From Hymenobacter cellulosivorans (GTDB taxonomy: Bacteria; Bacteroidota; Bacteroidia; Cytophagales; Hymenobacteraceae), in the NCBI RefSeq assembly GCF_022919135.1, contig NZ_CP095049.1, forward strand, positions 4,592,501-4,656,500: a stretch of DNA of 64,000 nt, in the 5' to 3' direction. The notes beneath the pieces are model-generated. The model saw nothing but the letters and a program-made list of their open reading frames with translations, was not told the origin of the DNA and searched no databases. Positions 1 through 64,000 of the stretch are shown here, in pieces. The translations under genes and the position numbers were made by a program. Each line of letters opens with the position of its first letter. The stretch's first letter is position 1.

Positions 1-501
1 GATGCTCAGATGGTGCAGCTCGTGGCCGGGAATGATGAACAGCAAGGCCCGCACGCTGGCTGGCCCGCCATTGGCCGTGCCGGTGCGCGCCAGCTGGGTT
101 TCCGAAAACGACCGAAACAACGACAGCGTGGCGGCGCGCACCGAGGCGTACTCATCTAGGATATCGCTCAGGTCCCGCTCGTTGGCTTCGGAATTGGGCA
201 CGTAGTCGTCCTGCTCGAAGCCGGGCAAATCGGTTTTGTCGTTCCGGGCCATCCGCAGAGCGCGGTAGGCAAAAATCCGCTCCGTATCGATGACGTGGAC
301 CAGCATTTCCTTAATACTCCACTTGCCGGGGGCATAGGCAAAACGCGCCTGCTCGTCGGTGAGCTGGCCCACGGCCTGCTGCAGGGCATCGGGCAGCTTG
401 TCCAGCATGTAGAGCGGGTCGGCGCCCTCGGGAATGTGGCGAATGTAGGTGTCGTAGTAGGGCAAATACTGGCCCTCGATGGGCCGCTCGGTGGTAGACA
501 T
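1..501 (-). CDS. DinB-superfamily protein (3' end cut by window)
   Basis: The first 167 codons are present and the stop lies outside the window. The protein opens MSTTERPIEGQYLPYYD and shows the DinB_2 / YfiT-type four-helix pattern: a conserved His at residue 69 (MLVHVIDTER), and the late histidine cluster GHELHHL at 160-164. Together these would form the usual three-His metal site. Family members act as metal-dependent thiol transferases or have unknown roles, so the substrate cannot be named. The family is about 170 residues long, so only a few residues should be missing. The ATG at 501 was chosen because the frame is clean from there; a Bacteroidota-like -7 box, TACCTTCG, lies upstream on the minus strand at 525-532. 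Confidence 0.8.
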   Translation of the reverse strand, partial: MSTTERPIEGQYLPYYDTYIRHIPEGADPLYMLDKLPDALQQAVGQLTDEQARFAYAPGKWSIKEMLVHVIDTERIFAYRALRMARNDKTDLPGFEQDDYVPNSEANERDLSDILDEYASVRAATLSLFRSFSETQLARTGTANGGPASVRALLFIIPGHELHHLSI

Positions 502-600
502 AGACGGTGGAGCTTGGTAGCGGGGCGAAGGTAACCAACTTCCCGGGCTGGGGCTGCGTACACGCTGCAAATATTCGCTCCTAACCCCTCCCCCTCGACT

Positions 601-1119
601 ATGTCGTCACTCGCCGAAAAAGGTCTGTCCATTTCCAAGAATGCGCTGTTCAGCGTTTTTATGAACCGCGCCGGCCGCCTGTTAGGCCGCCCTTTTAAAG
701 TAGTACTGGTCCTCAACGAAGTAGCCAACAAGCTGGCCGACAAGAAAAGCGGCGACAACAAGTTCAAGCAGCTGCTGGACGTGATGCTGACCGTGGTGCG
801 GCTGGTGAAAAACTACGTGAGCGGCTCCTACCGTCAGATTGAAACCCAGACTATTCTTTCCGGCCTGGGCGTGCTGCTCTACACCCTCTCGCCCATCGAC
901 CTGGTACCCGACTTCATTCCCGTCGTTGGCTTTCTGGATGATCTGAGCCTCATGAGCTGGTTTGTGGGCGCCTTCCAGGAGGAAATTACCCGGTTCCGGG
1001 AGTGGGAGAAAACCCACGCCAGTGAAGCCGAGGAAGCCGAAAAAGACCTAGTGCCTGCCGCCGTAGCCGTAGATACCGATAAAGCCACGCCTGCCGTAGC
1101 CGAGCTGGGCCATTCGTAA
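601..1119 (+). CDS. YkvA family (DUF1232) membrane protein
   Basis: This 172-residue protein has the DUF1232 core at residues 84-122, including the hallmark stretch LSPIDLVPDFIPVVGFLDD. DUF1232 proteins are short and membrane-associated, and their biochemical role is not established. The N-terminal 80 residues are basic and probably cytoplasmic; the C-terminal 40 residues are acidic and Ala/Glu-rich. It is divergent from the DinB-like gene, about 100 bp away, and is closed by a strong intrinsic terminator at 1147-1179. The family call is firm; no function can be inferred from the neighbours. Confidence 0.82.
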   Translation: MSSLAEKGLSISKNALFSVFMNRAGRLLGRPFKVVLVLNEVANKLADKKSGDNKFKQLLDVMLTVVRLVKNYVSGSYRQIETQTILSGLGVLLYTLSPIDLVPDFIPVVGFLDDLSLMSWFVGAFQEEITRFREWEKTHASEAEEAEKDLVPAAVAVDTDKATPAVAELGHS

Positions 1120-1146
1120 GCGCCCCGCACTTTTGCGCTGCCCTTG

Positions 1147-1179
1147 AACCCCAACCGAACCGGTTGGGGTTTCTTTTTT
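1147..1179 (+). terminator. Rho-independent terminator after the YkvA-like gene
   Basis: A perfect 11-bp stem (1147-1157 with 1161-1171) closes a 3-nt loop and is followed by CTTTTTT. It lies 28 bp after the stop of the upstream gene. Confidence 0.88.
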
Positions 1180-1265
1180 CAGTGACCCGGTCCCAAAGTC
1201 GGACGACACTAAAATTCCGCGAAATTTGCGCCCCACCCTTTTCTGTTCATCCACTCCCGTCCTCT

Positions 1266-3524
1266 ATGCGCATTACTACCCGGCTGGCGCTGCTGGCCCT
1301 GTCTCTTCTTTCCTTCGTGCCCGCGGCCCGCGCCGACGAAGGCATGTGGCTCCCCCTGCTGCTCAAGCAGCTTAATGAGGCCGACATGCAAAGCAAGGGC
1401 CTCAAGCTCACCGCCGAGCAGATTTACAGCGTCAACCAGGGCAGCCTCAAGGACGCGGTGGTCCAGTTCGGCGGGGGCTGCACCGGCGAGATTATTTCCG
1501 ACCAGGGCCTGCTGCTCACCAACCACCACTGCGGCTACAGCCAGATTCAGCAGCACTCTTCGGTGGAAAAAGACTACCTGACCAACGGCTACTGGGCCAT
1601 GAACCGGGACCAGGAACTGCCCAATCCGGGCCTGACGGCTACGTTCATCGTCCGGATGGAAGACGTAACCAGCCAAGTGCTGGCCGGCGTGCCGACGGGC
1701 AACATTGCCGAAGCCGACCGGGAAAAGATGGTGCAGACCAACATTGCCCGCGTAGCCCAGGCTGCCGTGCAAAACACGCACTACGAGGCGTTTATCCGGC
1801 CGTTCTATAACGGCAATGAGTACTATATGTTTGTTACCGAGGTCTTTGAAGACATCCGTCTGGTGGGCGCGCCCCCGAGCAGCATCGGCAAGTTTGGCGG
1901 CGACACCGACAACTGGGCCTGGCCCCGCCACACCGGCGACTTCAGCATCTTCCGCATCTACGCCGGCCCCGACAACAAGCCCGCCGCCTATTCCAAGGAC
2001 AACAAGCCTTTCAAGCCCCGCCACCACCTGCCCATTTCGCTCAACGGCATCAAGCCCGGCGACTTTACGCTGGTCTTCGGCTTCCCCGGCCGCACCAACG
2101 AATATCTGACTTCCTGGGGCGTGGATGAGGTGTACTCCCTTTCGAATCCGGCCAAAATCAAGGTGCGCGACGCCAAGCTCCGCCTGCTCGACCAGGATAT
2201 GAAGGCCTCCGACAAGGTCCGGATTCAGTACGCGGCCAAGTATGCCAGCATTGCCAACTACTGGAAAAAGTGGATTGGTGAAACCCGGGGCCTGAAAAAG
2301 CTCGACGCCGTGAACCGCAAAAAAGAGCAGGAAGCCAAGTTTACGCAGTGGGCGCAGCAGGGTAACGAAGCCCAGAAAGCCGCCTACGGCCCATTGCTGC
2401 CCGAGCTGGAGAAAAATTACCGCGCCGTGCGCGACTACACCCTGGCCCGGGACTACGTGACCGAAGCCGCCATGGGCGTGGAGTTGCTGGCCCACGCCAA
2501 CAGCCTGCTGCCCCTGCTGGACTTAGCGGAGAAAAAAGCTCCGGCTGCTGACGTGGCCACCGCCGTTGGCAAAGCCAAAAAGGGCATCGTGGGCTTCTTC
2601 CGCAACTATTCCCTGAGCACCGACCAGAAAGTGGCCGCCGCCCTGCTCCCGCTCTATGCCGAGGGCACGCCCAGGGCCTTGCTGCCGGCTTACGTGCAAA
2701 ACCTACAGAAGCAGTACGCGGGCAAAACCGGCTGGGCTACCTACGTCAGCTCGCTCTACACCAAGTCGCGGCTGACGACTGAGGCCAGCACCCAGACAGT
2801 ACTCGACGAGGTGGGCCAGGGCAACGTCAAGGCCCTGGCCGACGACCCGGCCGTGCAGCTTATCCGCGCCATTATTACCAACTACCGCGCGAACATTCTG
2901 CCCAACTACACCACCTACACCGATAATATTACCCTGCTGCAGCGCACCTACGTGGCTGGCCTGCGCCAGATGCAGACCGACCGGAAGTTCTACCCGGACG
3001 CCAACTCTACGCTGCGCGTCGCCTACGGCCAAGTTGCCACCTACGAGCCCGCCGACGGCGTGAAGTACGACTACTACACCACCCTCGACGGTATCATGGA
3101 AAAAGCCGACCCGACCAACCCCGATTTCGAGGTACCGGCCCGTCTGGCGGAGCTGTATAAGAACAAGGATTACGGCCCCTATGCCCAGAATGGCACTGTG
3201 CCCGTGGCCTTTATTGCCACCAACCACACCACCGGCGGCAACTCCGGCTCCCCCGTCATCAACGGCAACGGCGAGCTAATCGGCACCAACTTCGACCGGA
3301 ACTGGGAGGGCACCATGAGCGACATTATGTTTGACCCCGACCGGGTGCGCAACATCACCCTCGACGTGCGTTACATGCTGTTCGTGGTCGACAAATACGC
3401 CGGCGCCGGCCACCTGGTCAAGGAAATGACCTTGGTGGGCGGGCCTAACGGCACTGCGGCGCCCGAAGCGGGCAAGGAAGTGAAAAAGATGAAAGTAAAG
3501 CGCAAGGCCGCCGCGCAATTATAA
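1266..3524 (+). CDS. S46 family dipeptidyl-peptidase (Dpp11-like)
   Basis: This 752-residue secreted serine peptidase has a signal peptide at about residues 1-23 (MRITTRLALLALSLLSFVPA, then ARADEG). The chymotrypsin-fold motifs are visible: LLLTNHHCGY, with the catalytic His at about 88, and GGNSGSPV, with the nucleophile Ser at 660. S46 enzymes are exopeptidases that remove dipeptides in the periplasm. An Arg at 678 (NFDRNWE) sits where Dpp11 enzymes carry the Arg that selects Asp/Glu at P1 and Dpp7 enzymes carry Gly, so acidic specificity is inferred. The ATG at 1266 was chosen over an upstream in-frame ATG at 1164 because it puts the signal peptide at the N-terminus and 1164 lies inside the preceding terminator. 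Confidence 0.93.
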   Translation: MRITTRLALLALSLLSFVPAARADEGMWLPLLLKQLNEADMQSKGLKLTAEQIYSVNQGSLKDAVVQFGGGCTGEIISDQGLLLTNHHCGYSQIQQHSSVEKDYLTNGYWAMNRDQELPNPGLTATFIVRMEDVTSQVLAGVPTGNIAEADREKMVQTNIARVAQAAVQNTHYEAFIRPFYNGNEYYMFVTEVFEDIRLVGAPPSSIGKFGGDTDNWAWPRHTGDFSIFRIYAGPDNKPAAYSKDNKPFKPRHHLPISLNGIKPGDFTLVFGFPGRTNEYLTSWGVDEVYSLSNPAKIKVRDAKLRLLDQDMKASDKVRIQYAAKYASIANYWKKWIGETRGLKKLDAVNRKKEQEAKFTQWAQQGNEAQKAAYGPLLPELEKNYRAVRDYTLARDYVTEAAMGVELLAHANSLLPLLDLAEKKAPAADVATAVGKAKKGIVGFFRNYSLSTDQKVAAALLPLYAEGTPRALLPAYVQNLQKQYAGKTGWATYVSSLYTKSRLTTEASTQTVLDEVGQGNVKALADDPAVQLIRAIITNYRANILPNYTTYTDNITLLQRTYVAGLRQMQTDRKFYPDANSTLRVAYGQVATYEPADGVKYDYYTTLDGIMEKADPTNPDFEVPARLAELYKNKDYGPYAQNGTVPVAFIATNHTTGGNSGSPVINGNGELIGTNFDRNWEGTMSDIMFDPDRVRNITLDVRYMLFVVDKYAGAGHLVKEMTLVGGPNGTAAPEAGKEVKKMKVKRKAAAQL

Positions 3525-3544
3525 GTTCAGCCTTGCTTTCTACC

Positions 3545-3586
3545 CGCAAAACGCGTGGCTCCTGCTTGGGAGCCACGCGTTTTGCG
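3545..3586. terminator. Perfect 18-bp hairpin after the peptidase gene
   Basis: The arms 3545-3562 and 3569-3586 are perfect reverse complements with a 6-nt loop. There is no long T-tract afterwards, but the TTTT inside the 3' arm and the position 20 bp after a stop codon fit a transcription end. Confidence 0.7.
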
Positions 3587-3597
3587 TAGGTTCGGGC

Positions 3598-4293
3598 ATG
3601 GAATTCAGTCGCCCCGTATTCTACCAGCTGCGCGACCTAGCGGTTCTCCTTCGTGGAAGCCGTACGCACTTGCGTTATTCCCACTCGGAGTTGGAGCTTT
3701 CCTACGAGTATCATACCGAGCAAGAGTTGGGCCCGGGCCTGCACTGGATGGTGCTGCTAATCGGTACCGGCGCAGTAGTAGCGCTTACTTATAACGCACT
3801 GATTTACTTTAAGCAACCGGTTTGGCTCTGGAGCATCCTGGTTGTTCTACTGTGGGTTGGGCAGTCCTTCCTACCTCCTTCTCCGGCGCCTGTGCTGGCG
3901 GCATACGCGGGCGAAATTCGTCTGCACTATACGGCTGGGGAGGCATCCTGCTACTTTTCCCCAATCAAGCTGACCGACCAAACGCCCCTACCCATCGGGG
4001 CTGAGTTGGCTCTTCCTACTGTTCAGAGCATTCGGGTGCGGATGCTTCCAAACAGTGATTCGGATCAACCCAGCTACGGGCTCGTTGAAGTGCAGCTGAC
4101 GCAGCCCGGGCCCTGGCTTCTTTTTGCGCAACTTCCAACGGCCCAGGCCGCTAATCAAGCTGCCACCCTTCTGCGCGACCTGACTGGGATTCCCGCACTA
4201 ACCAACATGAACCCACCATCAGCCTCGGGCATTATTTTCCTTCGCTATCTGGGTCGTCAGTATTACAAGCTTTCCCATGGTAAACTTCGTTGA
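3598..4293 (+). CDS. Hypothetical protein with two membrane helices
   Basis: I do not recognise this 231-residue protein. It has a soluble N-terminus of about 45 residues, two adjacent hydrophobic segments (about 48-70 and 74-93), and a soluble C-terminal domain of about 135 residues with many beta-prone stretches. This arrangement of two helices followed by a globular domain resembles small PH-like (YcxB-type) membrane proteins, but I see no diagnostic motif. Its last 17 bp overlap the start of the following amidohydrolase gene, so the two may be translationally coupled. Confidence 0.65.
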   Translation: MEFSRPVFYQLRDLAVLLRGSRTHLRYSHSELELSYEYHTEQELGPGLHWMVLLIGTGAVVALTYNALIYFKQPVWLWSILVVLLWVGQSFLPPSPAPVLAAYAGEIRLHYTAGEASCYFSPIKLTDQTPLPIGAELALPTVQSIRVRMLPNSDSDQPSYGLVEVQLTQPGPWLLFAQLPTAQAANQAATLLRDLTGIPALTNMNPPSASGIIFLRYLGRQYYKLSHGKLR

Positions 4294-5569
4294 CGCACTC
4301 CGCCGGAGTTCGGTCGGGCTCGTTCTGCTCGTTTCCGCTACGATAAACGCCCCGGCGCAATCTACTCCGCCAACTCCGCTCTTGCTGCGCCCCGCCGCCG
4401 TTTTCGACGGCGAAACGATGCACCCGGGCTGGGTGGTGTTGGTGGAAGGCTCCACAATCAAAGCCGCCGGCCCGGCCGCCCAAATTAGTGCCCCGGCCGG
4501 CGCCCGCACCGTGGACTTGCCGGGCCAAACCCTGCTGCCGGGCCTGATTGAGGGCCACTCCCACCTGCTGCTCCACCCCTACAACGAAACCACCTGGAAC
4601 GACCAAGTGCTGCTTGAGTCGCAGGCGCTGCGGGTGGCGCGGGCCACGGCCCATGCCCGCGCCACGCTGCTGGCCGGTTACACCACCGCCCGCGACCTGG
4701 GTACCGAAGGCGCCGACTACGCCGACGTGGGCCTTAAACAGGCTATTGACCAGGGCTTTATTCCCGGACCCCGCCTGCTGATTGCTACCCGGGCCCTGGT
4801 GGCCACCGGCAGCTACGGCCCCAAGCTTTCCGTGGACGTGGAAGTACCCCAGGGTGCCCAGGAAGCCGACGGCACCGACGGCATCGTGCGAGCCGTGCGC
4901 GAGCAAATCGGCAAAGGTGCCGACATCATCAAGGTGTACGCCGACTACCGCTGGGGCAAGGGCGAACCGTCTCGGCCCACTTTTTCGCAGGAAGAGCTGA
5001 CCTTGATTGTGCAAACCGCTAAAGGCGCCGGCCGGCCCGTAGTAGCCCACGCCTCCACGCCCGAGGGCATGCGCCGGGCTACGCTGGCTGGCGTCGAAAC
5101 CATTGAGCACGGCGACGGAGGTACGGCGGAAGTATTCAAGCTCATGAAGCAGCGCGGCGTGGCCCTCTGCCCCACCGTGGCCGCCGGCGACGCTATTTCC
5201 CAGTACCAGGGCTGGAAAAAAGGCCAGGGGCCGGAGCCCGACCGGATTCAGCAAAAACGGCTGAGCGTGCAGGCCGCCCGCAAAAGTGGCGTGACGCTGG
5301 CCGTAGGTGGCGACGTAGGCGTGTTCCGCCACGGTGAAAACAGCCGCGAGGCCGAGCTGCTGGTACAGGAATACGGCTTCAGCCCCCTGGAAGTAGTACA
5401 GGCCCAAACCAGCGGCAACGCCCGTATCTTCCACCTCCTCGACCGGGGCCGCATCCTGCCCGGCCTGCTCGCCGACCTGGTAGCTGTGGAAGGCGACCCA
5501 ACCCAGCAGATTACGGCCCTACGCCAAGTGCGGCTGGTCGTGAAAGGCGGCGTGGTATACAAAGAGTAG
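4277..5569 (+). CDS. Secreted metal-dependent amidohydrolase
   Basis: This 430-residue protein belongs to the amidohydrolase superfamily, imidazolonepropionase/prolidase-like branch. It has a signal peptide (hydrophobic residues about 11-27, then APAQS), the metal motif GHSH with His94 and His96, a carboxylated-Lys candidate in IIKVYADYR, later histidines in VVAHAS and TIEHGDGG, and the catalytic Asp region LAVGGDVGV. The C-terminal ILPGLLADLVAVEGDP is the small beta-domain typical of the family. Such enzymes hydrolyse cyclic amides or Xaa-Pro dipeptides; the substrate here is unknown. A periplasmic location is inferred from the signal peptide. It converges on the glycosyltransferase gene with only 2 bp between the stops. 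Confidence 0.87.
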   Translation: MVNFVDALRRSSVGLVLLVSATINAPAQSTPPTPLLLRPAAVFDGETMHPGWVVLVEGSTIKAAGPAAQISAPAGARTVDLPGQTLLPGLIEGHSHLLLHPYNETTWNDQVLLESQALRVARATAHARATLLAGYTTARDLGTEGADYADVGLKQAIDQGFIPGPRLLIATRALVATGSYGPKLSVDVEVPQGAQEADGTDGIVRAVREQIGKGADIIKVYADYRWGKGEPSRPTFSQEELTLIVQTAKGAGRPVVAHASTPEGMRRATLAGVETIEHGDGGTAEVFKLMKQRGVALCPTVAAGDAISQYQGWKKGQGPEPDRIQQKRLSVQAARKSGVTLAVGGDVGVFRHGENSREAELLVQEYGFSPLEVVQAQTSGNARIFHLLDRGRILPGLLADLVAVEGDPTQQITALRQVRLVVKGGVVYKE

Positions 5570-5571
5570 CC

Positions 5572-6321
5572 CTACCCCGGCCGCTCCACGCCCAGGACCT
5601 TGAGCTGCTCGGCGTACTTGTCATAAATCACCCGCAGGTCTTCGTTGTGCTTGCCCGCGTCCACACCGATGCTGACGTTGCTGTTGTGGAAGCGGTGCAG
5701 GTGGCTGATATGGGGCGAAAGCACCGGCAGATGCCCGGCCAGCAGAAACCGCACGTACAGGTCCAGATCTTCGGCCATGGCCAGCTCACCGTCGTAGCCC
5801 CCGACCTGGTCGAACAAGGTGCGGCTGTAGCACACGTTGCCCTGAATAAAGTGCTCGGCCTTGAAAATGGCGTGTAACATAGCCACGGGTGAGTCGAAGC
5901 GCCAGGCGTAGTAGTCCTCATTGGGCAGGTAGCGCCGGTCCTGGTCCATGCGCAGGAAGTCGGCCACAAACCAGGGCTGCTCGGGGTGCTGCTCAATCAG
6001 GGCCGCGTAGTGGTAGAGGCAGCGCTGCAGCAGAATGTCATCATCATCCAGCGGCACGACCCAGGCCTCGGCCGGGGCGTGCTCGATCAGGCGGTTGCGG
6101 GCCAGGCCGGCTAGCACTTTTTCCGGGGTGGTCCAGTAGCGCAGGTCGGGCTGGTCGAGCTGCTGCAACCACTCTCGGCTGCCGTCGGTCGAGCCGTTTT
6201 CGTAGATGAGGTGCTCCCGGGAAAAATCCAGCGGGGCGCTGACGCTGGCTTGCACGCTGGCAATGGCTTCGGGCAGATACTGCCGCCGGTTGTGGCTGGG
6301 GGTAATCAGGGCGAAATGCAT
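5572..6321 (-). CDS. Family 2 glycosyltransferase (GT-A fold)
   Basis: This 249-residue cytoplasmic protein has the GT2 hallmarks: an N-terminal ITPSHNRRQYLPEAIASV strand-helix, ENGSTDGS at 41-48, and the metal/sugar-nucleotide DXD region LDDDD at 91-95. The later GGYDGELAMAEDLDLYVR carries the acidic catalytic-base region. No membrane segments are present. Members transfer a sugar from a nucleotide donor to an acceptor; neither can be predicted here. It stands alone, with no polysaccharide cluster around it. Confidence 0.9.
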   Translation of the reverse strand: MHFALITPSHNRRQYLPEAIASVQASVSAPLDFSREHLIYENGSTDGSREWLQQLDQPDLRYWTTPEKVLAGLARNRLIEHAPAEAWVVPLDDDDILLQRCLYHYAALIEQHPEQPWFVADFLRMDQDRRYLPNEDYYAWRFDSPVAMLHAIFKAEHFIQGNVCYSRTLFDQVGGYDGELAMAEDLDLYVRFLLAGHLPVLSPHISHLHRFHNSNVSIGVDAGKHNEDLRVIYDKYAEQLKVLGVERPG

Positions 6322-6423
6322 ACCCGCTATTCTGGTTTTGCCGGCAAAAAGTTGCCTCCAGCGCCAGCCAAGCCCAACTTTACCCCTGCGGCTGGCGTTA
6401 TGCTAGTACCATATTCTCTCCGC

Positions 6424-6723
6424 ATGGCCAAGTTTGTTGTTACCATCCGCTTTCCGGATTTCTTTGACGAAGAGTTCATTGCGCTTATTCCCGAGCACCG
6501 CCACCTCATCAATGAGCTCATTGAGGCCAACGTGGTGGAGGCCTACGCCATCAGCGCCAACCGCACCCGGGGCTGGATTACGATGAACGGCAGCAGCGAA
6601 GAAGCCATCCGCACCACGGTGGAGCAATTTCCGCTCTACCGCTTTTTCGTGCAGGTCGAAATCGACGAGCTGTTCGTCTTCGACAGCACGGCCTCGCGGT
6701 TTCCGCGCATTAGCCTGAATTAA
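6424..6723 (+). CDS. Small conserved protein, muconolactone-isomerase/YciI-like fold
   Basis: This 99-residue protein (MAKFVVTIRFPDFFDEEFIALIPEHR...) alternates beta-strand and helix in the pattern of dimeric alpha-beta barrel proteins such as muconolactone delta-isomerase-like or YciI-like domains. No catalytic residue can be assigned. The ATG at 6424 is preferred; an in-frame ATG at 6400 would add eight residues that look like leader sequence. The function is unknown. Confidence 0.68.
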   Translation: MAKFVVTIRFPDFFDEEFIALIPEHRHLINELIEANVVEAYAISANRTRGWITMNGSSEEAIRTTVEQFPLYRFFVQVEIDELFVFDSTASRFPRISLN

Positions 6724-6808
6724 GCTTTATTCGCTAGTTTTCAGCTCCGGCGCGGTTTTCGCACTGCCGCCGGTTTTTAGGCTTATTTCTCTTCCTATCC
6801 ATTCCCGC

Positions 6809-7663
6809 ATGACTTCTATTTTCCGGCTTCCGGCAGTGGCCTTGCTACTCCTGGCAGCCCTGGCGGCCGCCCCTGCCCCGGCCGATAAGATGACCTCCGA
6901 GCTGCTGCTCGCCCGTCTGTCCGGCTCTATTGAATCCCTGAAAACCCTGCGCTGCACCGTGCAGGCCCGGGAGCGGCTGGAAGGCAACAAATACCAGGCG
7001 GCCCGCTCGACGATGAAAATTGCCTTTGAGCCGCTGAAGGTGTACGTGCGCAACCAAAAAGGCGTGGAAGTGCTCTGGGTGACGGGCCAGAACAACGGCG
7101 ATGCCTGGGTCAACCCCAATGCCTTTCCCTACGTGACGCTCACCCTAGACCCCAACGGCTCGGTCATGCGCCGCAACCAGCACCACACCGTGCTCAACGC
7201 GGGCTTCGGCACCATTGCCGACCTGATCAAGGGCTCCAATCTGCGCCAGGACCATGCCTACGAGCGCAGCTTCCGCTACACCGGCGACTCCGTGGTGGCG
7301 GGCCGCGCCTGCCACGTGCTCCGCTCCGACTTCCCGCAGTTTCGCTACGTGACCTACAAGCCCGCCAAGGCCGAGTCCATTGCCCGGATTGCCGAGCGGT
7401 TTGGCTGCGGCGAATACCGCATTATGGAGCGCAACGGCCTGTCGGTGGAGGAAACCGTACCCGCCGGCAAGGCGCTGCAGGTGCCCAATAGCTACGGCCG
7501 CCGCACCATCGTCTGCGTCGACCAGAAAACCTTCCTGCCCACCATGGTACAGGTACACGACGACAAGGGCCTGTTCGAGAAGTTCGAGTTTTCGGATGTT
7601 GTAGCCAATCAGCCGATTCCGGCGACCGAGTTTTCGAAAGAGTATAAAGGCTATAAGTTTTAG
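6809..7663 (+). CDS. DUF1571-family exported protein with LysM-like segment
   Basis: This 284-residue protein has a signal peptide (about 1-22) and resembles the DUF1571 family: an N-terminal helix that begins SELLLARLSGSIESLKTLRCTV, then beta strands with KVYVRNQKGVEVLW. The fold is likely related to LolA/LolB-type lipid-binding half-barrels, which is an inference. Unusually, residues about 184-228 (ESIARIAERFGCGEYRIMER ... VPAGKALQVPNSYG) follow the consensus of a LysM module inserted between barrel strands. A periplasmic location is expected. It stands alone and ends at a strong bidirectional terminator. Confidence 0.72.
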   Translation: MTSIFRLPAVALLLLAALAAAPAPADKMTSELLLARLSGSIESLKTLRCTVQARERLEGNKYQAARSTMKIAFEPLKVYVRNQKGVEVLWVTGQNNGDAWVNPNAFPYVTLTLDPNGSVMRRNQHHTVLNAGFGTIADLIKGSNLRQDHAYERSFRYTGDSVVAGRACHVLRSDFPQFRYVTYKPAKAESIARIAERFGCGEYRIMERNGLSVEETVPAGKALQVPNSYGRRTIVCVDQKTFLPTMVQVHDDKGLFEKFEFSDVVANQPIPATEFSKEYKGYKF

Positions 7664-7690
7664 AGCCACCGTTGCGGTATAGAGGCATAG

Positions 7691-7721
7691 AAAAAGGCCC
7701 GGGTAGCTCCCGGGCCTTTTT
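7691..7721. terminator. Bidirectional terminator between convergent genes
   Basis: The arms 7691-7703 and 7709-7721 form a 13-bp GC-rich stem flanked by A5 and T5, so it can act in both directions. It serves the DUF1571 gene and the convergent orphan gene that ends at 7790. Confidence 0.9.
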
Positions 7722-7789
7722 GATGTAGTAGCGAATAAATTATAGCTATTTAGTAGCGGGCGGCAGGCTGCTAAGACGATGTTGAGGAA

Positions 7790-9115
7790 TTACGCCTGAG
7801 CGCCGCCCAGAATCGTGAAGCTTCCCAGCTGCAGAGCTATTTCTTGCCCATTAGCAGCCGCTGCCTGAGCGCTGAAGTGCTGTGCGGCGTCGGCGTAGCG
7901 TTCGTGGCCGGGTTTCAGAACCCACAACATGGTGATTTCCACGGCCGCGTTGGCGGGCAGCAGGCCACCCTCCGGCGACTCAAGTCTTACCTTGAGGTTG
8001 CCCTCGTACTTGGCCGGCAACGTTACGTTTTGTTTGAACGACTGGGCCCGACCCGTCACGCGTAGCGCGCCCGTGTCGAAAGCGGCGTTGGCATCGTCCG
8101 TGCGCAGGGAAATAAGGGAGCCCTCGGGCACATTCCGACACGTTACCGAGAAGTAGAAATCCTCCGGCGATTCGTCCTGGTTGTAGAATTTGAGCGTGTC
8201 CTCAACCTGCTTTTGCGGGTCGACGTTGTGCCAGGCCGCCGAGCCATTATGGGATATCCACTGCGCCGAATTCCAGTTGCCCTCGTTCAGGTTCAGCGGG
8301 TTGTCTTGCGTGAAAAACTCGGAGGCAATAGCGGCAATAACACAGACATGCGCGCTTGAGGTAGTGGTGAAGTAGAAGGCTTCCGAAGCGGCTTTTCCGC
8401 TGGTGAGCAGCGGATTTTTGGCGCTTACCTGCACCAGCTCCCCGGTAGCGTCATCAATAATCGAAATCGAGCCCGTGGTTGAGTTATTGGCTACCGTGGA
8501 GCACTGCGTCCAGGAAGTCGGCGGCTGGTTAAACCCTCCATCCGTATAAAACAGCCGGACGACGGGCGCCGTGATGCCGCCGAGAAAATTAAGGTTTTGG
8601 CACCGAACGTACACGAAGTTCTTGCCGATAGTGGGTTGCTTCCAGAACTCGTTGTTCCACTGCTGAATCAGCTGCATCTGGTTCAGGGGAGAATTTTCGT
8701 TGCACACAATATCCAGGCTTTCCGTCAGGCTGCCGGGTACGGGAATGCTGCCCACGTCACTGCTGTTTTTACGGCATAAGATTCCGCGCCAGTTTGCCAT
8801 GGTAGTGGCGGCGTAGTTGCTCGCAATACCTGGATCCAGGCCGATTCCCTGCACCAGGCTTTTAGCCAAGATGGTGGAATCCATAAACGTCAGATTCCAA
8901 TAGGTGTCGCAGAAGACGGCCCCGAAAACGTTGCTGAAGGTTTGCAGGGTTATCTTCGGATTCAGGGCCTGGTAGACAGGATACATTACATCGGTATCTG
9001 AATTTCCCTGTTGAAAGCCCGCAATAACGGCGGCCCACAATTGGCTAACATTATTGATCGGACCAGCGAAGGCTGCCTGCTCGGTCTCTTGAGAAATAAC
9101 CGTGGTGGTTTCCAT
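7790..9115 (-). CDS. Orphan protein with an Ig/CARDB-like middle region
   Basis: I do not recognise this 441-residue protein. It has no signal peptide or membrane segment. The N-terminal 150 residues look helical. A middle region (about 165-300) runs FVYVRCQNLNF ... GGITAPVVRLFYTDGG ... NVDPQKQ, a beta-rich layout resembling CARDB-type immunoglobulin-like domains (VYVRVRN...LYW pattern). A second beta-rich unit follows at about 310-405 (FYFSVTCRNVPEGSLISLR ... VEITMLWVLKPGHE), then an Ala/Gln-rich tail. Nine cysteines are scattered without a metal-binding spacing. It is transcribed alone, with more than 300 bp upstream. It could be a structural or binding protein; no function is claimed. Confidence 0.7.
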   Translation of the reverse strand: METTTVISQETEQAAFAGPINNVSQLWAAVIAGFQQGNSDTDVMYPVYQALNPKITLQTFSNVFGAVFCDTYWNLTFMDSTILAKSLVQGIGLDPGIASNYAATTMANWRGILCRKNSSDVGSIPVPGSLTESLDIVCNENSPLNQMQLIQQWNNEFWKQPTIGKNFVYVRCQNLNFLGGITAPVVRLFYTDGGFNQPPTSWTQCSTVANNSTTGSISIIDDATGELVQVSAKNPLLTSGKAASEAFYFTTTSSAHVCVIAAIASEFFTQDNPLNLNEGNWNSAQWISHNGSAAWHNVDPQKQVEDTLKFYNQDESPEDFYFSVTCRNVPEGSLISLRTDDANAAFDTGALRVTGRAQSFKQNVTLPAKYEGNLKVRLESPEGGLLPANAAVEITMLWVLKPGHERYADAAQHFSAQAAAANGQEIALQLGSFTILGGAQA

Positions 9116-9351
9116 GATTCTTTGAAAGGTTACGGGATGGGAAAAAGGTGCTTTGATGCTAAGCGGCGTTGTCAGGTTGAAGCTTCGTTTGACAATTCAA
9201 AGGAAGCTCATGAGCTTGACCACCAGCAGCGCACAAACACCTGATTATCAGTTCGCGTAGAAACACCTAGTTTGTACGGAACTACCTGAACCCATCCATT
9301 TGCTACCGCCAATCTTGCATGGTAACGGGTAGCTCTTGCCTAATAAACAAA
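9116..9351. other. Intergenic region without a gene
   Basis: Together with the hairpin at 9352-9399 this makes a 346-bp gap between two minus-strand genes. It is moderately AT-rich and has no convincing frame. It should hold the promoter of the 441-residue orphan; a weak -7-like box (TAACCTTT on the minus strand) lies just before its start. Confidence 0.6.
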
Positions 9352-9399
9352 GCCGGACCGGCAGCCAGAAGCGGTTAACTTCCAGCTACCGGTCCGGCC
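9352..9399 (-). terminator. Imperfect long hairpin after the reductase gene
   Basis: The arms 9352-9361 and 9390-9399 pair perfectly (10 bp) and the helix continues inward with a few mismatches. It lies 60-110 bp downstream of the stop of the minus-strand reductase gene. There is no long T-tract. Confidence 0.6.
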
Positions 9400-9461
9400 T
9401 AGGACTCGGTATCGAACGGCGGCGTTTACGTGTGCTTGCCGACCAGAGCAGATCGTGCCGC

Positions 9462-10337
9462 CTAGCGGTTGCCGCGCATGGCTTTTTCGATTTCGTCCCA
9501 CATCGGGGCCGGAATCATTTCCAGCTTGTTGAACTCGCCCGCGCCGTTGAGCCACTCGCCCCCATCGATGGTTACGACCTCGCCATTGACGTAGGCCGAG
9601 AAGTCGGACACGAGGTAGGCGGCCAGGTTGGCTAGCTCCTGATACTCACCGACCCGCTTGAGCGGCACCGAAGCGGCCGGATCGAGCTTCTGGGCCAGCG
9701 GAGCCGGAAACAGACGGCTCCAGGCGCCCTCCGTCGGGAAGGGGCCGGGGGCAATGGCGTTGGAGCGGATGCCGTACTTGGCCCATTCCACGGCCAGGGA
9801 GCGGGTCATGGCCAGCACGCCGGCTTTGGCTGCGGCCGAGGGCACCACGTAGGCCGAGCCCACGGAAGCGTAGGTCGTCACGATGTTGAGAATGGTACCA
9901 GGCTTCTGGTCGGCAATCCAGCGCTTGCCAAAGGCCAGAGTGCAGTTGTAGGAGCCGCGCAGCACGATGTCGACAATGACGTCGAAGGCCTTGTGGGAAA
10001 GCCGCTCGGTGGGCGAAATGAAGTTACCGGCCGCGTTATTGAGCAGCACATCCACACCGCCAAAGGTGTCGATGGTTTTTTGCAGCATGGCCTCTACCTC
10101 GTCGTACTTACGCACGTCGCACTGCACGGCCAGCACCTTGCCACCGGTTTGCTGGCGCAGCTCCTCGGCCGTTTTTTCCAGCACCTCAAGCTTGCGGCTG
10201 CTGATGGTTACGTTGGCACCCAGCTGCAGAAAGTAGGTGGTCATGGCCCGGCCCAGGCCAGTGCCGCCGCCCGTCACGACGATGGTTTTGCCCTGCAGGG
10301 CATTGTCGCGGAGCATGGGTTGAGAGTAGGCTGACAT
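9462..10337 (-). CDS. SDR oxidoreductase, 2,4-dienoyl-CoA reductase-like
   Basis: This 291-residue protein has the Rossmann motif TGGGTGLGR at 22-30 and the NNAAGN motif. The segment around the catalytic Lys, VVPSAAAKAGVLAMTRSLA, and the downstream PGPFPTEGAWSRL closely follow eukaryotic and bacterial 2,4-dienoyl-CoA reductases of the SDR type, which lack the classical Tyr of YxxxK at this position. The predicted reaction is NADPH-dependent reduction of 2,4-dienoyl-CoA during oxidation of unsaturated fatty acids. The ATG at 10337 was chosen because it lies 18 residues before the Rossmann strand. It is divergent from the epimerase-like gene. Confidence 0.88.
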   Translation of the reverse strand: MSAYSQPMLRDNALQGKTIVVTGGGTGLGRAMTTYFLQLGANVTISSRKLEVLEKTAEELRQQTGGKVLAVQCDVRKYDEVEAMLQKTIDTFGGVDVLLNNAAGNFISPTERLSHKAFDVIVDIVLRGSYNCTLAFGKRWIADQKPGTILNIVTTYASVGSAYVVPSAAAKAGVLAMTRSLAVEWAKYGIRSNAIAPGPFPTEGAWSRLFPAPLAQKLDPAASVPLKRVGEYQELANLAAYLVSDFSAYVNGEVVTIDGGEWLNGAGEFNKLEMIPAPMWDEIEKAMRGNR

Positions 10338-10445
10338 AGAAAAGGAGAGTAAGAAGGGGAAGGATGGGAAAGCTGCAAGAACGGTAATTGTTGGCTTTGC
10401 CCCTATATAAACGAGAAGAAGGATTTTTTCCCACCTTTGGGCTCC

Positions 10446-11297
10446 ATGACTGCCCCTCCCTCTTCTTCGGCCCTCCCTTCTATTGCCGTGCTCGGCTGCG
10501 GCTGGCTCGGCCTGCCCCTGGCCAAAAGCCTGGTGCAAGCCGGCTACCCCGTGGTGGGGTCCACCACTACCCCCAAGCAGCTGCTCACCCTGCGCGACGC
10601 GGGCATCACGCCCTACCTGCTGCGCCTGGGTCCCGATTTCAGCGCTACCGACGCCGACACGCTGCGGGTTATGCTGGGGGGCGTCGAGGTGCTGGTGCTC
10701 AACATTCCGCCCAGCAAAGCCGGGCCCGGCGGCTACCCCGCCCTGCTGCGGCCGGTGGGCAGTGCCGTAGCCGCGGCCGGGGTCAAGCACGTGCTGTTCG
10801 TGAGTTCCACGAGCGTTTACCCCGATGAGCCCCGGCCCATGACCGAGGCCGACGCCGTAGCCTCGGCCGAAGCTGCTTCTGACCTGCTGCGGGCCGAAGG
10901 ACAGTTTACTTCCGCCCAAGGGCAATGGCAAACAACGGTAGTGCGTCTGAGCGGCCTGATTGGCCCGGAGCGGCCCCCGGGCCGCTTTCTGGCCGGCCGC
11001 CAGAACGTGCCCAATGGCGACGCCCCGGTCAACCTGATTCACCTTCAGGACTGTATCGGCTTGCTAACGAGCATCATTGAGCAGCACGCCTGGGGCTATA
11101 CCTTCAACGCCAGCGCCGCCCAGCACCTGCGGCGGCGGGAGTTTTACCCGGCAGCCGCCCAGCAGCTGGGCCTGGCCGCCCCGGTTTTCCAGCCCGACTC
11201 GACCGGGGGCAAAACCATCGACAGCAGCCTGGTTCGCCGCACGCTCCACTACGAGTTTGCGCACGACGATCTGCTGGCCGCCCTGGCGTACTGCTAA
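10446..11297 (+). CDS. NAD(P)-binding epimerase-like protein (YeeZ type)
   Basis: This 283-residue protein has an N-terminal Rossmann motif, AVLGCGWLGLPLAKSLVQAG, a dinucleotide-binding GxGxxG variant. Later motifs are FVSSTSVYPD and RLSGLIGPERPPGRFLAGR, both typical of extended SDR epimerase-like proteins of the YeeZ group. The substrate is unknown. A TTG three codons upstream is in frame, but the ATG is preferred. The -7-like box CACCTTTG at 10432-10439 ends 6 nt before this ATG, so the transcript may have no leader. Confidence 0.83.
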   Translation: MTAPPSSSALPSIAVLGCGWLGLPLAKSLVQAGYPVVGSTTTPKQLLTLRDAGITPYLLRLGPDFSATDADTLRVMLGGVEVLVLNIPPSKAGPGGYPALLRPVGSAVAAAGVKHVLFVSSTSVYPDEPRPMTEADAVASAEAASDLLRAEGQFTSAQGQWQTTVVRLSGLIGPERPPGRFLAGRQNVPNGDAPVNLIHLQDCIGLLTSIIEQHAWGYTFNASAAQHLRRREFYPAAAQQLGLAAPVFQPDSTGGKTIDSSLVRRTLHYEFAHDDLLAALAYC

Positions 11298-11385
11298 ACC
11301 CAGGGCTCGACTTTGCGGAGCTTCGGTTTCGGCGGCTGTTAGGGATTGGGCGAGGATTGGGGAAGTTCCTACCGACTAACTAGGC

Positions 11386-11466
11386 AAAAGGTCCCGTCCG
11401 TTTTTACAATCGACGGGACCTTTTGGCAAATCGTCCCGTCGATTGTAAAAATGGCCGGCACGATTT
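11386..11466. promoter_or_regulatory. Two overlapping, mutually exclusive hairpins
   Basis: The arms 11386-11398 and 11412-11424 pair perfectly over 13 bp. The arms 11401-11418 and 11434-11451 pair perfectly over 18 bp and reuse bases 11412-11418 of the first hairpin, so both cannot form on one molecule. A third short pairing (11428-11434 with 11460-11466) encloses the second. The element lies between the epimerase-like gene and the flavoprotein promoter and may act as a transcription end or an intergenic repeat. Confidence 0.6.
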
Positions 11467-11512
11467 AGCGGAACGAACGGGGTCGAGTTGAAATCGGCGG
11501 GCATCCGTGGGT

Positions 11513-11520
11513 TATCTTTG
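11513..11520 (+). promoter_or_regulatory. -7 promoter box TATCTTTG
   Basis: This matches the Bacteroidota consensus TAnnTTTG exactly and ends 4 nt before the GTG start at 11525. No clear -33 TTTG is found; TTGA at about 11488 is a weak candidate. Confidence 0.65.
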
Positions 11521-11524
11521 CCTT

Positions 11525-12772
11525 GTGAATACTGATAAACTGACGGTCGTGGTGCTGGGTGGCGGGGCGGCCGGCTTCTTTGGAGCCATTGCCTGCGCCG
11601 AGGCCAATCCCGCCGCCCGGGTGCTGCTGGTGGAGAAAACCGGCAAGCTGCTGAGCAAAGTGCGGGTGTCGGGCGGGGGAAGATGCAACGTGACCCACGC
11701 CTGCTTTTCGGCCGCCCAGCTGATCCAGCACTACCCGCGGGGCGGCAAAAAGCTCAAGGAGCCCTTCCAGCAGTTTGGGGCCCAGGATACGGTGCGCTGG
11801 TTTGAGCAGCGCGGTGTGCAGCTCAAGACCGAAGCCGACGGCCGCATGTTTCCCACCACTGACTCCTCGGAAACCATTGCTCAATGCCTGCTCGAAGCGG
11901 CCCATAAGGCCGGCGTGCACATCCTGCTTACTACCACCGCCGAGCACTTTGAGCCCTTACCCGAAGGGGGGTTCCGCGTAACCCTGACCGGGACGCACGC
12001 CCAAACCCTGACGGCTCAGCGCCTACTCATTGCCACCGGCGGCGTACCCAAAACCGAGGGCTACAACTGGCTGCGGCAGCTGGGCCACACCATTGCCGAG
12101 CCGGTACCGTCGTTGTTTACGTTCAATGTGCCCGAGTCGCCGCTCAAAGAACTCATGGGCGTGAGCGTGCCCCAGGCCCGGGTGGTCATTGCCGGCGAAA
12201 AGCTCGATTACGAAGGCCCCCTGCTCATTACCCACTGGGGCGTGAGCGGGCCGGCCGTGCTCAAACTCTCGGCCTGGGGGGCCCGGCGGTTGCACGAGCT
12301 CAGTTACACGGGAACAGCCCTGGTCAACTGGATTCCGACCTACACCGAGGAGTCCTTGCGCCAGTGGCTGCACACCTTCCGCGACGAAAACGGGAAGAAG
12401 GTGGTGCTGGTCAACGCACTGTTTGGCCTGCCTCAGCGCCTGTGGCGGGCCTTGGCGGAGCAGGCCGGCATCGGGGCCGAAGTCCGCTGGAGCGAGCTGC
12501 CGGCCAAGCCCCAAAACCGCCTGATTGAGTTGCTGTTGCGCATGCCGCTGGCCGTGCGCGGTAAGACTACTTTCAAAGAGGAATTCGTGACCTGCGGCGG
12601 CGTGGTACTGGGTGAGGTCAATATGAAAACCATGGAAAGCCGCCTGGTGCCCGGCCTGCACTTTGCCGGCGAGGTGCTCGATATCGACGGTATTACGGGG
12701 GGCTTCAACTTTCAGGCTGCCTGGACGACCGGGTATCTGGCCGGGCAGGCCATGGCTGCCTCTACTCGGTAG
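11525..12772 (+). CDS. BaiN/HI0933-family FAD-dependent oxidoreductase
   Basis: This 415-residue flavoprotein has the FAD-binding motif VVVLGGGAAGFFGA at 8-21, the family signature VRVSGGGRCNVTHA at about 51-64, and the C-terminal LHFAGEVLDIDGITGGFNFQ, which completes the FAD site. These are the marks of the HI0933/BaiN group (putative NAD(P)/FAD-dependent oxidoreductases); physiological substrates are mostly unknown. The GTG at 11525 was chosen because the exact -7 box TATCTTTG ends 4 nt before it. The in-frame GTG at 11507 lies upstream of that box and is not credible. A related but broken gene lies at 52121. Confidence 0.9.
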   Translation: MNTDKLTVVVLGGGAAGFFGAIACAEANPAARVLLVEKTGKLLSKVRVSGGGRCNVTHACFSAAQLIQHYPRGGKKLKEPFQQFGAQDTVRWFEQRGVQLKTEADGRMFPTTDSSETIAQCLLEAAHKAGVHILLTTTAEHFEPLPEGGFRVTLTGTHAQTLTAQRLLIATGGVPKTEGYNWLRQLGHTIAEPVPSLFTFNVPESPLKELMGVSVPQARVVIAGEKLDYEGPLLITHWGVSGPAVLKLSAWGARRLHELSYTGTALVNWIPTYTEESLRQWLHTFRDENGKKVVLVNALFGLPQRLWRALAEQAGIGAEVRWSELPAKPQNRLIELLLRMPLAVRGKTTFKEEFVTCGGVVLGEVNMKTMESRLVPGLHFAGEVLDIDGITGGFNFQAAWTTGYLAGQAMAASTR

Positions 12773-13111
12773 CCTCCGCCCCAGTGCATCTACTGACCTA
12801 GCGCACAGTAGATACCGGTTACTGGGCAAGCCCTACTGTCGCCTGGGCAAGTGCAAATTCAGCCTGTTACCAAATCGTGCCTTTTGGCAGACTAAGCCGT
12901 GCCTGGAAAAAGCTGATTCACACCCAATATAGCGGCAATCCATCGACCCAGACCTAATTTGAACTAGGATAAAGTTGTACTCAATGCATTATCTATTTAA
13001 CATATCTTAGCTGTATAGAAATTAAAAAAATACCATAAAGTGGGTATTGCCAGAGCGAGGACACTTATGGAGATTTGCAGAATTTTGCATTCTCCATTCA
13101 TTAATGTTTAA
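12773..13111. other. Intergenic region, AT-rich towards the propeller gene
   Basis: No gene is visible in these 339 bp. The second half (about 12950-13110) is markedly AT-rich and is expected to hold the promoter of the secreted repeat protein. A small hairpin, GGAGA...TCTCC, lies at about 13070-13095. I could not assign a convincing -33/-7 pair. Confidence 0.6.
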
Positions 13112-16100
13112 ATGCGTACCCTGTCTTTCATGCAGCATGCCCTAGCCAAATGGTTGCTGTTGCTCCTGTTTGTTTCCGGTCTGACCTGGCCTGCCTGGGC
13201 TAGTGATGGCCCAGGCCCTAAGCGAGGCCCAGACCTTTCGCTGGCACAAGCCCTCAATCCGGACGGCACCCTGCGCCCCGGAACTACCGGCTCTTTTGAT
13301 GCCTTGGGCTATCAATTAAGCACCACTGAGGACGGACGGCCGGCTTTTCGGCCTCTGAACACCACTGGGGCCGGCGACAACCGCTGGCAGGACGGGTTTG
13401 GCACGCCCGGCACCAATGGCCAAGTCAATGTAGCCGTGGTGGCTCCTAACGGGGACCTCTACATCGGCGGTCAATTTTCCATTGCCGGCAAAGTCATTGC
13501 CCTGAACGTGGCCCGCTGGAACGGCACGACCTGGAGTGCGCTGGGAAGCGGGGTAAACAACAGCGTGAATGCCCTGGCCATAAGCGGCACGGACGTGTAC
13601 GTGGGTGGCAACTTCACCCAGGCTGGCGGGCAAACGGCCAATTATATTGCCAAGTGGAACGGTTCCACCTGGAGCGGCCTAGGCACGGGGCTGAACAGCA
13701 GCGTGTCGGCACTGGCTGTAGCAGGGAATAATCTGTACGTAGGCGGCTCGTTTACAACGGCCAGTGGCACTACTGCCAGCCGCGTGGCCAAGTGGGACGG
13801 CACCAACTGGAGCACGCTCGGCACCGGTACGGCCGAAGGTGTAAATGGCTCCGTGCGGGCGCTGGCGGCAACTTCCACGGGCCGGGTATACGTGGGCGGC
13901 GACTACACCCAAGCGGGCGGGCAGGCTATCAGCTACCTGGCGCAGTGGGACGGCAGCACTTGGTCCAACGTTGGCACGGGAGTTGGCGGCACGGGCTACC
14001 GGAACGTACAGGCACTCGGGCTCAGCAGCACAAATGAACTGTATGCTAGTGGCTACTTTACTCAGATAGGCGGCGTTGCGGCCAACAACATTGCCAAGTG
14101 GAATGGAACGACCTGGAGTGCCCTGGGAACGGGTCTGAGCAGCCCAGCCGTACGACTTGCCCTTAGTGCTACCGACGAGTTGTATCTGGTCGGGCCAGCG
14201 CAGGCTGGGGGCCAGAATATAAACGGCATTGCACGCTGGAACGGCACTTGGGCAGAGCTGCCCGGTGCAGGCTTAGGCAACAGCAACCTGCAAGGCATTG
14301 CCGTAGCCGGTCAGCGCGTTTACATTGCCGGCGACTTTATTGCGGCCGGGGGCCGGCCGGCCAACCGCGTGACCGTCTGGGACGGCAGCACCTGGGCGGC
14401 TCTGGGCGAAGGGCTGAATTTGCCGGTCCGGGCAGTAGCCGTATCGGGCAATACCATTTACGCTTCCTACCTCTTCAACTCCCCCGCCCCGGCCTATTAC
14501 ATCGTGCAGTGGAATGGGACGTCCTGGGTGCCCGTGGGTGAGGCGTTCAATAGCTTCGTCAACGTAATGGCAGTGGATGGCAACGGCCAACTATACGTGG
14601 GCGGCGAGTTTACCCAGATCGGAAGTACAGCCATCAAGTACCTGGCCCGCTGGAACGGAACGACATGGAACTCTCTGGGCGACGGAGTAAACAACACGGT
14701 GCAAGCGCTGGCTACCAGTGGCTCAACCCTGTACGCCGGCGGCGCCTTCACGACGGCTGGTGCCGTAACAGCCAGCGGCGTGGCCAAATGGGACGCTACT
14801 ACTGCTACTTGGTCGCGCCTGGGCGGCGGCGTCCGGGGGCAGGTTCGGGCCTTGGCCGTAGCTGGCTCCACGCTCTACGTCGGCGGTGGCCTCACGGGCG
14901 CCAACGGCTCTGGTATACCCGTAAACCGGGTGGCGAAGTGGGACGGAGCCGCATGGTCGGCGCTGGGTACCGGCGTTACCACTACCGGCGGTGGCTATAG
15001 CATCGTGCATACCCTGGCTACCGACAGCAACGGCGACCTGTACGTAGGCGGCGAATTCACTACTGCTGGCAGCCTGGCGGCCAATAATATTGCGAAGTGG
15101 AGCAACAGCAGCTGGTCGACCCTGGGTTCTGGCGTCAACGGACCCGTTATTCGTCTTGCCACCAACGGCACCGACCTGTACGTGGGCGGCGAATTTGGCA
15201 CTGCCGGCGGCCAGTCTGCCTTTTACATTGCCAAGTGGGCCAGCTCGAACTGGAGCCCGCTGGGCACCGGCCTCAACGGCTCCGTGCTGGCCCTAACCGT
15301 AGGAGCCGGCAGCAAAGTGTACGTGGGCGGCAGCTTCACTAACGTGGGTGACGGCTCGAAGGTGTTTCCCTATCTGGGCATCTACAGCGACGCGCCGGCC
15401 CCCACGCTAACCAACTTTACGCCCCCAAACGGGCCGGTTGGCACCAACGTAACACTTACCGGTACCAATTTCACTTCAACCACTGCGGTAGCCTTCAACG
15501 GTACGCTGGCGCCAGGCTTCATCGTGGTTTCTGACACCCGCATCACCGTCAATGTACCCGCCGGCGCCACCACCGGCCCGATCAGCGTAACGACACCCAG
15601 CGGCACAGCTACCTCGGCTACCAGCTTCACGGTAACTGCGCCACTACCCGTGGTAAGTGGCCTGAGCACCGCCGCCGAACTGGTGGGCATGCCCGTGACG
15701 ATAACCGGCTCCAACTTCACTCCCGGCAGCACCGTTAGCTTCGGCGGAGTACTGGCAGCCAACGTGACGTATAACTCGGCAAGTTCGCTGACGGCGCTGA
15801 TACCCGCCGCAGCTCCGGCAGGCGCTAGCAGCGTAGTCGTTACTACGGCCAACGGCAGCAGTGTGGGTAGCCCGGCATTTGAAGTACTGCACGTATACGA
15901 GGGCCCCGTATCAACCTGCCCCAGCACGACGGCCTACGTGGCAACCGGCGACGGGCTGTGGCACTACCTGCGGACTGCGAACGGCCGGGTTGTGGCCGCC
16001 CTACAGGATACCCGCGCCGCTTTAGGCACCGTGACTGTCAGCTTGCAGGTAAGCAGCCCAACCGCCGCCGTGCGGCAGGACGGCAGTGGCCGGAAGTACC

Positions 16101-16948
16101 TGGACCGCAACTTCAAAATCACTACCAGCGGCGGCGACTTTACGGGGCAACTTGTGAACGTGCGCTTCTATGCTCTGCTCAGCGAACTAAGCCATCTGCA
16201 GGAAGCCGACCCAACCGTGACGATGACCAGCCTCAACACGACCCAGTACCGCGGGGCCAATGAGGACTGCGACTTTAATAACAACGACTTTAGCACCGGT
16301 GAATTCCGCAGCCTGGCCGCCCCAGCCAGCTCCCCCGGTGCAAACTACCCCTGGTTTGTGGCGCAGGTAGCCGTATTCAACCACTTTTCCGAGTTCTACC
16401 TGACTGGTAGCGGCAGCCCGCTCCCCGTCACCCTGACCAGCTTCACTGCCAAGCGCCAGGGAGCCGCAGTGGTCTTGCGCTGGTCTACGGCCCAGGAAAA
16501 GGACAACGCCTACTTCATCGTGGAAACCAGTTCCGACGGGCACAACTTCCGGTCCTTAGGCCGCATTGCCGGCCACGGCACCAGCAGCACGCCCCGCCAC
16601 TACGAATTCACGGATGCCGCCGTACGGGCCACTGCACCTACGCTGTACTACCGTCTGCGGCAACTTGACGCGGATGGGTCGGTGCACCTGAGTCCGGTGC
16701 GGACTATAGGTATGTCGGAAGCTACCCAACCTTTGCTGCTGTGGCCCAACCCAGCGCGCGAAGAGGTGCAGGTAAGCGGAGTCGCTCCCAAGCAGCTTGT
16801 GCAGCTGCTCGACGGCGTAGGCCGGGTAGTCGCCTCCGGCATTAGCCCAGAGCAAGGACCGTTGGTGCTGAAAATACCGGCGCAGTTGCCGGCCGGTATT
16901 TACACCGTGCGCTCATCTGGCGGCACCAGCAAGCTGGTAGTGCGCTAG
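13112..16948 (+). CDS. Secreted repeat (beta-propeller-like) protein with T9SS tail
   Basis: This 1278-residue protein begins with a signal peptide (about 1-30). Residues about 103-760 contain 13 full repeats plus a partial one of about 45 residues each, with consensus LYVGGxFTxAGGxxAxxIAKWNGxxWSxLGxG. The repeat resembles the WG-rich propeller blades of secreted Bacteroidota proteins. Two IPT/TIG immunoglobulin-like domains follow (about 763-843 and 848-926). After a further beta-rich region comes a C-terminal type A sorting domain with LLLWPNPAREEVQV and a final KLVVR. The protein should leave the cell by the type IX secretion system and be released or surface-anchored. Adhesion or glycan binding is plausible but not shown. 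Confidence 0.9.
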   Translation: MRTLSFMQHALAKWLLLLLFVSGLTWPAWASDGPGPKRGPDLSLAQALNPDGTLRPGTTGSFDALGYQLSTTEDGRPAFRPLNTTGAGDNRWQDGFGTPGTNGQVNVAVVAPNGDLYIGGQFSIAGKVIALNVARWNGTTWSALGSGVNNSVNALAISGTDVYVGGNFTQAGGQTANYIAKWNGSTWSGLGTGLNSSVSALAVAGNNLYVGGSFTTASGTTASRVAKWDGTNWSTLGTGTAEGVNGSVRALAATSTGRVYVGGDYTQAGGQAISYLAQWDGSTWSNVGTGVGGTGYRNVQALGLSSTNELYASGYFTQIGGVAANNIAKWNGTTWSALGTGLSSPAVRLALSATDELYLVGPAQAGGQNINGIARWNGTWAELPGAGLGNSNLQGIAVAGQRVYIAGDFIAAGGRPANRVTVWDGSTWAALGEGLNLPVRAVAVSGNTIYASYLFNSPAPAYYIVQWNGTSWVPVGEAFNSFVNVMAVDGNGQLYVGGEFTQIGSTAIKYLARWNGTTWNSLGDGVNNTVQALATSGSTLYAGGAFTTAGAVTASGVAKWDATTATWSRLGGGVRGQVRALAVAGSTLYVGGGLTGANGSGIPVNRVAKWDGAAWSALGTGVTTTGGGYSIVHTLATDSNGDLYVGGEFTTAGSLAANNIAKWSNSSWSTLGSGVNGPVIRLATNGTDLYVGGEFGTAGGQSAFYIAKWASSNWSPLGTGLNGSVLALTVGAGSKVYVGGSFTNVGDGSKVFPYLGIYSDAPAPTLTNFTPPNGPVGTNVTLTGTNFTSTTAVAFNGTLAPGFIVVSDTRITVNVPAGATTGPISVTTPSGTATSATSFTVTAPLPVVSGLSTAAELVGMPVTITGSNFTPGSTVSFGGVLAANVTYNSASSLTALIPAAAPAGASSVVVTTANGSSVGSPAFEVLHVYEGPVSTCPSTTAYVATGDGLWHYLRTANGRVVAALQDTRAALGTVTVSLQVSSPTAAVRQDGSGRKYLDRNFKITTSGGDFTGQLVNVRFYALLSELSHLQEADPTVTMTSLNTTQYRGANEDCDFNNNDFSTGEFRSLAAPASSPGANYPWFVAQVAVFNHFSEFYLTGSGSPLPVTLTSFTAKRQGAAVVLRWSTAQEKDNAYFIVETSSDGHNFRSLGRIAGHGTSSTPRHYEFTDAAVRATAPTLYYRLRQLDADGSVHLSPVRTIGMSEATQPLLLWPNPAREEVQVSGVAPKQLVQLLDGVGRVVASGISPEQGPLVLKIPAQLPAGIYTVRSSGGTSKLVVR
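13420..15395 (+). repeat. 13-14 coding repeats of about 140 bp
   Basis: The repeats are recognised at protein level by the recurring YVGGxFT and KWNGxxWSxLG blocks. They have diverged enough in DNA that slippage should be limited. Repeats 6 and 8 are the most degenerate. Confidence 0.85.
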
Positions 16949-16957
16949 AGAATCTGC

Positions 16958-17005
16958 TGCAAACACAAACGGCCGTCCTGCATAGGGCGGCCGTTTGTGT
17001 TTGCA
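16958..17005 (+). terminator. Hairpin terminator after the repeat protein
   Basis: A perfect 18-bp stem (16958-16975 with 16988-17005) encloses a 12-nt loop. It starts 9 bp after the stop codon. The TTTGTGTTTG in the 3' arm stands in for a T-tract. Confidence 0.75.
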
Positions 17006-17264
17006 ACAGGTTTGGCCCGGTTACATACATCTGCTTTTGTATGGCAGTAAGCGCTCAGAAGTAAGCAATGCGTCACGGCTGAAAATACCCCGAAGCAGGA
17101 AAAGCTGCCGTTGGGTTTGAAGCCACAACTCCAGCAGACCCGGACTTTGCGTAATAGTCGCTTGCACTGTTATAACAGAGCCTTTCTGCAACCCTATTCA
17201 CGCCCAGGCAGTAAAGACCTACACAACCTTAGTTTCTACTACACCTAAATTTACTGACCCACTC
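17006..17264. other. Intergenic region before the PA2169-type gene
   Basis: No gene is seen. The last 60 bp before the start codon are AT-rich and probably carry the promoter (TTAGTTTC at about 17229-17236 resembles a -7 box), but no complete consensus is visible. Confidence 0.5.
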
Positions 17265-17717
17265 ATGGAAGCCAAAGCAACCCAAGCCCTGCTCAACGAA
17301 CTGCTCGAAACGCTGAAAGACGGCGAAAAAGGCTATTCTACCGCCACCGCTGACGTTGAAGATCATGATCTGAAGCAGGTATTCAAGAAGTACGCCGTGC
17401 AGCGCGACGGTTTCCTGACCGAGCTCGAAGACCAGATGCACCAGCTCAATCTGAAGGCCGATGAGGAAAGCTCGATTACGGGCACCGTCCACCGTGCCTT
17501 CATTAACCTGAAGGCCGCTATTACCAGCAAAAGCCGGGAAAGCATTCTGAACGAGTGCGAGCGGGGCGAAGATTATGCCGTGAAGGCCTACCAGACGGCC
17601 CTGAAAGCCGAAGGCCTGCCCGGTCAGCTCAAGACCATCATCGAGAAGCAATACCAGGGCATCCAGGAAGCCCACAACGAAATTCGCTCCCTGCGCGACG
17701 CTTCGGCCTCGAAGTAA
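17265..17717 (+). CDS. PA2169-family (DUF2383) four-helix-bundle protein
   Basis: This 150-residue, fully helical protein matches the PA2169/DUF2383 family, which is ferritin-like in shape. It begins MEAKATQALLNELLETLKDG, continues with GYSTATADVEDHDLKQVFKKYA, and ends with a helix that starts YQGIQEAHNEIRSLRD. Members are often stress-induced; a role in this organism is not shown. It stands alone and is followed by a strong terminator. Confidence 0.85.
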   Translation: MEAKATQALLNELLETLKDGEKGYSTATADVEDHDLKQVFKKYAVQRDGFLTELEDQMHQLNLKADEESSITGTVHRAFINLKAAITSKSRESILNECERGEDYAVKAYQTALKAEGLPGQLKTIIEKQYQGIQEAHNEIRSLRDASASK

Positions 17718-17738
17718 GCGCGTTGTTTCAAACGCATA

Positions 17739-17772
17739 AAAAAGCCCCGCCGGAATCCCGGCGGGGCTTTTT
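17739..17772. terminator. Bidirectional terminator
   Basis: The arms 17739-17753 and 17758-17772 form a 15-bp stem with a 4-nt loop, flanked by A5 and T5. It separates the PA2169-type gene from the convergent helicase gene. Confidence 0.92.
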
Positions 17773-17826
17773 ATATTCAGCTAGCACTGGGTAAGGCCGT
17801 AGCCCTACCCTTACTTATGCTGCAAA

Positions 17827-19791
17827 CTATTCGTCGAAATCCTGACGCGGACGGGGTGCTGGGCCTTCGCTGCGGTTGCCGCCGCGGAACCCGCCACCAT
17901 CATTGTCGCGCTTGCCCTTGTAGCCACCGCCATAAGAGCTGCCCCCGTCGCGGTTGCCTTTGTAGCCGCCGCCGTAGGAGCTGCCCCCGCTGTTACCGCC
18001 GCGGTAGCCACCTTCCCGGTTGCCGCCGTACGAGCTGCCACCACGGTTGAAGCCGCCTTCGCGGCGCTCACCGTAGCTACCGCCGCGGTTACCACCGAAG
18101 CCGCCTTCGCGACGCTCGCCGAAGCTGCGGCGCGGACGGTCCTCACCGCCACCGAAGCCACCGGGGCCGCGGGTGTTGCCTTCCTGCTGGGCATCACCTT
18201 CCTGGCGGGGCGTAGCAATGTTGAATGACACGGGACGACCCTGAATCGAGGTGCGGCCCAGCTTGGTCGTGATTTCCTCGGCAAACTCCGAAGGCACTTC
18301 CACGAAGCTGAACTTGTCGTAGAGGGCAATGTCACCGACTTTGCTGCCGGTCAGGGCGGTGTTTTCGGCAATCAGGTCCACGATGTCGCGGGGATGAACC
18401 CGGTCTTTCTTGCCCATCGTGACGAAGAGGCGGGTGAAGCCGGGGCGCACGGCACCTTGCTGACGACCTACTTCGAGGCTCTTTTCGGCCTGCTTATCCT
18501 CCTTCATCGTCATGCGCAGCAGAGCGGCGGCCACGTCGAGGGAAGTAATTTCTTCTTCCTGGTCAAGCAGGCGCTGCACGCGGGCAACGTACTTCTCCAG
18601 CTTGCCCTTCTCAATGATTTCTTTGATCTGGGCCAGGAACAGCGTGGTTTTCACTTCCGACACATCCTCAAACGACGGAATCCGCTCCTGCTTGATGTTG
18701 GCCTTAGTGTAGCGCATGATGTCGCGCAGCTTGTAGATGTCGCGGCCACTCACGAAGGTGAAGGCCTTGCCCAGCTTACCAGCGCGGCCCGTGCGGCCAA
18801 TGCGGTGCACGTAGTACTCCTCATCGGCGGGCAGGTCGTAGTTAACGACAGCTTCCACGTTCTCCACGTCGATACCGCGGGCAGCTACGTCGGTAGCAAC
18901 CAGGATTTCGAGCGTGCCCTTGCGGAACTTGTCGAGCGTATTCTGGCGCTGCTGCTGGCCCATGTCGCCGTGCAAACCGTCGGCAAAGTAGCCGCGGGCC
19001 TGCAGTTCAGCCACGCACTCGTCGACCATGCGCTTCGTGTTGCAGAACACGATGGTGGACTTCAGGTTGTACATGTCGATGATGCGGGACAAAACGTCCT
19101 TTTTCATCGGGTTACGCACCTCGTAGTACATCTGCTCGATGTTGGTAACCGTCAGTTCCTGGTGGTTAACCTTTACGATTTTCGGGTTGGTCTGGTACTT
19201 TTTGGTGAGCTCCATAATCGGCTTGCTCATCGTAGCCGAGAAGAACACCGTCTGGCGGTCTTCGGGCATCTTGCTCAGTACCACCTCGATGTCGTCGCGG
19301 AAGCCCATGTCGAGCATTTCGTCAGCCTCATCGAGGATGATTTTCTTTACCTGATCCAGCTTCAGCGTACCGCGCTCCAGGTGGTCCATCACCCGGCCGG
19401 GCGTACCGATTACGATCTGCACGCCGCGCTCCAGAGCCTGGAACTGCCGGTCGTAGCTCTGCCCGCCGTAGATGGGCACCACGGCCAAACCACGCTTGTA
19501 TTTGCCCAGTTTCTGGATTTCACCCGAAACCTGCACCGCCAATTCGCGGGTGGGGCAGAGAATCAGCACCTGCACGGCGCGGTTGTTGGTGTCGACGCCC
19601 TCGATGGCGGGAATGCCGAAAGCGGCGGTCTTGCCGGTACCGGTCTGGGCCTGGCCAATGACGTCCTTGCCCTCGAGCAGAACCGGAATGGCGGCCGTTT
19701 GGATGGGGGATGCTTCTTCGTAGCCGAGCTCAGCAATGGCGCGCTGCAGCTCCTCGGAGAGATTTAACTCTTCAAATTTTACTTTTTCCAT
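17827..19791 (-). CDS. deaD: DEAD-box RNA helicase with Gly/Arg-rich tail
   Basis: This 654-residue protein has all the DEAD-box motifs in order: SPIQTAAIP (Q motif), AQTGTGKT, PTRELAVQV, TPGR, LDEADEMLD, FSATM, ATDVAARGIDV and HRIGRTGRAG. A DbpA-like RNA-binding domain follows (from about residue 475, LFVTMGKKDRVHPRDIV). Residues about 560-650 form a tail of GGFGG, RGG and SYGGGYKG repeats. This is the CsdA/DeaD type that unwinds RNA structure in ribosome assembly and mRNA turnover, often in the cold. The ATG at 19791 gives the usual N-terminus. A cold-shock protein gene lies just upstream on the same strand. Confidence 0.93.
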   Translation of the reverse strand: MEKVKFEELNLSEELQRAIAELGYEEASPIQTAAIPVLLEGKDVIGQAQTGTGKTAAFGIPAIEGVDTNNRAVQVLILCPTRELAVQVSGEIQKLGKYKRGLAVVPIYGGQSYDRQFQALERGVQIVIGTPGRVMDHLERGTLKLDQVKKIILDEADEMLDMGFRDDIEVVLSKMPEDRQTVFFSATMSKPIMELTKKYQTNPKIVKVNHQELTVTNIEQMYYEVRNPMKKDVLSRIIDMYNLKSTIVFCNTKRMVDECVAELQARGYFADGLHGDMGQQQRQNTLDKFRKGTLEILVATDVAARGIDVENVEAVVNYDLPADEEYYVHRIGRTGRAGKLGKAFTFVSGRDIYKLRDIMRYTKANIKQERIPSFEDVSEVKTTLFLAQIKEIIEKGKLEKYVARVQRLLDQEEEITSLDVAAALLRMTMKEDKQAEKSLEVGRQQGAVRPGFTRLFVTMGKKDRVHPRDIVDLIAENTALTGSKVGDIALYDKFSFVEVPSEFAEEITTKLGRTSIQGRPVSFNIATPRQEGDAQQEGNTRGPGGFGGGEDRPRRSFGERREGGFGGNRGGSYGERREGGFNRGGSSYGGNREGGYRGGNSGGSSYGGGYKGNRDGGSSYGGGYKGKRDNDGGGFRGGNRSEGPAPRPRQDFDE

Positions 19792-20206
19792 GTCTATGTT
19801 AGATGGAATGAGAGACACTAGCTCTGAAAACAGCGGATTCAGCGACGTTCCTCTCCCACTCAACAACAACGACAAGCGACGAAAGCAACGGACGGAAGAC
19901 GAAGGCGGCCAGCCTATTAGATTACAGCAGCCTATGCTGCGCGGAACATGGCTGTTCTCAATGCGGCTGCAAAGGTACGTCTTTTCGGTGAAAAAAGATA
20001 CCTAGCAGGCATTTTTAGCTAATTCTTATTCCTGGGTACAGTTCAGTTTACTATAAGCCGGCGGGCAAACAGGCAGCTTGCCTGGGCTCCTCTTCCGGCT
20101 TGGTTTGGGGCAACAGAGCCCCGAGCCCAGAAGTTCTATGGCTATATAAGTTTTTAGGGCTGTAAGGCTCAACTCCTAGGCTCTCTGGCAATTAGCCTGA
20201 ACGCAA
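19792..20206. other. Leader region of the helicase gene
   Basis: No gene is seen between the helicase start and the terminator of the cold-shock gene. The minus-strand -7 box TACCTTTG at 19970-19977 would give a leader of about 170 nt, unusually long for this window. Confidence 0.6.
19970..19977 (-). promoter_or_regulatory. -7 promoter box TACCTTTG for the helicase gene
   Basis: This is an exact TAnnTTTG on the minus strand. A T-run lies about 15-20 bp further upstream, but there is no clean TTTG at -33. Confidence 0.6.
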
Positions 20207-20231
20207 AAAAGCCTGCGCGAGGCAGGCTTTT
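20207..20231 (-). terminator. Terminator after the cold-shock gene
   Basis: The arms 20207-20216 and 20222-20231 form a 10-bp stem with a 5-nt loop; on the minus strand the stem runs into a T-tract. It starts 28 bp after the stop codon. Confidence 0.85.
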
Positions 20232-20258
20232 CTGTTTCACTTGCGAGAAGTGAGGTAA

Positions 20259-20450
20259 TTAAACCAACGATACCTTTACGGCATTCAGGCCTTTTTTACC
20301 CTGTGCAACGTCGAATTGCACTTTGTCGTTCTCACGAATTTCGTCGATCAGGTCACTTACGTGTACGAAGATGTCCTGACCGTTTTCGTCAGATTTAATG
20401 AAACCAAAGCCCTTGGTGTCATTGAAGAATTTTACTGTTCCTGTTTGCAT
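20259..20450 (-). CDS. Cold-shock domain protein (Csp family)
   Basis: This 63-residue single cold-shock domain has both nucleic-acid-binding motifs: RNP1 KGFGFI at 13-18 and RNP2 DIFVHV at 26-31. It starts MQTGTVKFFNDT. Csp proteins bind single-stranded RNA and DNA and act as RNA chaperones. The gene has its own terminator and a -7 box about 110 bp upstream, so the leader should be about 100 nt, as expected of temperature-sensing csp mRNAs (inference). It precedes a DEAD-box helicase gene on the same strand. Confidence 0.95.
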   Translation of the reverse strand: MQTGTVKFFNDTKGFGFIKSDENGQDIFVHVSDLIDEIRENDKVQFDVAQGKKGLNAVKVSLV

Positions 20451-20853
20451 GAGGATATTGTATGGATGTCATTCAAGCAAGGTGGCCATTGTTATCTGAT
20501 GTAGCTCCTTGCAGAACGAATAGCAGAATAATGAAGCACATTATCTTAAACTTGAACCAAAGATACGCATTCTGAATGTAACGGTTCGCGTTAGGCAGTA
20601 TTATGCTTCTGCTCGCCAAGCCGGTGTTTCCGGTAAAGTGGCCCTGACAGCCTGCAAACGCCACTTATTGACCGATGATTTTTGAAGATTTTTTTGTACA
20701 GCTCAACGGCATCCGGCGTACACAGCACCTGTAGCGTATCTAATATTGGCTTACCGCCTAGCCTCAGCGTGGCATGCGCTGGCTTTTCGGCAACCTGTAT
20801 ATTGACTAGTATACCTGCTAGCGCACTTATTCACGTCTCTTCGTTCTTCTTAT
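20451..20853. other. Divergent promoter region, csp and thioesterase
   Basis: These 403 bp without a gene separate two divergent genes. The csp side is AT-rich with its -7 box at 20558-20565. The thioesterase side shows no clear consensus box. Confidence 0.6.
20558..20565 (-). promoter_or_regulatory. -7 promoter box TATCTTTG for the cold-shock gene
   Basis: This is an exact TAnnTTTG on the minus strand. It predicts a transcript start near 20551 and a leader of about 100 nt. Confidence 0.62.
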
Positions 20854-21273
20854 ATGACAGACTCTCCTGTCTCCTTCCGCTTTTCCCGCCTGCTTACCAT
20901 TGTGGAGGCTGATATCGACGAACTCAACCACGTCAATAATGTGCAGTACGTGCAATTCGTGCAGGACACGGCTGCGGCGCATTGGCATGCGGCTTTCCCG
21001 GCCGGTGAGCGGGAACAGTATATATGGGTAGTGCTGGAACACCGGGTGCGCTACCACAAGCCCGCCTTTCTGGGCGAGGAGCTGCGCTGCACCACCTGGA
21101 TCGGGGAAGTGCGCGGGGCCCAGTCGCAGCGCTTCGTGCGCATCGAGCGGGCTACGGACGGAGTGCTGCTCTGCGAGGCCGAAACCCAGTGGGTGCTGCT
21201 CGACCCCGGTACCCAGCGTCCCAAGCGCGTGACGCCGGAGGTGGAGCAGCGGCTGCGCGTGGCGGTGGGCTAA
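20854..21273 (+). CDS. Acyl-CoA thioesterase, hot-dog fold (4HBT family)
   Basis: This 139-residue protein has the YbgC/4HBT pattern: VEADIDELNHVNNVQYVQFVQD at the N-terminus, the usual DxxGHVNNxxY motif with Asn in place of Gly, then WVVLEHRVRYHKPAFLGEEL. Hot-dog thioesterases of this group cleave acyl-CoA or acyl-ACP esters as homodimers or tetramers. The chain-length preference is unknown. It is transcribed alone, away from the cold-shock gene. Confidence 0.87.
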   Translation: MTDSPVSFRFSRLLTIVEADIDELNHVNNVQYVQFVQDTAAAHWHAAFPAGEREQYIWVVLEHRVRYHKPAFLGEELRCTTWIGEVRGAQSQRFVRIERATDGVLLCEAETQWVLLDPGTQRPKRVTPEVEQRLRVAVG

Positions 21274-21280
21274 GCCCAAG

Positions 21281-21450
21281 CTAGCGCCGGTAAACCATGC
21301 GGTACAGGTCGAAGCCCGGGGCCTAGTAGTCTTTGTTGACCTCGACCAAGTCGAAGCCGCCCTTCTCGTAGAACTTGTAGACTAGTTGGGAAGTTCGCAC
21401 CGATATGGTTTCGACTTGTGTGGATTCGCCAGTAGAACGGTTACTCAATT
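21281..21450 (-). pseudogene. 3' remnant of a GNAT N-acetyltransferase gene
   Basis: One minus-strand frame reads TISVRTSQLVYKFYEKGGF, then DLVEVNKDY, a TAG stop at about 21333, and then APGFDLYRMVYRR and a second stop at 21281. This is the C-terminal end of a GNAT acetyltransferase; TISVRTS..LVYKFYEK is the usual last beta strand and helix. The internal TAG probably replaces a Trp or Tyr codon. The 5' two-thirds of the gene, including the acetyl-CoA-binding loop, is missing and its place is taken by the AT-rich gene that ends at 21466. Confidence 0.72.
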
Positions 21451-21465
21451 TTGATATGTTTCTTG

Positions 21466-22284
21466 TCACTGGCTGTACTTTTTTCTATTTTCCTCACTAA
21501 AAGTGATAGGTACTGTCCACGGCATTCTTTGAAACTTACCGTGGCTGTATATAATACTCCACGCAGATAGTAGCCTGACTACCCGAATAGCTTCATTGTT
21601 ATATTTAGAATCATAACTTTTTACTATTTCCACTTTATCAATTATGCCCTGCTCATTGGCAGAGAACTGCACAAAAACCCGGGCATTACTAACCGGTTGG
21701 GGTAGCTTATGCCAGACAATATTTTTATAAATAAATTGCAGCAACTTCCTCGAATCAGTCTCATACACGGAAGTACGTGACTTAGAGTTATCATATATCT
21801 TCTCTGTAATTACTCGGCCTTGCTTGAGTTGTATAATCCTCTCCTTTTCGTATATAGAACCGTACCCCATGTGCTCGTAGCGCAGCAATTTACCTTCTGG
21901 CACTAGCACTTCGCCACTAAACCAATCCGCTTTAACCTTACCATTTATACATTTTTCACCAAATAGTTTTTTCAAATTGGCGCTCAATTTATCATCACTA
22001 AAGCAACAGCTGTAGATTCCTAGCAGATAAAGCTCCCCAGCAATTATTTCCCAATGGGCCATATAATTTCTCCAACAAGCAGTGGATGCACACCCCGGTT
22101 TGCTACCAAATAGTTTGGGGCGTATAGACTCTAATTTATCCCACTGCTCAAGTGGGTTTGCAAATAGCCGTACCTCTTGTCCTTTGTAGCGCAATTGATC
22201 CGGAATTTGGGCAGTTGCATAAGCCAGCGGGCAAGAATGTATCCACAGAAGCAAAGCAACGGTCCAGCTTATATACTTTATCAT
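21466..22284 (-). CDS. AT-rich exported protein with TonB C-terminal-like domain
   Basis: This 272-residue protein has a signal peptide (about 1-25, cleaved near AYATAQ). The last 75 residues, with ARVFVQFSANEQGIIDKVEI, a conserved Asn/Glu-Ala pair (YNNEAIRVV), and a final PITFS, match the TonB_C fold of Bacteroidota 'energy transducer TonB' paralogues. The middle contains six cysteines (CASTACW, YSCC, EKC). No membrane anchor or proline-rich linker is present, so it is not a canonical TonB. The coding sequence is clearly more AT-rich than its neighbours, pointing to recent acquisition. It abuts the acetyltransferase remnant. Confidence 0.72.
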   Translation of the reverse strand: MIKYISWTVALLLWIHSCPLAYATAQIPDQLRYKGQEVRLFANPLEQWDKLESIRPKLFGSKPGCASTACWRNYMAHWEIIAGELYLLGIYSCCFSDDKLSANLKKLFGEKCINGKVKADWFSGEVLVPEGKLLRYEHMGYGSIYEKERIIQLKQGRVITEKIYDNSKSRTSVYETDSRKLLQFIYKNIVWHKLPQPVSNARVFVQFSANEQGIIDKVEIVKSYDSKYNNEAIRVVRLLSAWSIIYSHGKFQRMPWTVPITFSEENRKKYSQ

Positions 22285-22387
22285 ATGAGTATAGAATTTC
22301 CCTTACACAGGCTAATATAAACGATTGGCTGGCGGACTAAGTACGGTCATTTATGGGTTATCTTGCACGCCGCTTTCCTTTCCCGCA

Positions 22388-25300
22388 ATGCCCGCCACGT
22401 TCCGCATCTACTCGTCTTCCGCCGGCTCCGGCAAAACGTACCAGCTAACCAAGGAATACCTGAAGCTGGCCCTGGGCTCGGAGGACCCGGCTTATTTCAA
22501 GAGCATCCTGGCCATTACCTTCACCAACGACGCGGCGGGCGAAATGAAGGAGCGCATCATCAGTGCCTTGCGCAGCTTTGCCTACCCCTCGGACGACGCT
22601 CAGCAGCAAGACGCCCTGCTCGGCGACATTGCCCGGGAGTTGGCCGAGGAAGGCCTGCTGCCGAAGCGGGCCGAGACGCCCGAAGAGCAACGGCAGGAAC
22701 TGCGGCGCCGGGCGGCGGCCACGTTCCGGCTGGTGCTCTACCACTACGCCGACTTCGGCGTGAGCACCATCGACTCCTTCGTACAGCGCATCGTGCAGGC
22801 CTTTACCCGGGAACTGGGCTTGCCGGCCACGTTTGAGGTGGAGCTCGACGGCGACGCGGTGCTGCAAAGCGCGGTGGCCCTGTTGCTGGACCGCGTCAAC
22901 CGAGACCCCAACGCGGCCCTGCTCAGCCGCTCCCTGGCCGACTACGCCTTGAGCAAGGCCGACGAGGGCCGCAGCTGGAATAACCTCTCGGACGAGCTGG
23001 TACAGTTCGGGCGCTTTCTGCTGAGTGAGCCCGTGCACGAGGCCGTGACCCAGCTGCAAAAGATGTCGCTGCAGGACTACCGGCGGCTGCACGAAACGCT
23101 GCGGAAGCGCAAGGAAGTTATTGAGGGCAAGTTTCAGCTGGCGGCCTTGCAGGCTATTGTAGCGTTGGAAACGGCCGGCGTGACGGAGGCTGACTTGTAC
23201 CAGGGCAAAAACGGCATCATCGGCTATTTTACGAAGTGGGAAGAGCGGCTGCTGCCCGACAAGGAGGCCAACAGCTACGTGCGGGCCACCTTTGAGCAGG
23301 ATAAGTGGTACAGTGGCAAGGTGAAAACGGCGGCCGACAAGCAGCGGGTGGACGCCGTGAAAGAGGAAGTAACGCGCTACTACCTGGAGCTGGAGAACCT
23401 GCGGGCCACGCTGCTTTCGGACTATATTCTGGTGAACGGCATGCTCCCCTACCTGTTTCACGTGTCGTTGCTGAGTGAGCTGAGCAAGGCCGTGGACCAG
23501 CTGAGCCGGGAGCGGGGCGTGGTACTCATTGCCGAGTTTAACCGCCGCATTGCCAGCATCGTGCTGCGCGAGCCGGTGCCCTTTCTCTACGAGCGAATGG
23601 GGGAACGGTACCTGCACCTGCTCATCGACGAGTTTCAGGACACGTCTGTGCTGCAGTGGAACAACCTGCTGCCCCTGGTGGAAAACGCCGTGTCGACCGG
23701 CAACCTGTCGTTGGCCGTGGGCGACGCCAAGCAGGCTATTTACCGCTGGCGGGGCGGGGAAATGGAGCAGATTCTGCGTTTGCACAAGAATGAAACGCAG
23801 TACCTCTACGGCCGCGTGGCCGATGAGGAGCTGCGCGGGCTGCTGCAGGACCGCTACTACACCCTGGACCAGGCCCTGACGCCCGAGCACCTGAATACCA
23901 ACTACCGCTCGGCTCCGGAGATTATCCAGTTCAACAACGACTTCTTCGGACAGGTCAGCAGCACGCATCCGCAGCTGCCGCTGGTGCAGAGCATTTACGA
24001 TGAGCATTTTGGGCAGCAAACCCCCGGTGGGGAGGCTGGCCACGTGGAGCTGCTCTTCACCGAAGATAATGCCCCAGCCCGGCGCTACAACCCCGTAACG
24101 GGCGACTACACCACGGAAATTCTCCCCGGTGTGGGCCCCGACGAGGTATTTGACTACGAAGCCAGCACGCTCTACCTCACCCTGCAACTCGTGGAGCAGG
24201 CTATGCAGGATGGGTTCCGGCTTCAGGACATTGCCGTGCTTTGCCGCCGCCGCGACTCCAGCCGCCGGGTGGCCAAGTTCCTGAAAGAGCGGGGCTACCC
24301 CATTATTTCGGCCGATTCGCTGTCGTTGGAGTTTGCCGAAGTAGTGAACCTGTTGGTGGCCTTGTTCCGGGTGCTGAACCGGCCTGCTGACACCCTGGCC
24401 CGAGCCGAAGCCCTGCTGCTGGTCGATAAAGTGGTGCGGCAGTTGGCCCCTACCCCGGCCCGGGCCCGCCACATTGCCACGCTAGCCAATGCCGAGAAGG
24501 CCCAGGACTTTTTCGACGAGCTGCGCGCCCTGGGTTACGACGTACGGGAGCGGGAAACCGGTAACCTGGGCCTCTACGAGCTGACTGAGCGGCTCATGGG
24601 CACCTTCGGGCTCTTGGGCCGCAACGAGGAAAGTGAGTACCTGTTTCGTTTCCTGGACCTTACCCTGGAGTACAGCCTGCGCTTTGGCAACAACCTCAAT
24701 AACTTCCTGGCCTACTGGGAGCAGAAGAAAAGTGCGCTGAGCATCAATGCCCCGGCGGGCCGGGACGCTATTACCATTACTACTGTGCACAAGGCCAAGG
24801 GCCTGGCCTACGGGGTAGTCATCGTGCCCTTCGCCGACTGGAGCCTGACGCCCTACCGCGGCACCTTGCTCTGGGGCCAGCTGCCGGAAGATGCCAAACC
24901 GGTGCCTGAAATGCCGCCCATTGCGGTGGTCAGCCAGACCCAGGCCCTGCTGCGCACCCCGCTGGCCCAGCAGTATACCGAGGAGCTGGAGAAGACCTTT
25001 CTGGAAGGCCTCAACATGCTCTACGTGGCCTTCACCCGGCCCCGGCACCGGCTCTACATCATCAGCCGCCGGCCCAAACCGACCAAAACGGCCAAGGAAC
25101 TGGAGGTAAGTAGCCCCGCCGAGCCAGCCAAGACGGTGGCTGAGCTGCTGCACCGCTACCTGCTGGCTACCGGCACCTGGAACGACGAGCGCACCGCCTA
25201 CACGCTGGCCGACAGTCACAACTTCGTGCCCCGGCTCAAAAGCCGGGAAGTTACCGAAACATACCCGTTAGCCAACCTGAGCAGCACGCCCTGGGAGGAA

Positions 25301-25801
25301 CGGCTCCGCCTGCGCCGGCACGCCAATACTATTTTCGACTTCGACGACCAGCAGGTGCAGCGTGAGTGGAACCGCAAGCTGCACTACGCCCTACGCCGCC
25401 TCGAAGTAGCCACCGACGTGGACCGCGTGACGGCCCAGCTGGTGGCCGAGGGACTGGTCAGCAGCAAGGAAAAAGGCCAGCTGGTGAGCTTGTTGTGCCG
25501 CACCGTGGAAAACCCGCAGATGGCCCACTACTTCAGCCTAGCGGTGGCCGTGGAAACCGAGCGGGAAATCCTGGTGGGTGGTACCCGCCGCCAGGACTAT
25601 AAGCCCGACCGGATTGTGTTTGAGCCGGACGTGAAGCCTGCGCCGGGCCGCGTGACGCTGATTGATTTCAAGATTCCGCCGCCCGAGCCCCAGCACCGCC
25701 GGCAGCTACAGCAGTATGCCGGCCTGTTTCGGCAGTTGGGCTACACCGACGTGCAGTGCGTGCTCTACTACTTTGATTCGGAAGAGGTTGTGGTGTTTTA
25801 A
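22388..25801 (+). CDS. addA: AddA-like helicase-nuclease (UvrD/Rep superfamily)
   Basis: This 1137-residue protein has the superfamily 1A helicase motifs: Walker A SSSAGSGKTYQ at 9-19 (Lys16), FTNDAAGEMKERI, the DEFQD Walker B in LHLLIDEFQDTSVLQW, GDAKQAIYRWRGGEM, NTNYRS, and TVHKAKGLAYGVV. The C-terminus carries a PD-(D/E)xK nuclease signature (YKPDRIVFEPD ... VTLIDFKIPPPEPQHRRQL). This is the AddA architecture, whose role is end resection for double-strand-break repair together with AddB. The start at 22388 places Walker A at the N-terminus as expected. A TATCTTGC box lies at 22359-22366. The AddB-like partner lies 3 kb downstream on the same strand. Confidence 0.88.
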   Translation: MPATFRIYSSSAGSGKTYQLTKEYLKLALGSEDPAYFKSILAITFTNDAAGEMKERIISALRSFAYPSDDAQQQDALLGDIARELAEEGLLPKRAETPEEQRQELRRRAAATFRLVLYHYADFGVSTIDSFVQRIVQAFTRELGLPATFEVELDGDAVLQSAVALLLDRVNRDPNAALLSRSLADYALSKADEGRSWNNLSDELVQFGRFLLSEPVHEAVTQLQKMSLQDYRRLHETLRKRKEVIEGKFQLAALQAIVALETAGVTEADLYQGKNGIIGYFTKWEERLLPDKEANSYVRATFEQDKWYSGKVKTAADKQRVDAVKEEVTRYYLELENLRATLLSDYILVNGMLPYLFHVSLLSELSKAVDQLSRERGVVLIAEFNRRIASIVLREPVPFLYERMGERYLHLLIDEFQDTSVLQWNNLLPLVENAVSTGNLSLAVGDAKQAIYRWRGGEMEQILRLHKNETQYLYGRVADEELRGLLQDRYYTLDQALTPEHLNTNYRSAPEIIQFNNDFFGQVSSTHPQLPLVQSIYDEHFGQQTPGGEAGHVELLFTEDNAPARRYNPVTGDYTTEILPGVGPDEVFDYEASTLYLTLQLVEQAMQDGFRLQDIAVLCRRRDSSRRVAKFLKERGYPIISADSLSLEFAEVVNLLVALFRVLNRPADTLARAEALLLVDKVVRQLAPTPARARHIATLANAEKAQDFFDELRALGYDVRERETGNLGLYELTERLMGTFGLLGRNEESEYLFRFLDLTLEYSLRFGNNLNNFLAYWEQKKSALSINAPAGRDAITITTVHKAKGLAYGVVIVPFADWSLTPYRGTLLWGQLPEDAKPVPEMPPIAVVSQTQALLRTPLAQQYTEELEKTFLEGLNMLYVAFTRPRHRLYIISRRPKPTKTAKELEVSSPAEPAKTVAELLHRYLLATGTWNDERTAYTLADSHNFVPRLKSREVTETYPLANLSSTPWEERLRLRRHANTIFDFDDQQVQREWNRKLHYALRRLEVATDVDRVTAQLVAEGLVSSKEKGQLVSLLCRTVENPQMAHYFSLAVAVETEREILVGGTRRQDYKPDRIVFEPDVKPAPGRVTLIDFKIPPPEPQHRRQLQQYAGLFRQLGYTDVQCVLYYFDSEEVVVF

Positions 25802-25829
25802 AGCCCGGTTTCCGCTTAGGGGTAGTCGT

Positions 25830-26498
25830 TTATTTCAGGCGAACCAACTTTTTGTTGTACTGCCGGATAGTTTGCCACTGCTGGGTACTCCACCTGTTGG
25901 CGGCCGGATTAGGAATGCTCATTGAATCGCGCAGAGCACTGGTGATAAAGACTTCCGTGGGTTCGGTTCTCAGCGAGTTGCTGACCAGAAAGTGAATACT
26001 ATCGGCGGTGGTTTTGGTAATCTGTATCAGTGCGTACCGCCCGGCATCCGTCGGCATCGAGTACACGGCCCCGACGGCAGGAATAGCCGAGGGATCTTCG
26101 GTAGCGGCTGGGTCGTCCTCAGAAACAGCGGCGGCCGTGGATTTGGGCGTTGAGGTTTTGTCGCTGAACAGGCCGACGCCAATAATAAACAGCACGCCGA
26201 TACCCAGCAGAATCAGGGCCAGATAATTGGTAATGGGCAAACGGGCCTGGCTTTGGGCGGCGGCTACCGGGGCTTGGTAGGCGGCGGGCATTTCCTTTTT
26301 TTCCAACACCTGCTTGCAGTGCCCACACTGGGTCAGGCTAAACTTGCCGATGGGAATTACCGGAATCCAGAAGAAGTGAAAGTAGCGCGAGAAGACCGTG
26401 GCCGTCAACGAATCCGGGGTGCCGCAGTGGGTACAGGTAACGCTGGGCAAGGCAGTCGTCGTGATGCGGGTCTGACCCAATCCAAAGAAAAACAGCAT
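25830..26498 (-). CDS. Zinc-ribbon protein with one membrane helix
   Basis: This 222-residue protein begins MLFFFGLGQTRITTTALPSV and has a zinc ribbon near the N-terminus, with CTHCG and a second pair CGHC about 42 residues later. A single hydrophobic helix follows (LALILLGIGVLFIIGVGLF). The C-terminal part is probably extracytoplasmic. Proteins with this zinc-ribbon-plus-helix layout are common in Bacteroidota and have no known function. The ATG at 26498 was chosen over an upstream in-frame ATG because the family begins with the FFFGL motif. Confidence 0.75.
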   Translation of the reverse strand: MLFFFGLGQTRITTTALPSVTCTHCGTPDSLTATVFSRYFHFFWIPVIPIGKFSLTQCGHCKQVLEKKEMPAAYQAPVAAAQSQARLPITNYLALILLGIGVLFIIGVGLFSDKTSTPKSTAAAVSEDDPAATEDPSAIPAVGAVYSMPTDAGRYALIQITKTTADSIHFLVSNSLRTEPTEVFITSALRDSMSIPNPAANRWSTQQWQTIRQYNKKLVRLK

Positions 26499-26688
26499 AG
26501 CAGGAAGGAATAGAGAGTTGGGAATATAGCCGCAAGAAACCCAAATTCTTCGGTTTGCGGGCAGCACCCGAGCGTTGTCCAGCTCAACAATGCAGTAGTT
26601 TTCTCACAACTATATAGCTCTTGCCTATTCTAATTGCGTAAAATATTAGTATTTTGCTTCGCCAAAAAAATTAGCAACCTGATTCATC

Positions 26689-27948
26689 ATGTCGGATAAA
26701 CGCCAGGCCGCTCTCGGCTTCATCTTCATCACGCTCCTGCTGGACGTTATTGGGTTCGGCATTATTATCCCCGTGATTCCCAGGCTCATCAGCAACCTCA
26801 CGGGCGGAACCATTAGTGATGCTTCCCGGTACGGGGGCTGGCTCATGTTTGCTTTTGCCAGCATGCAGTTCCTCTTCTCCCCCATTCTCGGCAACCTGTC
26901 TGACCAGTATGGTCGCCGGCCGGTGCTGCTCTTTGCTTTGCTCGGCTTTGGGCTGGATTATCTGGTCGTAGCCTTTGCTCCCACTATTGCCTGGCTGTTT
27001 GTAGGCCGCATTATTGCCGGCATCACGGGAGCTAGCTTTACCACGGCCTCGGCCTACATTGCCGACATCAGCACCCCCGAAAAGCGGGCCCAGAATTTTG
27101 GTATGATTGGCGCTGCCTTTGGTCTAGGCTTCGTCATTGGGCCGGTGCTGGGCGGCAAGCTTGCTCACTTTGGCACCCAGGCTCCGTTCCTGGTCGCCGC
27201 CGCCCTTACCTTTCTGAATTTGCTCTACGGCTATTTCGTGTTGCCGGAGTCGTTGGCCAAGGAAAACCGTCGACCATTCAGTTGGAAACGGGCTAACCCG
27301 ATTGGCTCGTTGCGGCAGTTGAAAAAGTACCCGGTCATCATGGGCATGGTGGCGTCCCTGATGCTGATATACATTGCTGCCCACGCCACTCAGAGCACCT
27401 GGTCGTACTACACCATGTACCGGTTTCACTGGAATGAAAGTCGGGTGGGCGATTCGCTGGGGGTAATTGGCATCCTAACAGCGCTGGTTCAGGGGGTGCT
27501 TATCCGCTATAGTGCGCCGGTTCTCGGCCCCAAACGCTCCGTTTTTCTGGGCCTGGGCCTTTATGCAGTGGGCTTTGCGCTATTTGCTTTTGCACCCGTA
27601 GGCTGGCTTATGTTTGCCTTCCTAGTTCCTTATTCCCTGGGCGGAATTGCCGGCCCGGCCTTGCAGGGCATCATGTCGGGGCAGGTCCCCCCCAACGAGC
27701 AGGGCGAGTTGCAAGGGGCCCTGACCAGCCTCATCAGCCTTACGTCTATCATCGGGCCGCCTTTGATGACCAATTTGTTTTCCTATTTCACTAGTTCTAA
27801 GGCTCCCGTACACTTTCCCGGGGCAGCCTTTCTCACCGGCTCGGCACTGGTCATAATCAGTATGCTGCTGGCTATGCGCTCCTTGCGGCACTACGTGGCC
27901 CCAACCTTACCCACAGCCGTGCCGGAGGAAGCCGTGGTGGGGCACTAG
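26689..27948 (+). CDS. MFS drug/tetracycline-type efflux transporter
   Basis: This 419-residue protein has about 12 hydrophobic segments. It shows the motif-A signature of major-facilitator exporters, [14 protein letters not shown], and the TetA-like start [26 protein letters not shown]. The segment [25 protein letters not shown] is characteristic of the TCR/Tet (DHA1) family. It probably exports a small hydrophobic compound; tetracycline resistance is not implied. It is divergent from the zinc-ribbon gene and stands between the AddA-like and AddB-like genes. Confidence 0.88.
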
Positions 27949-27965
27949 CGGCGTTGACGCGTTTT

Positions 27966-28721
27966 TTAACAGCAGTCCCAGTAGAAATAGGCCTTATCGA
28001 ACTCCCGGTTTTGCAGGGCCAGCGGGGCAATAAAAAAGTGCGCTACCCCGGAGTCGCCGAACATAATCTGCTCGTCTATATCGATTTGCAGCAACTGCAC
28101 GTCGGCGGCCGTTGCGGGGGAGTAGTCGCGCGGGTCACCCTGAGTAAACATGGCGTAGCCGCCCAGTTTGTGCCCTTCGCTGTTGAATAACTTCCCGAAT
28201 TCCCGTTTCTGCTCCATCGGCAGCTTCTTTTGGTAGGCACGGGCATTGCGGCCGTTGAAATCGACGGTGAAGCGGGAATCTTCCAGGCCACCATACTCCG
28301 TGGTTAGCTCAAATTGCAGGCTGTGCTCACAATAAATCGGGCTATTGTCGTAGTGGTCAGCGGGCAGAAAGCTGAAATCCTGCTGGCAAGGCTGCGTGAG
28401 CTGCTCAGGGGTAAGGAAGAGCACTACATCCGCTGATTCGTAGCCTAAATCGGTGGGCACGTAGAACTGCAGCAGGCCCGCGGCAGGCAGCCAATCCGTG
28501 GCGGGCAACTCAGCCAGGTTGATCTGAGCCAGCAGCAACAATGGCACACCTTGCTCGTCGCACGGGTACACAACACTCAGGGGCAGAAACGGCAGGCCCC
28601 GAAACTTGCTGGTCGCCGACGCCGGTCCGTCTTCTCCTCTTGGGGTTGCCTTAATTTTTATGCTTTGCAGCGCGTACTGCTGGAGTTGCTCGGCGAAGGG
28701 CGCTAAGAATTCGGGAATCAT
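27966..28721 (-). CDS. YwqG family (DUF1963) protein
   Basis: This 251-residue protein matches the DUF1963/YwqG pattern: KFRGLPFLPLSVVYPCDEQG, LLLLAQINLAELP, GLLQFYVP, and the C-terminal HKLGGYAMFTQGDPR and MFGDSGVAHFFI. These are the conserved elements of the YwqG beta-fold. The role is unknown throughout the family. The ATG at 28721 was selected because the family begins just there. It converges on the transporter gene, 17 bp away. Confidence 0.87.
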   Translation of the reverse strand: MIPEFLAPFAEQLQQYALQSIKIKATPRGEDGPASATSKFRGLPFLPLSVVYPCDEQGVPLLLLAQINLAELPATDWLPAAGLLQFYVPTDLGYESADVVLFLTPEQLTQPCQQDFSFLPADHYDNSPIYCEHSLQFELTTEYGGLEDSRFTVDFNGRNARAYQKKLPMEQKREFGKLFNSEGHKLGGYAMFTQGDPRDYSPATAADVQLLQIDIDEQIMFGDSGVAHFFIAPLALQNREFDKAYFYWDCC

Positions 28722-28819
28722 AGAGTTAGCAGAAACGGTTAGTTGTTGCAGCCTGTAGCCCGGAGCTCCACCCTGCTTGTTTGGGCTCAATAACCGGCGG
28801 GATATCCTCCCCCGCAAGG

Positions 28820-28827
28820 TATCTTTA
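28820..28827 (+). promoter_or_regulatory. -7 promoter box TATCTTTA before the AddB-like gene
   Basis: This is a near match to TAnnTTTG that ends 6 nt before the ATG at 28834, suggesting a leaderless transcript. Confidence 0.5.
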
Positions 28828-28833
28828 CTTTCC

Positions 28834-31803
28834 ATGGAAACCATTGCCTCCTCTACCCTACCCATCACGACTACCGACTCTTTCCTGAGCCAGGCTGCCC
28901 GCGACCTGCTCACGCGCTTTCCCGGCGCCGAGCTGTCGGATTTGGTGGTGGTAGTGCCTACGCGGCGGGCCGTGGTCTATCTGAAGAATGAGCTGAGTTT
29001 AGCCGCCGAAGTGGGCTCAGCGGTGTGGAGTCCGCGCGTAGCGGCCATGGAAGACTATATGGTGGAGCTCTCGGGCGTGCAGGTGGAGGAACCCATTGCC
29101 CTGCAGCTCTTGCTCTTCGACATCCTGCGCGACATTGACCCCAAGCTCGACTTCGACCAGTTTGTGGGCTGGTCGGGGCTGCTGGTGCAGGACTTCTCCC
29201 ACCTCGACCAGAACCTGGCCTCGCCGGCCAAAGTGTTTGAGTACCTGACCCAGGCCAAGGCGCTGGAACGCTGGGATCTGGCCGATACGCCCACCGAAGT
29301 CAGCACCACGGCGGCTTACTTCCGCTTCTGGGACGACCTGGAAAAAGTGTATTGGCGCCTGCGCCGCCGCATGGAGCAAACCCACCTGGCTTACCCCGGC
29401 CTGGCCTACCGCCTGGCCGTAAATAAGGTACAAAACCGCCTGGAGCACGGCGACACCCTGCCCCGGCACGTGTTTCTGGGCCTGGGCTCCTTATCGAGGG
29501 CCGAGCAACGTTTGATTCAGTTGCTGCTCAAGGAAGGCCGGGCCGAGGTGCGCTTCGACGGGGATGCGTTTTACCTGGAAACCGACTCGCCCAACCGCGC
29601 CGGCCAGCACCTGCGCCAGTACCGCAAAAACTGGGATTTGCCGGCCGAGGCTTTCGGGGACACCGGCACCGGTTTGCCTAATTTGCTGCGCACCCTGGAG
29701 CGGGAAATTCAGTTTGTGGGCGTGGCCAACGCCAGCATGCAGGGCAAAGTGGCCGGGCAGCTGCTGGCCGCTTCGCGCCGGGAAAACCCGCGGGCCAAAG
29801 TAGCCGTGGTGCTGCCCGACGAAACCCTGCTGCTGCCGGTGCTCCACGGCTTGCCGCCCGAGGAAGTGCCCGAGTACAACGTGACCATGGGTTTGAGCTT
29901 TCAGAGCACCCCCTTGTTCAACCTGGTAGACCTGCTGTTTGAAGTGCACTTAACGGGCATTCGGGAGGGCAGCGCCGAAACCGGCTACGGGGTGCCGCGC
30001 TACCACCACCTAGCCGTGAGCAAGCTGCTGGGTCACCCGTTTCTGCGGCGCTACCAGCAGTGGCTCGACAAGCAGCCCCAGAAGCAGTACCATGGTTTGC
30101 TCGACAAAATCTGCAACCAGATTATCAAGCGCAACGCCGTGCTGCTGCCGGCTTCGGAGCTGCTGGAACTAGGCCAGCAGCACCCACTGGTAGAGGCGCT
30201 GTTTGCCACCTGGGACACCTGCGACGATATCATTGCGGCCTGCTACACGCTCATTGATCTGCTCAAAAAGGCCTATCAGGACCAACATTCGGCCATTGAG
30301 GCGGAGTATCTGTTCCTGTTCTTTACCTTGGTCAAGCGCCTGGATTCGGTGTTTGACTGCCGGGAACAGCGGCTGTCGGTGCGCTCCTTCCGCCGGTTTC
30401 TCTACGAGCAGATGACCCGCACCCGCCTGCCTTTCAGCGGGGAACCCATTGCCGACGTGCAGGTGATGGGCCTGCTCGAAACCCGGGCCCTGGACTTTGA
30501 CCACGTCATTATCCTGAGCTGCAACGAGCGGGTGCTGCCAGCCCCGAAGAACAACTCCTCGCTGTTCCCTTACGACGTGCTGACGCAGTTCAAGATGCCC
30601 ACCTACGCCGACCACGAGGCGGCCACGGCCCACCAGTTCTGGCGTCTGCTGCAGCGGGCCCGCCGCGTGGATTTGCTGCACGTACTGCCCGGCGCCGAGG
30701 GCACCCGCACCGGGGAGAGAAGCCGCTTCCTGCTCCAGATTCAGAACGACTTACTGCCTCAGAACCCGAACCTGATCCTGCGCGACCTGACGGCCAGCGT
30801 CCTGGACGACGCGCCCGACTCGGCCGCCCGGCGCGAGTACGGGGGCGACTTGGTGCTGGAAAAAGACCCTGAAATGCTGGCTGCCCTGCGGGAGCTGCTG
30901 GAAAAAGGCCTTTCGCCCTCAGCCCTGAATCAGTACCTGAATTGCTCCTTGCAGTTTTATTTCGCCCGCCTGGCCAAGTTCAAGGAAAACGACGAAGTAG
31001 AGGAAAAGCTGGAGGCCGACAGCTTCGGCACGGTGGTCCACGAAACCTTGGAAATGCTGTTTCAGCCCTTTGTGGAAGGCAAAAAAGCCATAACGACCGA
31101 GGATATTCCGGTGCTCATCCGCCTGATTCCCCAGGAGCTGGAGCGGGCCCTGCGCCACGAGCAGGACGAGCGCCACGCCCGCGCCGATGAGGGCCTCAAC
31201 CACGTGCTGGGTCAGGTGGCCGCCCAGCTGGTGCGCCGCTACCTGGAAGGCCTCGCCGAAACGCCCGGTGCCCTTCCCTTGCGCGTGGTGGCCCTAGAAA
31301 AAATCCTGGATGCCCGCGTACCCGTGACGCTGCCCAGCGGCGAGGCCTTCGACCTGATTGTGTTCGGCTACACCGACCGGCTCGACGAGCTGCCCGACGG
31401 CCGCCTGCGGGTGGTCGACTACAAAACCGGCCTGGTACAGCCCTACGACCTAAAGCTGCAGAAGCGCGGCGACGATGCGGCGGCCGCCACTCAGCGCCTG
31501 CTCCACGACGCCACCTCCTCGGCCGACAAGGTACGGCAGCTCTGGCTGTACCGCTTTATGCTGGAACACGCCGGCCAGCCCGCCGCCGATGCCGCCATTA
31601 TTTCCTTGCGCAACCTCGCGGCTGGCCCCATGACAGCCGACATGGCCTTCCTGACCGAAGACGGCACCTCGTTCGTGGAAAAGGGCAAAGCGTTGCTGAA
31701 TGAGTTTGCCCAGAAAATCCTGGACCCACTGGAGCCCATCCGCAAAACCGACGATTTGGAACGGTGCCAGTACTGCCCTTACCGCGGTATCTGCGCCCGT
31801 TAA
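28834..31803 (+). CDS. addB: AddB-like PD-(D/E)xK nuclease with Fe-S cysteines
   Basis: This 989-residue protein begins METIASSTLPITTTDSF and contains an inactive-helicase-type N-terminal region (LVVVVPTRRAVVYLKNEL). The C-terminal nuclease has SALNQYLNC, FGTVVHETLEML, YTDRLDELPDGRLRVVDYKTG, and a final CQYCPYRGIC. The four cysteines (one in YLNC and three at the end) match the Fe-S cluster that braces AddB-type nucleases. With the AddA-like protein it should form a two-nuclease resection complex. The ATG at 28834 was chosen because the -7 box ends 6 nt before it and the upstream extension has no conserved features. Confidence 0.86.
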   Translation: METIASSTLPITTTDSFLSQAARDLLTRFPGAELSDLVVVVPTRRAVVYLKNELSLAAEVGSAVWSPRVAAMEDYMVELSGVQVEEPIALQLLLFDILRDIDPKLDFDQFVGWSGLLVQDFSHLDQNLASPAKVFEYLTQAKALERWDLADTPTEVSTTAAYFRFWDDLEKVYWRLRRRMEQTHLAYPGLAYRLAVNKVQNRLEHGDTLPRHVFLGLGSLSRAEQRLIQLLLKEGRAEVRFDGDAFYLETDSPNRAGQHLRQYRKNWDLPAEAFGDTGTGLPNLLRTLEREIQFVGVANASMQGKVAGQLLAASRRENPRAKVAVVLPDETLLLPVLHGLPPEEVPEYNVTMGLSFQSTPLFNLVDLLFEVHLTGIREGSAETGYGVPRYHHLAVSKLLGHPFLRRYQQWLDKQPQKQYHGLLDKICNQIIKRNAVLLPASELLELGQQHPLVEALFATWDTCDDIIAACYTLIDLLKKAYQDQHSAIEAEYLFLFFTLVKRLDSVFDCREQRLSVRSFRRFLYEQMTRTRLPFSGEPIADVQVMGLLETRALDFDHVIILSCNERVLPAPKNNSSLFPYDVLTQFKMPTYADHEAATAHQFWRLLQRARRVDLLHVLPGAEGTRTGERSRFLLQIQNDLLPQNPNLILRDLTASVLDDAPDSAARREYGGDLVLEKDPEMLAALRELLEKGLSPSALNQYLNCSLQFYFARLAKFKENDEVEEKLEADSFGTVVHETLEMLFQPFVEGKKAITTEDIPVLIRLIPQELERALRHEQDERHARADEGLNHVLGQVAAQLVRRYLEGLAETPGALPLRVVALEKILDARVPVTLPSGEAFDLIVFGYTDRLDELPDGRLRVVDYKTGLVQPYDLKLQKRGDDAAAATQRLLHDATSSADKVRQLWLYRFMLEHAGQPAADAAIISLRNLAAGPMTADMAFLTEDGTSFVEKGKALLNEFAQKILDPLEPIRKTDDLERCQYCPYRGICAR

Positions 31804-31823
31804 ATGGTTAGTTTATATAGTCT

Positions 31824-31923
31824 CTCATCCTGAGTTCCGCGAAAGACCTTATCACGGTAGCTCGACAACCGTAGCAACGACTCGCCGCCCCCGTGACAAG
31901 GACCTTTGTAGGGCTCAGGATGA
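31824..31923. repeat. Imperfect palindrome with CATCCTGAG/CTCAGGATG ends
   Basis: The arms 31824-31856 and 31891-31923 are imperfect reverse complements of 33 nt, ending in TCATCCTGAG and CTCAGGATGA. This is a palindrome style often seen between genes in environmental Bacteroidota. It lies between the AddB-like and deaminase genes. Confidence 0.65.
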
Positions 31924-31966
31924 CAGGCCATTTTTAACCAGCCAGAAAAAACCTGGCAGGGAGCCT

Positions 31967-31974
31967 TACCTTTG
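31967..31974 (+). promoter_or_regulatory. -7 promoter box TACCTTTG for the deaminase
   Basis: This is an exact TAnnTTTG, 40 nt before the ATG at 32015. Confidence 0.6.
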
Positions 31975-32014
31975 CTTTCTTCATCTCTCTACTTCCCACA
32001 AAAAAAGACATATC

Positions 32015-32449
32015 ATGGACGAATTCATGCAGGCCGCCATCGACGAGGCGCGGCAGGGCCGCCAGGAAGGCGGGATTCCCATCGGCTCGGTACTGGTGCG
32101 CGACGGCAAAATCGTGGCCCGGGGCCGCAACAAGCGCGTGCAGGAAGACAACCCCATCAAGCACGGCGAAATGGACTGCCTCTTCAACGCCGGCCGCCAG
32201 CGCAGCTACCGCGACACCGTTATCTACACCACCCTGATGCCCTGCTACATGTGCGCCGGTACCATCGTGCAGTTCAAGATTCCGAAGGTGATGGTGGGCG
32301 AGTCGCGCACGTTTGGCGAGTCGCGGGCCTTTTTGGAAAGCCACGGCGTAGAGGTCGTGGACCTGGACCTGCAGGAGTGCGTCGACATAATGAATGAGTT
32401 CGTCGAGGCCGAGCCTACCCTCTGGAACGAGGACATTATGGAGCTGTAA
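32015..32449 (+). CDS. Cytosine/nucleoside deaminase, yeast Fcy1-like
   Basis: This 144-residue zinc deaminase has the motifs HGEMDCL (His-Ala/Gly-Glu type, zinc His plus catalytic Glu) and PCYMCAG (the two zinc Cys). The C-terminal half, IPKVMVGESRTF ... FLESHGVEVVDL ... IMNEFVEAEPTLWNEDI, tracks the fungal cytosine deaminase Fcy1 more closely than bacterial CodA (a TIM-barrel enzyme) or TadA. The predicted reaction is cytosine to uracil, or a related base or nucleoside. A short A-rich stretch precedes the ATG instead of a Shine-Dalgarno. It ends at a strong terminator. Confidence 0.83.
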   Translation: MDEFMQAAIDEARQGRQEGGIPIGSVLVRDGKIVARGRNKRVQEDNPIKHGEMDCLFNAGRQRSYRDTVIYTTLMPCYMCAGTIVQFKIPKVMVGESRTFGESRAFLESHGVEVVDLDLQECVDIMNEFVEAEPTLWNEDIMEL

Positions 32450-32467
32450 ATTAGCTTTCAGCCTAGC

Positions 32468-32516
32468 AAAGCAGAACGTCATGTCTCCCGCTGGTCGACA
32501 TGACGTTCTGCTTTTT
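32468..32516 (+). terminator. Terminator after the deaminase gene
   Basis: A perfect 18-bp stem (32468-32485 with 32497-32514) encloses an 11-nt loop and is followed by a T5 tract. Confidence 0.9.
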
Positions 32517-32644
32517 GGCGTTGCTTACAAGGCGTGCGGGCTGCAAACTATCTTTTATTCTTCCCCTTCTATTGCTTTTATAGCCCCTGCATACGTGGTT
32601 AGCAACCAGCTTCTGCCCGTCCCGCACCCCTGTATTCTGCCCGT

Positions 32645-33238
32645 ATGCCCTCTTCTACTGCCCGTTTCACGGCCGCTCTGGCAACATTCGACGCGGCCAA
32701 TGCCGAAGACCCTAACCAGGATACCGACGCTGAAGGCCGTAGCTGGCCTAAGGAGCTGCTCTACGGGCACCGCATGAGTGCCTGTCTGGCCCGGGTAGCT
32801 CCCGAAGCCCCTGAGGCCGTGCATCTGGCCGCCCGCTGCCAGCACATTCGCCGCTGGGCTATTCCCCGGGCCGATTTTCCGATGGACCGGGCGGGCTACC
32901 ACCAGTGGCGCAACACGCTCAAGAAATATCACGCCCAGGTGGCCGGCGAGTTGCTGGCTGAGGTGGGCTACGAGGCAGCGACCATCGAACGGGTGCAGGC
33001 CCTGCTGCAAAAGCAGCAGCTCAGCCGGGACGCCGACGTGCAGCTGCTGGAAGACGTTATCTGCCTGGTGTTTCTGGAATACTACTTCCTCGACTTTGCC
33101 CGCCAGCACCCGGAAGAGAAGGTCATCGACATCGTGCAGAAAACCTGGCGCAAGATGACCGCGCGCGGGCACGAGTTGGCCCTGCAGCTACCCCTGCCCG
33201 CTGATGCTCAGGCACTGGTAGCCCGGGCCCTGGCATAA
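32645..33238 (+). CDS. DUF4202 domain protein
   Basis: This 197-residue, mainly helical protein matches the DUF4202 family: ARFTAALATFDAANAEDPN at the start, KELLYGHRMSACL, HLAARCQHIRRWAIPR, a HAQVAGELLAEVGY block, and LEDVICLVFLEYYF. The conserved His and Asp/Glu residues suggest an HD-like metal-binding helical fold (inference). The function is not known. Its 3' end overlaps the convergent methyltransferase gene by 31 bp. It borders the nitrate-assimilation block, so a link to that pathway is possible but unproven. Confidence 0.8.
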   Translation: MPSSTARFTAALATFDAANAEDPNQDTDAEGRSWPKELLYGHRMSACLARVAPEAPEAVHLAARCQHIRRWAIPRADFPMDRAGYHQWRNTLKKYHAQVAGELLAEVGYEAATIERVQALLQKQQLSRDADVQLLEDVICLVFLEYYFLDFARQHPEEKVIDIVQKTWRKMTARGHELALQLPLPADAQALVARALA

Positions 33239-33996
33239 TCCAGGGCCGGTACTTCCCGACCCAGTCCCACCACGTCGCCGATGACGATGAGGGCCGGATA
33301 GGTAATGCCGTGGGTGGCTACTAACTTGGGCAGGTGGCCGACCGGACCCGTAGCACACCGGCGCTGGGGTAAGGTAAGATGCTGGACCACGGCGGCGGGT
33401 GTGTCGCCTTTGCCCATCTGGCAGTAGGCGGCGGCAATTTCGGCGGCTTTTTTCAGGCCCATGTAAATGACCACCGTGGAGTTGCTTTGCATGGCCAGGC
33501 GCAGGTCGGCCGACAGAGAGCCGTCTTTTTTGGTGCCCGTCAGCATCCACACACCTTCACTGACGATGCGGTGGGTCAGGGGAATATCCTCGAAACCTAG
33601 GGCCTGCATGCTCGAAATACCGGGAATGTAGTGCGTGGCAATGCCATGGCTGCGGGCAAACAACACTTCCTCGAAGCCCCGCCCAAAAATGTAGGGGTCG
33701 CCGCCCTTGAGCCGGATAACCCGGCCGCGGGTCAGGGCTTTTTCCAGGATCAGTTCGTGAATGGTTTCCTGGGGCGTGTACTCGCCGTAGGGCTTTTTAC
33801 CCACATAAATGCACTCACAATCAGCCGGAGCTAGGGCCAGCAGTTCCTGGTTAGCCAGGTTGTCATAGAGAATCACCGGGGCCGCCTGCAGCACCCGGTA
33901 GGCCTTCAGTGTGAGCAATTCCGGGTCGCCGGGGCCTGCTCCTACTACGTACAGTTCCGGGCCCATGCCGGCCGCGCTTTCCTGCTTGCTACTCAA
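33208..33996 (-). CDS. cobA: Uroporphyrinogen-III C-methyltransferase
   Basis: This 262-residue protein has the SUMT motifs VVGAGPGDPELLTLKA at 18-33, VIRLKGGDPYIFGRGFEE, HYIPGISSM and the PLTHR segment. It methylates uroporphyrinogen III twice, with S-adenosylmethionine, to give precorrin-2, the first step towards siroheme. It is the last gene of the nitrate-assimilation block and overlaps the upstream gene by 8 bp, so the two are probably translationally coupled. Siroheme is needed by the NirB nitrite reductase of the same block. Confidence 0.93.
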   Translation of the reverse strand: MSSKQESAAGMGPELYVVGAGPGDPELLTLKAYRVLQAAPVILYDNLANQELLALAPADCECIYVGKKPYGEYTPQETIHELILEKALTRGRVIRLKGGDPYIFGRGFEEVLFARSHGIATHYIPGISSMQALGFEDIPLTHRIVSEGVWMLTGTKKDGSLSADLRLAMQSNSTVVIYMGLKKAAEIAAAYCQMGKGDTPAAVVQHLTLPQRRCATGPVGHLPKLVATHGITYPALIVIGDVVGLGREVPALDYARARATSA

Positions 33997-34714
33997 GGGT
34001 TTTATTTTTTTGGTCGGAAGAAAAAAGCAGGCTGCGTACCTGCACGGTAGCCAGGGCCGCGGCGGCCAGCAAGGCGCCCACAGCCAAGCGCCGCCACCGC
34101 CGCGTGGCCGGCACTTCGAAGCCGGGGCCGCCAGCCAGCCCGGCTGTCACGGCATTCAGGGTACGGACCTTGGCGGCAAAGTCGCCGGCGAGCTGCTGCC
34201 GGATGGCGGGCATCTTCTGCAGCACCGCATCGAGCTCCTCGGGTAGGGCTTCTTCCAGCACAGCCCGCACCCGCTTGGCCACCGTGGGCGACTGGCCATT
34301 GGTGGAAACCGCAATTTTCAACGCCCCTTTCTGCACCACTGATGACAGGTAAAAGTCGCACAGCGGGGGCGTGTCGGCCACGTTCACGAGCAGGCGGCGG
34401 TGGCGGGCGGCGGCTTTGATGCGCGCGTGCAGGGCCGGGTCGTCGGTGGCGGCAAATACAATATCCGCTTCATCGAGCAGGTCGTCGGCGTAGGGCTCCG
34501 TGCGCAACTGCACCGCTGGGTAGCGGGCCGCCAGCTCCCGCAGCGCGGGCAAAAAGGTAATGCTGACGACCGTTACGGCCGTGGCCGGGCTGCTGCGCAG
34601 GATAGCGGTGAGTTTCTCTAAACCCACGTTGCCGCCGCCAACGAGCAGCACCCGCAGCTGCTCCAGCTTGAGAAAGACCGGAAAAAGGGGGTTGGCGCTG
34701 GGTGGGGGTAGCAT
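33989..34714 (-). CDS. Precorrin-2 dehydrogenase/ferrochelatase with C-terminal helix
   Basis: This 241-residue protein resembles the Met8/CysG N-terminal module: FPVFLKLEQLRVLLVGGGNVGLEKL (NAD-binding), the ATDDPALHARI segment, VNVADTPPLCDFYLSSVVQKG, and ISTNGQSP-like IAVSTNGQSPTVAKRVR. The enzyme oxidises precorrin-2 to sirohydrochlorin with NAD and inserts iron to give siroheme. Unusually, residues about 208-232 (RRLAVGALLAAAALATVQV) form a hydrophobic segment after the catalytic part and could anchor it to the inner membrane. It overlaps the methyltransferase gene by 8 bp. This split arrangement replaces the trifunctional CysG of enterobacteria. Confidence 0.87.
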   Translation of the reverse strand: MLPPPSANPLFPVFLKLEQLRVLLVGGGNVGLEKLTAILRSSPATAVTVVSITFLPALRELAARYPAVQLRTEPYADDLLDEADIVFAATDDPALHARIKAAARHRRLLVNVADTPPLCDFYLSSVVQKGALKIAVSTNGQSPTVAKRVRAVLEEALPEELDAVLQKMPAIRQQLAGDFAAKVRTLNAVTAGLAGGPGFEVPATRRWRRLAVGALLAAAALATVQVRSLLFSSDQKNKTLE

Positions 34715-34763
34715 GGGACCGGGAATGATAGAAGATGAAAAGCAAGACCGTACGTCAGACCGC

Positions 34764-36269
34764 CTACGTAGCTGCTGCCCGGCCCAAGCTCATTCCCACC
34801 GCTACCGGCTCTTCCCAGAACGCAAATTCCGTCGCAGGGGCCTCGCAGGTTGGGCAGTGATAGTCGGGCACGTCGGCCCAGGCGGTGCCCGGAGCCACCC
34901 CCTGGGCTGGGTCGCCGTAGGCCGCGTCGTATACCGTCAGGCAGTGGCGGCAGCGCGGTAGGGCCGCAGCGGGGTTAGTAGATTCCGCGGCGAGGTGGGC
35001 AGGGAGTTCTTCTGCTCGTTCCAGTGTTTCGGTTTCTGCCTGGGCGTAGAACTGCTGGCATAGTTCGCTCAGATACCAGCCCAGCAGGTCGCGGCGCACC
35101 TGCTGGCGGAAGGATACAAAGTCGCGGGAGTTAGGGTTGAAGTCGCGGGTGTGCAGGATTTCGTAGTGCTCGGCACCTGGGCGCAATCCGGTCGAAAGGC
35201 GGATAATAATGGAGCCGAACAGGCCGGTTTGGGGCCGGGTTTTGATGGCAAAGCACAGCTGGTAGGTACGCACATCCTCCTCATTGAGGTAGCGCACCAG
35301 CTCGTGCTTCAGGGCCAGACCCAGGGGGCAAGTATCCTCGACTTGCCAGTTGAGTTCGTTGGCCGCGTGCCGCACGTTGATGCGGTGGCGGCAGAGCACG
35401 GCGTCCCACTGGCTGCGGTCGGCCGGCGCAATACCCTTGACGACGAGCGACTTCCAGGGTGTAGTGCAGAGCTGACCCACGCGCGTTTGCAAACACACCC
35501 GGCACACATCCTGCAGAAAGGCCACCGAAAACTGCTCGTTGCGACGGTAGATACCCAGCCAGAGCTGCTGCCCGCTGCGGTTAAAGCCTTCGTAGTAGGG
35601 CAGCATAAAGGGCGGCAGCGTCAGGGCCTCCGCCGCCATTCTCGTTCCCAAGGGCAGGCCCGCGCTGACCTGCTCATAGAGCCGCTCCCCCGCCGTCGTC
35701 AGGTCGGGAAGTGGGGCCGGTTCGGCCAGCAGCACCCGCTCCACGGCGGCACTAAGAGCTGGGATATCCTCCGAATACACCAGCCGGGGCCAGGCATAGA
35801 GGTGGCCGGTGCGGGGAAAGCGCACGTGCAACTGCCAGTAGTTGCTGGTTTCGGCGGCAATGAAATTGAGGTGACCGGTAAAGAACGGCACGAAGGTCTG
35901 TCGGCTGTCGACGAGGTTGATTTTCAGCCGGGGGCGGTAGTCAAACCCATCCAGAATGTCCTTGTAGACGCCTTCCCGCAGCCAGGCAGCGCTGTAAAAC
36001 ACGTCTTCGCCCACGTAGGAACTCACGATATTGGGGTGGGCTTCCGGGTCGGGCTCGGCCAGCACCCCGGCTGCGGCCAGGGCCTGCAGCAACGCCCGCC
36101 GCCGGGCCGGCTCCACGGTCAGCAAGAGCTGCTGGCGGTGCCCAAGCTGCACCTGCTCAATGCCGGCCGCCTCAGCCGCCGCTAGCACGGCCAGCAGGTC
36201 GCCGGCCGGCACGATACCGCCGGGCAGATTTACGGCCACCACACGGGGCGAAGCTTCAGCGGCCTTCAT
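34764..36269 (-). CDS. Nitrite-reductase-half-domain protein with rubredoxin tail
   Basis: This 501-residue protein ends in a rubredoxin domain, with cysteines at about 440, 443, 472 and 475 (CRHC and CPTC). The N-terminal 430 residues start like a nitrite/sulfite reductase ferredoxin-like half domain (GGIVPAGDLLAVLAAAEAAGIEQVQL) but lack the siroheme Fe-S ligands: no C-X5-C / C-X3-C pair is present. Other cysteines occur as C-X2-C-X8-C (DVCRVCLQTRVGQLC). It therefore is probably an electron carrier or scaffold rather than a nitrite reductase; its partner may be the fused nitrate reductase encoded just upstream, whose gene it overlaps by 4 bp (ATGA). Confidence 0.75.
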   Translation of the reverse strand: MKAAEASPRVVAVNLPGGIVPAGDLLAVLAAAEAAGIEQVQLGHRQQLLLTVEPARRRALLQALAAAGVLAEPDPEAHPNIVSSYVGEDVFYSAAWLREGVYKDILDGFDYRPRLKINLVDSRQTFVPFFTGHLNFIAAETSNYWQLHVRFPRTGHLYAWPRLVYSEDIPALSAAVERVLLAEPAPLPDLTTAGERLYEQVSAGLPLGTRMAAEALTLPPFMLPYYEGFNRSGQQLWLGIYRRNEQFSVAFLQDVCRVCLQTRVGQLCTTPWKSLVVKGIAPADRSQWDAVLCRHRINVRHAANELNWQVEDTCPLGLALKHELVRYLNEEDVRTYQLCFAIKTRPQTGLFGSIIIRLSTGLRPGAEHYEILHTRDFNPNSRDFVSFRQQVRRDLLGWYLSELCQQFYAQAETETLERAEELPAHLAAESTNPAAALPRCRHCLTVYDAAYGDPAQGVAPGTAWADVPDYHCPTCEAPATEFAFWEEPVAVGMSLGRAAAT

Positions 36270-39200
36270 ACAGACTCAGCGTAAGTCACCGCTACTACAG
36301 CTTGAGGCGCCAGCTCATCGGCCAGCAGGCGTTGTACTTCGGGCCGGCAGGAACCGCAGCCGGTACTCGCGCCCGTGGCCGAGCACAGGGCCGGTAGCGT
36401 AGTGCAGCCCGCTTCAATGGCCTGACGCAGATTGCCGGCGCCCACGTTGTTGCAGCTGCAGATGAGCTTGCCGAGCACGGGCGTCGCGGGGCGGCCACTG
36501 CGCAGCAGCTGTAGACGTTTGTCGCTCAGCTCAGTACCGTTGGCAATCAGCTCCCGGAATTCCTGGAACTCGGCTTTGTCGCCGATGAGAATGGCCCCGA
36601 CCAGGCGGTCCTGGTAAATGATGCACTTCTTGTAGTAGCGCTGGGCTTTGTCGATAAACACGATTTCCTCGTAGCCCGGCACGCCGGCGGGGCACTCGGG
36701 CAGGCCAATGCTGCACAAATCGAAGCCGTGAATCTTGATGATGTTCATAAACGTGCTGCCCTGGTAGAAGCTACCCACGTCGCCGCTGAGGAAACGGGCT
36801 ACCACGGCGGCCTGCTGCTCGGCAGCGGCCGTGATGCCGTAGAGCGTGCCCTCGAACTCGGCAATTTCGCCCACGGCAAACACGCTTGGGTCACTGGTTT
36901 GCAGCCGCTGGTTTACCACCACACCGCGGCGGCAGTCCAGGCCGGCCTCGCGGGCCAGCTCCAGGTTGGGCACGGTGCCGATGGCCAGAATCAGCGCGTC
37001 GCAGTCGAGGCGGCGGCCACTTTTCAAGCCCACACCGGTAAGCCGGGTGCGGCCGTAGTAGAGCTCCACCTCGTCGTTGAAATACAGGTCGCAGCCCTGG
37101 TCGAGCATTTCTTCCTGCAGCAGCTGGCTGCCCAGCGGGTCGAGCTGCCGGTCGAGGAAGCGGGAAATCCGCTGGATGATGGACACTCGCACCCCGGTTT
37201 CGCGCAGGGAGGCGGCCATTTCCAAGCCCAGCAGCCCGCCGCCTACGATGACCACGTGCGCGTCCCGAGCGGGCAGGTGCTGCCTGAATGAATCGGCGTC
37301 GAGGCGGCTGCGCATGGTGAAGATACCGGGCAGGGCAGGCACGTTGCGGGGCACGGCCGCCCGGCTGCCGGTAGCCAGCAGCAGCACGTCGTAGTCGGTG
37401 CGCTGCCCCCGGGAGTCCACCACGTATTTTTCCTGGCGGTTAATTTCTTCCACGCTCACGCCACGCCACAGCGTGATCTGGAAGCCGGGCTCTTCCTCGT
37501 CGCGCATTTTCACCAGCTGCTCCCACTGCTGATGCCCACTGATGTAGTCGGGCAGCATGACGCGGTTGTAAAAAGGAAAGTCTTCCTTGCTGAAAATGGT
37601 GATGCTGTCGTCCTGGTTTAGCTCCCGGTAGGCCTTCACGAAGCCATACGCCCCGGCCCCGGCCCCTACCACCACGACGCGCTGCCGGGGCTTGCGGTAC
37701 TTTTCGAGCTGCACGGCGCAGAATTTGAAATCGGGCTCCTTGGAAATCGGGTCCACTGCATTCGAGGTGACGTTGTTGGCCCGGTGCAGGTCGGAGCCCA
37801 GGATTTTGCCCCAGTGCATGGGCAAAAACACCACCCCCGGCCGGATGCCGGTCGTCAGCCGGGCCGCCACCCGCACACTACCCCGCCGCGACGAAACCGT
37901 AACCAACTCTCCCTCCTGCACCTGCAAAGCCTGGGCATCATGAGGATGTACCTCGATGAAGGCCTGGGGGCTGTGCTGGCGGAGCTTGCTGACCTTGCCG
38001 GTCTTGGTCATGGTGTGCCACTGGTCACGCAGGCGGCCGGTGGTCAGGATGAAGGGAAAGTCCAAATCGGGTGCTTCGCTGCGGAAGGTGGCGGCCACGG
38101 GGTGAATCTGGGCCCGGCCCGAAGGCGTGTAAAAGCGGTGGTCGGTGAAAAGCCGGGGCGTTCCGGAAGCGGCCTGGCCAGGGCGGTAGGGCCACTGCAC
38201 GGAGCCGCGCTGGCGCAACTCGGCGTAGGTCAGGCCTGCAATGTCGAGCGTGGTGCCGGCCGTCAGGCGGGTGTGCTCCAGGTAAATGGCTTCGGTGGTG
38301 GCATAGTCGAAGCCGGAGAAACCCATTTTGCGGGCAAAGCGGCAGAGGATTTCCACGTCGGGCAGGGCTTCGCCGGGGGCGGCCACCACGCGGGGCAGGT
38401 AGCTGATGCGGCGCTCGGAGTTGGTCATGGTGCCTTCTTTTTCGGCCCAGGCGGCGGCAGGCAGCACCACGTCGGCGTAGGCCAGGGTTTCGGGCTTGGA
38501 GCTGATATCCTGCACCACCACGAACCTGGCTTTGGCCAGTGCTGCCTCGGCCTGCCGCACGTTGGGCAGGCTGGTCAGCGGGTTGGTGCAGACTATCCAG
38601 ATGGCCTTGAGCCGGCCGTCTTCCAGGGCCTCAAACATTTCGGTGGCCGTATAGCCGGGCTTCTCCGCCAACGGCCCGCTGCCCCAGAACTGCTGCACTT
38701 CCGTGCGGTGCTGGGCATTAGCCAGGTTGCGGTGGGCCGGCAGCAGGTTGCTCAAGCCACCTACTTCCCGCCCGCCCATGGCGTTGGGCTGCCCGGTGAG
38801 CGACAAAGGCCCCGCGCCCGGCTTGCCGATCTGGCCCGTAATCAGGTGCAGGTTGAGCAGACTCAGGTTCTTATCTACCCCCACCACGCTCTGGTTCAGG
38901 CCCATCGTCCACATCGACAAAAAGCCCTGAGCCGCCCCAATGTAGCCGGCCGCCCGGCGCAGGTCGGCTTCCGCTACCCCGCATAGGTCGGCCGCCTCGG
39001 CTACGCTCCGCTCAAAAACCAGCTTCTTGTAGGCCTCGAACCCCTCGGCGTGCTGCTCAATGAAGTTTAAGTCGATGTCGCCGTTTTCAATCAGCACCCG
39101 GGCCAGGGCCTGGTGCAGCACTACGTCGGTGCCGGGCAAGAGCTGCAGGTGCACGTCGGCCAGGGTGCAGGTGTCGGTTACGCGCGGGTCTACGACGATG

Positions 39201-39802
39201 ATTTTGGTGGCCGGGTTGGCGGCTTTGTGAGCCTCCACGCGCCGCCATAGAATGGGGTGGCACCAGGCCGGGTTGGCCCCGGTCACGAGCAGGCAGTCGG
39301 CCAGCTCGATGTCGTCGTAGCAGACCGGTACGCTGTCTTCGCCCAGAGCCATTTTGTAGCCCACCACCGCGCTACTCATGCAGAGGCGGGAGTTAGTGTC
39401 GAGGTTGTTCGAGCCGATAAAGCCCTTCATGAGCTTGTTGAGCACGTAGTACTCCTCGGTCAGGCACTGGCCGGAGGCGTAGAAAGCCACCGAATCGGGA
39501 CCGTACTGCCGGATGAAAGTGGTGAATACCGCGGCCGTCCGCTCCAGGGCTTCGTCCCAGCTTACCCGCTGCAACGGGCGGCTTTTAGCATAGCGCATCT
39601 GGGGGAAGAGCAGCCGGTCGCGGCGGTCATTCACGGTGTATTGTAGGTGCAGGCCCTTGCTGCACAGCGCCCCGCGGTTAACGGGGTAATCGGGGTTGCC
39701 CGTTACGCGCACGTCGCCCTGCTTGTCCGGCTCGACCAGCACTCCGCAGCCCACGCCGCAGTAGCAACAAGTAGAAGGAAGCGCGACAGCTGAATGGGCC
39801 AT
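36266..39802 (-). CDS. Assimilatory nitrate reductase fused to FAD/NADH and BFD modules
   Basis: This 1178-residue protein joins two normally separate subunits. Residues 1-725 are a molybdopterin (bis-MGD) oxidoreductase: the [4Fe-4S] ligands C12, C15, C19 and C47, and a probable Mo-ligating Cys at about 141 (NSRLCMSS). Residues about 730-1040 are a pyridine-nucleotide flavoprotein with VVVVGAGAGAYG and VVIVGGGLLGLEMA, like the N-terminus of NirB or NasB. A BFD [2Fe-2S] motif follows at C1115, C1117, C1149 and C1152. The predicted reaction is NADH-dependent nitrate to nitrite in the cytoplasm. It lies 36 bp downstream of the transporter gene and overlaps the rubredoxin-tailed gene by 4 bp. 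Confidence 0.9.
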   Translation of the reverse strand: MAHSAVALPSTCCYCGVGCGVLVEPDKQGDVRVTGNPDYPVNRGALCSKGLHLQYTVNDRRDRLLFPQMRYAKSRPLQRVSWDEALERTAAVFTTFIRQYGPDSVAFYASGQCLTEEYYVLNKLMKGFIGSNNLDTNSRLCMSSAVVGYKMALGEDSVPVCYDDIELADCLLVTGANPAWCHPILWRRVEAHKAANPATKIIVVDPRVTDTCTLADVHLQLLPGTDVVLHQALARVLIENGDIDLNFIEQHAEGFEAYKKLVFERSVAEAADLCGVAEADLRRAAGYIGAAQGFLSMWTMGLNQSVVGVDKNLSLLNLHLITGQIGKPGAGPLSLTGQPNAMGGREVGGLSNLLPAHRNLANAQHRTEVQQFWGSGPLAEKPGYTATEMFEALEDGRLKAIWIVCTNPLTSLPNVRQAEAALAKARFVVVQDISSKPETLAYADVVLPAAAWAEKEGTMTNSERRISYLPRVVAAPGEALPDVEILCRFARKMGFSGFDYATTEAIYLEHTRLTAGTTLDIAGLTYAELRQRGSVQWPYRPGQAASGTPRLFTDHRFYTPSGRAQIHPVAATFRSEAPDLDFPFILTTGRLRDQWHTMTKTGKVSKLRQHSPQAFIEVHPHDAQALQVQEGELVTVSSRRGSVRVAARLTTGIRPGVVFLPMHWGKILGSDLHRANNVTSNAVDPISKEPDFKFCAVQLEKYRKPRQRVVVVGAGAGAYGFVKAYRELNQDDSITIFSKEDFPFYNRVMLPDYISGHQQWEQLVKMRDEEEPGFQITLWRGVSVEEINRQEKYVVDSRGQRTDYDVLLLATGSRAAVPRNVPALPGIFTMRSRLDADSFRQHLPARDAHVVIVGGGLLGLEMAASLRETGVRVSIIQRISRFLDRQLDPLGSQLLQEEMLDQGCDLYFNDEVELYYGRTRLTGVGLKSGRRLDCDALILAIGTVPNLELAREAGLDCRRGVVVNQRLQTSDPSVFAVGEIAEFEGTLYGITAAAEQQAAVVARFLSGDVGSFYQGSTFMNIIKIHGFDLCSIGLPECPAGVPGYEEIVFIDKAQRYYKKCIIYQDRLVGAILIGDKAEFQEFRELIANGTELSDKRLQLLRSGRPATPVLGKLICSCNNVGAGNLRQAIEAGCTTLPALCSATGASTGCGSCRPEVQRLLADELAPQAVVAVTYAESV

Positions 39803-39838
39803 ACGGGGGAGGGTAACGAATGGAGAAATGGATAACGC

Positions 39839-41161
39839 TTAGGCGCCGGCCAGTGTGAGCGGGGCTTCGGGGGCCGTTTCGCCCAGCTCCTTGCGAATCA
39901 GGCGGATCAGCAGCACCAGGCCGCCCACAGCGCCCACCCCGATGCCGATGTAGAGAAAGGCTGTGCTGTAGCTGATGGAGGCCGATTTGAACAGGAAGCC
40001 TACCAGCATGGCGCCCAGGTTGCCACCCGCCCCTACCACCCCGCTCACGCTGCCCAGGGCCTGCTTGTTCACGAAGGGCACGATGGAATAGGTACAGCCG
40101 TTGGCCATTTTCAAAAACAGGGCAAACCCCAGCATGGCCGCAATAGCCAGCGGCAGGCTAGGCGCCAGGGCAAATAAGGCAATGCCTATGCCTTCCAGAA
40201 TCAGCAGCCCACTCAGCAGCAGCCACTTGCCCCGCATGCCGGCCCGGCGGCCCACTACGTCGCTCACCCAGCCACCCAGGCCCCGGGCAAAGATGTTCAT
40301 GAACCCAAAGACACCGGCCAGCATCCCGGCCAGTACCAGGCTGGCCCCGAAGTGGTCGACGAAGTAGACGGCCGCCACGTTGTCGATGGTGATTTCGATG
40401 CCGAAGCAGGCCCCGTAGGCCAGGGCCAGCACCCAGGTACGGTAGTCGCGCAAGGCCAGCAGAAAGGTACCCTTCGATTTTTGGGCGGTGTCGCGCTCAA
40501 TATCGCCGTAGTTGCCACGGGGCGTGTCCTGGGTGTATTTGTAATAGAGCCCGGCCATGACCAGCAGAACGACGCCCGGCACCACCATGGCCAGCCGCCA
40601 GGAGTTGGCCTGATCGACGTAGCCCAGCGAAACGAAGCCGGCGGCCACCAGGGGCATCACCATGTTGGCAATGCCGCCGCCGAGGTTGCCCCAGCCGCCG
40701 GCCACGGCGTTGGCCGTGCCTACCACCTTGGGCGCAAACATCATCGAGGTGTGAAACTGGGTGATGACAAACGAGGCCCCGATGATGCCAATGGCCAGCC
40801 GAAACAGCAGAAAGACCTCGTAGCTGTTGCTCAGGCCAATGAGCAGCACCGGCACGGCCCCCACCACGAGCAGCAGTGAGTACGTCAAACGGGGCCCCAG
40901 CGTGTCGCAGAGCTTGCCGACGATGAGGCGGGCCAGAATCGTGGCGGACACCGAGGCAATAACGATGTTGCCAATCTGCCCCTTATCAAGGTGGAGCTGC
41001 TCGCGCACTAGGGGCATGAGCGGGGCAATGCCAAACCAGCCAAAAAAGCAGAAGAAAAACGTGAGCCAGGTCAGGTGAAACGTGCGCATCTGCACGCCCT
41101 TGGTAGCGAAGATGTTGAGGCGGGTCAGGGGCTGCTGGGCAGCGGGCAAAGCATCCATCAT
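39839..41161 (-). CDS. NarK/Nrt-type nitrate transporter (MFS)
   Basis: This 440-residue protein has about 12 membrane segments. It shows the nitrate-porter family features: FFGWFGIAPLMPLVREQL, the RIVGKLCD-like cytoplasmic loop LIVGKLCDTLGPR, and the nitrate signatures GWGNLGGGIANMVMPL and GAGGNLGAM. It imports nitrate or exports nitrite across the inner membrane. The MM start at 41161 is kept because the following LNIFATKGVQMRTFHLTWL is a conserved N-terminal segment. It sits between the porin gene and the fused nitrate reductase gene, all on the same strand. Confidence 0.9.
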   Translation of the reverse strand: MMDALPAAQQPLTRLNIFATKGVQMRTFHLTWLTFFFCFFGWFGIAPLMPLVREQLHLDKGQIGNIVIASVSATILARLIVGKLCDTLGPRLTYSLLLVVGAVPVLLIGLSNSYEVFLLFRLAIGIIGASFVITQFHTSMMFAPKVVGTANAVAGGWGNLGGGIANMVMPLVAAGFVSLGYVDQANSWRLAMVVPGVVLLVMAGLYYKYTQDTPRGNYGDIERDTAQKSKGTFLLALRDYRTWVLALAYGACFGIEITIDNVAAVYFVDHFGASLVLAGMLAGVFGFMNIFARGLGGWVSDVVGRRAGMRGKWLLLSGLLILEGIGIALFALAPSLPLAIAAMLGFALFLKMANGCTYSIVPFVNKQALGSVSGVVGAGGNLGAMLVGFLFKSASISYSTAFLYIGIGVGAVGGLVLLIRLIRKELGETAPEAPLTLAGA

Positions 41162-41223
41162 ACGGGCAAAGCGTTTTGAATGAAAGGCTGTTTTCAGGCT
41201 AGATTCCGGCTTAATAAACCAGG

Positions 41224-42513
41224 TCAGTTATTGAACAGAACCGGCTTGAAGGTGAGCATGGCCCAGGCCCACTGGTTGTGTTGCTGTCCGTCGCGCCCCT
41301 TCAGGGCATCGAGCGAGGCGGTGGCCAGCAAGTGCGAGTAGCCCAGCTTAAAGCTGAACTCCGGACTCACGTTGGCACTAAGCTGCACATCCAGCTCCTC
41401 GCCCAGCCGCCTGCTCAGGGCCTGCTCGGTTGTGCCCGAAGCGTACACCCGGGCGGGGGCCTCGAAGTGGTGCAGGTGAGCTAGCAGGCTGGTTTTGGGA
41501 GCCAGCTTGAAAGTGGTTTTCAGGTAGAAATCAGCCAGGCCGGCGGTGCGGCCATTCTGCCCGTGGTTGTTGCCCACGTAGAAGTAGTCCATGTGCCCGT
41601 AAAAGGCGTGGTTGGTGCCGTAGAGCGGTACAAAGGCGTGGTTGCGGGAGTCGGTAGCGTCGGAGCCCGAGAGGTAGTCCAGGCCCAGCGTGAGCGGGGT
41701 GAGCTTGGTGGCCAGCGTCAGGCTGCCCGCCGCTAGGTAGGCCCGCACGGCCCGGCCGACGGCATCGTAGCCGGTCTGGTAATACGCTTCGCCAGTCAGG
41801 GTTGTGCGGCCGGCGGTGGCTTCACCCGTCAGGCCGTAGGTTTGGCGGTAGTAGGTCGTGGAATCAGGGCGCTGCCGGCCGTCGTTGAAAAACAGGGCCG
41901 AGAGCTTGCCGCGGGTCCACTCCTGATGCAGCCACAGGTACTCCATAGATTTGTAGTTGTCGACGCCCCCGTAGTAGGTGTCAGCGAGCTTGGCGGGCTC
42001 CAGGGAAAACGACTGGTTGAACCCTGCCCCACCGTGCACCGTGAAGCCCGAGCTGTCGGCATACATGAGCTTCAGCGCGTCGTGGCTGCGGCCCTGCTGG
42101 GCCCAGTCGAGCCCGCCCAAAAACCGGGCGTTGTCGTAGTCGAGCACCTGCCGGCCTACCCGCACGGCCAGCCGGGAGTTGAGGCGGTACTGCCCGTAGG
42201 CCTCAAACACGTTGAACAGGTTGGGGTCGGTTTTATAGACCTGATTGGTGCTGCCCCAGATGCGCACGTCCTGCATTGAAAGCCGCACGCTCACTTTATC
42301 GCGCCCGTAGTCCAGATTGAGGCGGGAGCGTTGCTCGACGAAGAAAGCCGGCTGCTCACGGGGCGTGTTCACCGTCCGGAACCCGTCGCGCAGCTCCGTG
42401 CGCGGCCGGATTTCGGCCGATACCACCACTTGTCCCACCGCCGCCGGGCCGGGCAGCAGCGCCACCGCCAATGCTACCCAAGAAAGCCTATTCGCAGTAC
42501 AGTTCTCGGGCAT
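41224..42513 (-). CDS. Outer-membrane porin, alginate-export-like family
   Basis: This 429-residue protein has a signal peptide (about 1-27) and repeated amphipathic beta strands throughout. It resembles the alginate-export/AlgE-type beta-barrel family: EIRPRTELRDGF ... FFVEQRSRLNLDYGRDKVSVRLSMQDVRIWG ... LAVRVGRQVLDYDNARFLG. Its place inside the nitrate-assimilation block, directly before the transporter gene, suggests that it lets nitrate or nitrite cross the outer membrane, not alginate. That role is an inference from position. Confidence 0.85.
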   Translation of the reverse strand: MPENCTANRLSWVALAVALLPGPAAVGQVVVSAEIRPRTELRDGFRTVNTPREQPAFFVEQRSRLNLDYGRDKVSVRLSMQDVRIWGSTNQVYKTDPNLFNVFEAYGQYRLNSRLAVRVGRQVLDYDNARFLGGLDWAQQGRSHDALKLMYADSSGFTVHGGAGFNQSFSLEPAKLADTYYGGVDNYKSMEYLWLHQEWTRGKLSALFFNDGRQRPDSTTYYRQTYGLTGEATAGRTTLTGEAYYQTGYDAVGRAVRAYLAAGSLTLATKLTPLTLGLDYLSGSDATDSRNHAFVPLYGTNHAFYGHMDYFYVGNNHGQNGRTAGLADFYLKTTFKLAPKTSLLAHLHHFEAPARVYASGTTEQALSRRLGEELDVQLSANVSPEFSFKLGYSHLLATASLDALKGRDGQQHNQWAWAMLTFKPVLFNN

Positions 42514-42566
42514 ACAAAGTGGTTAGCGGTGAGTAGACAATAAATTGAGCAGCAGTTGGCAACGCC

Positions 42567-42923
42567 TCACCCGGCTTCCAGGCCGATGAATACCAGCCCG
42601 TCCTCGACCTTCACCGGGTACGTGCGGATGCTGCACTCGTCGCCGTTCAGGCACTCGCCGGTGAGCAACGAAAAGGTGCGCTTGTGAAACGGACAGGCCA
42701 CTTTGGGCTCACAGGCCTCGCCGGTGCTGCCGATCATGCCGCGGGCCAGGGCCATCTGCTGCTTGTGCGGGCACAGGTTCTGGGTGGCGTACCACTCGCC
42801 GCGGCGGGCGAAGTTGAAAATGGCAATCTGCTCGCCTTCCACCAGGGCGCAGGCCCCGCCGTCGGCCGGAATGTCTGTGGCCTGGCACACGGCCACCCAC
42901 GTTACGTCAATGACAGCTTCCAT
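42567..42923 (-). CDS. nirD: Nitrite reductase [NAD(P)H] small subunit
   Basis: This 118-residue Rieske-type protein has the ligand boxes CPHKQQ at 51-56 and CPFHKRTF at 77-84. The spacing, and the insert between the boxes (GMIGSTGEACEPKVA), match NirD. It partners NirB in NADH-dependent reduction of nitrite to ammonium. The ATG at 42923 gives the usual family length. It is separated from the NirB gene by 149 bp of non-coding DNA, wider than elsewhere in the block, so a second promoter or an mRNA processing site is possible there. Confidence 0.93.
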   Translation of the reverse strand: MEAVIDVTWVAVCQATDIPADGGACALVEGEQIAIFNFARRGEWYATQNLCPHKQQMALARGMIGSTGEACEPKVACPFHKRTFSLLTGECLNGDECSIRTYPVKVEDGLVFIGLEAG

Positions 42924-43072
42924 CGGTCGTAGCTTGATTTGAAAGGATTTGGGCGGCAAATGAGCGGCGCTGCAACACCACCCACCGCGCCCGTTTTGCT
43001 CGTTGGACTTCCGGGCCACCCCGGCGTGGGGCGGCAAGGGTTTTGTCTTAAAAAAGTGCTTTGGAGTACCTG

Positions 43073-45577
43073 TTACCAGGCTTTTACAATCTTCTGCCCC
43101 CGCACCGGCTCGAACTCGATGGAAGGATCCTTGACCGTGGGCGCATTCACGAAGTGGGTGAACTGCCGGCGCAGCTCGGGGTTTTCGACCACCTCGCGCC
43201 ACTCGCAGTGGTAGTTCTGGATCAGCAGGGCCATTTCGGCTTCCAGCTCGGTGCAAATGCCCAGGCTGTCGTTGACCACCACGTTTTTGAGGTAGGCCAG
43301 GCCTCCGTCCAGCTTGTTGAGCCAAGTGGCGGTGCGCATCAGCGGGTCGGCGGTTTTGATGTAGAACATCAGGAACCGGTCGAGGTAGCGCACCAGGGTT
43401 TCCTTGTCGATGTCGGTGGCCAAGAGCTGGGCGTGCTGGGGCTTGGCGCCGCCATTGCCACACACGTACAGGTTCCAGCCCTTCTCGGTGGCAATGATAC
43501 CGAAGTCCTTGGCCTGGGCCTCGGCGCACTCCCGCACGCAGCCGCTTACGCCGCTTTTGAGCTTATGCGGGGAGCGAATGCCCTTGTAACGGTTCTCAAT
43601 TTCGATGGCCAGCGACACGCTGTCGTGCAGGCCAAACCGGCACCAGGTGCTGCCCACGCAGCTTTTTACGGTCCGCAACGACTTCCCGTAGGCGTGTCCG
43701 CTCTCAAAGCCGGCGTTGATGAGCTCTTCCCAGATATCGGGCAGGTCACTCACGTGGGCCCCGAACATATCGATGCGCTGCCCGCCCGTAATCTTGGTGT
43801 AGAGCCCGTACTTCTGGGCCACGCGGCCAATGACCATCAACTGCTCGGGCGTAACTTCGCCGCCGGCAATGCGGGGCACCACCGAGTAGCTGCCGCCCTT
43901 CTGGATGTTGGCCAAATACCGGTCGTTGGTGTCCTGAATGGTGTTTTGCTTGACAATCAGATCATTCCACAAGCCCGACAAAATGCTGCCGATGGCCGGC
44001 TTGCAGGTTTCGCAGCCGTCGCCCCGGCCAAAGTGGTCGAGGGCGGCATCGTAGGTGCGGATTTCGTTGATTTTGCACAAATCGAACAGCTCCTGCCGGG
44101 AGTACTCAAAATGCTCACACAGCACGTTCTTGATATAAGCGCCCTGGGCCAGTAGGGTACCGTTAATCAAGTCCTTGACCATGGGTACGCAGCCCCCGCA
44201 GCCGGTGCCGGCCTTGTTGCACTTTTTCATGCCGTCCACCGTCGTGACACCCAGTTCAGTCACGGCCCCGCAGATGGCACCTTTCGTCACGGCTTCGCAG
44301 GAGCAGACCAGAGCCTCATCGGGCAGGCTCAGTACGCCCGCGCCTTCGGCGGCCTCCCCGCCCCGGGCGCCCAGGATCAGGTCTTCGGGGTGGGGCGGCA
44401 GCACGATTTTGTTGTTGACGGTTTGTAGCAGCAGGTTGTAGGCTTCGGCGTCGCCAATGAGCACGCCGCCGAGCAGATACTTGCCGTCGGGGCTGATATT
44501 GATGCGCTTGTAGACTCCGCGGTGGGCATCCTCAAACACGATGGAGCGGCTGTGGGGCTCGGCAATAAACGGGTCGCCGAAGCTGGCCACGTCCACGCCG
44601 ATGAGCTTGAGCTTGCTGCTCATGTCGTAGCCGGTGAAGGCCCGGGCACCCTGGGTCAGTTGACTGACGACTACCTCGGCCATGTCGTAGCCGGGAGCGA
44701 CCAAACCGTAAATCATCCCCCCGTGCAGGGCGCACTCGCCAATGGCAAAGATGCGCGGGTCCGAGGTTTGCATCTCATCGTTGACGACAATACCGCCCCG
44801 CAGGCCCACTTCCAGGCCGGCAAGCTTGGCCAGCTCGTCGCGGGGCCGGATGCCGGCCGAAATCACCAACATGTCAACGGGCAGCTGGGAGCCGTCGCCG
44901 AAGTGCAGGGCCTCAATCTTGTCTTCGCCGCCGATGCTGGCGGTGGCTTTGCTCAGGTGAATGTTGAGGCCCAGGGCTTCAAGCTTGGTTTGCAGCATTT
45001 GGCTGCCGGCCGCGTCGATCTGCCGGGGCATGAGGCGGGGCGCAAACTCGATGACGTGGGTTTCGGGCACGCCCAGGTCGAGCAGAGCTTTGGCCGCTTC
45101 CAGGCCCAGCAGGCCGCCACCTAATACAGCCCCGCTGCGGGCCGTGGCCGCGCAGGCTTTTATTTCTTCCAAGTCCTCGATGGTGCGGTAGACCATCACG
45201 CCAGCCTTTTCCACGCCGGGAATGTCGGGCACAAAGGCCGAGGAGCCAGTGGCCAGCACGAGGTAGTCGTAGGGCTGCACTAGGCCGCCGCGGGAATGAA
45301 CCGTTTGGCTGGCCCGGTCTATTTCCTGCACCGGGTCGCCCAGGTGCAGGGTGATATGGTGGTCGTGGTACCACTGCAGGGGGGCCATCAGCAGGTCGTC
45401 GGCCGTTTTGCCCCCAAAATATTCACTCAGGTGCACTCGGTCGTAGGCCACGCGGGGCTCTTCGCCAAACACCACCAGATTGAAGGCCGGGGTTTTGGCG
45501 AGAAGCTTCTCGCAAAACTTGTAGCCAACCATGCCATTGCCAATGACAACGACGATTGGAAGCGGCTGCGGTACCAT
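43073..45577 (-). CDS. nirB: Nitrite reductase [NAD(P)H] large subunit
   Basis: This 834-residue protein has, in order: an FAD/NADH domain (VVVIGNGMVGYKF at the N-terminus), a BFD [2Fe-2S] domain (CSC ... CGGC), a second Cys pair region (CETC), a ferredoxin-like half domain, and the siroheme/[4Fe-4S] domain with C-X5-C (KSCVGSTWCR) and C-X3-C (GCVRECAE). It reduces nitrite to ammonium with six electrons from NADH. The ATG at 45577 starts the flavin domain directly; the open frame upstream has no family features. It is the first gene of the block. Confidence 0.96.
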   Translation of the reverse strand: MVPQPLPIVVVIGNGMVGYKFCEKLLAKTPAFNLVVFGEEPRVAYDRVHLSEYFGGKTADDLLMAPLQWYHDHHITLHLGDPVQEIDRASQTVHSRGGLVQPYDYLVLATGSSAFVPDIPGVEKAGVMVYRTIEDLEEIKACAATARSGAVLGGGLLGLEAAKALLDLGVPETHVIEFAPRLMPRQIDAAGSQMLQTKLEALGLNIHLSKATASIGGEDKIEALHFGDGSQLPVDMLVISAGIRPRDELAKLAGLEVGLRGGIVVNDEMQTSDPRIFAIGECALHGGMIYGLVAPGYDMAEVVVSQLTQGARAFTGYDMSSKLKLIGVDVASFGDPFIAEPHSRSIVFEDAHRGVYKRINISPDGKYLLGGVLIGDAEAYNLLLQTVNNKIVLPPHPEDLILGARGGEAAEGAGVLSLPDEALVCSCEAVTKGAICGAVTELGVTTVDGMKKCNKAGTGCGGCVPMVKDLINGTLLAQGAYIKNVLCEHFEYSRQELFDLCKINEIRTYDAALDHFGRGDGCETCKPAIGSILSGLWNDLIVKQNTIQDTNDRYLANIQKGGSYSVVPRIAGGEVTPEQLMVIGRVAQKYGLYTKITGGQRIDMFGAHVSDLPDIWEELINAGFESGHAYGKSLRTVKSCVGSTWCRFGLHDSVSLAIEIENRYKGIRSPHKLKSGVSGCVRECAEAQAKDFGIIATEKGWNLYVCGNGGAKPQHAQLLATDIDKETLVRYLDRFLMFYIKTADPLMRTATWLNKLDGGLAYLKNVVVNDSLGICTELEAEMALLIQNYHCEWREVVENPELRRQFTHFVNAPTVKDPSIEFEPVRGQKIVKAW

Positions 45578-45921
45578 ATGCCTAAAGGTTAGGACGAGAA
45601 ATGAGACGAGCGTTAAGGGTGGGTGGGATAGGTCGAGTGGAGCGGCTACTCTACGAAGAGCACAAAATATCTTACCCTTCAATTTAAAGGGGTTTTTACC
45701 ACCTTTTTTACAAGTATAAGCAAATACCCCATATTTCAAAAGGCCTGTTTCAGCATTTTTACATAAATATTGAAAAACACACCCTTTAATTAAGGGCATA
45801 TTTTACAAATTTTCGCTTTTCAAAATATCCTTTATTACTACGGTACCTATTTGGCTCAAGGAATATCAAAGGACTCCGTGGCGCGCCAACCTTACAGGTT
45901 CCGAACCACTCTACCAGAAGC
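45578..45921. other. Promoter region of the nitrate-assimilation block
   Basis: No gene is seen in this stretch. It is strikingly AT-rich (about 45660-45840) in an otherwise GC-rich neighbourhood, as expected of a regulated promoter. A candidate -33/-7 pair is described separately. Confidence 0.65.
45711..45740 (-). promoter_or_regulatory. Candidate nirB promoter (TTTG, 18 bp, TATACTTG)
   Basis: On the minus strand TTTG (45737-45740) and TATACTTG (45711-45718) are spaced 18 bp apart, close to the Bacteroidota consensus of TTTG, about 19-21 bp, TAnnTTTG. It would give a leader of about 125 nt before the nirB ATG. Confidence 0.5.
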
Positions 45922-45959
45922 ACCAGGCCCCGCCGAGACGTTGCTCAGCGGGGCCTGGT
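45922..45959 (-). terminator. Hairpin after the ADP-ribosylglycohydrolase gene
   Basis: The arms 45922-45933 and 45948-45959 form a 12-bp GC-rich stem with a 14-nt loop. It lies about 30 bp downstream of the minus-strand stop at 45989. No T-tract follows. Confidence 0.65.
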
Positions 45960-45988
45960 AGAATAGTCGGCCTAGAATCCGGGCGCTG

Positions 45989-46930
45989 CTAGAATAGGAG
46001 CCGGTCGGACAGAGCTTCGATTTCGGCCCGCTGCACCAGCACCCGCTGCCATTCCGCCGGAATCTGCTCTACCCCGAAATACAACCCGGCTAAACCACCC
46101 GTAACGGCACCGGTAGTATCAGTATCGTCGCCCAGGTTCACGGCCGTTAATACCGTGTCGGCGTAGAATTCGCCGCGCAGCAGGCACCACAGCGCCGCTT
46201 CCAGGGTGTGCACCACGTAGCCCGACGACTGGATATCCGCTTCCGAAACCAGGTTCAGCTGCGGGTCCAGCACCCGTTCAAACACCTTGATTTCCTTGGC
46301 CAGCTTCGGCAGCAGCTCGCGGGTTATTGCCGGATATAGCCGCTGCTGGGCTTGCACTGGCGTCAGGCCTTGCAGGAGACCCCAGGCAACTTCCAGGTAG
46401 AGGTAGCAGGCCAGCGTGGAGCGGTAGTGCCCATGGGTAAGGCTACATACGTCGTGGGTGAGGCGCTGCCGCTCAGCCGGGTTGGCCCGTTGCCAGAGCG
46501 GATGAAACACCAGGGGCAGAATCCGCATCAGGGCCCCGTTGCCGTTGTCGTACTCCCGGGTACCGCCGGCTTTTTTGGGCGCTACGCCTTCCTGCAACCG
46601 CAGAATGGCTTCCCGCGTGGCAATACCTATGTCGAACACCGTACCGTGGGGCGTCCAGTAGCCAAAGTCCAGCCAGTTGATAAAGCGGCGGCTCAAATCG
46701 GCTACATCAATGGCGTAGGCCCCCACTCTGGTCAAGGACTCGGCCAGGCAGAACGTCAGGGAAGAATCGTCAGACCAGGTGCCGACGGGCTGCTGGTGGG
46801 TGCCGTATTCGCGCATGCCCACAACGGGGTCGAGGCGGCGCTGGGCCCGGCTGGCAAACTCCACGGGCACGCCCAGGGCGTCGGCTACGGCTAGGCCCAG
46901 CAGGGCGCCGCGGCAGGTATCTGCATGCAT
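45989..46930 (-). CDS. ADP-ribosylglycohydrolase-family protein
   Basis: This 313-residue all-helical protein has the family motifs: RGALLGLAVADALGVPVEF at the start, TWSDDSSLTFCLAES (the metal-binding DDS/T motif), GNGALMRILPL, and the C-terminal LGDDTDTTGAVTGGLAGLYFG (the second metal site). Members remove ADP-ribose from proteins or nucleic acids with two magnesium ions. The acidic metal ligands all appear conserved, so activity is expected; the target is unknown. The ATG at 46930 starts the family domain directly. Confidence 0.92.
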   Translation of the reverse strand: MHADTCRGALLGLAVADALGVPVEFASRAQRRLDPVVGMREYGTHQQPVGTWSDDSSLTFCLAESLTRVGAYAIDVADLSRRFINWLDFGYWTPHGTVFDIGIATREAILRLQEGVAPKKAGGTREYDNGNGALMRILPLVFHPLWQRANPAERQRLTHDVCSLTHGHYRSTLACYLYLEVAWGLLQGLTPVQAQQRLYPAITRELLPKLAKEIKVFERVLDPQLNLVSEADIQSSGYVVHTLEAALWCLLRGEFYADTVLTAVNLGDDTDTTGAVTGGLAGLYFGVEQIPAEWQRVLVQRAEIEALSDRLLF

Positions 46931-47016
46931 ATACTCTGGTTTATTCGTTTGCCGCAAAGTAGGCAGATTCCCGGTTTCCCGCTTCTGCCCGCCGGTTTGG
47001 GGTATCACATGATTGT

Positions 47017-47056
47017 GTAAGGCCCGGGCCGGCCGAATCTGTAGTCCGGGCCTTAC
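47017..47056. promoter_or_regulatory. Inverted repeat overlapping the -7 box of the zinc-ribbon gene
   Basis: The arms 47017-47027 and 47046-47056 are perfect 11-bp reverse complements. The right arm overlaps the -7 box TACCTTTG (47054-47061) of the zinc-ribbon gene at 47067. The site lies in the divergent region with the ADP-ribosylglycohydrolase gene, so an operator is possible. Confidence 0.5.
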
Positions 47057-47061
47057 CTTTG
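47054..47061 (+). promoter_or_regulatory. -7 promoter box TACCTTTG, 5 nt before the start codon
   Basis: This is an exact TAnnTTTG. With a transcript start about 6 nt downstream, the mRNA would begin at or within a base or two of the ATG at 47067. Confidence 0.62.
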
Positions 47062-47066
47062 GGGCC

Positions 47067-47375
47067 ATGAACGACGCTGCGCCCCTCTCTGCTTCCAAAA
47101 AATGCCCCCACTGCGGTTTCTGGTCACCGTGGCAGCAGAAGTCGGACGACACCTGTGCGCGGTGCGGGCAGCTGCTCGACCCGGTACGCAACCGTAGTGA
47201 GCAGGCCCGGGACCAGGAAAGCAAACAGCCCATGTCCCAGTTCATGCTCCTTGAAATAAGTCCCGACGACAAAGGCCTGGTACGCCTTGGGAAGCAGCTC
47301 ATCCGGGGCGGACAGTTGGCTTTTGCGGCCACCCTGTCCTTTATTTTGTGGTTTTTGGCCCTGGCCGCTGGCTAA
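47067..47375 (+). CDS. Small zinc-ribbon membrane protein
   Basis: This 102-residue protein has an N-terminal zinc ribbon (CPHCGFW ... CARCGQLL) and a C-terminal hydrophobic segment (AFAATLSFILWFLALAAG) that should place it in the membrane. The function is unknown. Its TAA overlaps the ATG of the next gene by one base (TAATG), so the two are probably co-translated. Confidence 0.72.
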   Translation: MNDAAPLSASKKCPHCGFWSPWQQKSDDTCARCGQLLDPVRNRSEQARDQESKQPMSQFMLLEISPDDKGLVRLGKQLIRGGQLAFAATLSFILWFLALAAG

Positions 47376-47743
47376 TGGTCGTGCCCCGCGAGTTTTGCCG
47401 CCCGGCCTTCTGGCTGCCGCTGCTGGTGTATCTGCTCTACCAGGTCAATGCCCGCTTCGGCCACTTTCCGCTCCCGCTCCTGCTGCGGGCCTACCTTTCC
47501 GACCTGCTGGCCATGCCCGTCATTCTGACGTTGGCCCTGGTGGTACAGCGCCGCTGGGTGCACCGCCGCACCTCATTCATTCTGCCCGATTCGTGGCTGC
47601 TGGGGGCCTGGCTGTATATATCGGTCTGGTTTGAGCTGCTCCTGCCCCTGCTGTCGGCCCGCCACACCGGCGACTTCTTCGACGCCGTAGCCTACGGCCT
47701 GGGCACGCTGTTTTACCGGCGCTTTCTGAACCGGCCTGCTTAG
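47375..47743 (+). CDS. Small integral membrane protein
   Basis: This 122-residue protein (MVVPREFCRPAFWLPLLVYL...) has three or four hydrophobic helices, including LLAMPVILTLALVV and LLGAWLYISVWFELLLPLL. No family motif is recognised. The start at 47375 forms a TAATG overlap with the preceding zinc-ribbon gene, which argues for this start over an upstream in-frame ATG. The pair may act together in the membrane. Confidence 0.68.
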   Translation: MVVPREFCRPAFWLPLLVYLLYQVNARFGHFPLPLLLRAYLSDLLAMPVILTLALVVQRRWVHRRTSFILPDSWLLGAWLYISVWFELLLPLLSARHTGDFFDAVAYGLGTLFYRRFLNRPA

Positions 47744-47843
47744 GCCGCCGGGAACCTTCCCGTCGGCCTTGCTCGTACAAGCGGGTCTCAGGACGGGCGC
47801 CGGCACGGCTGCTCCGTTGAGGTTGTGCACCTAACTCCGACGT

Positions 47844-48671
47844 ATGTTCTCCGATTTGCAGCGCGTGCTGAACACCTACTGGCAGCAGTTCCTTTACATT
47901 TCTCCCAAGCTACTTATTGCCTTTATCGTGCTGGTGCTGGCCATTTTCGTGGCCAACCACCTCAGCGGCCTCATCGGGGGCAAGCTGCGCGCCAAGTCCC
48001 ACGACCCGCTGATGGCCGACTTCCTGACCCGCTTCAGCAAGTGGGCCCTGATTCTGGCGGGCGCGGTGCTGGCCATGGAAGTCGTGGGGCTGTACGCCAT
48101 TGTGGGCGGCCTGGTGGCCGGCGCGGGCTTGTCGGCCTTCATCGTGGGCTTTGCCCTCAAGGATATTGCCGAGAACTTTCTGGCCGGAGTGGTACTGGCC
48201 TTCAACCGCCCGTTCCGCATCCACGACACGGTGCAAATCAAAGATTTGGTGGGCAAAGTAGAAGACCTGAGTTTGCGCGTGACGATAATCAAGACTTTCG
48301 ACGGCAAGCACATCTTTCTGCCCAACGCCATGGTGCTGCGCGAGCCGCTCATCAACTTTACCCGCGACGGGTACATCCGCCAGGATTTCCTGGTAACTAT
48401 CGAGTACGGGGCCGAAGGCTCCAGCCAGGAAGCCTCCGAACTAGTATTGAACTACCTGCGCTCCAACAAGGACGTCGAGGATAAGGACCCGCACACGCCC
48501 TACGTCATCCTGGAAAAAGCCACTGCCACCACGGCCGACCTGCGGGCTTATTTCTGGACCTTTTCCGAGGACTACCGCCGGGGCACGCTGCAGCTTAAAA
48601 GTGGACTGATGCGCGGCATCAAAGCCGGCCTCAACCGGGAAGGCTACACGGTGACCAACGTGGTACAGTAG
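47844..48671 (+). CDS. Small mechanosensitive channel (MscS family)
   Basis: This 275-residue protein has three membrane helices and then the MscS beta and alpha/beta domains. The pore helix shows the Gly/Ala packing pattern GGLVAGAGLSAFIVGFALKD, and the following NFLAGVVLAFNRPFRIHDTVQI is the family signature. It opens under membrane tension to release small solutes during osmotic downshock. It is 111 bp upstream of a ClC transporter gene on the same strand. Confidence 0.93.
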   Translation: MFSDLQRVLNTYWQQFLYISPKLLIAFIVLVLAIFVANHLSGLIGGKLRAKSHDPLMADFLTRFSKWALILAGAVLAMEVVGLYAIVGGLVAGAGLSAFIVGFALKDIAENFLAGVVLAFNRPFRIHDTVQIKDLVGKVEDLSLRVTIIKTFDGKHIFLPNAMVLREPLINFTRDGYIRQDFLVTIEYGAEGSSQEASELVLNYLRSNKDVEDKDPHTPYVILEKATATTADLRAYFWTFSEDYRRGTLQLKSGLMRGIKAGLNREGYTVTNVVQ

Positions 48672-48782
48672 TTTTTTCGGATTTGCCGGGGCCAGCTCCA
48701 CCCGTTTTTCACTATCATGCGTTGAGATACACTAGCTGAGCGGCGGCATGCTTGGCCCCGTCCCGTTCCGTTTCCCTTGCCG

Positions 48783-50561
48783 ATGGCCAAAACCCTGCTT
48801 CACCGTACCCTTAGCCCCCTGCTGCTGTGGCGCTTGCGTCACGTCAACGACCGAGTGTATCTGATTCTGGTGAGCGTGCTGGTGGGCGGCCTGGCGGGAC
48901 TAGCGGCCGTCATTCTCAAAACCTCGGTGCAGAAAGCCCAGGACCTGCTCTATTCGTGGGTACCCGAGCAGGATCGGGTATTTGCCCTGTTTCTCTACCC
49001 CATTATCGGTATTGGCCTCACGGTGCTTTTTACGCGCTACGTGCTGGGCGGCTCCCTGAGCCGGGGCATCGGGCCCATCATCTATAACATTGCCCGGCAG
49101 AGCAGCATCGTGCCGCGCAGCAAGCTCTACTCCCAGCTGGTCACCTCTTTTCTGACCGTCACCTTCGGTGGCTCGGCCGGTCTGGAAGCCCCGATTTCGG
49201 TGACGGGCTCGGCCCTGGGTTCCAACGTGGGCCGGATTCTGCGGGTGGGGCGGCGCGAAAGGCGACTGCTGGTGGGCTGCGGGGCTGCGGCCGGCGTGGC
49301 GGCCATCTTCAACAGCCCTATTGCCGGGGTGCTGTTTGCCGTAGAAGTCATTCTGTCGGAGCTCTCGGCGCCGTTTTTCATTCCCCTGCTCATTTCCTCG
49401 GCCACGGCCACAGTGGTGTCCAAGTCGTTGTACGCGGGCCAGCCCTTCGTGCTGGTTACCACGACCTGGCCGGTGCAGGGCATTCCGTTTTACATCGTGC
49501 TGGGCTTGCTCACGGCCCTGCTGTCGGTGTACATGATCCGGATTTACTTTCTGGCCGACAAGTACTTCGAGCGCAAAAAGGGTACGTTCAGCAAGGTCCT
49601 GCTCGGGGGCCTGGCCCTGGGCGTCATGGTATTCATCTTCCCGCCGCTGTATGGCGAAGGCTATAACACGGTGCAGCTGCTGCTCAGCGGCCACCCCGAG
49701 CAGCTTACCGATGCCTCGCTGTTTTCGGTATACCGCGACGAAAATGTGTGGACGATCTTGCTCGTCGCCGTAGCCAGTATGCTGCTCAAAGTGTTTGCGA
49801 CCTGCATTACGGTGGGCTCGGGCGGCAACGGGGGCATGTTCGGCTCCTCCCTGTTTGCCGGTGCCCTAATCGGCTTTATTGCGGCCCGCCTTATCAATCT
49901 GAGCGGTATTTACCCCATTTCGGAGGTGCACTTCGTGGTGCTGGGCATGGCCGGCACGCTGGCCGGCGTGATTCACGCTCCGCTTACGGCCATCTTCCTG
50001 ATTGCCGAAATCACCGGCGGCTACGCGCTGTTTGTGCCCCTGATGGTGGTCTGCTCCAGCTCCTACCTCATTACGCGCTATTTCGAGCCTTACTCGGTAT
50101 ACACCCGCAAGCTCGTTACCCGCGGCGTGTACATGCACGCCGACCGTGACCGGGGCCTGCTGGCTCAGCTCGACCCCATGTCGCTGGTCAGCACTGATTT
50201 TATGCCCGTGAGCCCCGATAGTACGCTGGGTGAACTGGTTACCGTGTTTCGGCACGCGACGCGCAACCTGTTTCCGGTGGTGGATGGCGACGGCCGGCTC
50301 GTGGGCGTCGTCTCGCTCGATACCGTGCGCGACGCGCTATTCGACGACGAGCACTACAACACCACCCGGGTGCGCGACCTGATGACACCCCCACCCGCCT
50401 ACGTCAACCCCGACGACACCATGCTCGACGTGCTGCGCTGCATGGACCAGCTCAACGCCTGGGCCCTGCCCCTAGTCAGCAATGGCCGTTACGTGGGCTT
50501 CATCCTAAAGTCTGTCATCCTGGCCAGTTACCGCCGGCAGCTGCTGAAGGAAACGGAATAG
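48783..50561 (+). CDS. ClC-family chloride transporter with CBS pair
   Basis: This 592-residue protein has a ClC membrane core (about residues 25-440) and two CBS domains (about 455-590). ClC signatures are recognisable: GSAGLEAP, which aligns with the GxEGP filter/gate sequence and keeps the gating Glu, and GSGGNGGMFGSSLFAGA, which aligns with the GxFxP region. The retained Glu points to a Cl-/H+ exchanger or a Glu-gated channel. The CBS pair could sense adenine nucleotides. The ATG at 48783 was chosen over a TTG two codons upstream. Confidence 0.9.
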   Translation: MAKTLLHRTLSPLLLWRLRHVNDRVYLILVSVLVGGLAGLAAVILKTSVQKAQDLLYSWVPEQDRVFALFLYPIIGIGLTVLFTRYVLGGSLSRGIGPIIYNIARQSSIVPRSKLYSQLVTSFLTVTFGGSAGLEAPISVTGSALGSNVGRILRVGRRERRLLVGCGAAAGVAAIFNSPIAGVLFAVEVILSELSAPFFIPLLISSATATVVSKSLYAGQPFVLVTTTWPVQGIPFYIVLGLLTALLSVYMIRIYFLADKYFERKKGTFSKVLLGGLALGVMVFIFPPLYGEGYNTVQLLLSGHPEQLTDASLFSVYRDENVWTILLVAVASMLLKVFATCITVGSGGNGGMFGSSLFAGALIGFIAARLINLSGIYPISEVHFVVLGMAGTLAGVIHAPLTAIFLIAEITGGYALFVPLMVVCSSSYLITRYFEPYSVYTRKLVTRGVYMHADRDRGLLAQLDPMSLVSTDFMPVSPDSTLGELVTVFRHATRNLFPVVDGDGRLVGVVSLDTVRDALFDDEHYNTTRVRDLMTPPPAYVNPDDTMLDVLRCMDQLNAWALPLVSNGRYVGFILKSVILASYRRQLLKETE

Positions 50562-50564
50562 TTT

Positions 50565-50771
50565 TGATGTGTTAATGCGCCATGTGTCCTTGCTAGGCGG
50601 ATCTGAAGCCATCCTTCCTCTGCGCAAGTAGTCCCGCACTTTTACGAAAAAGCTCCTTCCTACGACATGTATGAAGGGGCTTTTCACATTAGAAGGCTGA
50701 GCACATTTTAGAGGACGGATTACCACGGCTGTGCCTCGCAAGGACATGTGAAACACATTCCCCACATTAAC
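50565..50771. repeat. Palindromic repeat element, copy 1
   Basis: The outer arms lie at about 50581-50622 and 50710-50748 (right arm AGAGGACGGATTACCACGGC...). They are imperfect reverse complements. An inner hairpin, AAAGCTCCTTCCTAC ... GAAGGGGCTTTT, at about 50648-50683 resembles a terminator. The right arm is nearly identical to that of copy 2 at 55355-55575. The element fills the junction of two convergent genes exactly. Confidence 0.85.
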
Positions 50772-51959
50772 CTAGTATTCTCCGATTTCGGGCTCTTTAC
50801 GGGCCATTAGCAAGCCAATCATCATGAGAACACCAGTAAGTAGGATGACCACGAAGAGGATATTCTCGCTGACTTCGCCGATGGAGTGTTCGGGAGGAAT
50901 GCTGTAGAAGAGCAGCACCGTTATCAGGCCTTTGGGCGCAATAAAAAGCTCGGGCACCAGATCGGTGCGGGCCACGAAGCGCAGGTAAACGTAGCGGATG
51001 GCTGTGAGCACACCCACGATAAGCAAGCCCTGGAGCAGCAGCGTGACGCTCAGCAAACTGGCCAGCGTGATGGAATAGCCGAAGAGCAGAAAGAAAAACG
51101 TGCGAATCAGAAAGGCCGACTCGGCGGTGATGCTCTTGAGCTGGTGCAGCTCGCCGGCCAGTCTCTCGGGCCGAAACCAGCGCTTGAGTGGGCCCTTCAG
51201 AAACAGTTCCGCGTTGTTGACGGCCAGTCCGAATACCAGCACCAGCAGCAGCGACGAGAGGTGAAGCTTTTTGGCGGCGCTGTAGAGCAAAATTAGGAAG
51301 GCGAAAATCAGGAAGAACTTGATGTGCAGCCGGATCCGGTCGAGCAGAAACGCCAGAAGCAGCGTGCTCACGATGGCCACGACGATGATGGCCAGTACAT
51401 CGCGCGAGAAGGTGATGACCGAAACGCCTTGGGCAAAGTCGTCCTGCAAGGCGAAGTTGAAGAACATGATGCCCAGAATGTCCGAAAACGTGCTTTCGTA
51501 GACGATAAACTCCTGCTTTTCACCCCAAAGCCCGGCCACGCTGGGAATAGCAATAGCGCTGCTGATAACGGCCAGCGGCACGGCATTCACCAGGCAGCTT
51601 TGCAGGGACGCGCCCACATAGGCCCGCAGCAAGAAGGCAATAGCCAGGGCCTGCACCACCAGCATCAGGGCCGCCGCCAGAAAGGAGCGCCGAATCAGCG
51701 GGGCTTTGTCGCGGCTGATTTTCAGATCCATGGCCCCTTCCAGCACAATCATAATGAGGCCGATAATGCCGAAGATCTGCAGTACTACCGACGGAATGCG
51801 CAGGGCAAAGTCGAGGTAGTCGGCGGCTTGGCGCAGGGCAATGCCGGTGAGCAGCAGCATCAGCACCGAGGGCACCTTGGTAGCCCGGGCGGCCAGGTCA
51901 AACAAGTAGGACAGAATGACGGCGATGCTCAGCCCAATCAGGATGGAATACGGACCCAT
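50772..51959 (-). CDS. Cation/proton antiporter (CPA family)
   Basis: This 395-residue protein has about 10-12 membrane helices and the NhaP/CPA1 features: AVISSAIAIPSVAGLW, an ESTFSDILGIMFFNFAL segment that carries the conserved acidic residue pair region of the transport site, and IAPKGLITVLLFY. It exchanges Na+ or K+ for protons; the ion is not predictable from sequence. It converges on the ClC gene across repeat copy 1. With the MscS and ClC genes, three ion-handling genes are grouped here. Confidence 0.85.
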   Translation of the reverse strand: MGPYSILIGLSIAVILSYLFDLAARATKVPSVLMLLLTGIALRQAADYLDFALRIPSVVLQIFGIIGLIMIVLEGAMDLKISRDKAPLIRRSFLAAALMLVVQALAIAFLLRAYVGASLQSCLVNAVPLAVISSAIAIPSVAGLWGEKQEFIVYESTFSDILGIMFFNFALQDDFAQGVSVITFSRDVLAIIVVAIVSTLLLAFLLDRIRLHIKFFLIFAFLILLYSAAKKLHLSSLLLVLVFGLAVNNAELFLKGPLKRWFRPERLAGELHQLKSITAESAFLIRTFFFLLFGYSITLASLLSVTLLLQGLLIVGVLTAIRYVYLRFVARTDLVPELFIAPKGLITVLLFYSIPPEHSIGEVSENILFVVILLTGVLMMIGLLMARKEPEIGEY

Positions 51960-52106
51960 ACGGCGCGGAAAAGTCAGACAATCAGCTCAACTATACGGCC
52001 CGGTTAGACATTCCGCCGACTTTTTGTTTGGTCTGAGCGGCCCTGTTGACCCGAAATTGGAAACGGGACCGTAGCCCATTTCGCCCATTCGCACCCGAAT
52101 CACTCG

Positions 52107-52114
52107 TACCTTGC
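52107..52114 (+). promoter_or_regulatory. -7-like promoter box TACCTTGC before the broken flavoprotein
   Basis: This box is a near match to TAnnTTTG and ends 6 nt before the ATG at 52121. Confidence 0.5.
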
Positions 52115-52120
52115 GGCCGC

Positions 52121-53364
52121 ATGGCACCTACTTCCTCAGCGCCTTTTATTGCCGTAGTCGGCGGCGGACCGGCGGGCCTGCTGGCCGCCCAGCGCCTGGC
52201 CGAAGCCGGCCACCGGGTCACGGTTTTCGAAGCTCAGCCCACCGTGGGCCGCAAGTTTCTGGTGGCCGGGCACGGGGGCTTCAACCTGACCAACGCCGAG
52301 CCGTTGCCGGCCTTTACCCAACGCTACGGCGCCCGACAAACCGATTTCGGCCGCTTCCTGAGCCACTTCACCCCCACCGACCTGCGCCAGTGGCTCGGCA
52401 GCCTAGGCATCGACACCTTCGTAGGCACCAGTGGCCGGGTTTTTCCTGTCGAGGCCCACAAGCCGGCCCAGGTGCTGCGGGCCTGGCTCCAGCACTTGCA
52501 AACGCTGGGCGTACAGCTGCGGGTGCGCCACCGCTGGCTGGGCTTCACGCCCGAGCGCGCCCTGCTTTTGCGCGACGAAGCCAGCGGGCAGGAGTTCAGC
52601 GTGCAGCCCGCTGCCACGGTACTGGCTTTAGGAGGAGCCAGTTGGGCCAAGACCGGTTCGGACGGGCAATGGACCAGCCTGCTCAGCTCCTGGGGCGTGG
52701 CGCTGGAGCCCTTCGCGCCCTCCAACTGCGGGGCCGAAGTAGCTTGGTCGGAGTTTTTTCGAACGAAAGTAGGCCGCGCCCCGCTCAAGAATATTGCCCT
52801 CGAATGCGGCGGCCAGACGGTGCGCGGCGAGCTGCTGCTAACTGATTACGGCGTGGAAGGCACCCCGGTGTACGCCCTGACGCCGCCGCTGCGCGCGGCC
52901 CTGCAAGCTTCGGAACCAGCCCGGCTCTATCTGAATCTGAAGCCCGACCTGACGGCCGAACAGCTCCGGCACAAGCTGCTGGCCCCCGCAACGGCAAGTC
53001 CGTGGCCGTTTACCTGGAAAAAGCCCTGCGCCTGGGCCCGCCCGTCCCGACGCTGCTGCGGGAGCTGGCCCCAGCTGAGGCGGGGGCCTCGGCGGATGCG
53101 TTGGCGGCGCTGTTGCAGCGGCTGCCCATTCCCGTCACGGGGTTGCGGCCCTTGGACGAAGCCATTTCCACGGCTGGAGGTGTGGCCTGGCCGGAAGTTG
53201 ATGAAAATCTGATGCTGCGGCGGCTGCCGGGCGTATTCTTGGCCGGCGAAATGCTGGATTGGGAAGCGCCCACCGGCGGCTACTTATTGCAGGGCTGCCT
53301 GAGCACCGGCGCCTGGGTAGCGCACGGCGTTCAGCACTGGCTCGGCAGCGGCCAGCCAACGTAA
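52121..53364 (+). pseudogene. BaiN/TIGR03862-type flavoprotein, frameshifted
   Basis: The intact part (52121 to about 52985) has the FAD motif VVGGGPAGLLAA and the family signature VAGHGGFNLTNAE. After LRHKLLAP the frame breaks at a run of five C (52983-52987). Restoring one C gives [27 protein letters not shown] and then the C-terminal FAD signature [20 protein letters not shown] up to the stop at 53364. Joined, the product would be 414 residues, the normal family length. The lesion is therefore one lost base, either real or a sequencing error. A related intact gene lies at 11525. Confidence 0.8.
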
Positions 53365-53383
53365 GCAGCAGCCGGGCGCGGCC

Positions 53384-53650
53384 CTAGTCCTCGTCCGGGA
53401 TTTCGACGCCCCGGGCGCGGGCGTCGGCTTTGGCCAGAATGGCTTTGGCTTCGGCCAGTAGTTGCTCGCCCCGGTCCATTTCCTTGCGGTAAAGCAGGGC
53501 AAACAGAATGAAGAAGGACACAATCGGCAGCACGCACCCCAGGGTAAACCAGAGCCAGAACGAGCGGCCGTAGCTGTAGGCGCAGTAGCCCGTGGTGAGC
53601 GGCAGAAAGGACAGGGCGCAGACAAGAGCCAGCAGTATATCAATAAACAT
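53384..53650 (-). CDS. Small hypothetical membrane protein
   Basis: This 88-residue protein has two hydrophobic helices (MFIDILLALVCALSFLPL and FWLWFTLGCVLPIVSFFILFALL) followed by a charged coiled tail (KEMDRGEQLLAEAKAILAKA). No family is recognised. It converges on the frameshifted flavoprotein gene. Confidence 0.62.
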   Translation of the reverse strand: MFIDILLALVCALSFLPLTTGYCAYSYGRSFWLWFTLGCVLPIVSFFILFALLYRKEMDRGEQLLAEAKAILAKADARARGVEIPDED

Positions 53651-53894
53651 AACGGGGGCCGCTAAATGCTGACAGAAGAAAAGCCGGATGCACCCGGCAG
53701 CTACCTAAGGTACGCTGGTTGCCGCCGATAGGCAAAGAAAACCGTGGCTTTTTGCAGCAGGATAACCGCCCGGCGGCCCGGATGTTGGCCCGTGCGGCCA
53801 GAATGTTGGCTAAGGCAAATACCACCTTCTGTCCTGTTTTCCCGTACCTTCCGCAGTACGCCCCCTTCCTCTCGTTTGTTTGCCCGCCCCCCGA

Positions 53895-55352
53895 ATGCCC
53901 ATGTGGGACCATCAAAGCCTATTCCGTGTCACGGCGCAACTCTTCGCCGACGGCATTTTCAACCTGCTCGACCGCAACTTAAAACCCGAAGTTTTTCTGC
54001 TTGGCCTGGCTTCTGCCCGCGAAACGGATGAGCCCCAGGCCGTTGTAATTGAGCCTGCCACCCACCGCTACTCGCCCGCCGACTTTGCCGAGGTAAAAGC
54101 CCAGGCCGCTGCCCTCGAACCCGACGGGCCCCGCGACATGGTGTATCACCTGTACTCTACCGACCAGGACCGCTACGAAAAGCTGCGCTGGTATGATTTG
54201 ATGCGTCGCTCGGCCCTGAACATCCTCACCGACCTGAGCGAACTGCGGGGGGAAGACCGAATCAGCTTTTGCTCCCTGCCTGTAAGTTTGCACGGCTACC
54301 TCGTGGTCGTGGTGCTACAGCTGTCCAGCGAAGCCTACCACAGCTATTACTCCTTGCCGGTGCAGCAGCGCGGGGCTCGCTCGCCTTCGCTGCTCAACGC
54401 AGCCGTATACGAGTTTCTGCAGGATTGCTCCCGGGCTCTGCGCGAGTCGGATACGGATGAGGACCGGCCCGTGCTCGACCGGGACTACAATGAGGTGCTG
54501 CGCGCCGCCGGCCGCCGGTTTATGCTGCGTGCCGCCGCCGGTAGCCACGGCCTCTACGATGCCTGCAACGGCGTGGCCGCCCTGCGCCACGAGGGCGACG
54601 AAGGCGTGGGCACTATGCTCGTAGCCCGCCGCCACCACCCGGCCGTGGTGCCGGTCCTGACCCTGGAAACCCCGATTCCGCTGCGTGACCACCGCTCCAT
54701 CCGCAAGCTACTGGAACTCAGCGAAGGCCGCACCTCCCTGATTACCGACGCCTCCGACGTCTTTGGCCTAGGCCACGTGGTGGAGCCCAGCGACCCGCAC
54801 TACGAGCCCCTGTTTACGGTGCACTTCACCAAGCACTACAGCTGGGAGCTTAGTCACGCCGGGCACGTGATGATGAAGGTGGTGTCGAATACGCCCCGCC
54901 TGCCCCAGGGCCGCGTCGATGCCGACAACTTTGCCCGGGCCGTGGAGCGGGTCTTTCCCCAAGTGGATGAGCCCGGCATTGCCTACCTCTGGGAACTGAC
55001 CCAAAACGCTACCAAGCAAACCAACGGCACCATCCTGGTCATTTCCGAGGGCGCGGCCCAGGAGGCGGTGCGCCTTACCCGGCAGTGCTTCCGCGTGACG
55101 CCCCGCATCATGACGCCCTCGGTTTTGCGCCTGGTAACCAACATTGACGGGGCCGTCTTCATCGACCCCACCGGCGTGTGCTACGCCATCGGGGCCATCC
55201 TCGACGGCTTGGCCACCGAAAAAGGCGACTCCTCCCGCGGCTCCCGCTACAATTCGGCCGTGCGCTACGTGGAAAGCAGCCGCTACCCTTGCCTGGCCAT
55301 CGTCGTCAGCGAAGACGGCCTGATTGACTTGCTGCCCCCACTGAAACGGTAG
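53895..55352 (+). CDS. Diadenylate-cyclase (DAC/DisA_N) domain protein, altered RHR motif
   Basis: This 485-residue protein has a C-terminal DAC domain (about 375-485): the metal-binding DGA motif at 418-420 (NIDGAVFIDPTGVCYAIGAIL) and a final AIVVSEDGLIDLL strand. The second hallmark, normally G-(T/A)-RHR-(A/T)-A, reads GSRYNSAV at 449-456, so RHR becomes RYN. Canonical members make c-di-AMP from two ATP; the Arg residues of RHR hold the triphosphate, so activity or substrate may differ. Residues 1-370 have no domain I can name and may be a sensor. No membrane helix is seen. ATG 53895 and ATG 53901 are both possible starts. Confidence 0.82.
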   Translation: MPMWDHQSLFRVTAQLFADGIFNLLDRNLKPEVFLLGLASARETDEPQAVVIEPATHRYSPADFAEVKAQAAALEPDGPRDMVYHLYSTDQDRYEKLRWYDLMRRSALNILTDLSELRGEDRISFCSLPVSLHGYLVVVVLQLSSEAYHSYYSLPVQQRGARSPSLLNAAVYEFLQDCSRALRESDTDEDRPVLDRDYNEVLRAAGRRFMLRAAAGSHGLYDACNGVAALRHEGDEGVGTMLVARRHHPAVVPVLTLETPIPLRDHRSIRKLLELSEGRTSLITDASDVFGLGHVVEPSDPHYEPLFTVHFTKHYSWELSHAGHVMMKVVSNTPRLPQGRVDADNFARAVERVFPQVDEPGIAYLWELTQNATKQTNGTILVISEGAAQEAVRLTRQCFRVTPRIMTPSVLRLVTNIDGAVFIDPTGVCYAIGAILDGLATEKGDSSRGSRYNSAVRYVESSRYPCLAIVVSEDGLIDLLPPLKR

Positions 55353-55354
55353 GC

Positions 55355-55575
55355 GTTAACGTGCGAATGTGGGTAATATGCTAATTTTTCGTGTCCCTGC
55401 GAGCGAATCACGGCCATCCGTCCTCTGCTCGTGACTAACGCTCTTTTACCAGAAAGCCCCTTCCTACACGCCGTAGAAAGGGGCTTTTCAGTTAAGCATA
55501 CTCCGCACAGTTCAGAGGACGGATTACCAGGGCTGTGCCTCGCCAGGACACATGGAGCATTAGCCCATTAACCCT
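55355..55575. repeat. Palindromic repeat element, copy 2
   Basis: The outer arms lie at 55391-55427 and 55513-55551 and are imperfect reverse complements. The inner hairpin has arms 55453-55467 and 55473-55487 (one mismatch) followed by T. The right arm CAGAGGACGGATTACCAGGG... is almost the same as in copy 1. The element fills the junction between the convergent cyclase-domain and aldo/keto reductase genes. Confidence 0.85.
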
Positions 55576-56565
55576 TTATCCATTCACGCTGCGCATCATC
55601 TGCTCGGGGTAGCGCTGGCCGGCAGCTACGCCTTTGGGGGCAATTTCATCGAGTTGGCGGAGCTCATCCTGACTGAGCTGTACTTCCAGGGCACCTAGAT
55701 TCTCCTCGAGGTAGCTGATGCGCTTGGTTCCAGGAATTGGGGCAATATCCGAGCCTTGGGCCAGTACCCAGGCCAGGGCCAGTTGACTAGCCGAGCAGCC
55801 TTTCTGGCCGGCCAGGTCCTTGATCCGGGCCACTAGGTCCAGGTTTTTCTGGAAATTCCCACCCTGAAAGCGGGGCGTGTGGCGGCGGTAGTCGTCCTGG
55901 TCGAGGTCCTCGAACTTCTGAATCTGGCCCGTAAGGAAGCCACGGCCCAGCGGACTGTAGGGCACAAAACCAACACCTAATTCGCGTATTGTAGGCAGAA
56001 TCTCGTCTTCCGGCTCCCGGCTCCAGAGCGAATACTCGGTTTGCAAGGCCGAAATAGGGTGGACACTGTTGGCCCGGCGCACGGTATCGGCGGCGGCTTC
56101 GGAAAGGCCCAGGAAGCGCACCTTGCCCTCTTCTACCAGGCGGCTCATGGCCCCCACGGTTTCCTCGATGGGCGTGTTGGGGTCAACGCGGTGCTGGTAG
56201 TAGAGGTCAATGTAGTCGGTGCCCAGGCGCTTGAGGCTGCCTTCGCAGGCCTGGCGCACGTACTCAGGGCGGCCGTTGACGCCGCGCTTGGCCGGGTCGT
56301 TCGGGTCGCGCTGAATGCCAAACTTGGTAGCCAGCACAAGTTGCTGGCGCCGGCCCTGGAAGGCCCGACCCACCAGCTCCTCGTTTAGGTAGGGGCCGTA
56401 CATATCGGCCGTGTCGAAAAAGGTGACGCCCAGTTCCTGGGCCCGGTGCAGGGTGCGGGTGCTTTCAGCGTCGTCGCGCTGGCCGTAGAAGTCGGACATG
56501 CCCATGCAGCCCAGGCCCAGGGCCGAGACGCGCAGGCCCTGCTGGCCCAAATTGCGAGTTTCCAT
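55576..56565 (-). CDS. Aldo/keto reductase
   Basis: This 329-residue TIM-barrel protein has the catalytic tetrad: Asp and Tyr in [11 protein letters not shown], Lys in LATKFG, and His in YYQHRVD. The NADPH-binding C-terminal signature [18 protein letters not shown] is present. Its sequence style ([13 protein letters not shown] ... GRGFLTGQ) places it with the YajO/AKR13-like group, which reduces aldehydes and ketones. No pathway context is apparent. Confidence 0.92.
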
Positions 56566-56696
56566 GTAGTGTGTGGTTGTGGTGAAATAGGTTCGAGCAG
56601 GTATAACCTACGAGCCGCCGATTTGATTGGCTACGTAACAACACTGGTTTCGCCATTTTGGCGGGTTGTGCGTTAAAGGCAGAAACCCTTCCGACT

Positions 56697-57212
56697 ATGG
56701 CTACCCCGACCCGCCCGACGATTCCGACTTCTTCCGCCACCTTCGACCAGGACGAGCGGCTGCGCTGGGTGGAGCGCGTGGCTCATCTGCTCGACAGTCA
56801 GTTTAAGCTTCCGGGCACCAACTTCCGCTTCGGCCTGGACCCCATCCTGGGCCTGTTGCCGGTGGTGGGTGGGCTGCCAACCTTAGCCGTATCGGGGGTG
56901 CTGGTAATGACCATGATGCGGCACGGAGCCAGCGGGGCGCTAGTGGTGCGCATGGTGCTCAACATTCTGCTTGACACCATCATAGGCGCCATTCCCATCC
57001 TGGGCAACATCTTCGACTTCGCCTACAAAAGCAATGACCGAAACGTGGCTTTGCTGCGGGCCCACTACGCCGAGGGCAAGCACCAGGGCAGTGGCCGAGG
57101 CCTGCTTACGGTAGTGCTCATCGGCTTTTTCATCTTCCTGGCGGCTCTGATCTGGGGCCTCTGGACGCTAACGGCCTGGTTCTGGCAGTACGGTAGCCAA
57201 AACTGGTGGTAA
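56697..57212 (+). CDS. DUF4112 family membrane protein
   Basis: This 171-residue protein matches DUF4112: RVAHLLDSQFKLPGTNFRFGLDPILGLLPVVGG near the N-terminus, a central hydrophobic region (VVRMVLNILLDTIIGAIPILGNIFDFAYKSN), and a last helix (VVLIGFFIFLAALIWGLWTL). The role of this family is unknown. The ATG at 56697 was preferred because the family domain begins about 20 residues later. It is divergent from the aldo/keto reductase gene. Confidence 0.88.
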   Translation: MATPTRPTIPTSSATFDQDERLRWVERVAHLLDSQFKLPGTNFRFGLDPILGLLPVVGGLPTLAVSGVLVMTMMRHGASGALVVRMVLNILLDTIIGAIPILGNIFDFAYKSNDRNVALLRAHYAEGKHQGSGRGLLTVVLIGFFIFLAALIWGLWTLTAWFWQYGSQNWW

Positions 57213-57235
57213 ACGCTTTTTAGGCCCCTGAAACG

Positions 57236-57326
57236 CATCATGCTGAGCGCAGTTGAGGCATCTCTCCCGCCAAAGTAGTTTACTTACTCCTGCGGGAAAG
57301 ATGCGTCGACTGCGCTCAGCATGACG
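57236..57326. repeat. Palindrome with CATGCTGAGC/GCTCAGCATG ends
   Basis: The arms at about 57236-57270 and 57292-57326 pair with mismatches and end in CATCATGCTGAGCGCAG and CTGCGCTCAGCATGACG. It sits at the convergent junction of the DUF4112 and M14 peptidase genes and is followed by CTTTTT, so it may also end transcription. Confidence 0.68.
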
Positions 57327-57380
57327 TTCTTTTTATGCCGGTTTGCTTGCCGTAATAGAACACAGAGCTAAGCTACGCCC

Positions 57381-60032
57381 CTACTCCTGTTCTTCCTCGG
57401 CTGAAATAGCGGCCGGGCCTTCGGGCAGATTCAGCAGCGGACCCAGCAGCAGGGCGTTGGCAAACAAGCGGGACGTGCCGTGCCAGTAGTGGCGGAAGTT
57501 GGGGTCGTCGGCGAAGAGCACGACGCGGCCCGCACCTACTTTGCTTACCACCACGGCAGCCGAGTTGCTGATTTGCTGCAGGTTGGCCTGCGACACATAA
57601 CCACTGACCAGGGGTTTGGCCGTGTACTGGGCCACGGTGGCGTAGGGGTTGCGGCTGGGTTTGAGGAAGGTCGTGCCGTTGCGGAATACGTAGAGGCGGC
57701 GGTTGGTCAGGCCAAAGCCAATGGGGTTGGAAATATCGATGTCGGCGGAGTAGATAGAGCCGGCAATGGCGCGGGTGCCTTCCTGCTCCTGCTGCACGAA
57801 GTCGGCGCGGCGGGCTAGGGCGGCTTTGCCTTTAGCAGTGGACGCCGTGGTATCGGACCAGCCGCCATTGGCCGGAATCAGCAGCTTTTCTTTCACGATG
57901 CCCTGCTTAATGGCCCATTCCGAGGCGTTTTTCAGGGTGATGAGTGTGCCCCCGTCCTGCACCCACTGCCGCAGCCGGGCCACGGCGGCCTTGTCGAGGC
58001 TGGCGTAGGTGCCGCCCACCAGCACCAAGCTGGAGTAGCGCCCCAGCGGGGCCCGGCCGAAGTTGCCGACTTCAATCCGGCTCAGGGGCACACCCAACTG
58101 CTGACTGGCCACAAACCAGGCCTCACCCACTTCCGAGGCGTTAGTCCCCTGCCCCACCAGAATGGCCGCCTTGGTTTCGGGCGCGGTGCGTACGTTGTTG
58201 GAACCCAGGTCTATGCCCTTGGCGCTGAAACCCGTGCCGACGCTGGTAAAGGTGACTTGGTTTTGGCGGCTGATGCGGCTTACAATCTGAAACACCGAGT
58301 CGGCCGGCAGCTTCTGAGCCGCTACGGGTAAGACCAGGGTGCCGTAACCAAAGTCGGTGGAGCTTTCGGTGGTGCCGGCGCTGAAGGGCTTAAAGCTGAT
58401 TTTGGCGGTCAGGCCGGCCCGCTGCAGGGCCGTAAGGGTGCGGGGCGCGTTGTAGTCGGACCAGGGCAGCAGGTAGGCGTAGGCGCTTTGGCCGCCGCGC
58501 ACGGTGCCGCTGAGGGTTTTGACGGCCTGCACCGGAGCGCCCTGTACCAGGCTGGTATTCTTTTGCTTGGCCACCGCCAAGCCGTAGGCGTGGGCCTGAC
58601 TCCAGCCGGTTACGTCGTAGAATACACTGTCGTGAAAGGCGGTCAGCTCCTCGAACAGGGAGTTGACGATGCGGTACTGGGGCTGGGCGGTGGGCACCAC
58701 GTAGGCCTTGCCCTTTTCAAATTGCTGCTTGTCGAGCGTCACTGTTTTGCCCAGCTCGTGCACCTCGATTTTGTGCTGGAGCAGCAGATTCAGAAACTTG
58801 TTGGTCAACGTCTCGTCCTGGGCATTGCCAAAGACGTAGGCTTTGGTCGGAAACTTGCGGGCGTCAGTCAGGGCCGAGGCAAAAAACTCGCGCTGATGCT
58901 TCAGGTACAGCTCTTTTTCCTCGACTGCACCCCGTACCGTAGCCAGGCCGGTAGCCACGTGGTTGCGGATGGTGAAGGGAAACGTGACCACGCCGTTGGT
59001 GCCTTCCTGGGCCAGGCCGCGGGAGCTGCCCACTTCGAAGGTGATGCCCACGCCCCCCTGGAAATCGGGGTAGGTCGAGCCGTAGATGGGCGAGAGGTTG
59101 TCGAACTGCTCCTTGGTCCAGTACAGGGAGCCCAGGTTGTCGAGAGCCTTGGCAAAGTACTTAGCCAGGTGCACGTTGAGCACTTCGTAGGTAGCCCGCG
59201 GAATCAGGTCATTTTCGGTGCTGAAGGGCTTGGACGGTTCGAAATAGTACGTACCGTTGGTGCCCATTTCGTGAAAGTCGATCATCACGTTGGGGTACCA
59301 CTCGTGGAAAAACGCCATCCGGGCCCGGCTTTCCGGTTGGGTCAGGGCCAGCCAGTCGCGGTTCAAATCGGTGTAGAAATGGTTGGTGCGGCCACCCGGC
59401 CAGGCCTCGGTGTGTTCCCTATCGAGCGGGTCCGTGGGGTTGGGCCACGACTTATTCTGGTCAAACCAGTGCGAGGCCCGGTCGCGCCCGTCGGGGTTTT
59501 CCAGCGGGTCAATGGTAATAACCGACTGCTCGAGCCATTGCTGGGTTTCGGGGCTGGTGGAAGCCGTCAGGTAATAGGCCAGCAGCAACGCCGCTTCCGA
59601 CGAGGAGCTTTCGTTGCCATGCACCCCGAAGTTGAGGCTGACGACCACCGGCAGCTTGCGGTAGTCAGGCGCCGGCTGCGCGGGGTCGACCAGGGCCTGG
59701 CGGGCCTGCTGCAAGCCGGCCAGGTTCTGCTGGTTCTGGGGCGCGGTGATGGTGGCCACCACCTGGGGCCGCTCCTCAAACGTCGTCCCAATCGTGCGCA
59801 GACTCACCCGGTCCGACACCCTGTCCAATTCCCGCAGGTAGGCTACAATCTGGTCGGTGCGGGTGTAGTGCGTGCCAATGGCGTACCCCAGAAACTGCTC
59901 CGGCGTCGGGATTTTGGAGTCGAAAGTGCTGGCCTGGGCCGCGGGGAAAAAGTAGCTGTTCTGGGCCGCGGCGGGTTGGGCTAGTGCCAAGCCAAGGGAA
60001 AGCAAGGCAGCGGAAAAGGATGATTTCACCAT
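57381..60032 (-). CDS. Secreted M14-family zinc carboxypeptidase
   Basis: This 883-residue exported enzyme has a signal peptide (about 1-23). Zinc ligands are His138 and Glu141 (VHGNE) and His254 (IDFHEMG); the catalytic Glu is at about 333 (GITFEVGSS). After the catalytic domain the C-terminal half contains a glutamine-amidotransferase-like segment (LVLVGGTYASLDKAAVARLRQWV) seen in large Bacteroidota M14 proteins. It removes C-terminal residues from peptides in the periplasm or outside. It follows the SusC and SusD genes on the same strand by 44 bp, so it probably belongs to their transcript. Confidence 0.92.
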   Translation of the reverse strand: MVKSSFSAALLSLGLALAQPAAAQNSYFFPAAQASTFDSKIPTPEQFLGYAIGTHYTRTDQIVAYLRELDRVSDRVSLRTIGTTFEERPQVVATITAPQNQQNLAGLQQARQALVDPAQPAPDYRKLPVVVSLNFGVHGNESSSSEAALLLAYYLTASTSPETQQWLEQSVITIDPLENPDGRDRASHWFDQNKSWPNPTDPLDREHTEAWPGGRTNHFYTDLNRDWLALTQPESRARMAFFHEWYPNVMIDFHEMGTNGTYYFEPSKPFSTENDLIPRATYEVLNVHLAKYFAKALDNLGSLYWTKEQFDNLSPIYGSTYPDFQGGVGITFEVGSSRGLAQEGTNGVVTFPFTIRNHVATGLATVRGAVEEKELYLKHQREFFASALTDARKFPTKAYVFGNAQDETLTNKFLNLLLQHKIEVHELGKTVTLDKQQFEKGKAYVVPTAQPQYRIVNSLFEELTAFHDSVFYDVTGWSQAHAYGLAVAKQKNTSLVQGAPVQAVKTLSGTVRGGQSAYAYLLPWSDYNAPRTLTALQRAGLTAKISFKPFSAGTTESSTDFGYGTLVLPVAAQKLPADSVFQIVSRISRQNQVTFTSVGTGFSAKGIDLGSNNVRTAPETKAAILVGQGTNASEVGEAWFVASQQLGVPLSRIEVGNFGRAPLGRYSSLVLVGGTYASLDKAAVARLRQWVQDGGTLITLKNASEWAIKQGIVKEKLLIPANGGWSDTTASTAKGKAALARRADFVQQEQEGTRAIAGSIYSADIDISNPIGFGLTNRRLYVFRNGTTFLKPSRNPYATVAQYTAKPLVSGYVSQANLQQISNSAAVVVSKVGAGRVVLFADDPNFRHYWHGTSRLFANALLLGPLLNLPEGPAAISAEEEQE

Positions 60033-60076
60033 GGGTATAGCGGGCTGTAAAAGCCAGTTAAGTTGTCAGTAAGAGC

Positions 60077-61432
60077 CTAGTAGCCCGGATTCTGCTCCAG
60101 GCTGGGGTCGGCTACCAGGTCGTTAAAAGGAATCGGGAACAGCCAGCGGCGCTGGTCGGTCACGCCGAGCACGGTGGCGGCGCGGCCGGTGCGGACGAGG
60201 TCAAACCACCGGTCGGCTTCGAAGGCGAATTCCACCCGCCGCTCGTTTTCAATGGCCAGCAGCAGGGCTTCGGCGGTGGCGGCCTTGCTGGGCTCTACCC
60301 CGGCGCGGGCCCGCACGGCGTTCAGGTCACTCAGGGCGTCGGTCAGCTTGTTTTGCTTGGCGCGGGCTTCGGCCCGGATGAGGTACTGCTCGGCCAGGCG
60401 TAGCACGTAGCTCGGGTCGTCGCGCTGGGCCGAGCGGCTGTAGAGGTTGCCGTAGGTTACGCTGCTGCCGTTGATGGTCGTGGAAGCCAGCAACGCCGAG
60501 CGGCTGCCGCCAACGGCCGGGTCATTGAGCAGGGTAATGGCGGCGGGCAGGGGCTGGAAGTTGAACTGTCCGCCCAGGGCGCTGGGAAACCAGTTGTTCC
60601 ACATGCTGTTGGCGTCGGAGTTGCTGAAAGTCAACTCAAACACGGATTCCTGGCTTAGAAACGGAGCCGTGGAAATGGCGCGGTAGGGCGTTACGAGGCG
60701 GTAGTTGCTGCTGCCAATCACCTGGGTGGCGTAGGCTTCGGCCTCGCTCCACTGCTGGCGGTAGAGGTGCAGGCGGGCCCGCAGGGCCCGGGCCGCGGCC
60801 TTCACGGCGCGGTTGCGGGTGGCGGTTTCGGGCAGCAGCGTCTCGGCCTGGGTCAGGTCGGCCAGCACCTGGTCGTAGGTCTGGGCCAGGGTGCTGCGGC
60901 GCAGGCCAGCCCCATTTTCCTTGGAACGGGTGGGCGTGAGCACCAGTGGTACCCCACCCCACCCCCGGCCTAAGTCAAAATAGACCAGGGCCCGCAGGAA
61001 GTAAGCTTCGCCGAGCAGCTGGTTTTTCTCGGCCGCCGGCAGCAGCGGGTCGTTGATGGCGGGCAGGGCGGCCAGCACATTGTTGGCCCCGTTCACGGCC
61101 TGGTACATCTGGGTCCAGGCCTCGGTAATCAGCACGTTGTCGGCGCTGAGTTGGTTCTGGTCGATTTGCAGGAACTGGTTGAGCGTGCCGTTGAAGCGCA
61201 CATTGTCGCCGGGCAGAAAGCCCAGCACCGGCCAGTTGAGCTGGTAGTAAGCCTGCACCCGGTCGTACACGCCAATGGTAGCCGAGCGGGCACTGCCGGC
61301 GTCGGTAATGGCCTTGTCGTCGGCCAGCTGCTGCACCGGCGTGGGCTCCAGCAAATCATTGCAGGCCGTGATGCTGAGCGTAGTAGCGCCGAGCAAAGCC
61401 GCAAAAAACAGGTGGTGTATCGTGGATTTCAT
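60077..61432 (-). CDS. SusD/RagB-type nutrient-binding lipoprotein
   Basis: This 451-residue lipoprotein has a lipobox (LSITAC, Cys24) and the TPR-like helical SusD fold: DNVLITEAWTQMYQAVNGANNVLAALP, LLGEAYFLRALVYFDLGRGWGGVPLVL, and the C-terminal ENERRVEFAFEADRWFDLVRTG. It acts as a lid on the partner SusC channel on the cell surface. The SusC gene lies 15 bp upstream. The downstream peptidase gene suggests peptide rather than glycan uptake. Confidence 0.94.
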   Translation of the reverse strand: MKSTIHHLFFAALLGATTLSITACNDLLEPTPVQQLADDKAITDAGSARSATIGVYDRVQAYYQLNWPVLGFLPGDNVRFNGTLNQFLQIDQNQLSADNVLITEAWTQMYQAVNGANNVLAALPAINDPLLPAAEKNQLLGEAYFLRALVYFDLGRGWGGVPLVLTPTRSKENGAGLRRSTLAQTYDQVLADLTQAETLLPETATRNRAVKAAARALRARLHLYRQQWSEAEAYATQVIGSSNYRLVTPYRAISTAPFLSQESVFELTFSNSDANSMWNNWFPSALGGQFNFQPLPAAITLLNDPAVGGSRSALLASTTINGSSVTYGNLYSRSAQRDDPSYVLRLAEQYLIRAEARAKQNKLTDALSDLNAVRARAGVEPSKAATAEALLLAIENERRVEFAFEADRWFDLVRTGRAATVLGVTDQRRWLFPIPFNDLVADPSLEQNPGY

Positions 61433-61447
61433 CTTGCGTTGTCCGTT

Positions 61448-64000
61448 TTAGAGTCCGACCGTGACGCCCACCTGGAAAGTGCGGGGCTGGGGCACCGTGG
61501 CCCAGTCGAAGTTTTTGGTGTTGCTCACCCCGCTCTGGGAGTTCACCTCGGGATCGAGGCCGGAGTAAGGCGTGAGGGTGAACAGGTTAGCCGCCTGCAC
61601 ATACACGCGCACCGAGTTCAGGCGGGCCTTGTCCAGGGTTTCCTTCGGGATGGTGTAGCCCAGCGTGAGAGTGCGCAGGCGCAGAAAGGAGCCGTCTTCG
61701 AGGTACCGGTCACTGAGGTTTTGCACCACCCCGCCGTAGTTGTTGCTGGACGGGTTAGTGGTCAGGCGCGGAATGTCGGTCTGGTCGCCGGGGTTTTGCC
61801 ACCGGTCGAGCTGCTCGCGCAGGTAGCCGATGTTGCTCTGGGTACCGCCGTGCACAAGGAAGAAGCGGTTCATGTTCATGATTTTGGCACCCTGCTCAAA
61901 GTTGAGCGAAAAGCCAAAGTCCACTCCTTTATACGTCACCGAGTTGGTGAGGCCGCCGAAGTAGTCGGGCCAGGCGTTGCCGACCAGCTGCCGGTCGGCC
62001 ACCGTAATCTGCCCGTCGCCGTTCACGTCCTCGTACTGCGCGTCCCCGCTTTCGGGGTTCACGCCCGTTTGGCGGTAGAGCCAGAACGAGTAGAGCGGGG
62101 CGCCTTCTTCGAGGCGGAAAATGTCGCGCGAGCCGGTGGTAATGGGCGCGGCCAGCTTTTGAATCTTGTTCACGTTGCGGGCCAGGTTCACCGTGGTGCT
62201 CCACTGCAGCGGCCCTTTGGCCAGCCAGTTCACGGTGGCCTGGGCCTCAAAGCCCTTGTTGCTGACGGCCCCGTAGTTTTCCACGACCGAGGCAAAGCCG
62301 GTCTTGCGCGGCACCGGCACGTTGAGCAGCAGGCCCGAGGTGTACTTATCGTAGTAGTTGAGCTCCAGCTGCAGGCGGTTGTCGAGCACGGCAGCATCCA
62401 GGCCCACGTTCCACTGCCGGGTGCTTTCCCAGCTCAAGTTGGGGTTGGCCAGCTGCAGCGGAGCCGTGCCGGGCAAGTCGAGGTAGTTGGCCCCGCCTTG
62501 CACCAGGCCCAGGGCGGCAAAGTCGCTGATGCCGGCCTGGTTGCCGGTTTTGCCCACGCTAGCCCGTAGCTTAAGCTCCTGGAACACGTTGAGGTTCTGG
62601 ATAAAGGCTTCCTCACCCAGGCGCCAGCCCAGGCCCACGGCCGGGAAATAGCCCCAGCGGTTGTCGCGCCCGAAGCGTGACGAGGCGTCGGCTCGCACGC
62701 TCACGTCGGCGGTGTAGCGGCTCTTATAGGAGTAAGTGGCCTTGCCGAAGAACGATACCAACCCGGCCTGGGAGCGGGATGAAGAGCCTGTTTGGGTAGC
62801 GGCGGAGGCAATGGTGGTCAGGTCGTTGCCGGGAAACTGCTGGCCCAGCAGGCTAGTGCGCTGGAAGGTGTTGCGTTGCAGGGTATTGCCCACCAGGGCC
62901 TGCAGGGAGTGGTTTTCACCCAAATCAACGTTGTAGTTCAGGGTCTGCTCGTTGAGCAACGTTATGTCGCGCGAGAGGTAGGACGAGGCTGTGCCCCGGG
63001 GCTGACCGGCCAGAATCAGGGTGTTGTTGAAGTTGTTTTCGTACATGTCGTTGAAGTCGATGCTCCAACTGCTGCGCAACGTCAGGTTTTTCCGCAGGCG
63101 GTACTCGCCGTAGACGTTAGAAATGATACGGGTGCCTACCGCGTCGTTGTTGAGGTGGTCAATCAGGGCCTGGTGGTTGTCGAAGGAGCCGTACTTGGCG
63201 TAGGTACCGTCAGGGTTATACACCGGCAAATTCGTGCGCGGAAACAAGGCCGAGTTGATGACGCCCACCGGGTTGTTGTCGTTGCTGCTCACGTTGCGGT
63301 GGGTGCGGGCCAGGGCCGTGCTGGTGCCGATGCGCAGCTTGTCAGTCACGGAGTTGTCGAGGTTTACGCGCAGCGAAAACCGGTCGAAGGCGCTGGGCCT
63401 CGCAATGGATTCCTGCTGGAAATAGCCCGCCCCGATGTAGAACTGGGTTTTGTCCGAGCCCCCGGCCGCCGACAATTCGTAGCTCTGGGTCTGGGCCGTG
63501 CGAAACACGTCGGAAAGCCGGTCGTAAGTGGGCTGCTCCTCGGGCAGACCCCGCCCGCCCGAGGCTACCGAGCGGTAGGGCAATTGCGCCGGGTTGCCCC
63601 CGTCGTTCAGAAACCGCTCATTTTCCAATTCGGCTAGCTCGGGCCCAGTTACCAAATCGTACTGCTTGGCCGCCCTCGACCAACCGTGGTAGGTGTTGAA
63701 GGTAATGCGGGTTTTGTCGCCGGCCTTGCCGCGCTTGGTTTGAATCAGCACCACCCCGTTGGCCCCGCGGGAGCCATAAATGGCCGTGGCGTTGGCATCC
63801 TTGAGGATTTCGATGCTTTCGATGTCCTGCGGATTCAGATCGGCCAGCGGGTTCGACGACACCTGGTTGCCTAGGCCGGTAGCAATAAGGTTGGTATTGT
63901 TGATAAATACACCGTCGACCACGTAGAGCGGGTCGTTGCTGGCATTCACCGAGTTGCTCCCGCGGATGCGGATGAAAATACCGCCCCCGGGCACGCCCGA
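61448..64000 (-). CDS. SusC/RagA TonB-dependent outer-membrane receptor (5' end cut)
   Basis: The last 851 codons are present; the start lies outside the window. The plug domain is visible near the left edge of the protein: [57 protein letters not shown]. The rest is a beta barrel ending in [15 protein letters not shown]. With the SusD-like protein it imports a bound substrate across the outer membrane using TonB energy. The carboxypeptidase in the same operon makes oligopeptides the likeliest substrate. Confidence 0.95.

Follow-up and report, generated by a model that had tools for sequence, protein, structure and literature searches.

The question raised by this locus is what a protein of the diadenylate cyclase (DAC) fold does once one of the two motifs of its class has been replaced. 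In the usual description, DACs form a single class of enzymes that have one main product and carry two motifs, DGA and RHR. The window analysed here, a stretch of 64,000 nucleotides from the genome of Hymenobacter cellulosivorans (one contig, 6.1 Mb), encodes a DAC-domain protein, hereafter copy A, in which RYN stands at the place of RHR.

Domain layout of copy A

A sequence-only reading of the window had placed an open reading frame at 53895-55352 on the plus strand, and this frame was confirmed; its start codon is probably the second ATG, as most of the orthologues examined have ATG only at that position (53901). The same reading saw about 370 N-terminal residues without a recognisable domain, which has to be revised, given that DACNG and DACNH match Pfam there (Table 1), both preceding the DAC domain as in the DACNG-DACNH-DAC family. 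Its proposal that the N-terminus acts as a sensor is in line with Pfam, where these domains are catalogued as 'probable sensor', and stays a prediction. Beyond the three domains, none scored above the Pfam cut-off in copy A. Membership of the DAC fold family is indicated by the PF02457 match, which passes its cut-off, and by fold matches to DisA and CdaA. With regard to the canonical motifs, DGA is intact (IDGA at residues 417-420) and RHR is absent, residues 447-456 reading SRGSRYNSAV; the GSRYNSAV that had been noted in place of the RHR motif is thus found at residues 449-456. The closest named relatives, among the best 80 of 428, are Hymenobacter species with up to 95% protein identity.

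Table 1. Positions in the window of copy A, its domains and motifs, and two neighbouring genes.
Feature	Position	Strand	Basis or remark
88-aa protein gene	53384..53650	-	Divergent neighbour of copy A; looks like a membrane protein by eye, no Pfam model passes its cut-off
CDS of copy A (DACNG-DACNH-DAC protein)	53895..55352	+	Single open frame, 485 aa
DACNG domain, residues 3-210	53901..54524	+	Pfam PF21752, 240.8 bits, cut-off 27
DACNH domain, residues 218-322	54546..54860	+	Pfam PF21750, 115.5 bits, cut-off 27
DAC domain, residues 370-475	55002..55319	+	Pfam PF02457, 35.9 bits, cut-off 27; weak match
DGA motif, residues 418-420	55146..55154	+	Read from sequence
L436-D437-G438	55200..55208	+	Opposite Leu-Pro of the CdaA adenine-binding loop, by alignment
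R448, invariant Arg	55236..55238	+	M, L, F or V in canonical CdaA loci
RYN motif, residues 451-453	55245..55253	+	Opposite RHR; codons read, alignment with canonical CdaA cores
DUF4112 gene (PF13430)	56658..57212	+	Downstream of copy A, same strand

Comparison of the motif with canonical and other accessory DACs

When copy A is aligned with the DAC cores of 29 canonical CdaA proteins of its genus and order, RYN falls opposite RHR, with the first Arg retained and the His and the second Arg lost, as the sequence-only reading had held. This mapping rests on hhalign, the multiple alignment and the Pfam match together, the hhalign comparison of the family with canonical DACs having E-values of 0.011 and 0.0014 at low reported probabilities (1.8% and 17.4%). 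The 29 cores had been selected by their RHR; 30 canonical CdaA loci were then examined without that requirement, and RHR was found in 29 and RHK in one, from another genus of the order (L188). A canonical CdaA with GLRHRAA is encoded elsewhere in the same genome as copy A. Some Hymenobacter also carry a third accessory architecture, DACNV-DAC (PF21751, a label tested on all four genes, L201-L204), and in 4/4 of those read the motif is GTRHRAA. Loss of RHR is therefore not a general trait of accessory DACs.

For the single residues, the CdaA numbering was anchored on D171GA and R203HR of Bacillus subtilis (PMC8573169) and on Tyr187-Leu188 of Listeria (PMC10167629). In the published structural work, adenine is bound by the backbone of Leu188 in Listeria CdaA (PMC10167629, PMC11066881); in Staphylococcus aureus DacA, the ribose is touched by the Asp and Gly of the HDG motif and the phosphates by the Thr that precedes RHR (PMC6368335). 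By alignment, Leu188 corresponds to L436, the Pro following it to D437 and the Thr to S450, the last position being S or A across the family. At the position of R448, none of the 30 canonical loci has an Arg. Judged from these alignments, the RYN family retains the predicted ribose contacts and one Arg, and loses the His and the other Arg.

Conservation of RYN across the family

The family set comprised 165 ORFs with 119 distinct DAC cores and covers 80 A orthologues, 20 genes of a second copy (copy B, see below), repeats, additional copies that other searches supplied, and members at a greater distance. The latter come from two genomes of the genus g190, one other Bacteroidota genome, E. coli DS-2, two viral contigs and, borne on plasmids, Dyadobacter, Gluconobacter, Citrobacter, Phycisphaera and Priestia, so that the members span Bacteroidota, Pseudomonadota, Planctomycetota and Bacillota besides the viral contigs. 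R451 and N453 are kept in 119/119 distinct cores, with Y (104), F (14) or L (1) between them; D437 and R448 are likewise each present in all 119, and DG is invariant, as DGA in 115 and DGT in four. The signature derived from this set, R-[YFL]-N with IDG[AT], is thus found in copy A and in every distinct core (119/119). A 34-sequence alignment of the family adds an invariant L436 and, as family-specific invariants, D437-G438, R448, N453 and R457-Y458. One further Priestia plasmid copy, the third (L205), read after the count, has IDGA and GRGARFNSA. At D418, D437, R448, R451 and N453, all codon variation among the 80 A orthologues is synonymous (e.g., AAC in 62 and AAT in 18 for N453; GAC in 68 and GAT in 12 for D437), and therefore purifying selection maintains the rebuilt motif.

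The contig scan behind the 80 A loci is biased toward RYN, one of its two search patterns containing R[YF]N, and the best 80 of its 428 relatives are without exception A copies of Hymenobacter or near relatives. No such pattern entered the protein, tblastn and DACNH-profile searches, and the members read from them are all R-x-N; the plasmid records read gave 7/7 and the loci found via the DACNH profile 9/9. For one more plasmid record (Rhizobium), the match was confined to the C-terminal end of the DS-2 DAC, and the motif counts leave it out. The Pfam DAC profile itself misses some members, namely the DS-2 DAC, the Phycisphaera protein and that of viral contig L150. The sequence-only reading had taken conservation of RYN in close relatives as the sign of a real subfamily, and homologues with RHR in sister species as the case against it; RYN is conserved in close relatives and across phyla, and none of the family members read carries RHR. 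That the protein stands by itself, as had been implied, does not agree with the databases, since both Pfam and NCBIfam already model the family. The deviation noted is real and meaningful, but RYN characterises a whole catalogued family rather than a single protein, and the N-terminus, too, is covered by catalogued domains.

Copies A and B in Hymenobacter

Elsewhere on the same chromosome lies a second DACNG-DACNH-DAC gene, copy B, with 40% identity to copy A and the motif TRGARYNSA. Both copies are present in 37/37 same-genus genomes (own included), with fragmented copies in four of them (A in G005; B in G010, G021 and G033), and 0/22 genomes from elsewhere in the order gave a match. A family-level search matched 127 of 200 genomes: 116 from the genus of copy A, counting its own genome, with at least two matches apiece, eight of g193 with two each, two of g190 with one each and one of g194 with a weak match. 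The misses listed for this search include no genome of the genus (73 of 200 genomes miss, 53 of them outside the list). Within the phylum, the DACNH match was found in 5/395 genomes, these being the own genome, three of the same genus and one other. In a tree of 36 sequences, the A sequences group with the single g190 gene (support 97/95), and the B sequences form a clade of their own (100/100), standing beside the DS-2 group with an unsure placement (80/86).

No SMODS CD-NTase match was found in the own genome, and 21/101 same-genus genomes have one, by a profile that scores the DS-2 CD-NTase itself at 24.5 bits, just below its cut-off of 26.5. Using the DS-2 CD-NTase as query, a search without positive control gave 0/36 genomes. 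As far as these searches reach, A and B both persist without a CBASS partner.

The gene order next to copy A (HI0933-like gene, 88-aa protein gene, DAC gene) is conserved. Across 80 A loci, the 88-aa gene is kept in 79 (the single miss is a 3.6-kb contig), the HI0933-like gene in 77, a putative antiporter in 61, a CLC gene in 57, an aldo/keto reductase (AKR) in 51 and the DUF4112 gene, downstream and on the same strand, in 45. In the window, Pfam assigned the neighbours to CLC with CBS, HI0933-like (split), aldo/keto reductase, DUF4112 and M14 peptidase, with two further neighbours having no match over the cut-off, and no CD-NTase or effector gene adjoins copy A. In g190, DUF4112 lies directly upstream of the DAC gene on the same strand (9705-10181 in L161; 10041-10517 in L162), and the DUF4112 protein is a possible functional partner of copy A. 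In 20/20 loci, a TonB-C-domain gene precedes copy B on its strand (e.g., 3775-4629 and 4745-6298 in L033), and the two possibly form an operon. Both copies, which we take to be ancient, show core-gene behaviour and conserved locations in Hymenobacter and one genus close to it, and in Hymenobacter they look like permanent housekeeping genes.

Two side observations concern the neighbours. A frameshift near 53000, real or a sequencing error, divides the HI0933-like flavoprotein gene (52046-53364) in two: an orthologue aligns to it in two frames and both pieces match the HI0933 profile, and in L068 and other loci the gene is one open frame. Near copy A, the segment 48777-51959 holds the CLC channel with CBS domains and the putative antiporter, which was assigned by eye and matches no Pfam model. 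As c-di-AMP commonly acts on ion transport, a regulatory link between copy A and these genes is possible.

Relatives linked to phage defence

PMC13092281 describes DS-2 as a CBASS-like anti-phage system of E. coli with three genes, for a phospholipase, a cGAS-like enzyme and, as the third, a DAC. Mutating two predicted catalytic residues of the DAC eliminated defence in each case; 15/30 homologues of this DAC are stated there to adjoin a CBASS. The motif of the E. coli protein is SRGSRYNSG. The NCBIfam family named after DS-2, NF053872, scores it at 818.8 bits with a cut-off of 630, and copy A at 459.3 bits, below that cut-off; a DS-2 equivalog label for copy A was consequently rejected. The three-gene stretch from Citrobacter was matched in 20/5,426 E. 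coli genomes, with coverage of 80% or more of its length in 18.

Among the family members, three adjoin CBASS genes with a patatin effector (L063, L065 and L148), one with a Cap15-like 2TM effector (L149) and one with a 4TM effector (L066). A constant DAC with changing effectors suggests that the DAC serves the signal side of CBASS. The Priestia copy L205 sits among restriction-modification genes, with a gene two places away partly matching nuclease effectors. No CD-NTase is named among the annotated genes near the Phycisphaera (L064), Dyadobacter (L062) and another Priestia (L067) member, and PADLOC gave no CBASS match on five neighbours of L062 and L067 (none from L064). PADLOC assigned no family to the window protein, the DS-2 DAC or L160, and the phage records searched gave no match.

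Three contigs deserve a separate mention. In the viral collection, L149 (766-4076) carries a family member together with a CD-NTase, the Cap15-like effector and recombinase-like genes (by eye), and L150 (5161-7758) has weak TPR-like matches, below cut-off, behind the DAC. In L148 (7234-9812), a second CBASS with phospholipase, DncV and an E2-like gene is annotated directly downstream of the E. coli DS-2 genes.

Predicted structure

The full-length model of copy A (pLDDT 84.1, pTM 0.74) gave 20 matches at E < 0.001 in a PDB fold search, all of them DACs (DisA, CdaA/DacA and DacM; best E 5.5e-5), and no match at E 0.001 in a viral structure library. Residues 438-448 are modelled below pLDDT 50, and the model does not let the pocket be judged.

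In this model, the order of helices and strands of DACNH resembles a DAC without the RHR helix, an idea that predates the fold search. With DACNH modelled alone (pLDDT 87.9), the first three places among 350,542 PDB chains went to DacM and CdaA, at non-significant E-values of 0.2-0.5, with rmsd 5.7-8.7 and TM-scores normalised to the query of 0.37-0.52. In profile comparisons, DACNH scored 13.9 against the DAC part and 10.6 against canonical DACs, no better than reversed or column-shuffled controls (8.6-16.3 and 10.3-16.2, respectively), and the DAC part scored 26.2 against canonical DACs. A DACNH profile search of the PDB sequences found no DAC. The models suggest that DACNH may be a degenerate DAC fold lacking the RHR helix, which the sequence comparisons do not support.

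Functional interpretation

In our reading, copy A is a variant nucleotide cyclase that was domesticated in Hymenobacter, is maintained by selection and has a regulatory N-terminus. That it is an active 'RYN-type' DAC, whose rebuilt pocket is kept by selection and whose presumed cyclase activity is gated by the N-terminus, is the explanation that we prefer, with belief and doubt about evenly balanced. DACNG and DACNH would sense an unspecified cue and gate the C-terminal DAC, and two subunits, A-A or A-B, would pair head to head and link two nucleotides to form a cyclic dinucleotide. Within the site, D418-G419 would bind the ribose, R448, R451 and N453 may handle the phosphates, with R448 taking the place of the lost Arg, and D437 may read the base. 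As co-occurring paralogues, A and B could form a mixed head-to-head dimer; the single match per genome in g190 suggests that such a dimer is unnecessary everywhere. The conserved pocket and the loss of defence in the DS-2 DAC mutants (PMC13092281) argue that the site is used, and neither of them shows the product. Counting against an active cyclase, conservation would look alike for a mere binding site, and the Thr before RHR, a phosphate contact in S. aureus DacA (PMC6368335), is S or A in the RYN family.

The main rival reading makes copy A an inactive receptor, whose RYN pocket binds c-di-AMP from CdaA, or another dinucleotide, and whose DACNG and DACNH relay the signal. With the His and second Arg gone, losing two of the three residues could mean no catalysis, as the exchange of RHR for AAA is reported to abolish activity in CdaS (PMC4568413) and, together with ATP binding, in Mycobacterium tuberculosis DisA (PMC3328451). 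The canonical CdaA of the own genome makes c-di-AMP probably available as a ligand. We nevertheless consider such a receptor somewhat unlikely, since DGA is retained with its Asp and the DS-2 DAC requires its predicted catalytic residues, though a binder could require them too. It is distinctly unlikely, on the other hand, that copy A is an ordinary c-di-AMP cyclase which tolerates RYN and differs from CdaA in its regulator. The DAC fold, D418-G419 and R451 are all retained, and the adenine-binding Leu of Listeria CdaA (PMC10167629) is matched by the invariant L436; but RHR in 29/30 canonical loci (RHK in the remaining one) and in 4/4 DACNV-DACs indicates that RYN is not free drift, and the Pro after this Leu is replaced by an invariant Asp.

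Common family membership with DS-2 (459 bits to NF053872) and the CBASS genes beside other relatives could also point to a stand-alone anti-phage factor in Hymenobacter, working like DS-2 without CBASS genes. This we regard as very improbable: unlike patchy defence genes, the copies are genus-wide and syntenic, copy A falls short of the NF053872 cut-off and is without the DS-2 C-terminal extension, and the own genome has no SMODS match, by the profile that places the DS-2 CD-NTase just below its cut-off. The frameshift in the neighbouring HI0933-like gene might raise the suspicion of strain-specific degeneration or of a sequencing artefact. This idea retains practically no weight and was rejected on account of R-[YFL]-N in all members read, the synonymous-only codon change and the intact frame.

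Going beyond the preferred reading of a variant cyclase, RYN-type DACs might be a distinct class with a product other than c-di-AMP (e.g., a guanine-containing dinucleotide, D437 reading the base beside L436), with DACNH as a built-in regulator derived from a degenerate DAC and, in Hymenobacter, an anti-phage module turned into a two-copy housekeeping signal system. We hold this extended scenario, as a whole, to be speculative and unlikely.

A search of the open-licence literature yielded no publication that deals with RYN in DACs, with DACNG or with c-di-AMP in Hymenobacter. What seems new is the presence of R-x-N in every member read across phyla, its sharing with a phage-defence DAC, and a two-copy, syntenic domestication without CBASS partner. 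A cross-phylum R-x-N family with one member needed for phage defence in E. coli makes the question of the product directly testable. For a large environmental genus the two copies amount to a core function, and Hymenobacter offers a setting in which a RYN-type DAC can be studied without CBASS partner or phage infection.

Comparison with known systems

Panoptes, like the CBASS-linked relatives described here, has a second nucleotide-making enzyme tied to CBASS, and it is a possible model for them. Its enzyme, however, is mCpol and not a DAC (PMC12657218), and for the Hymenobacter copies no CBASS link was found. The DS-2 DAC is closer: at ~31% identity, it has in common with copy A the DACNG-DACNH part followed by the DAC region, RYN, D437, R448, N453 and R457-Y458, and it differs by DGT, a C-terminal extension of ~85 residues and its CD-NTase and phospholipase neighbours. 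The DACNV-DAC proteins are, like copy A, accessory DACs with an N-terminus labelled 'probable sensor' by Pfam, but keep GTRHRAA in the four read. Finally, CdaA and DisA share with copy A the fold, DGA and the first Arg of RHR, and CdaA also the VSE[DE] strand, whereas copy A is set apart from both by RYN instead of RHR, LDG instead of LP in the base loop, the extra R448 and the N-terminal DACNG-DACNH.
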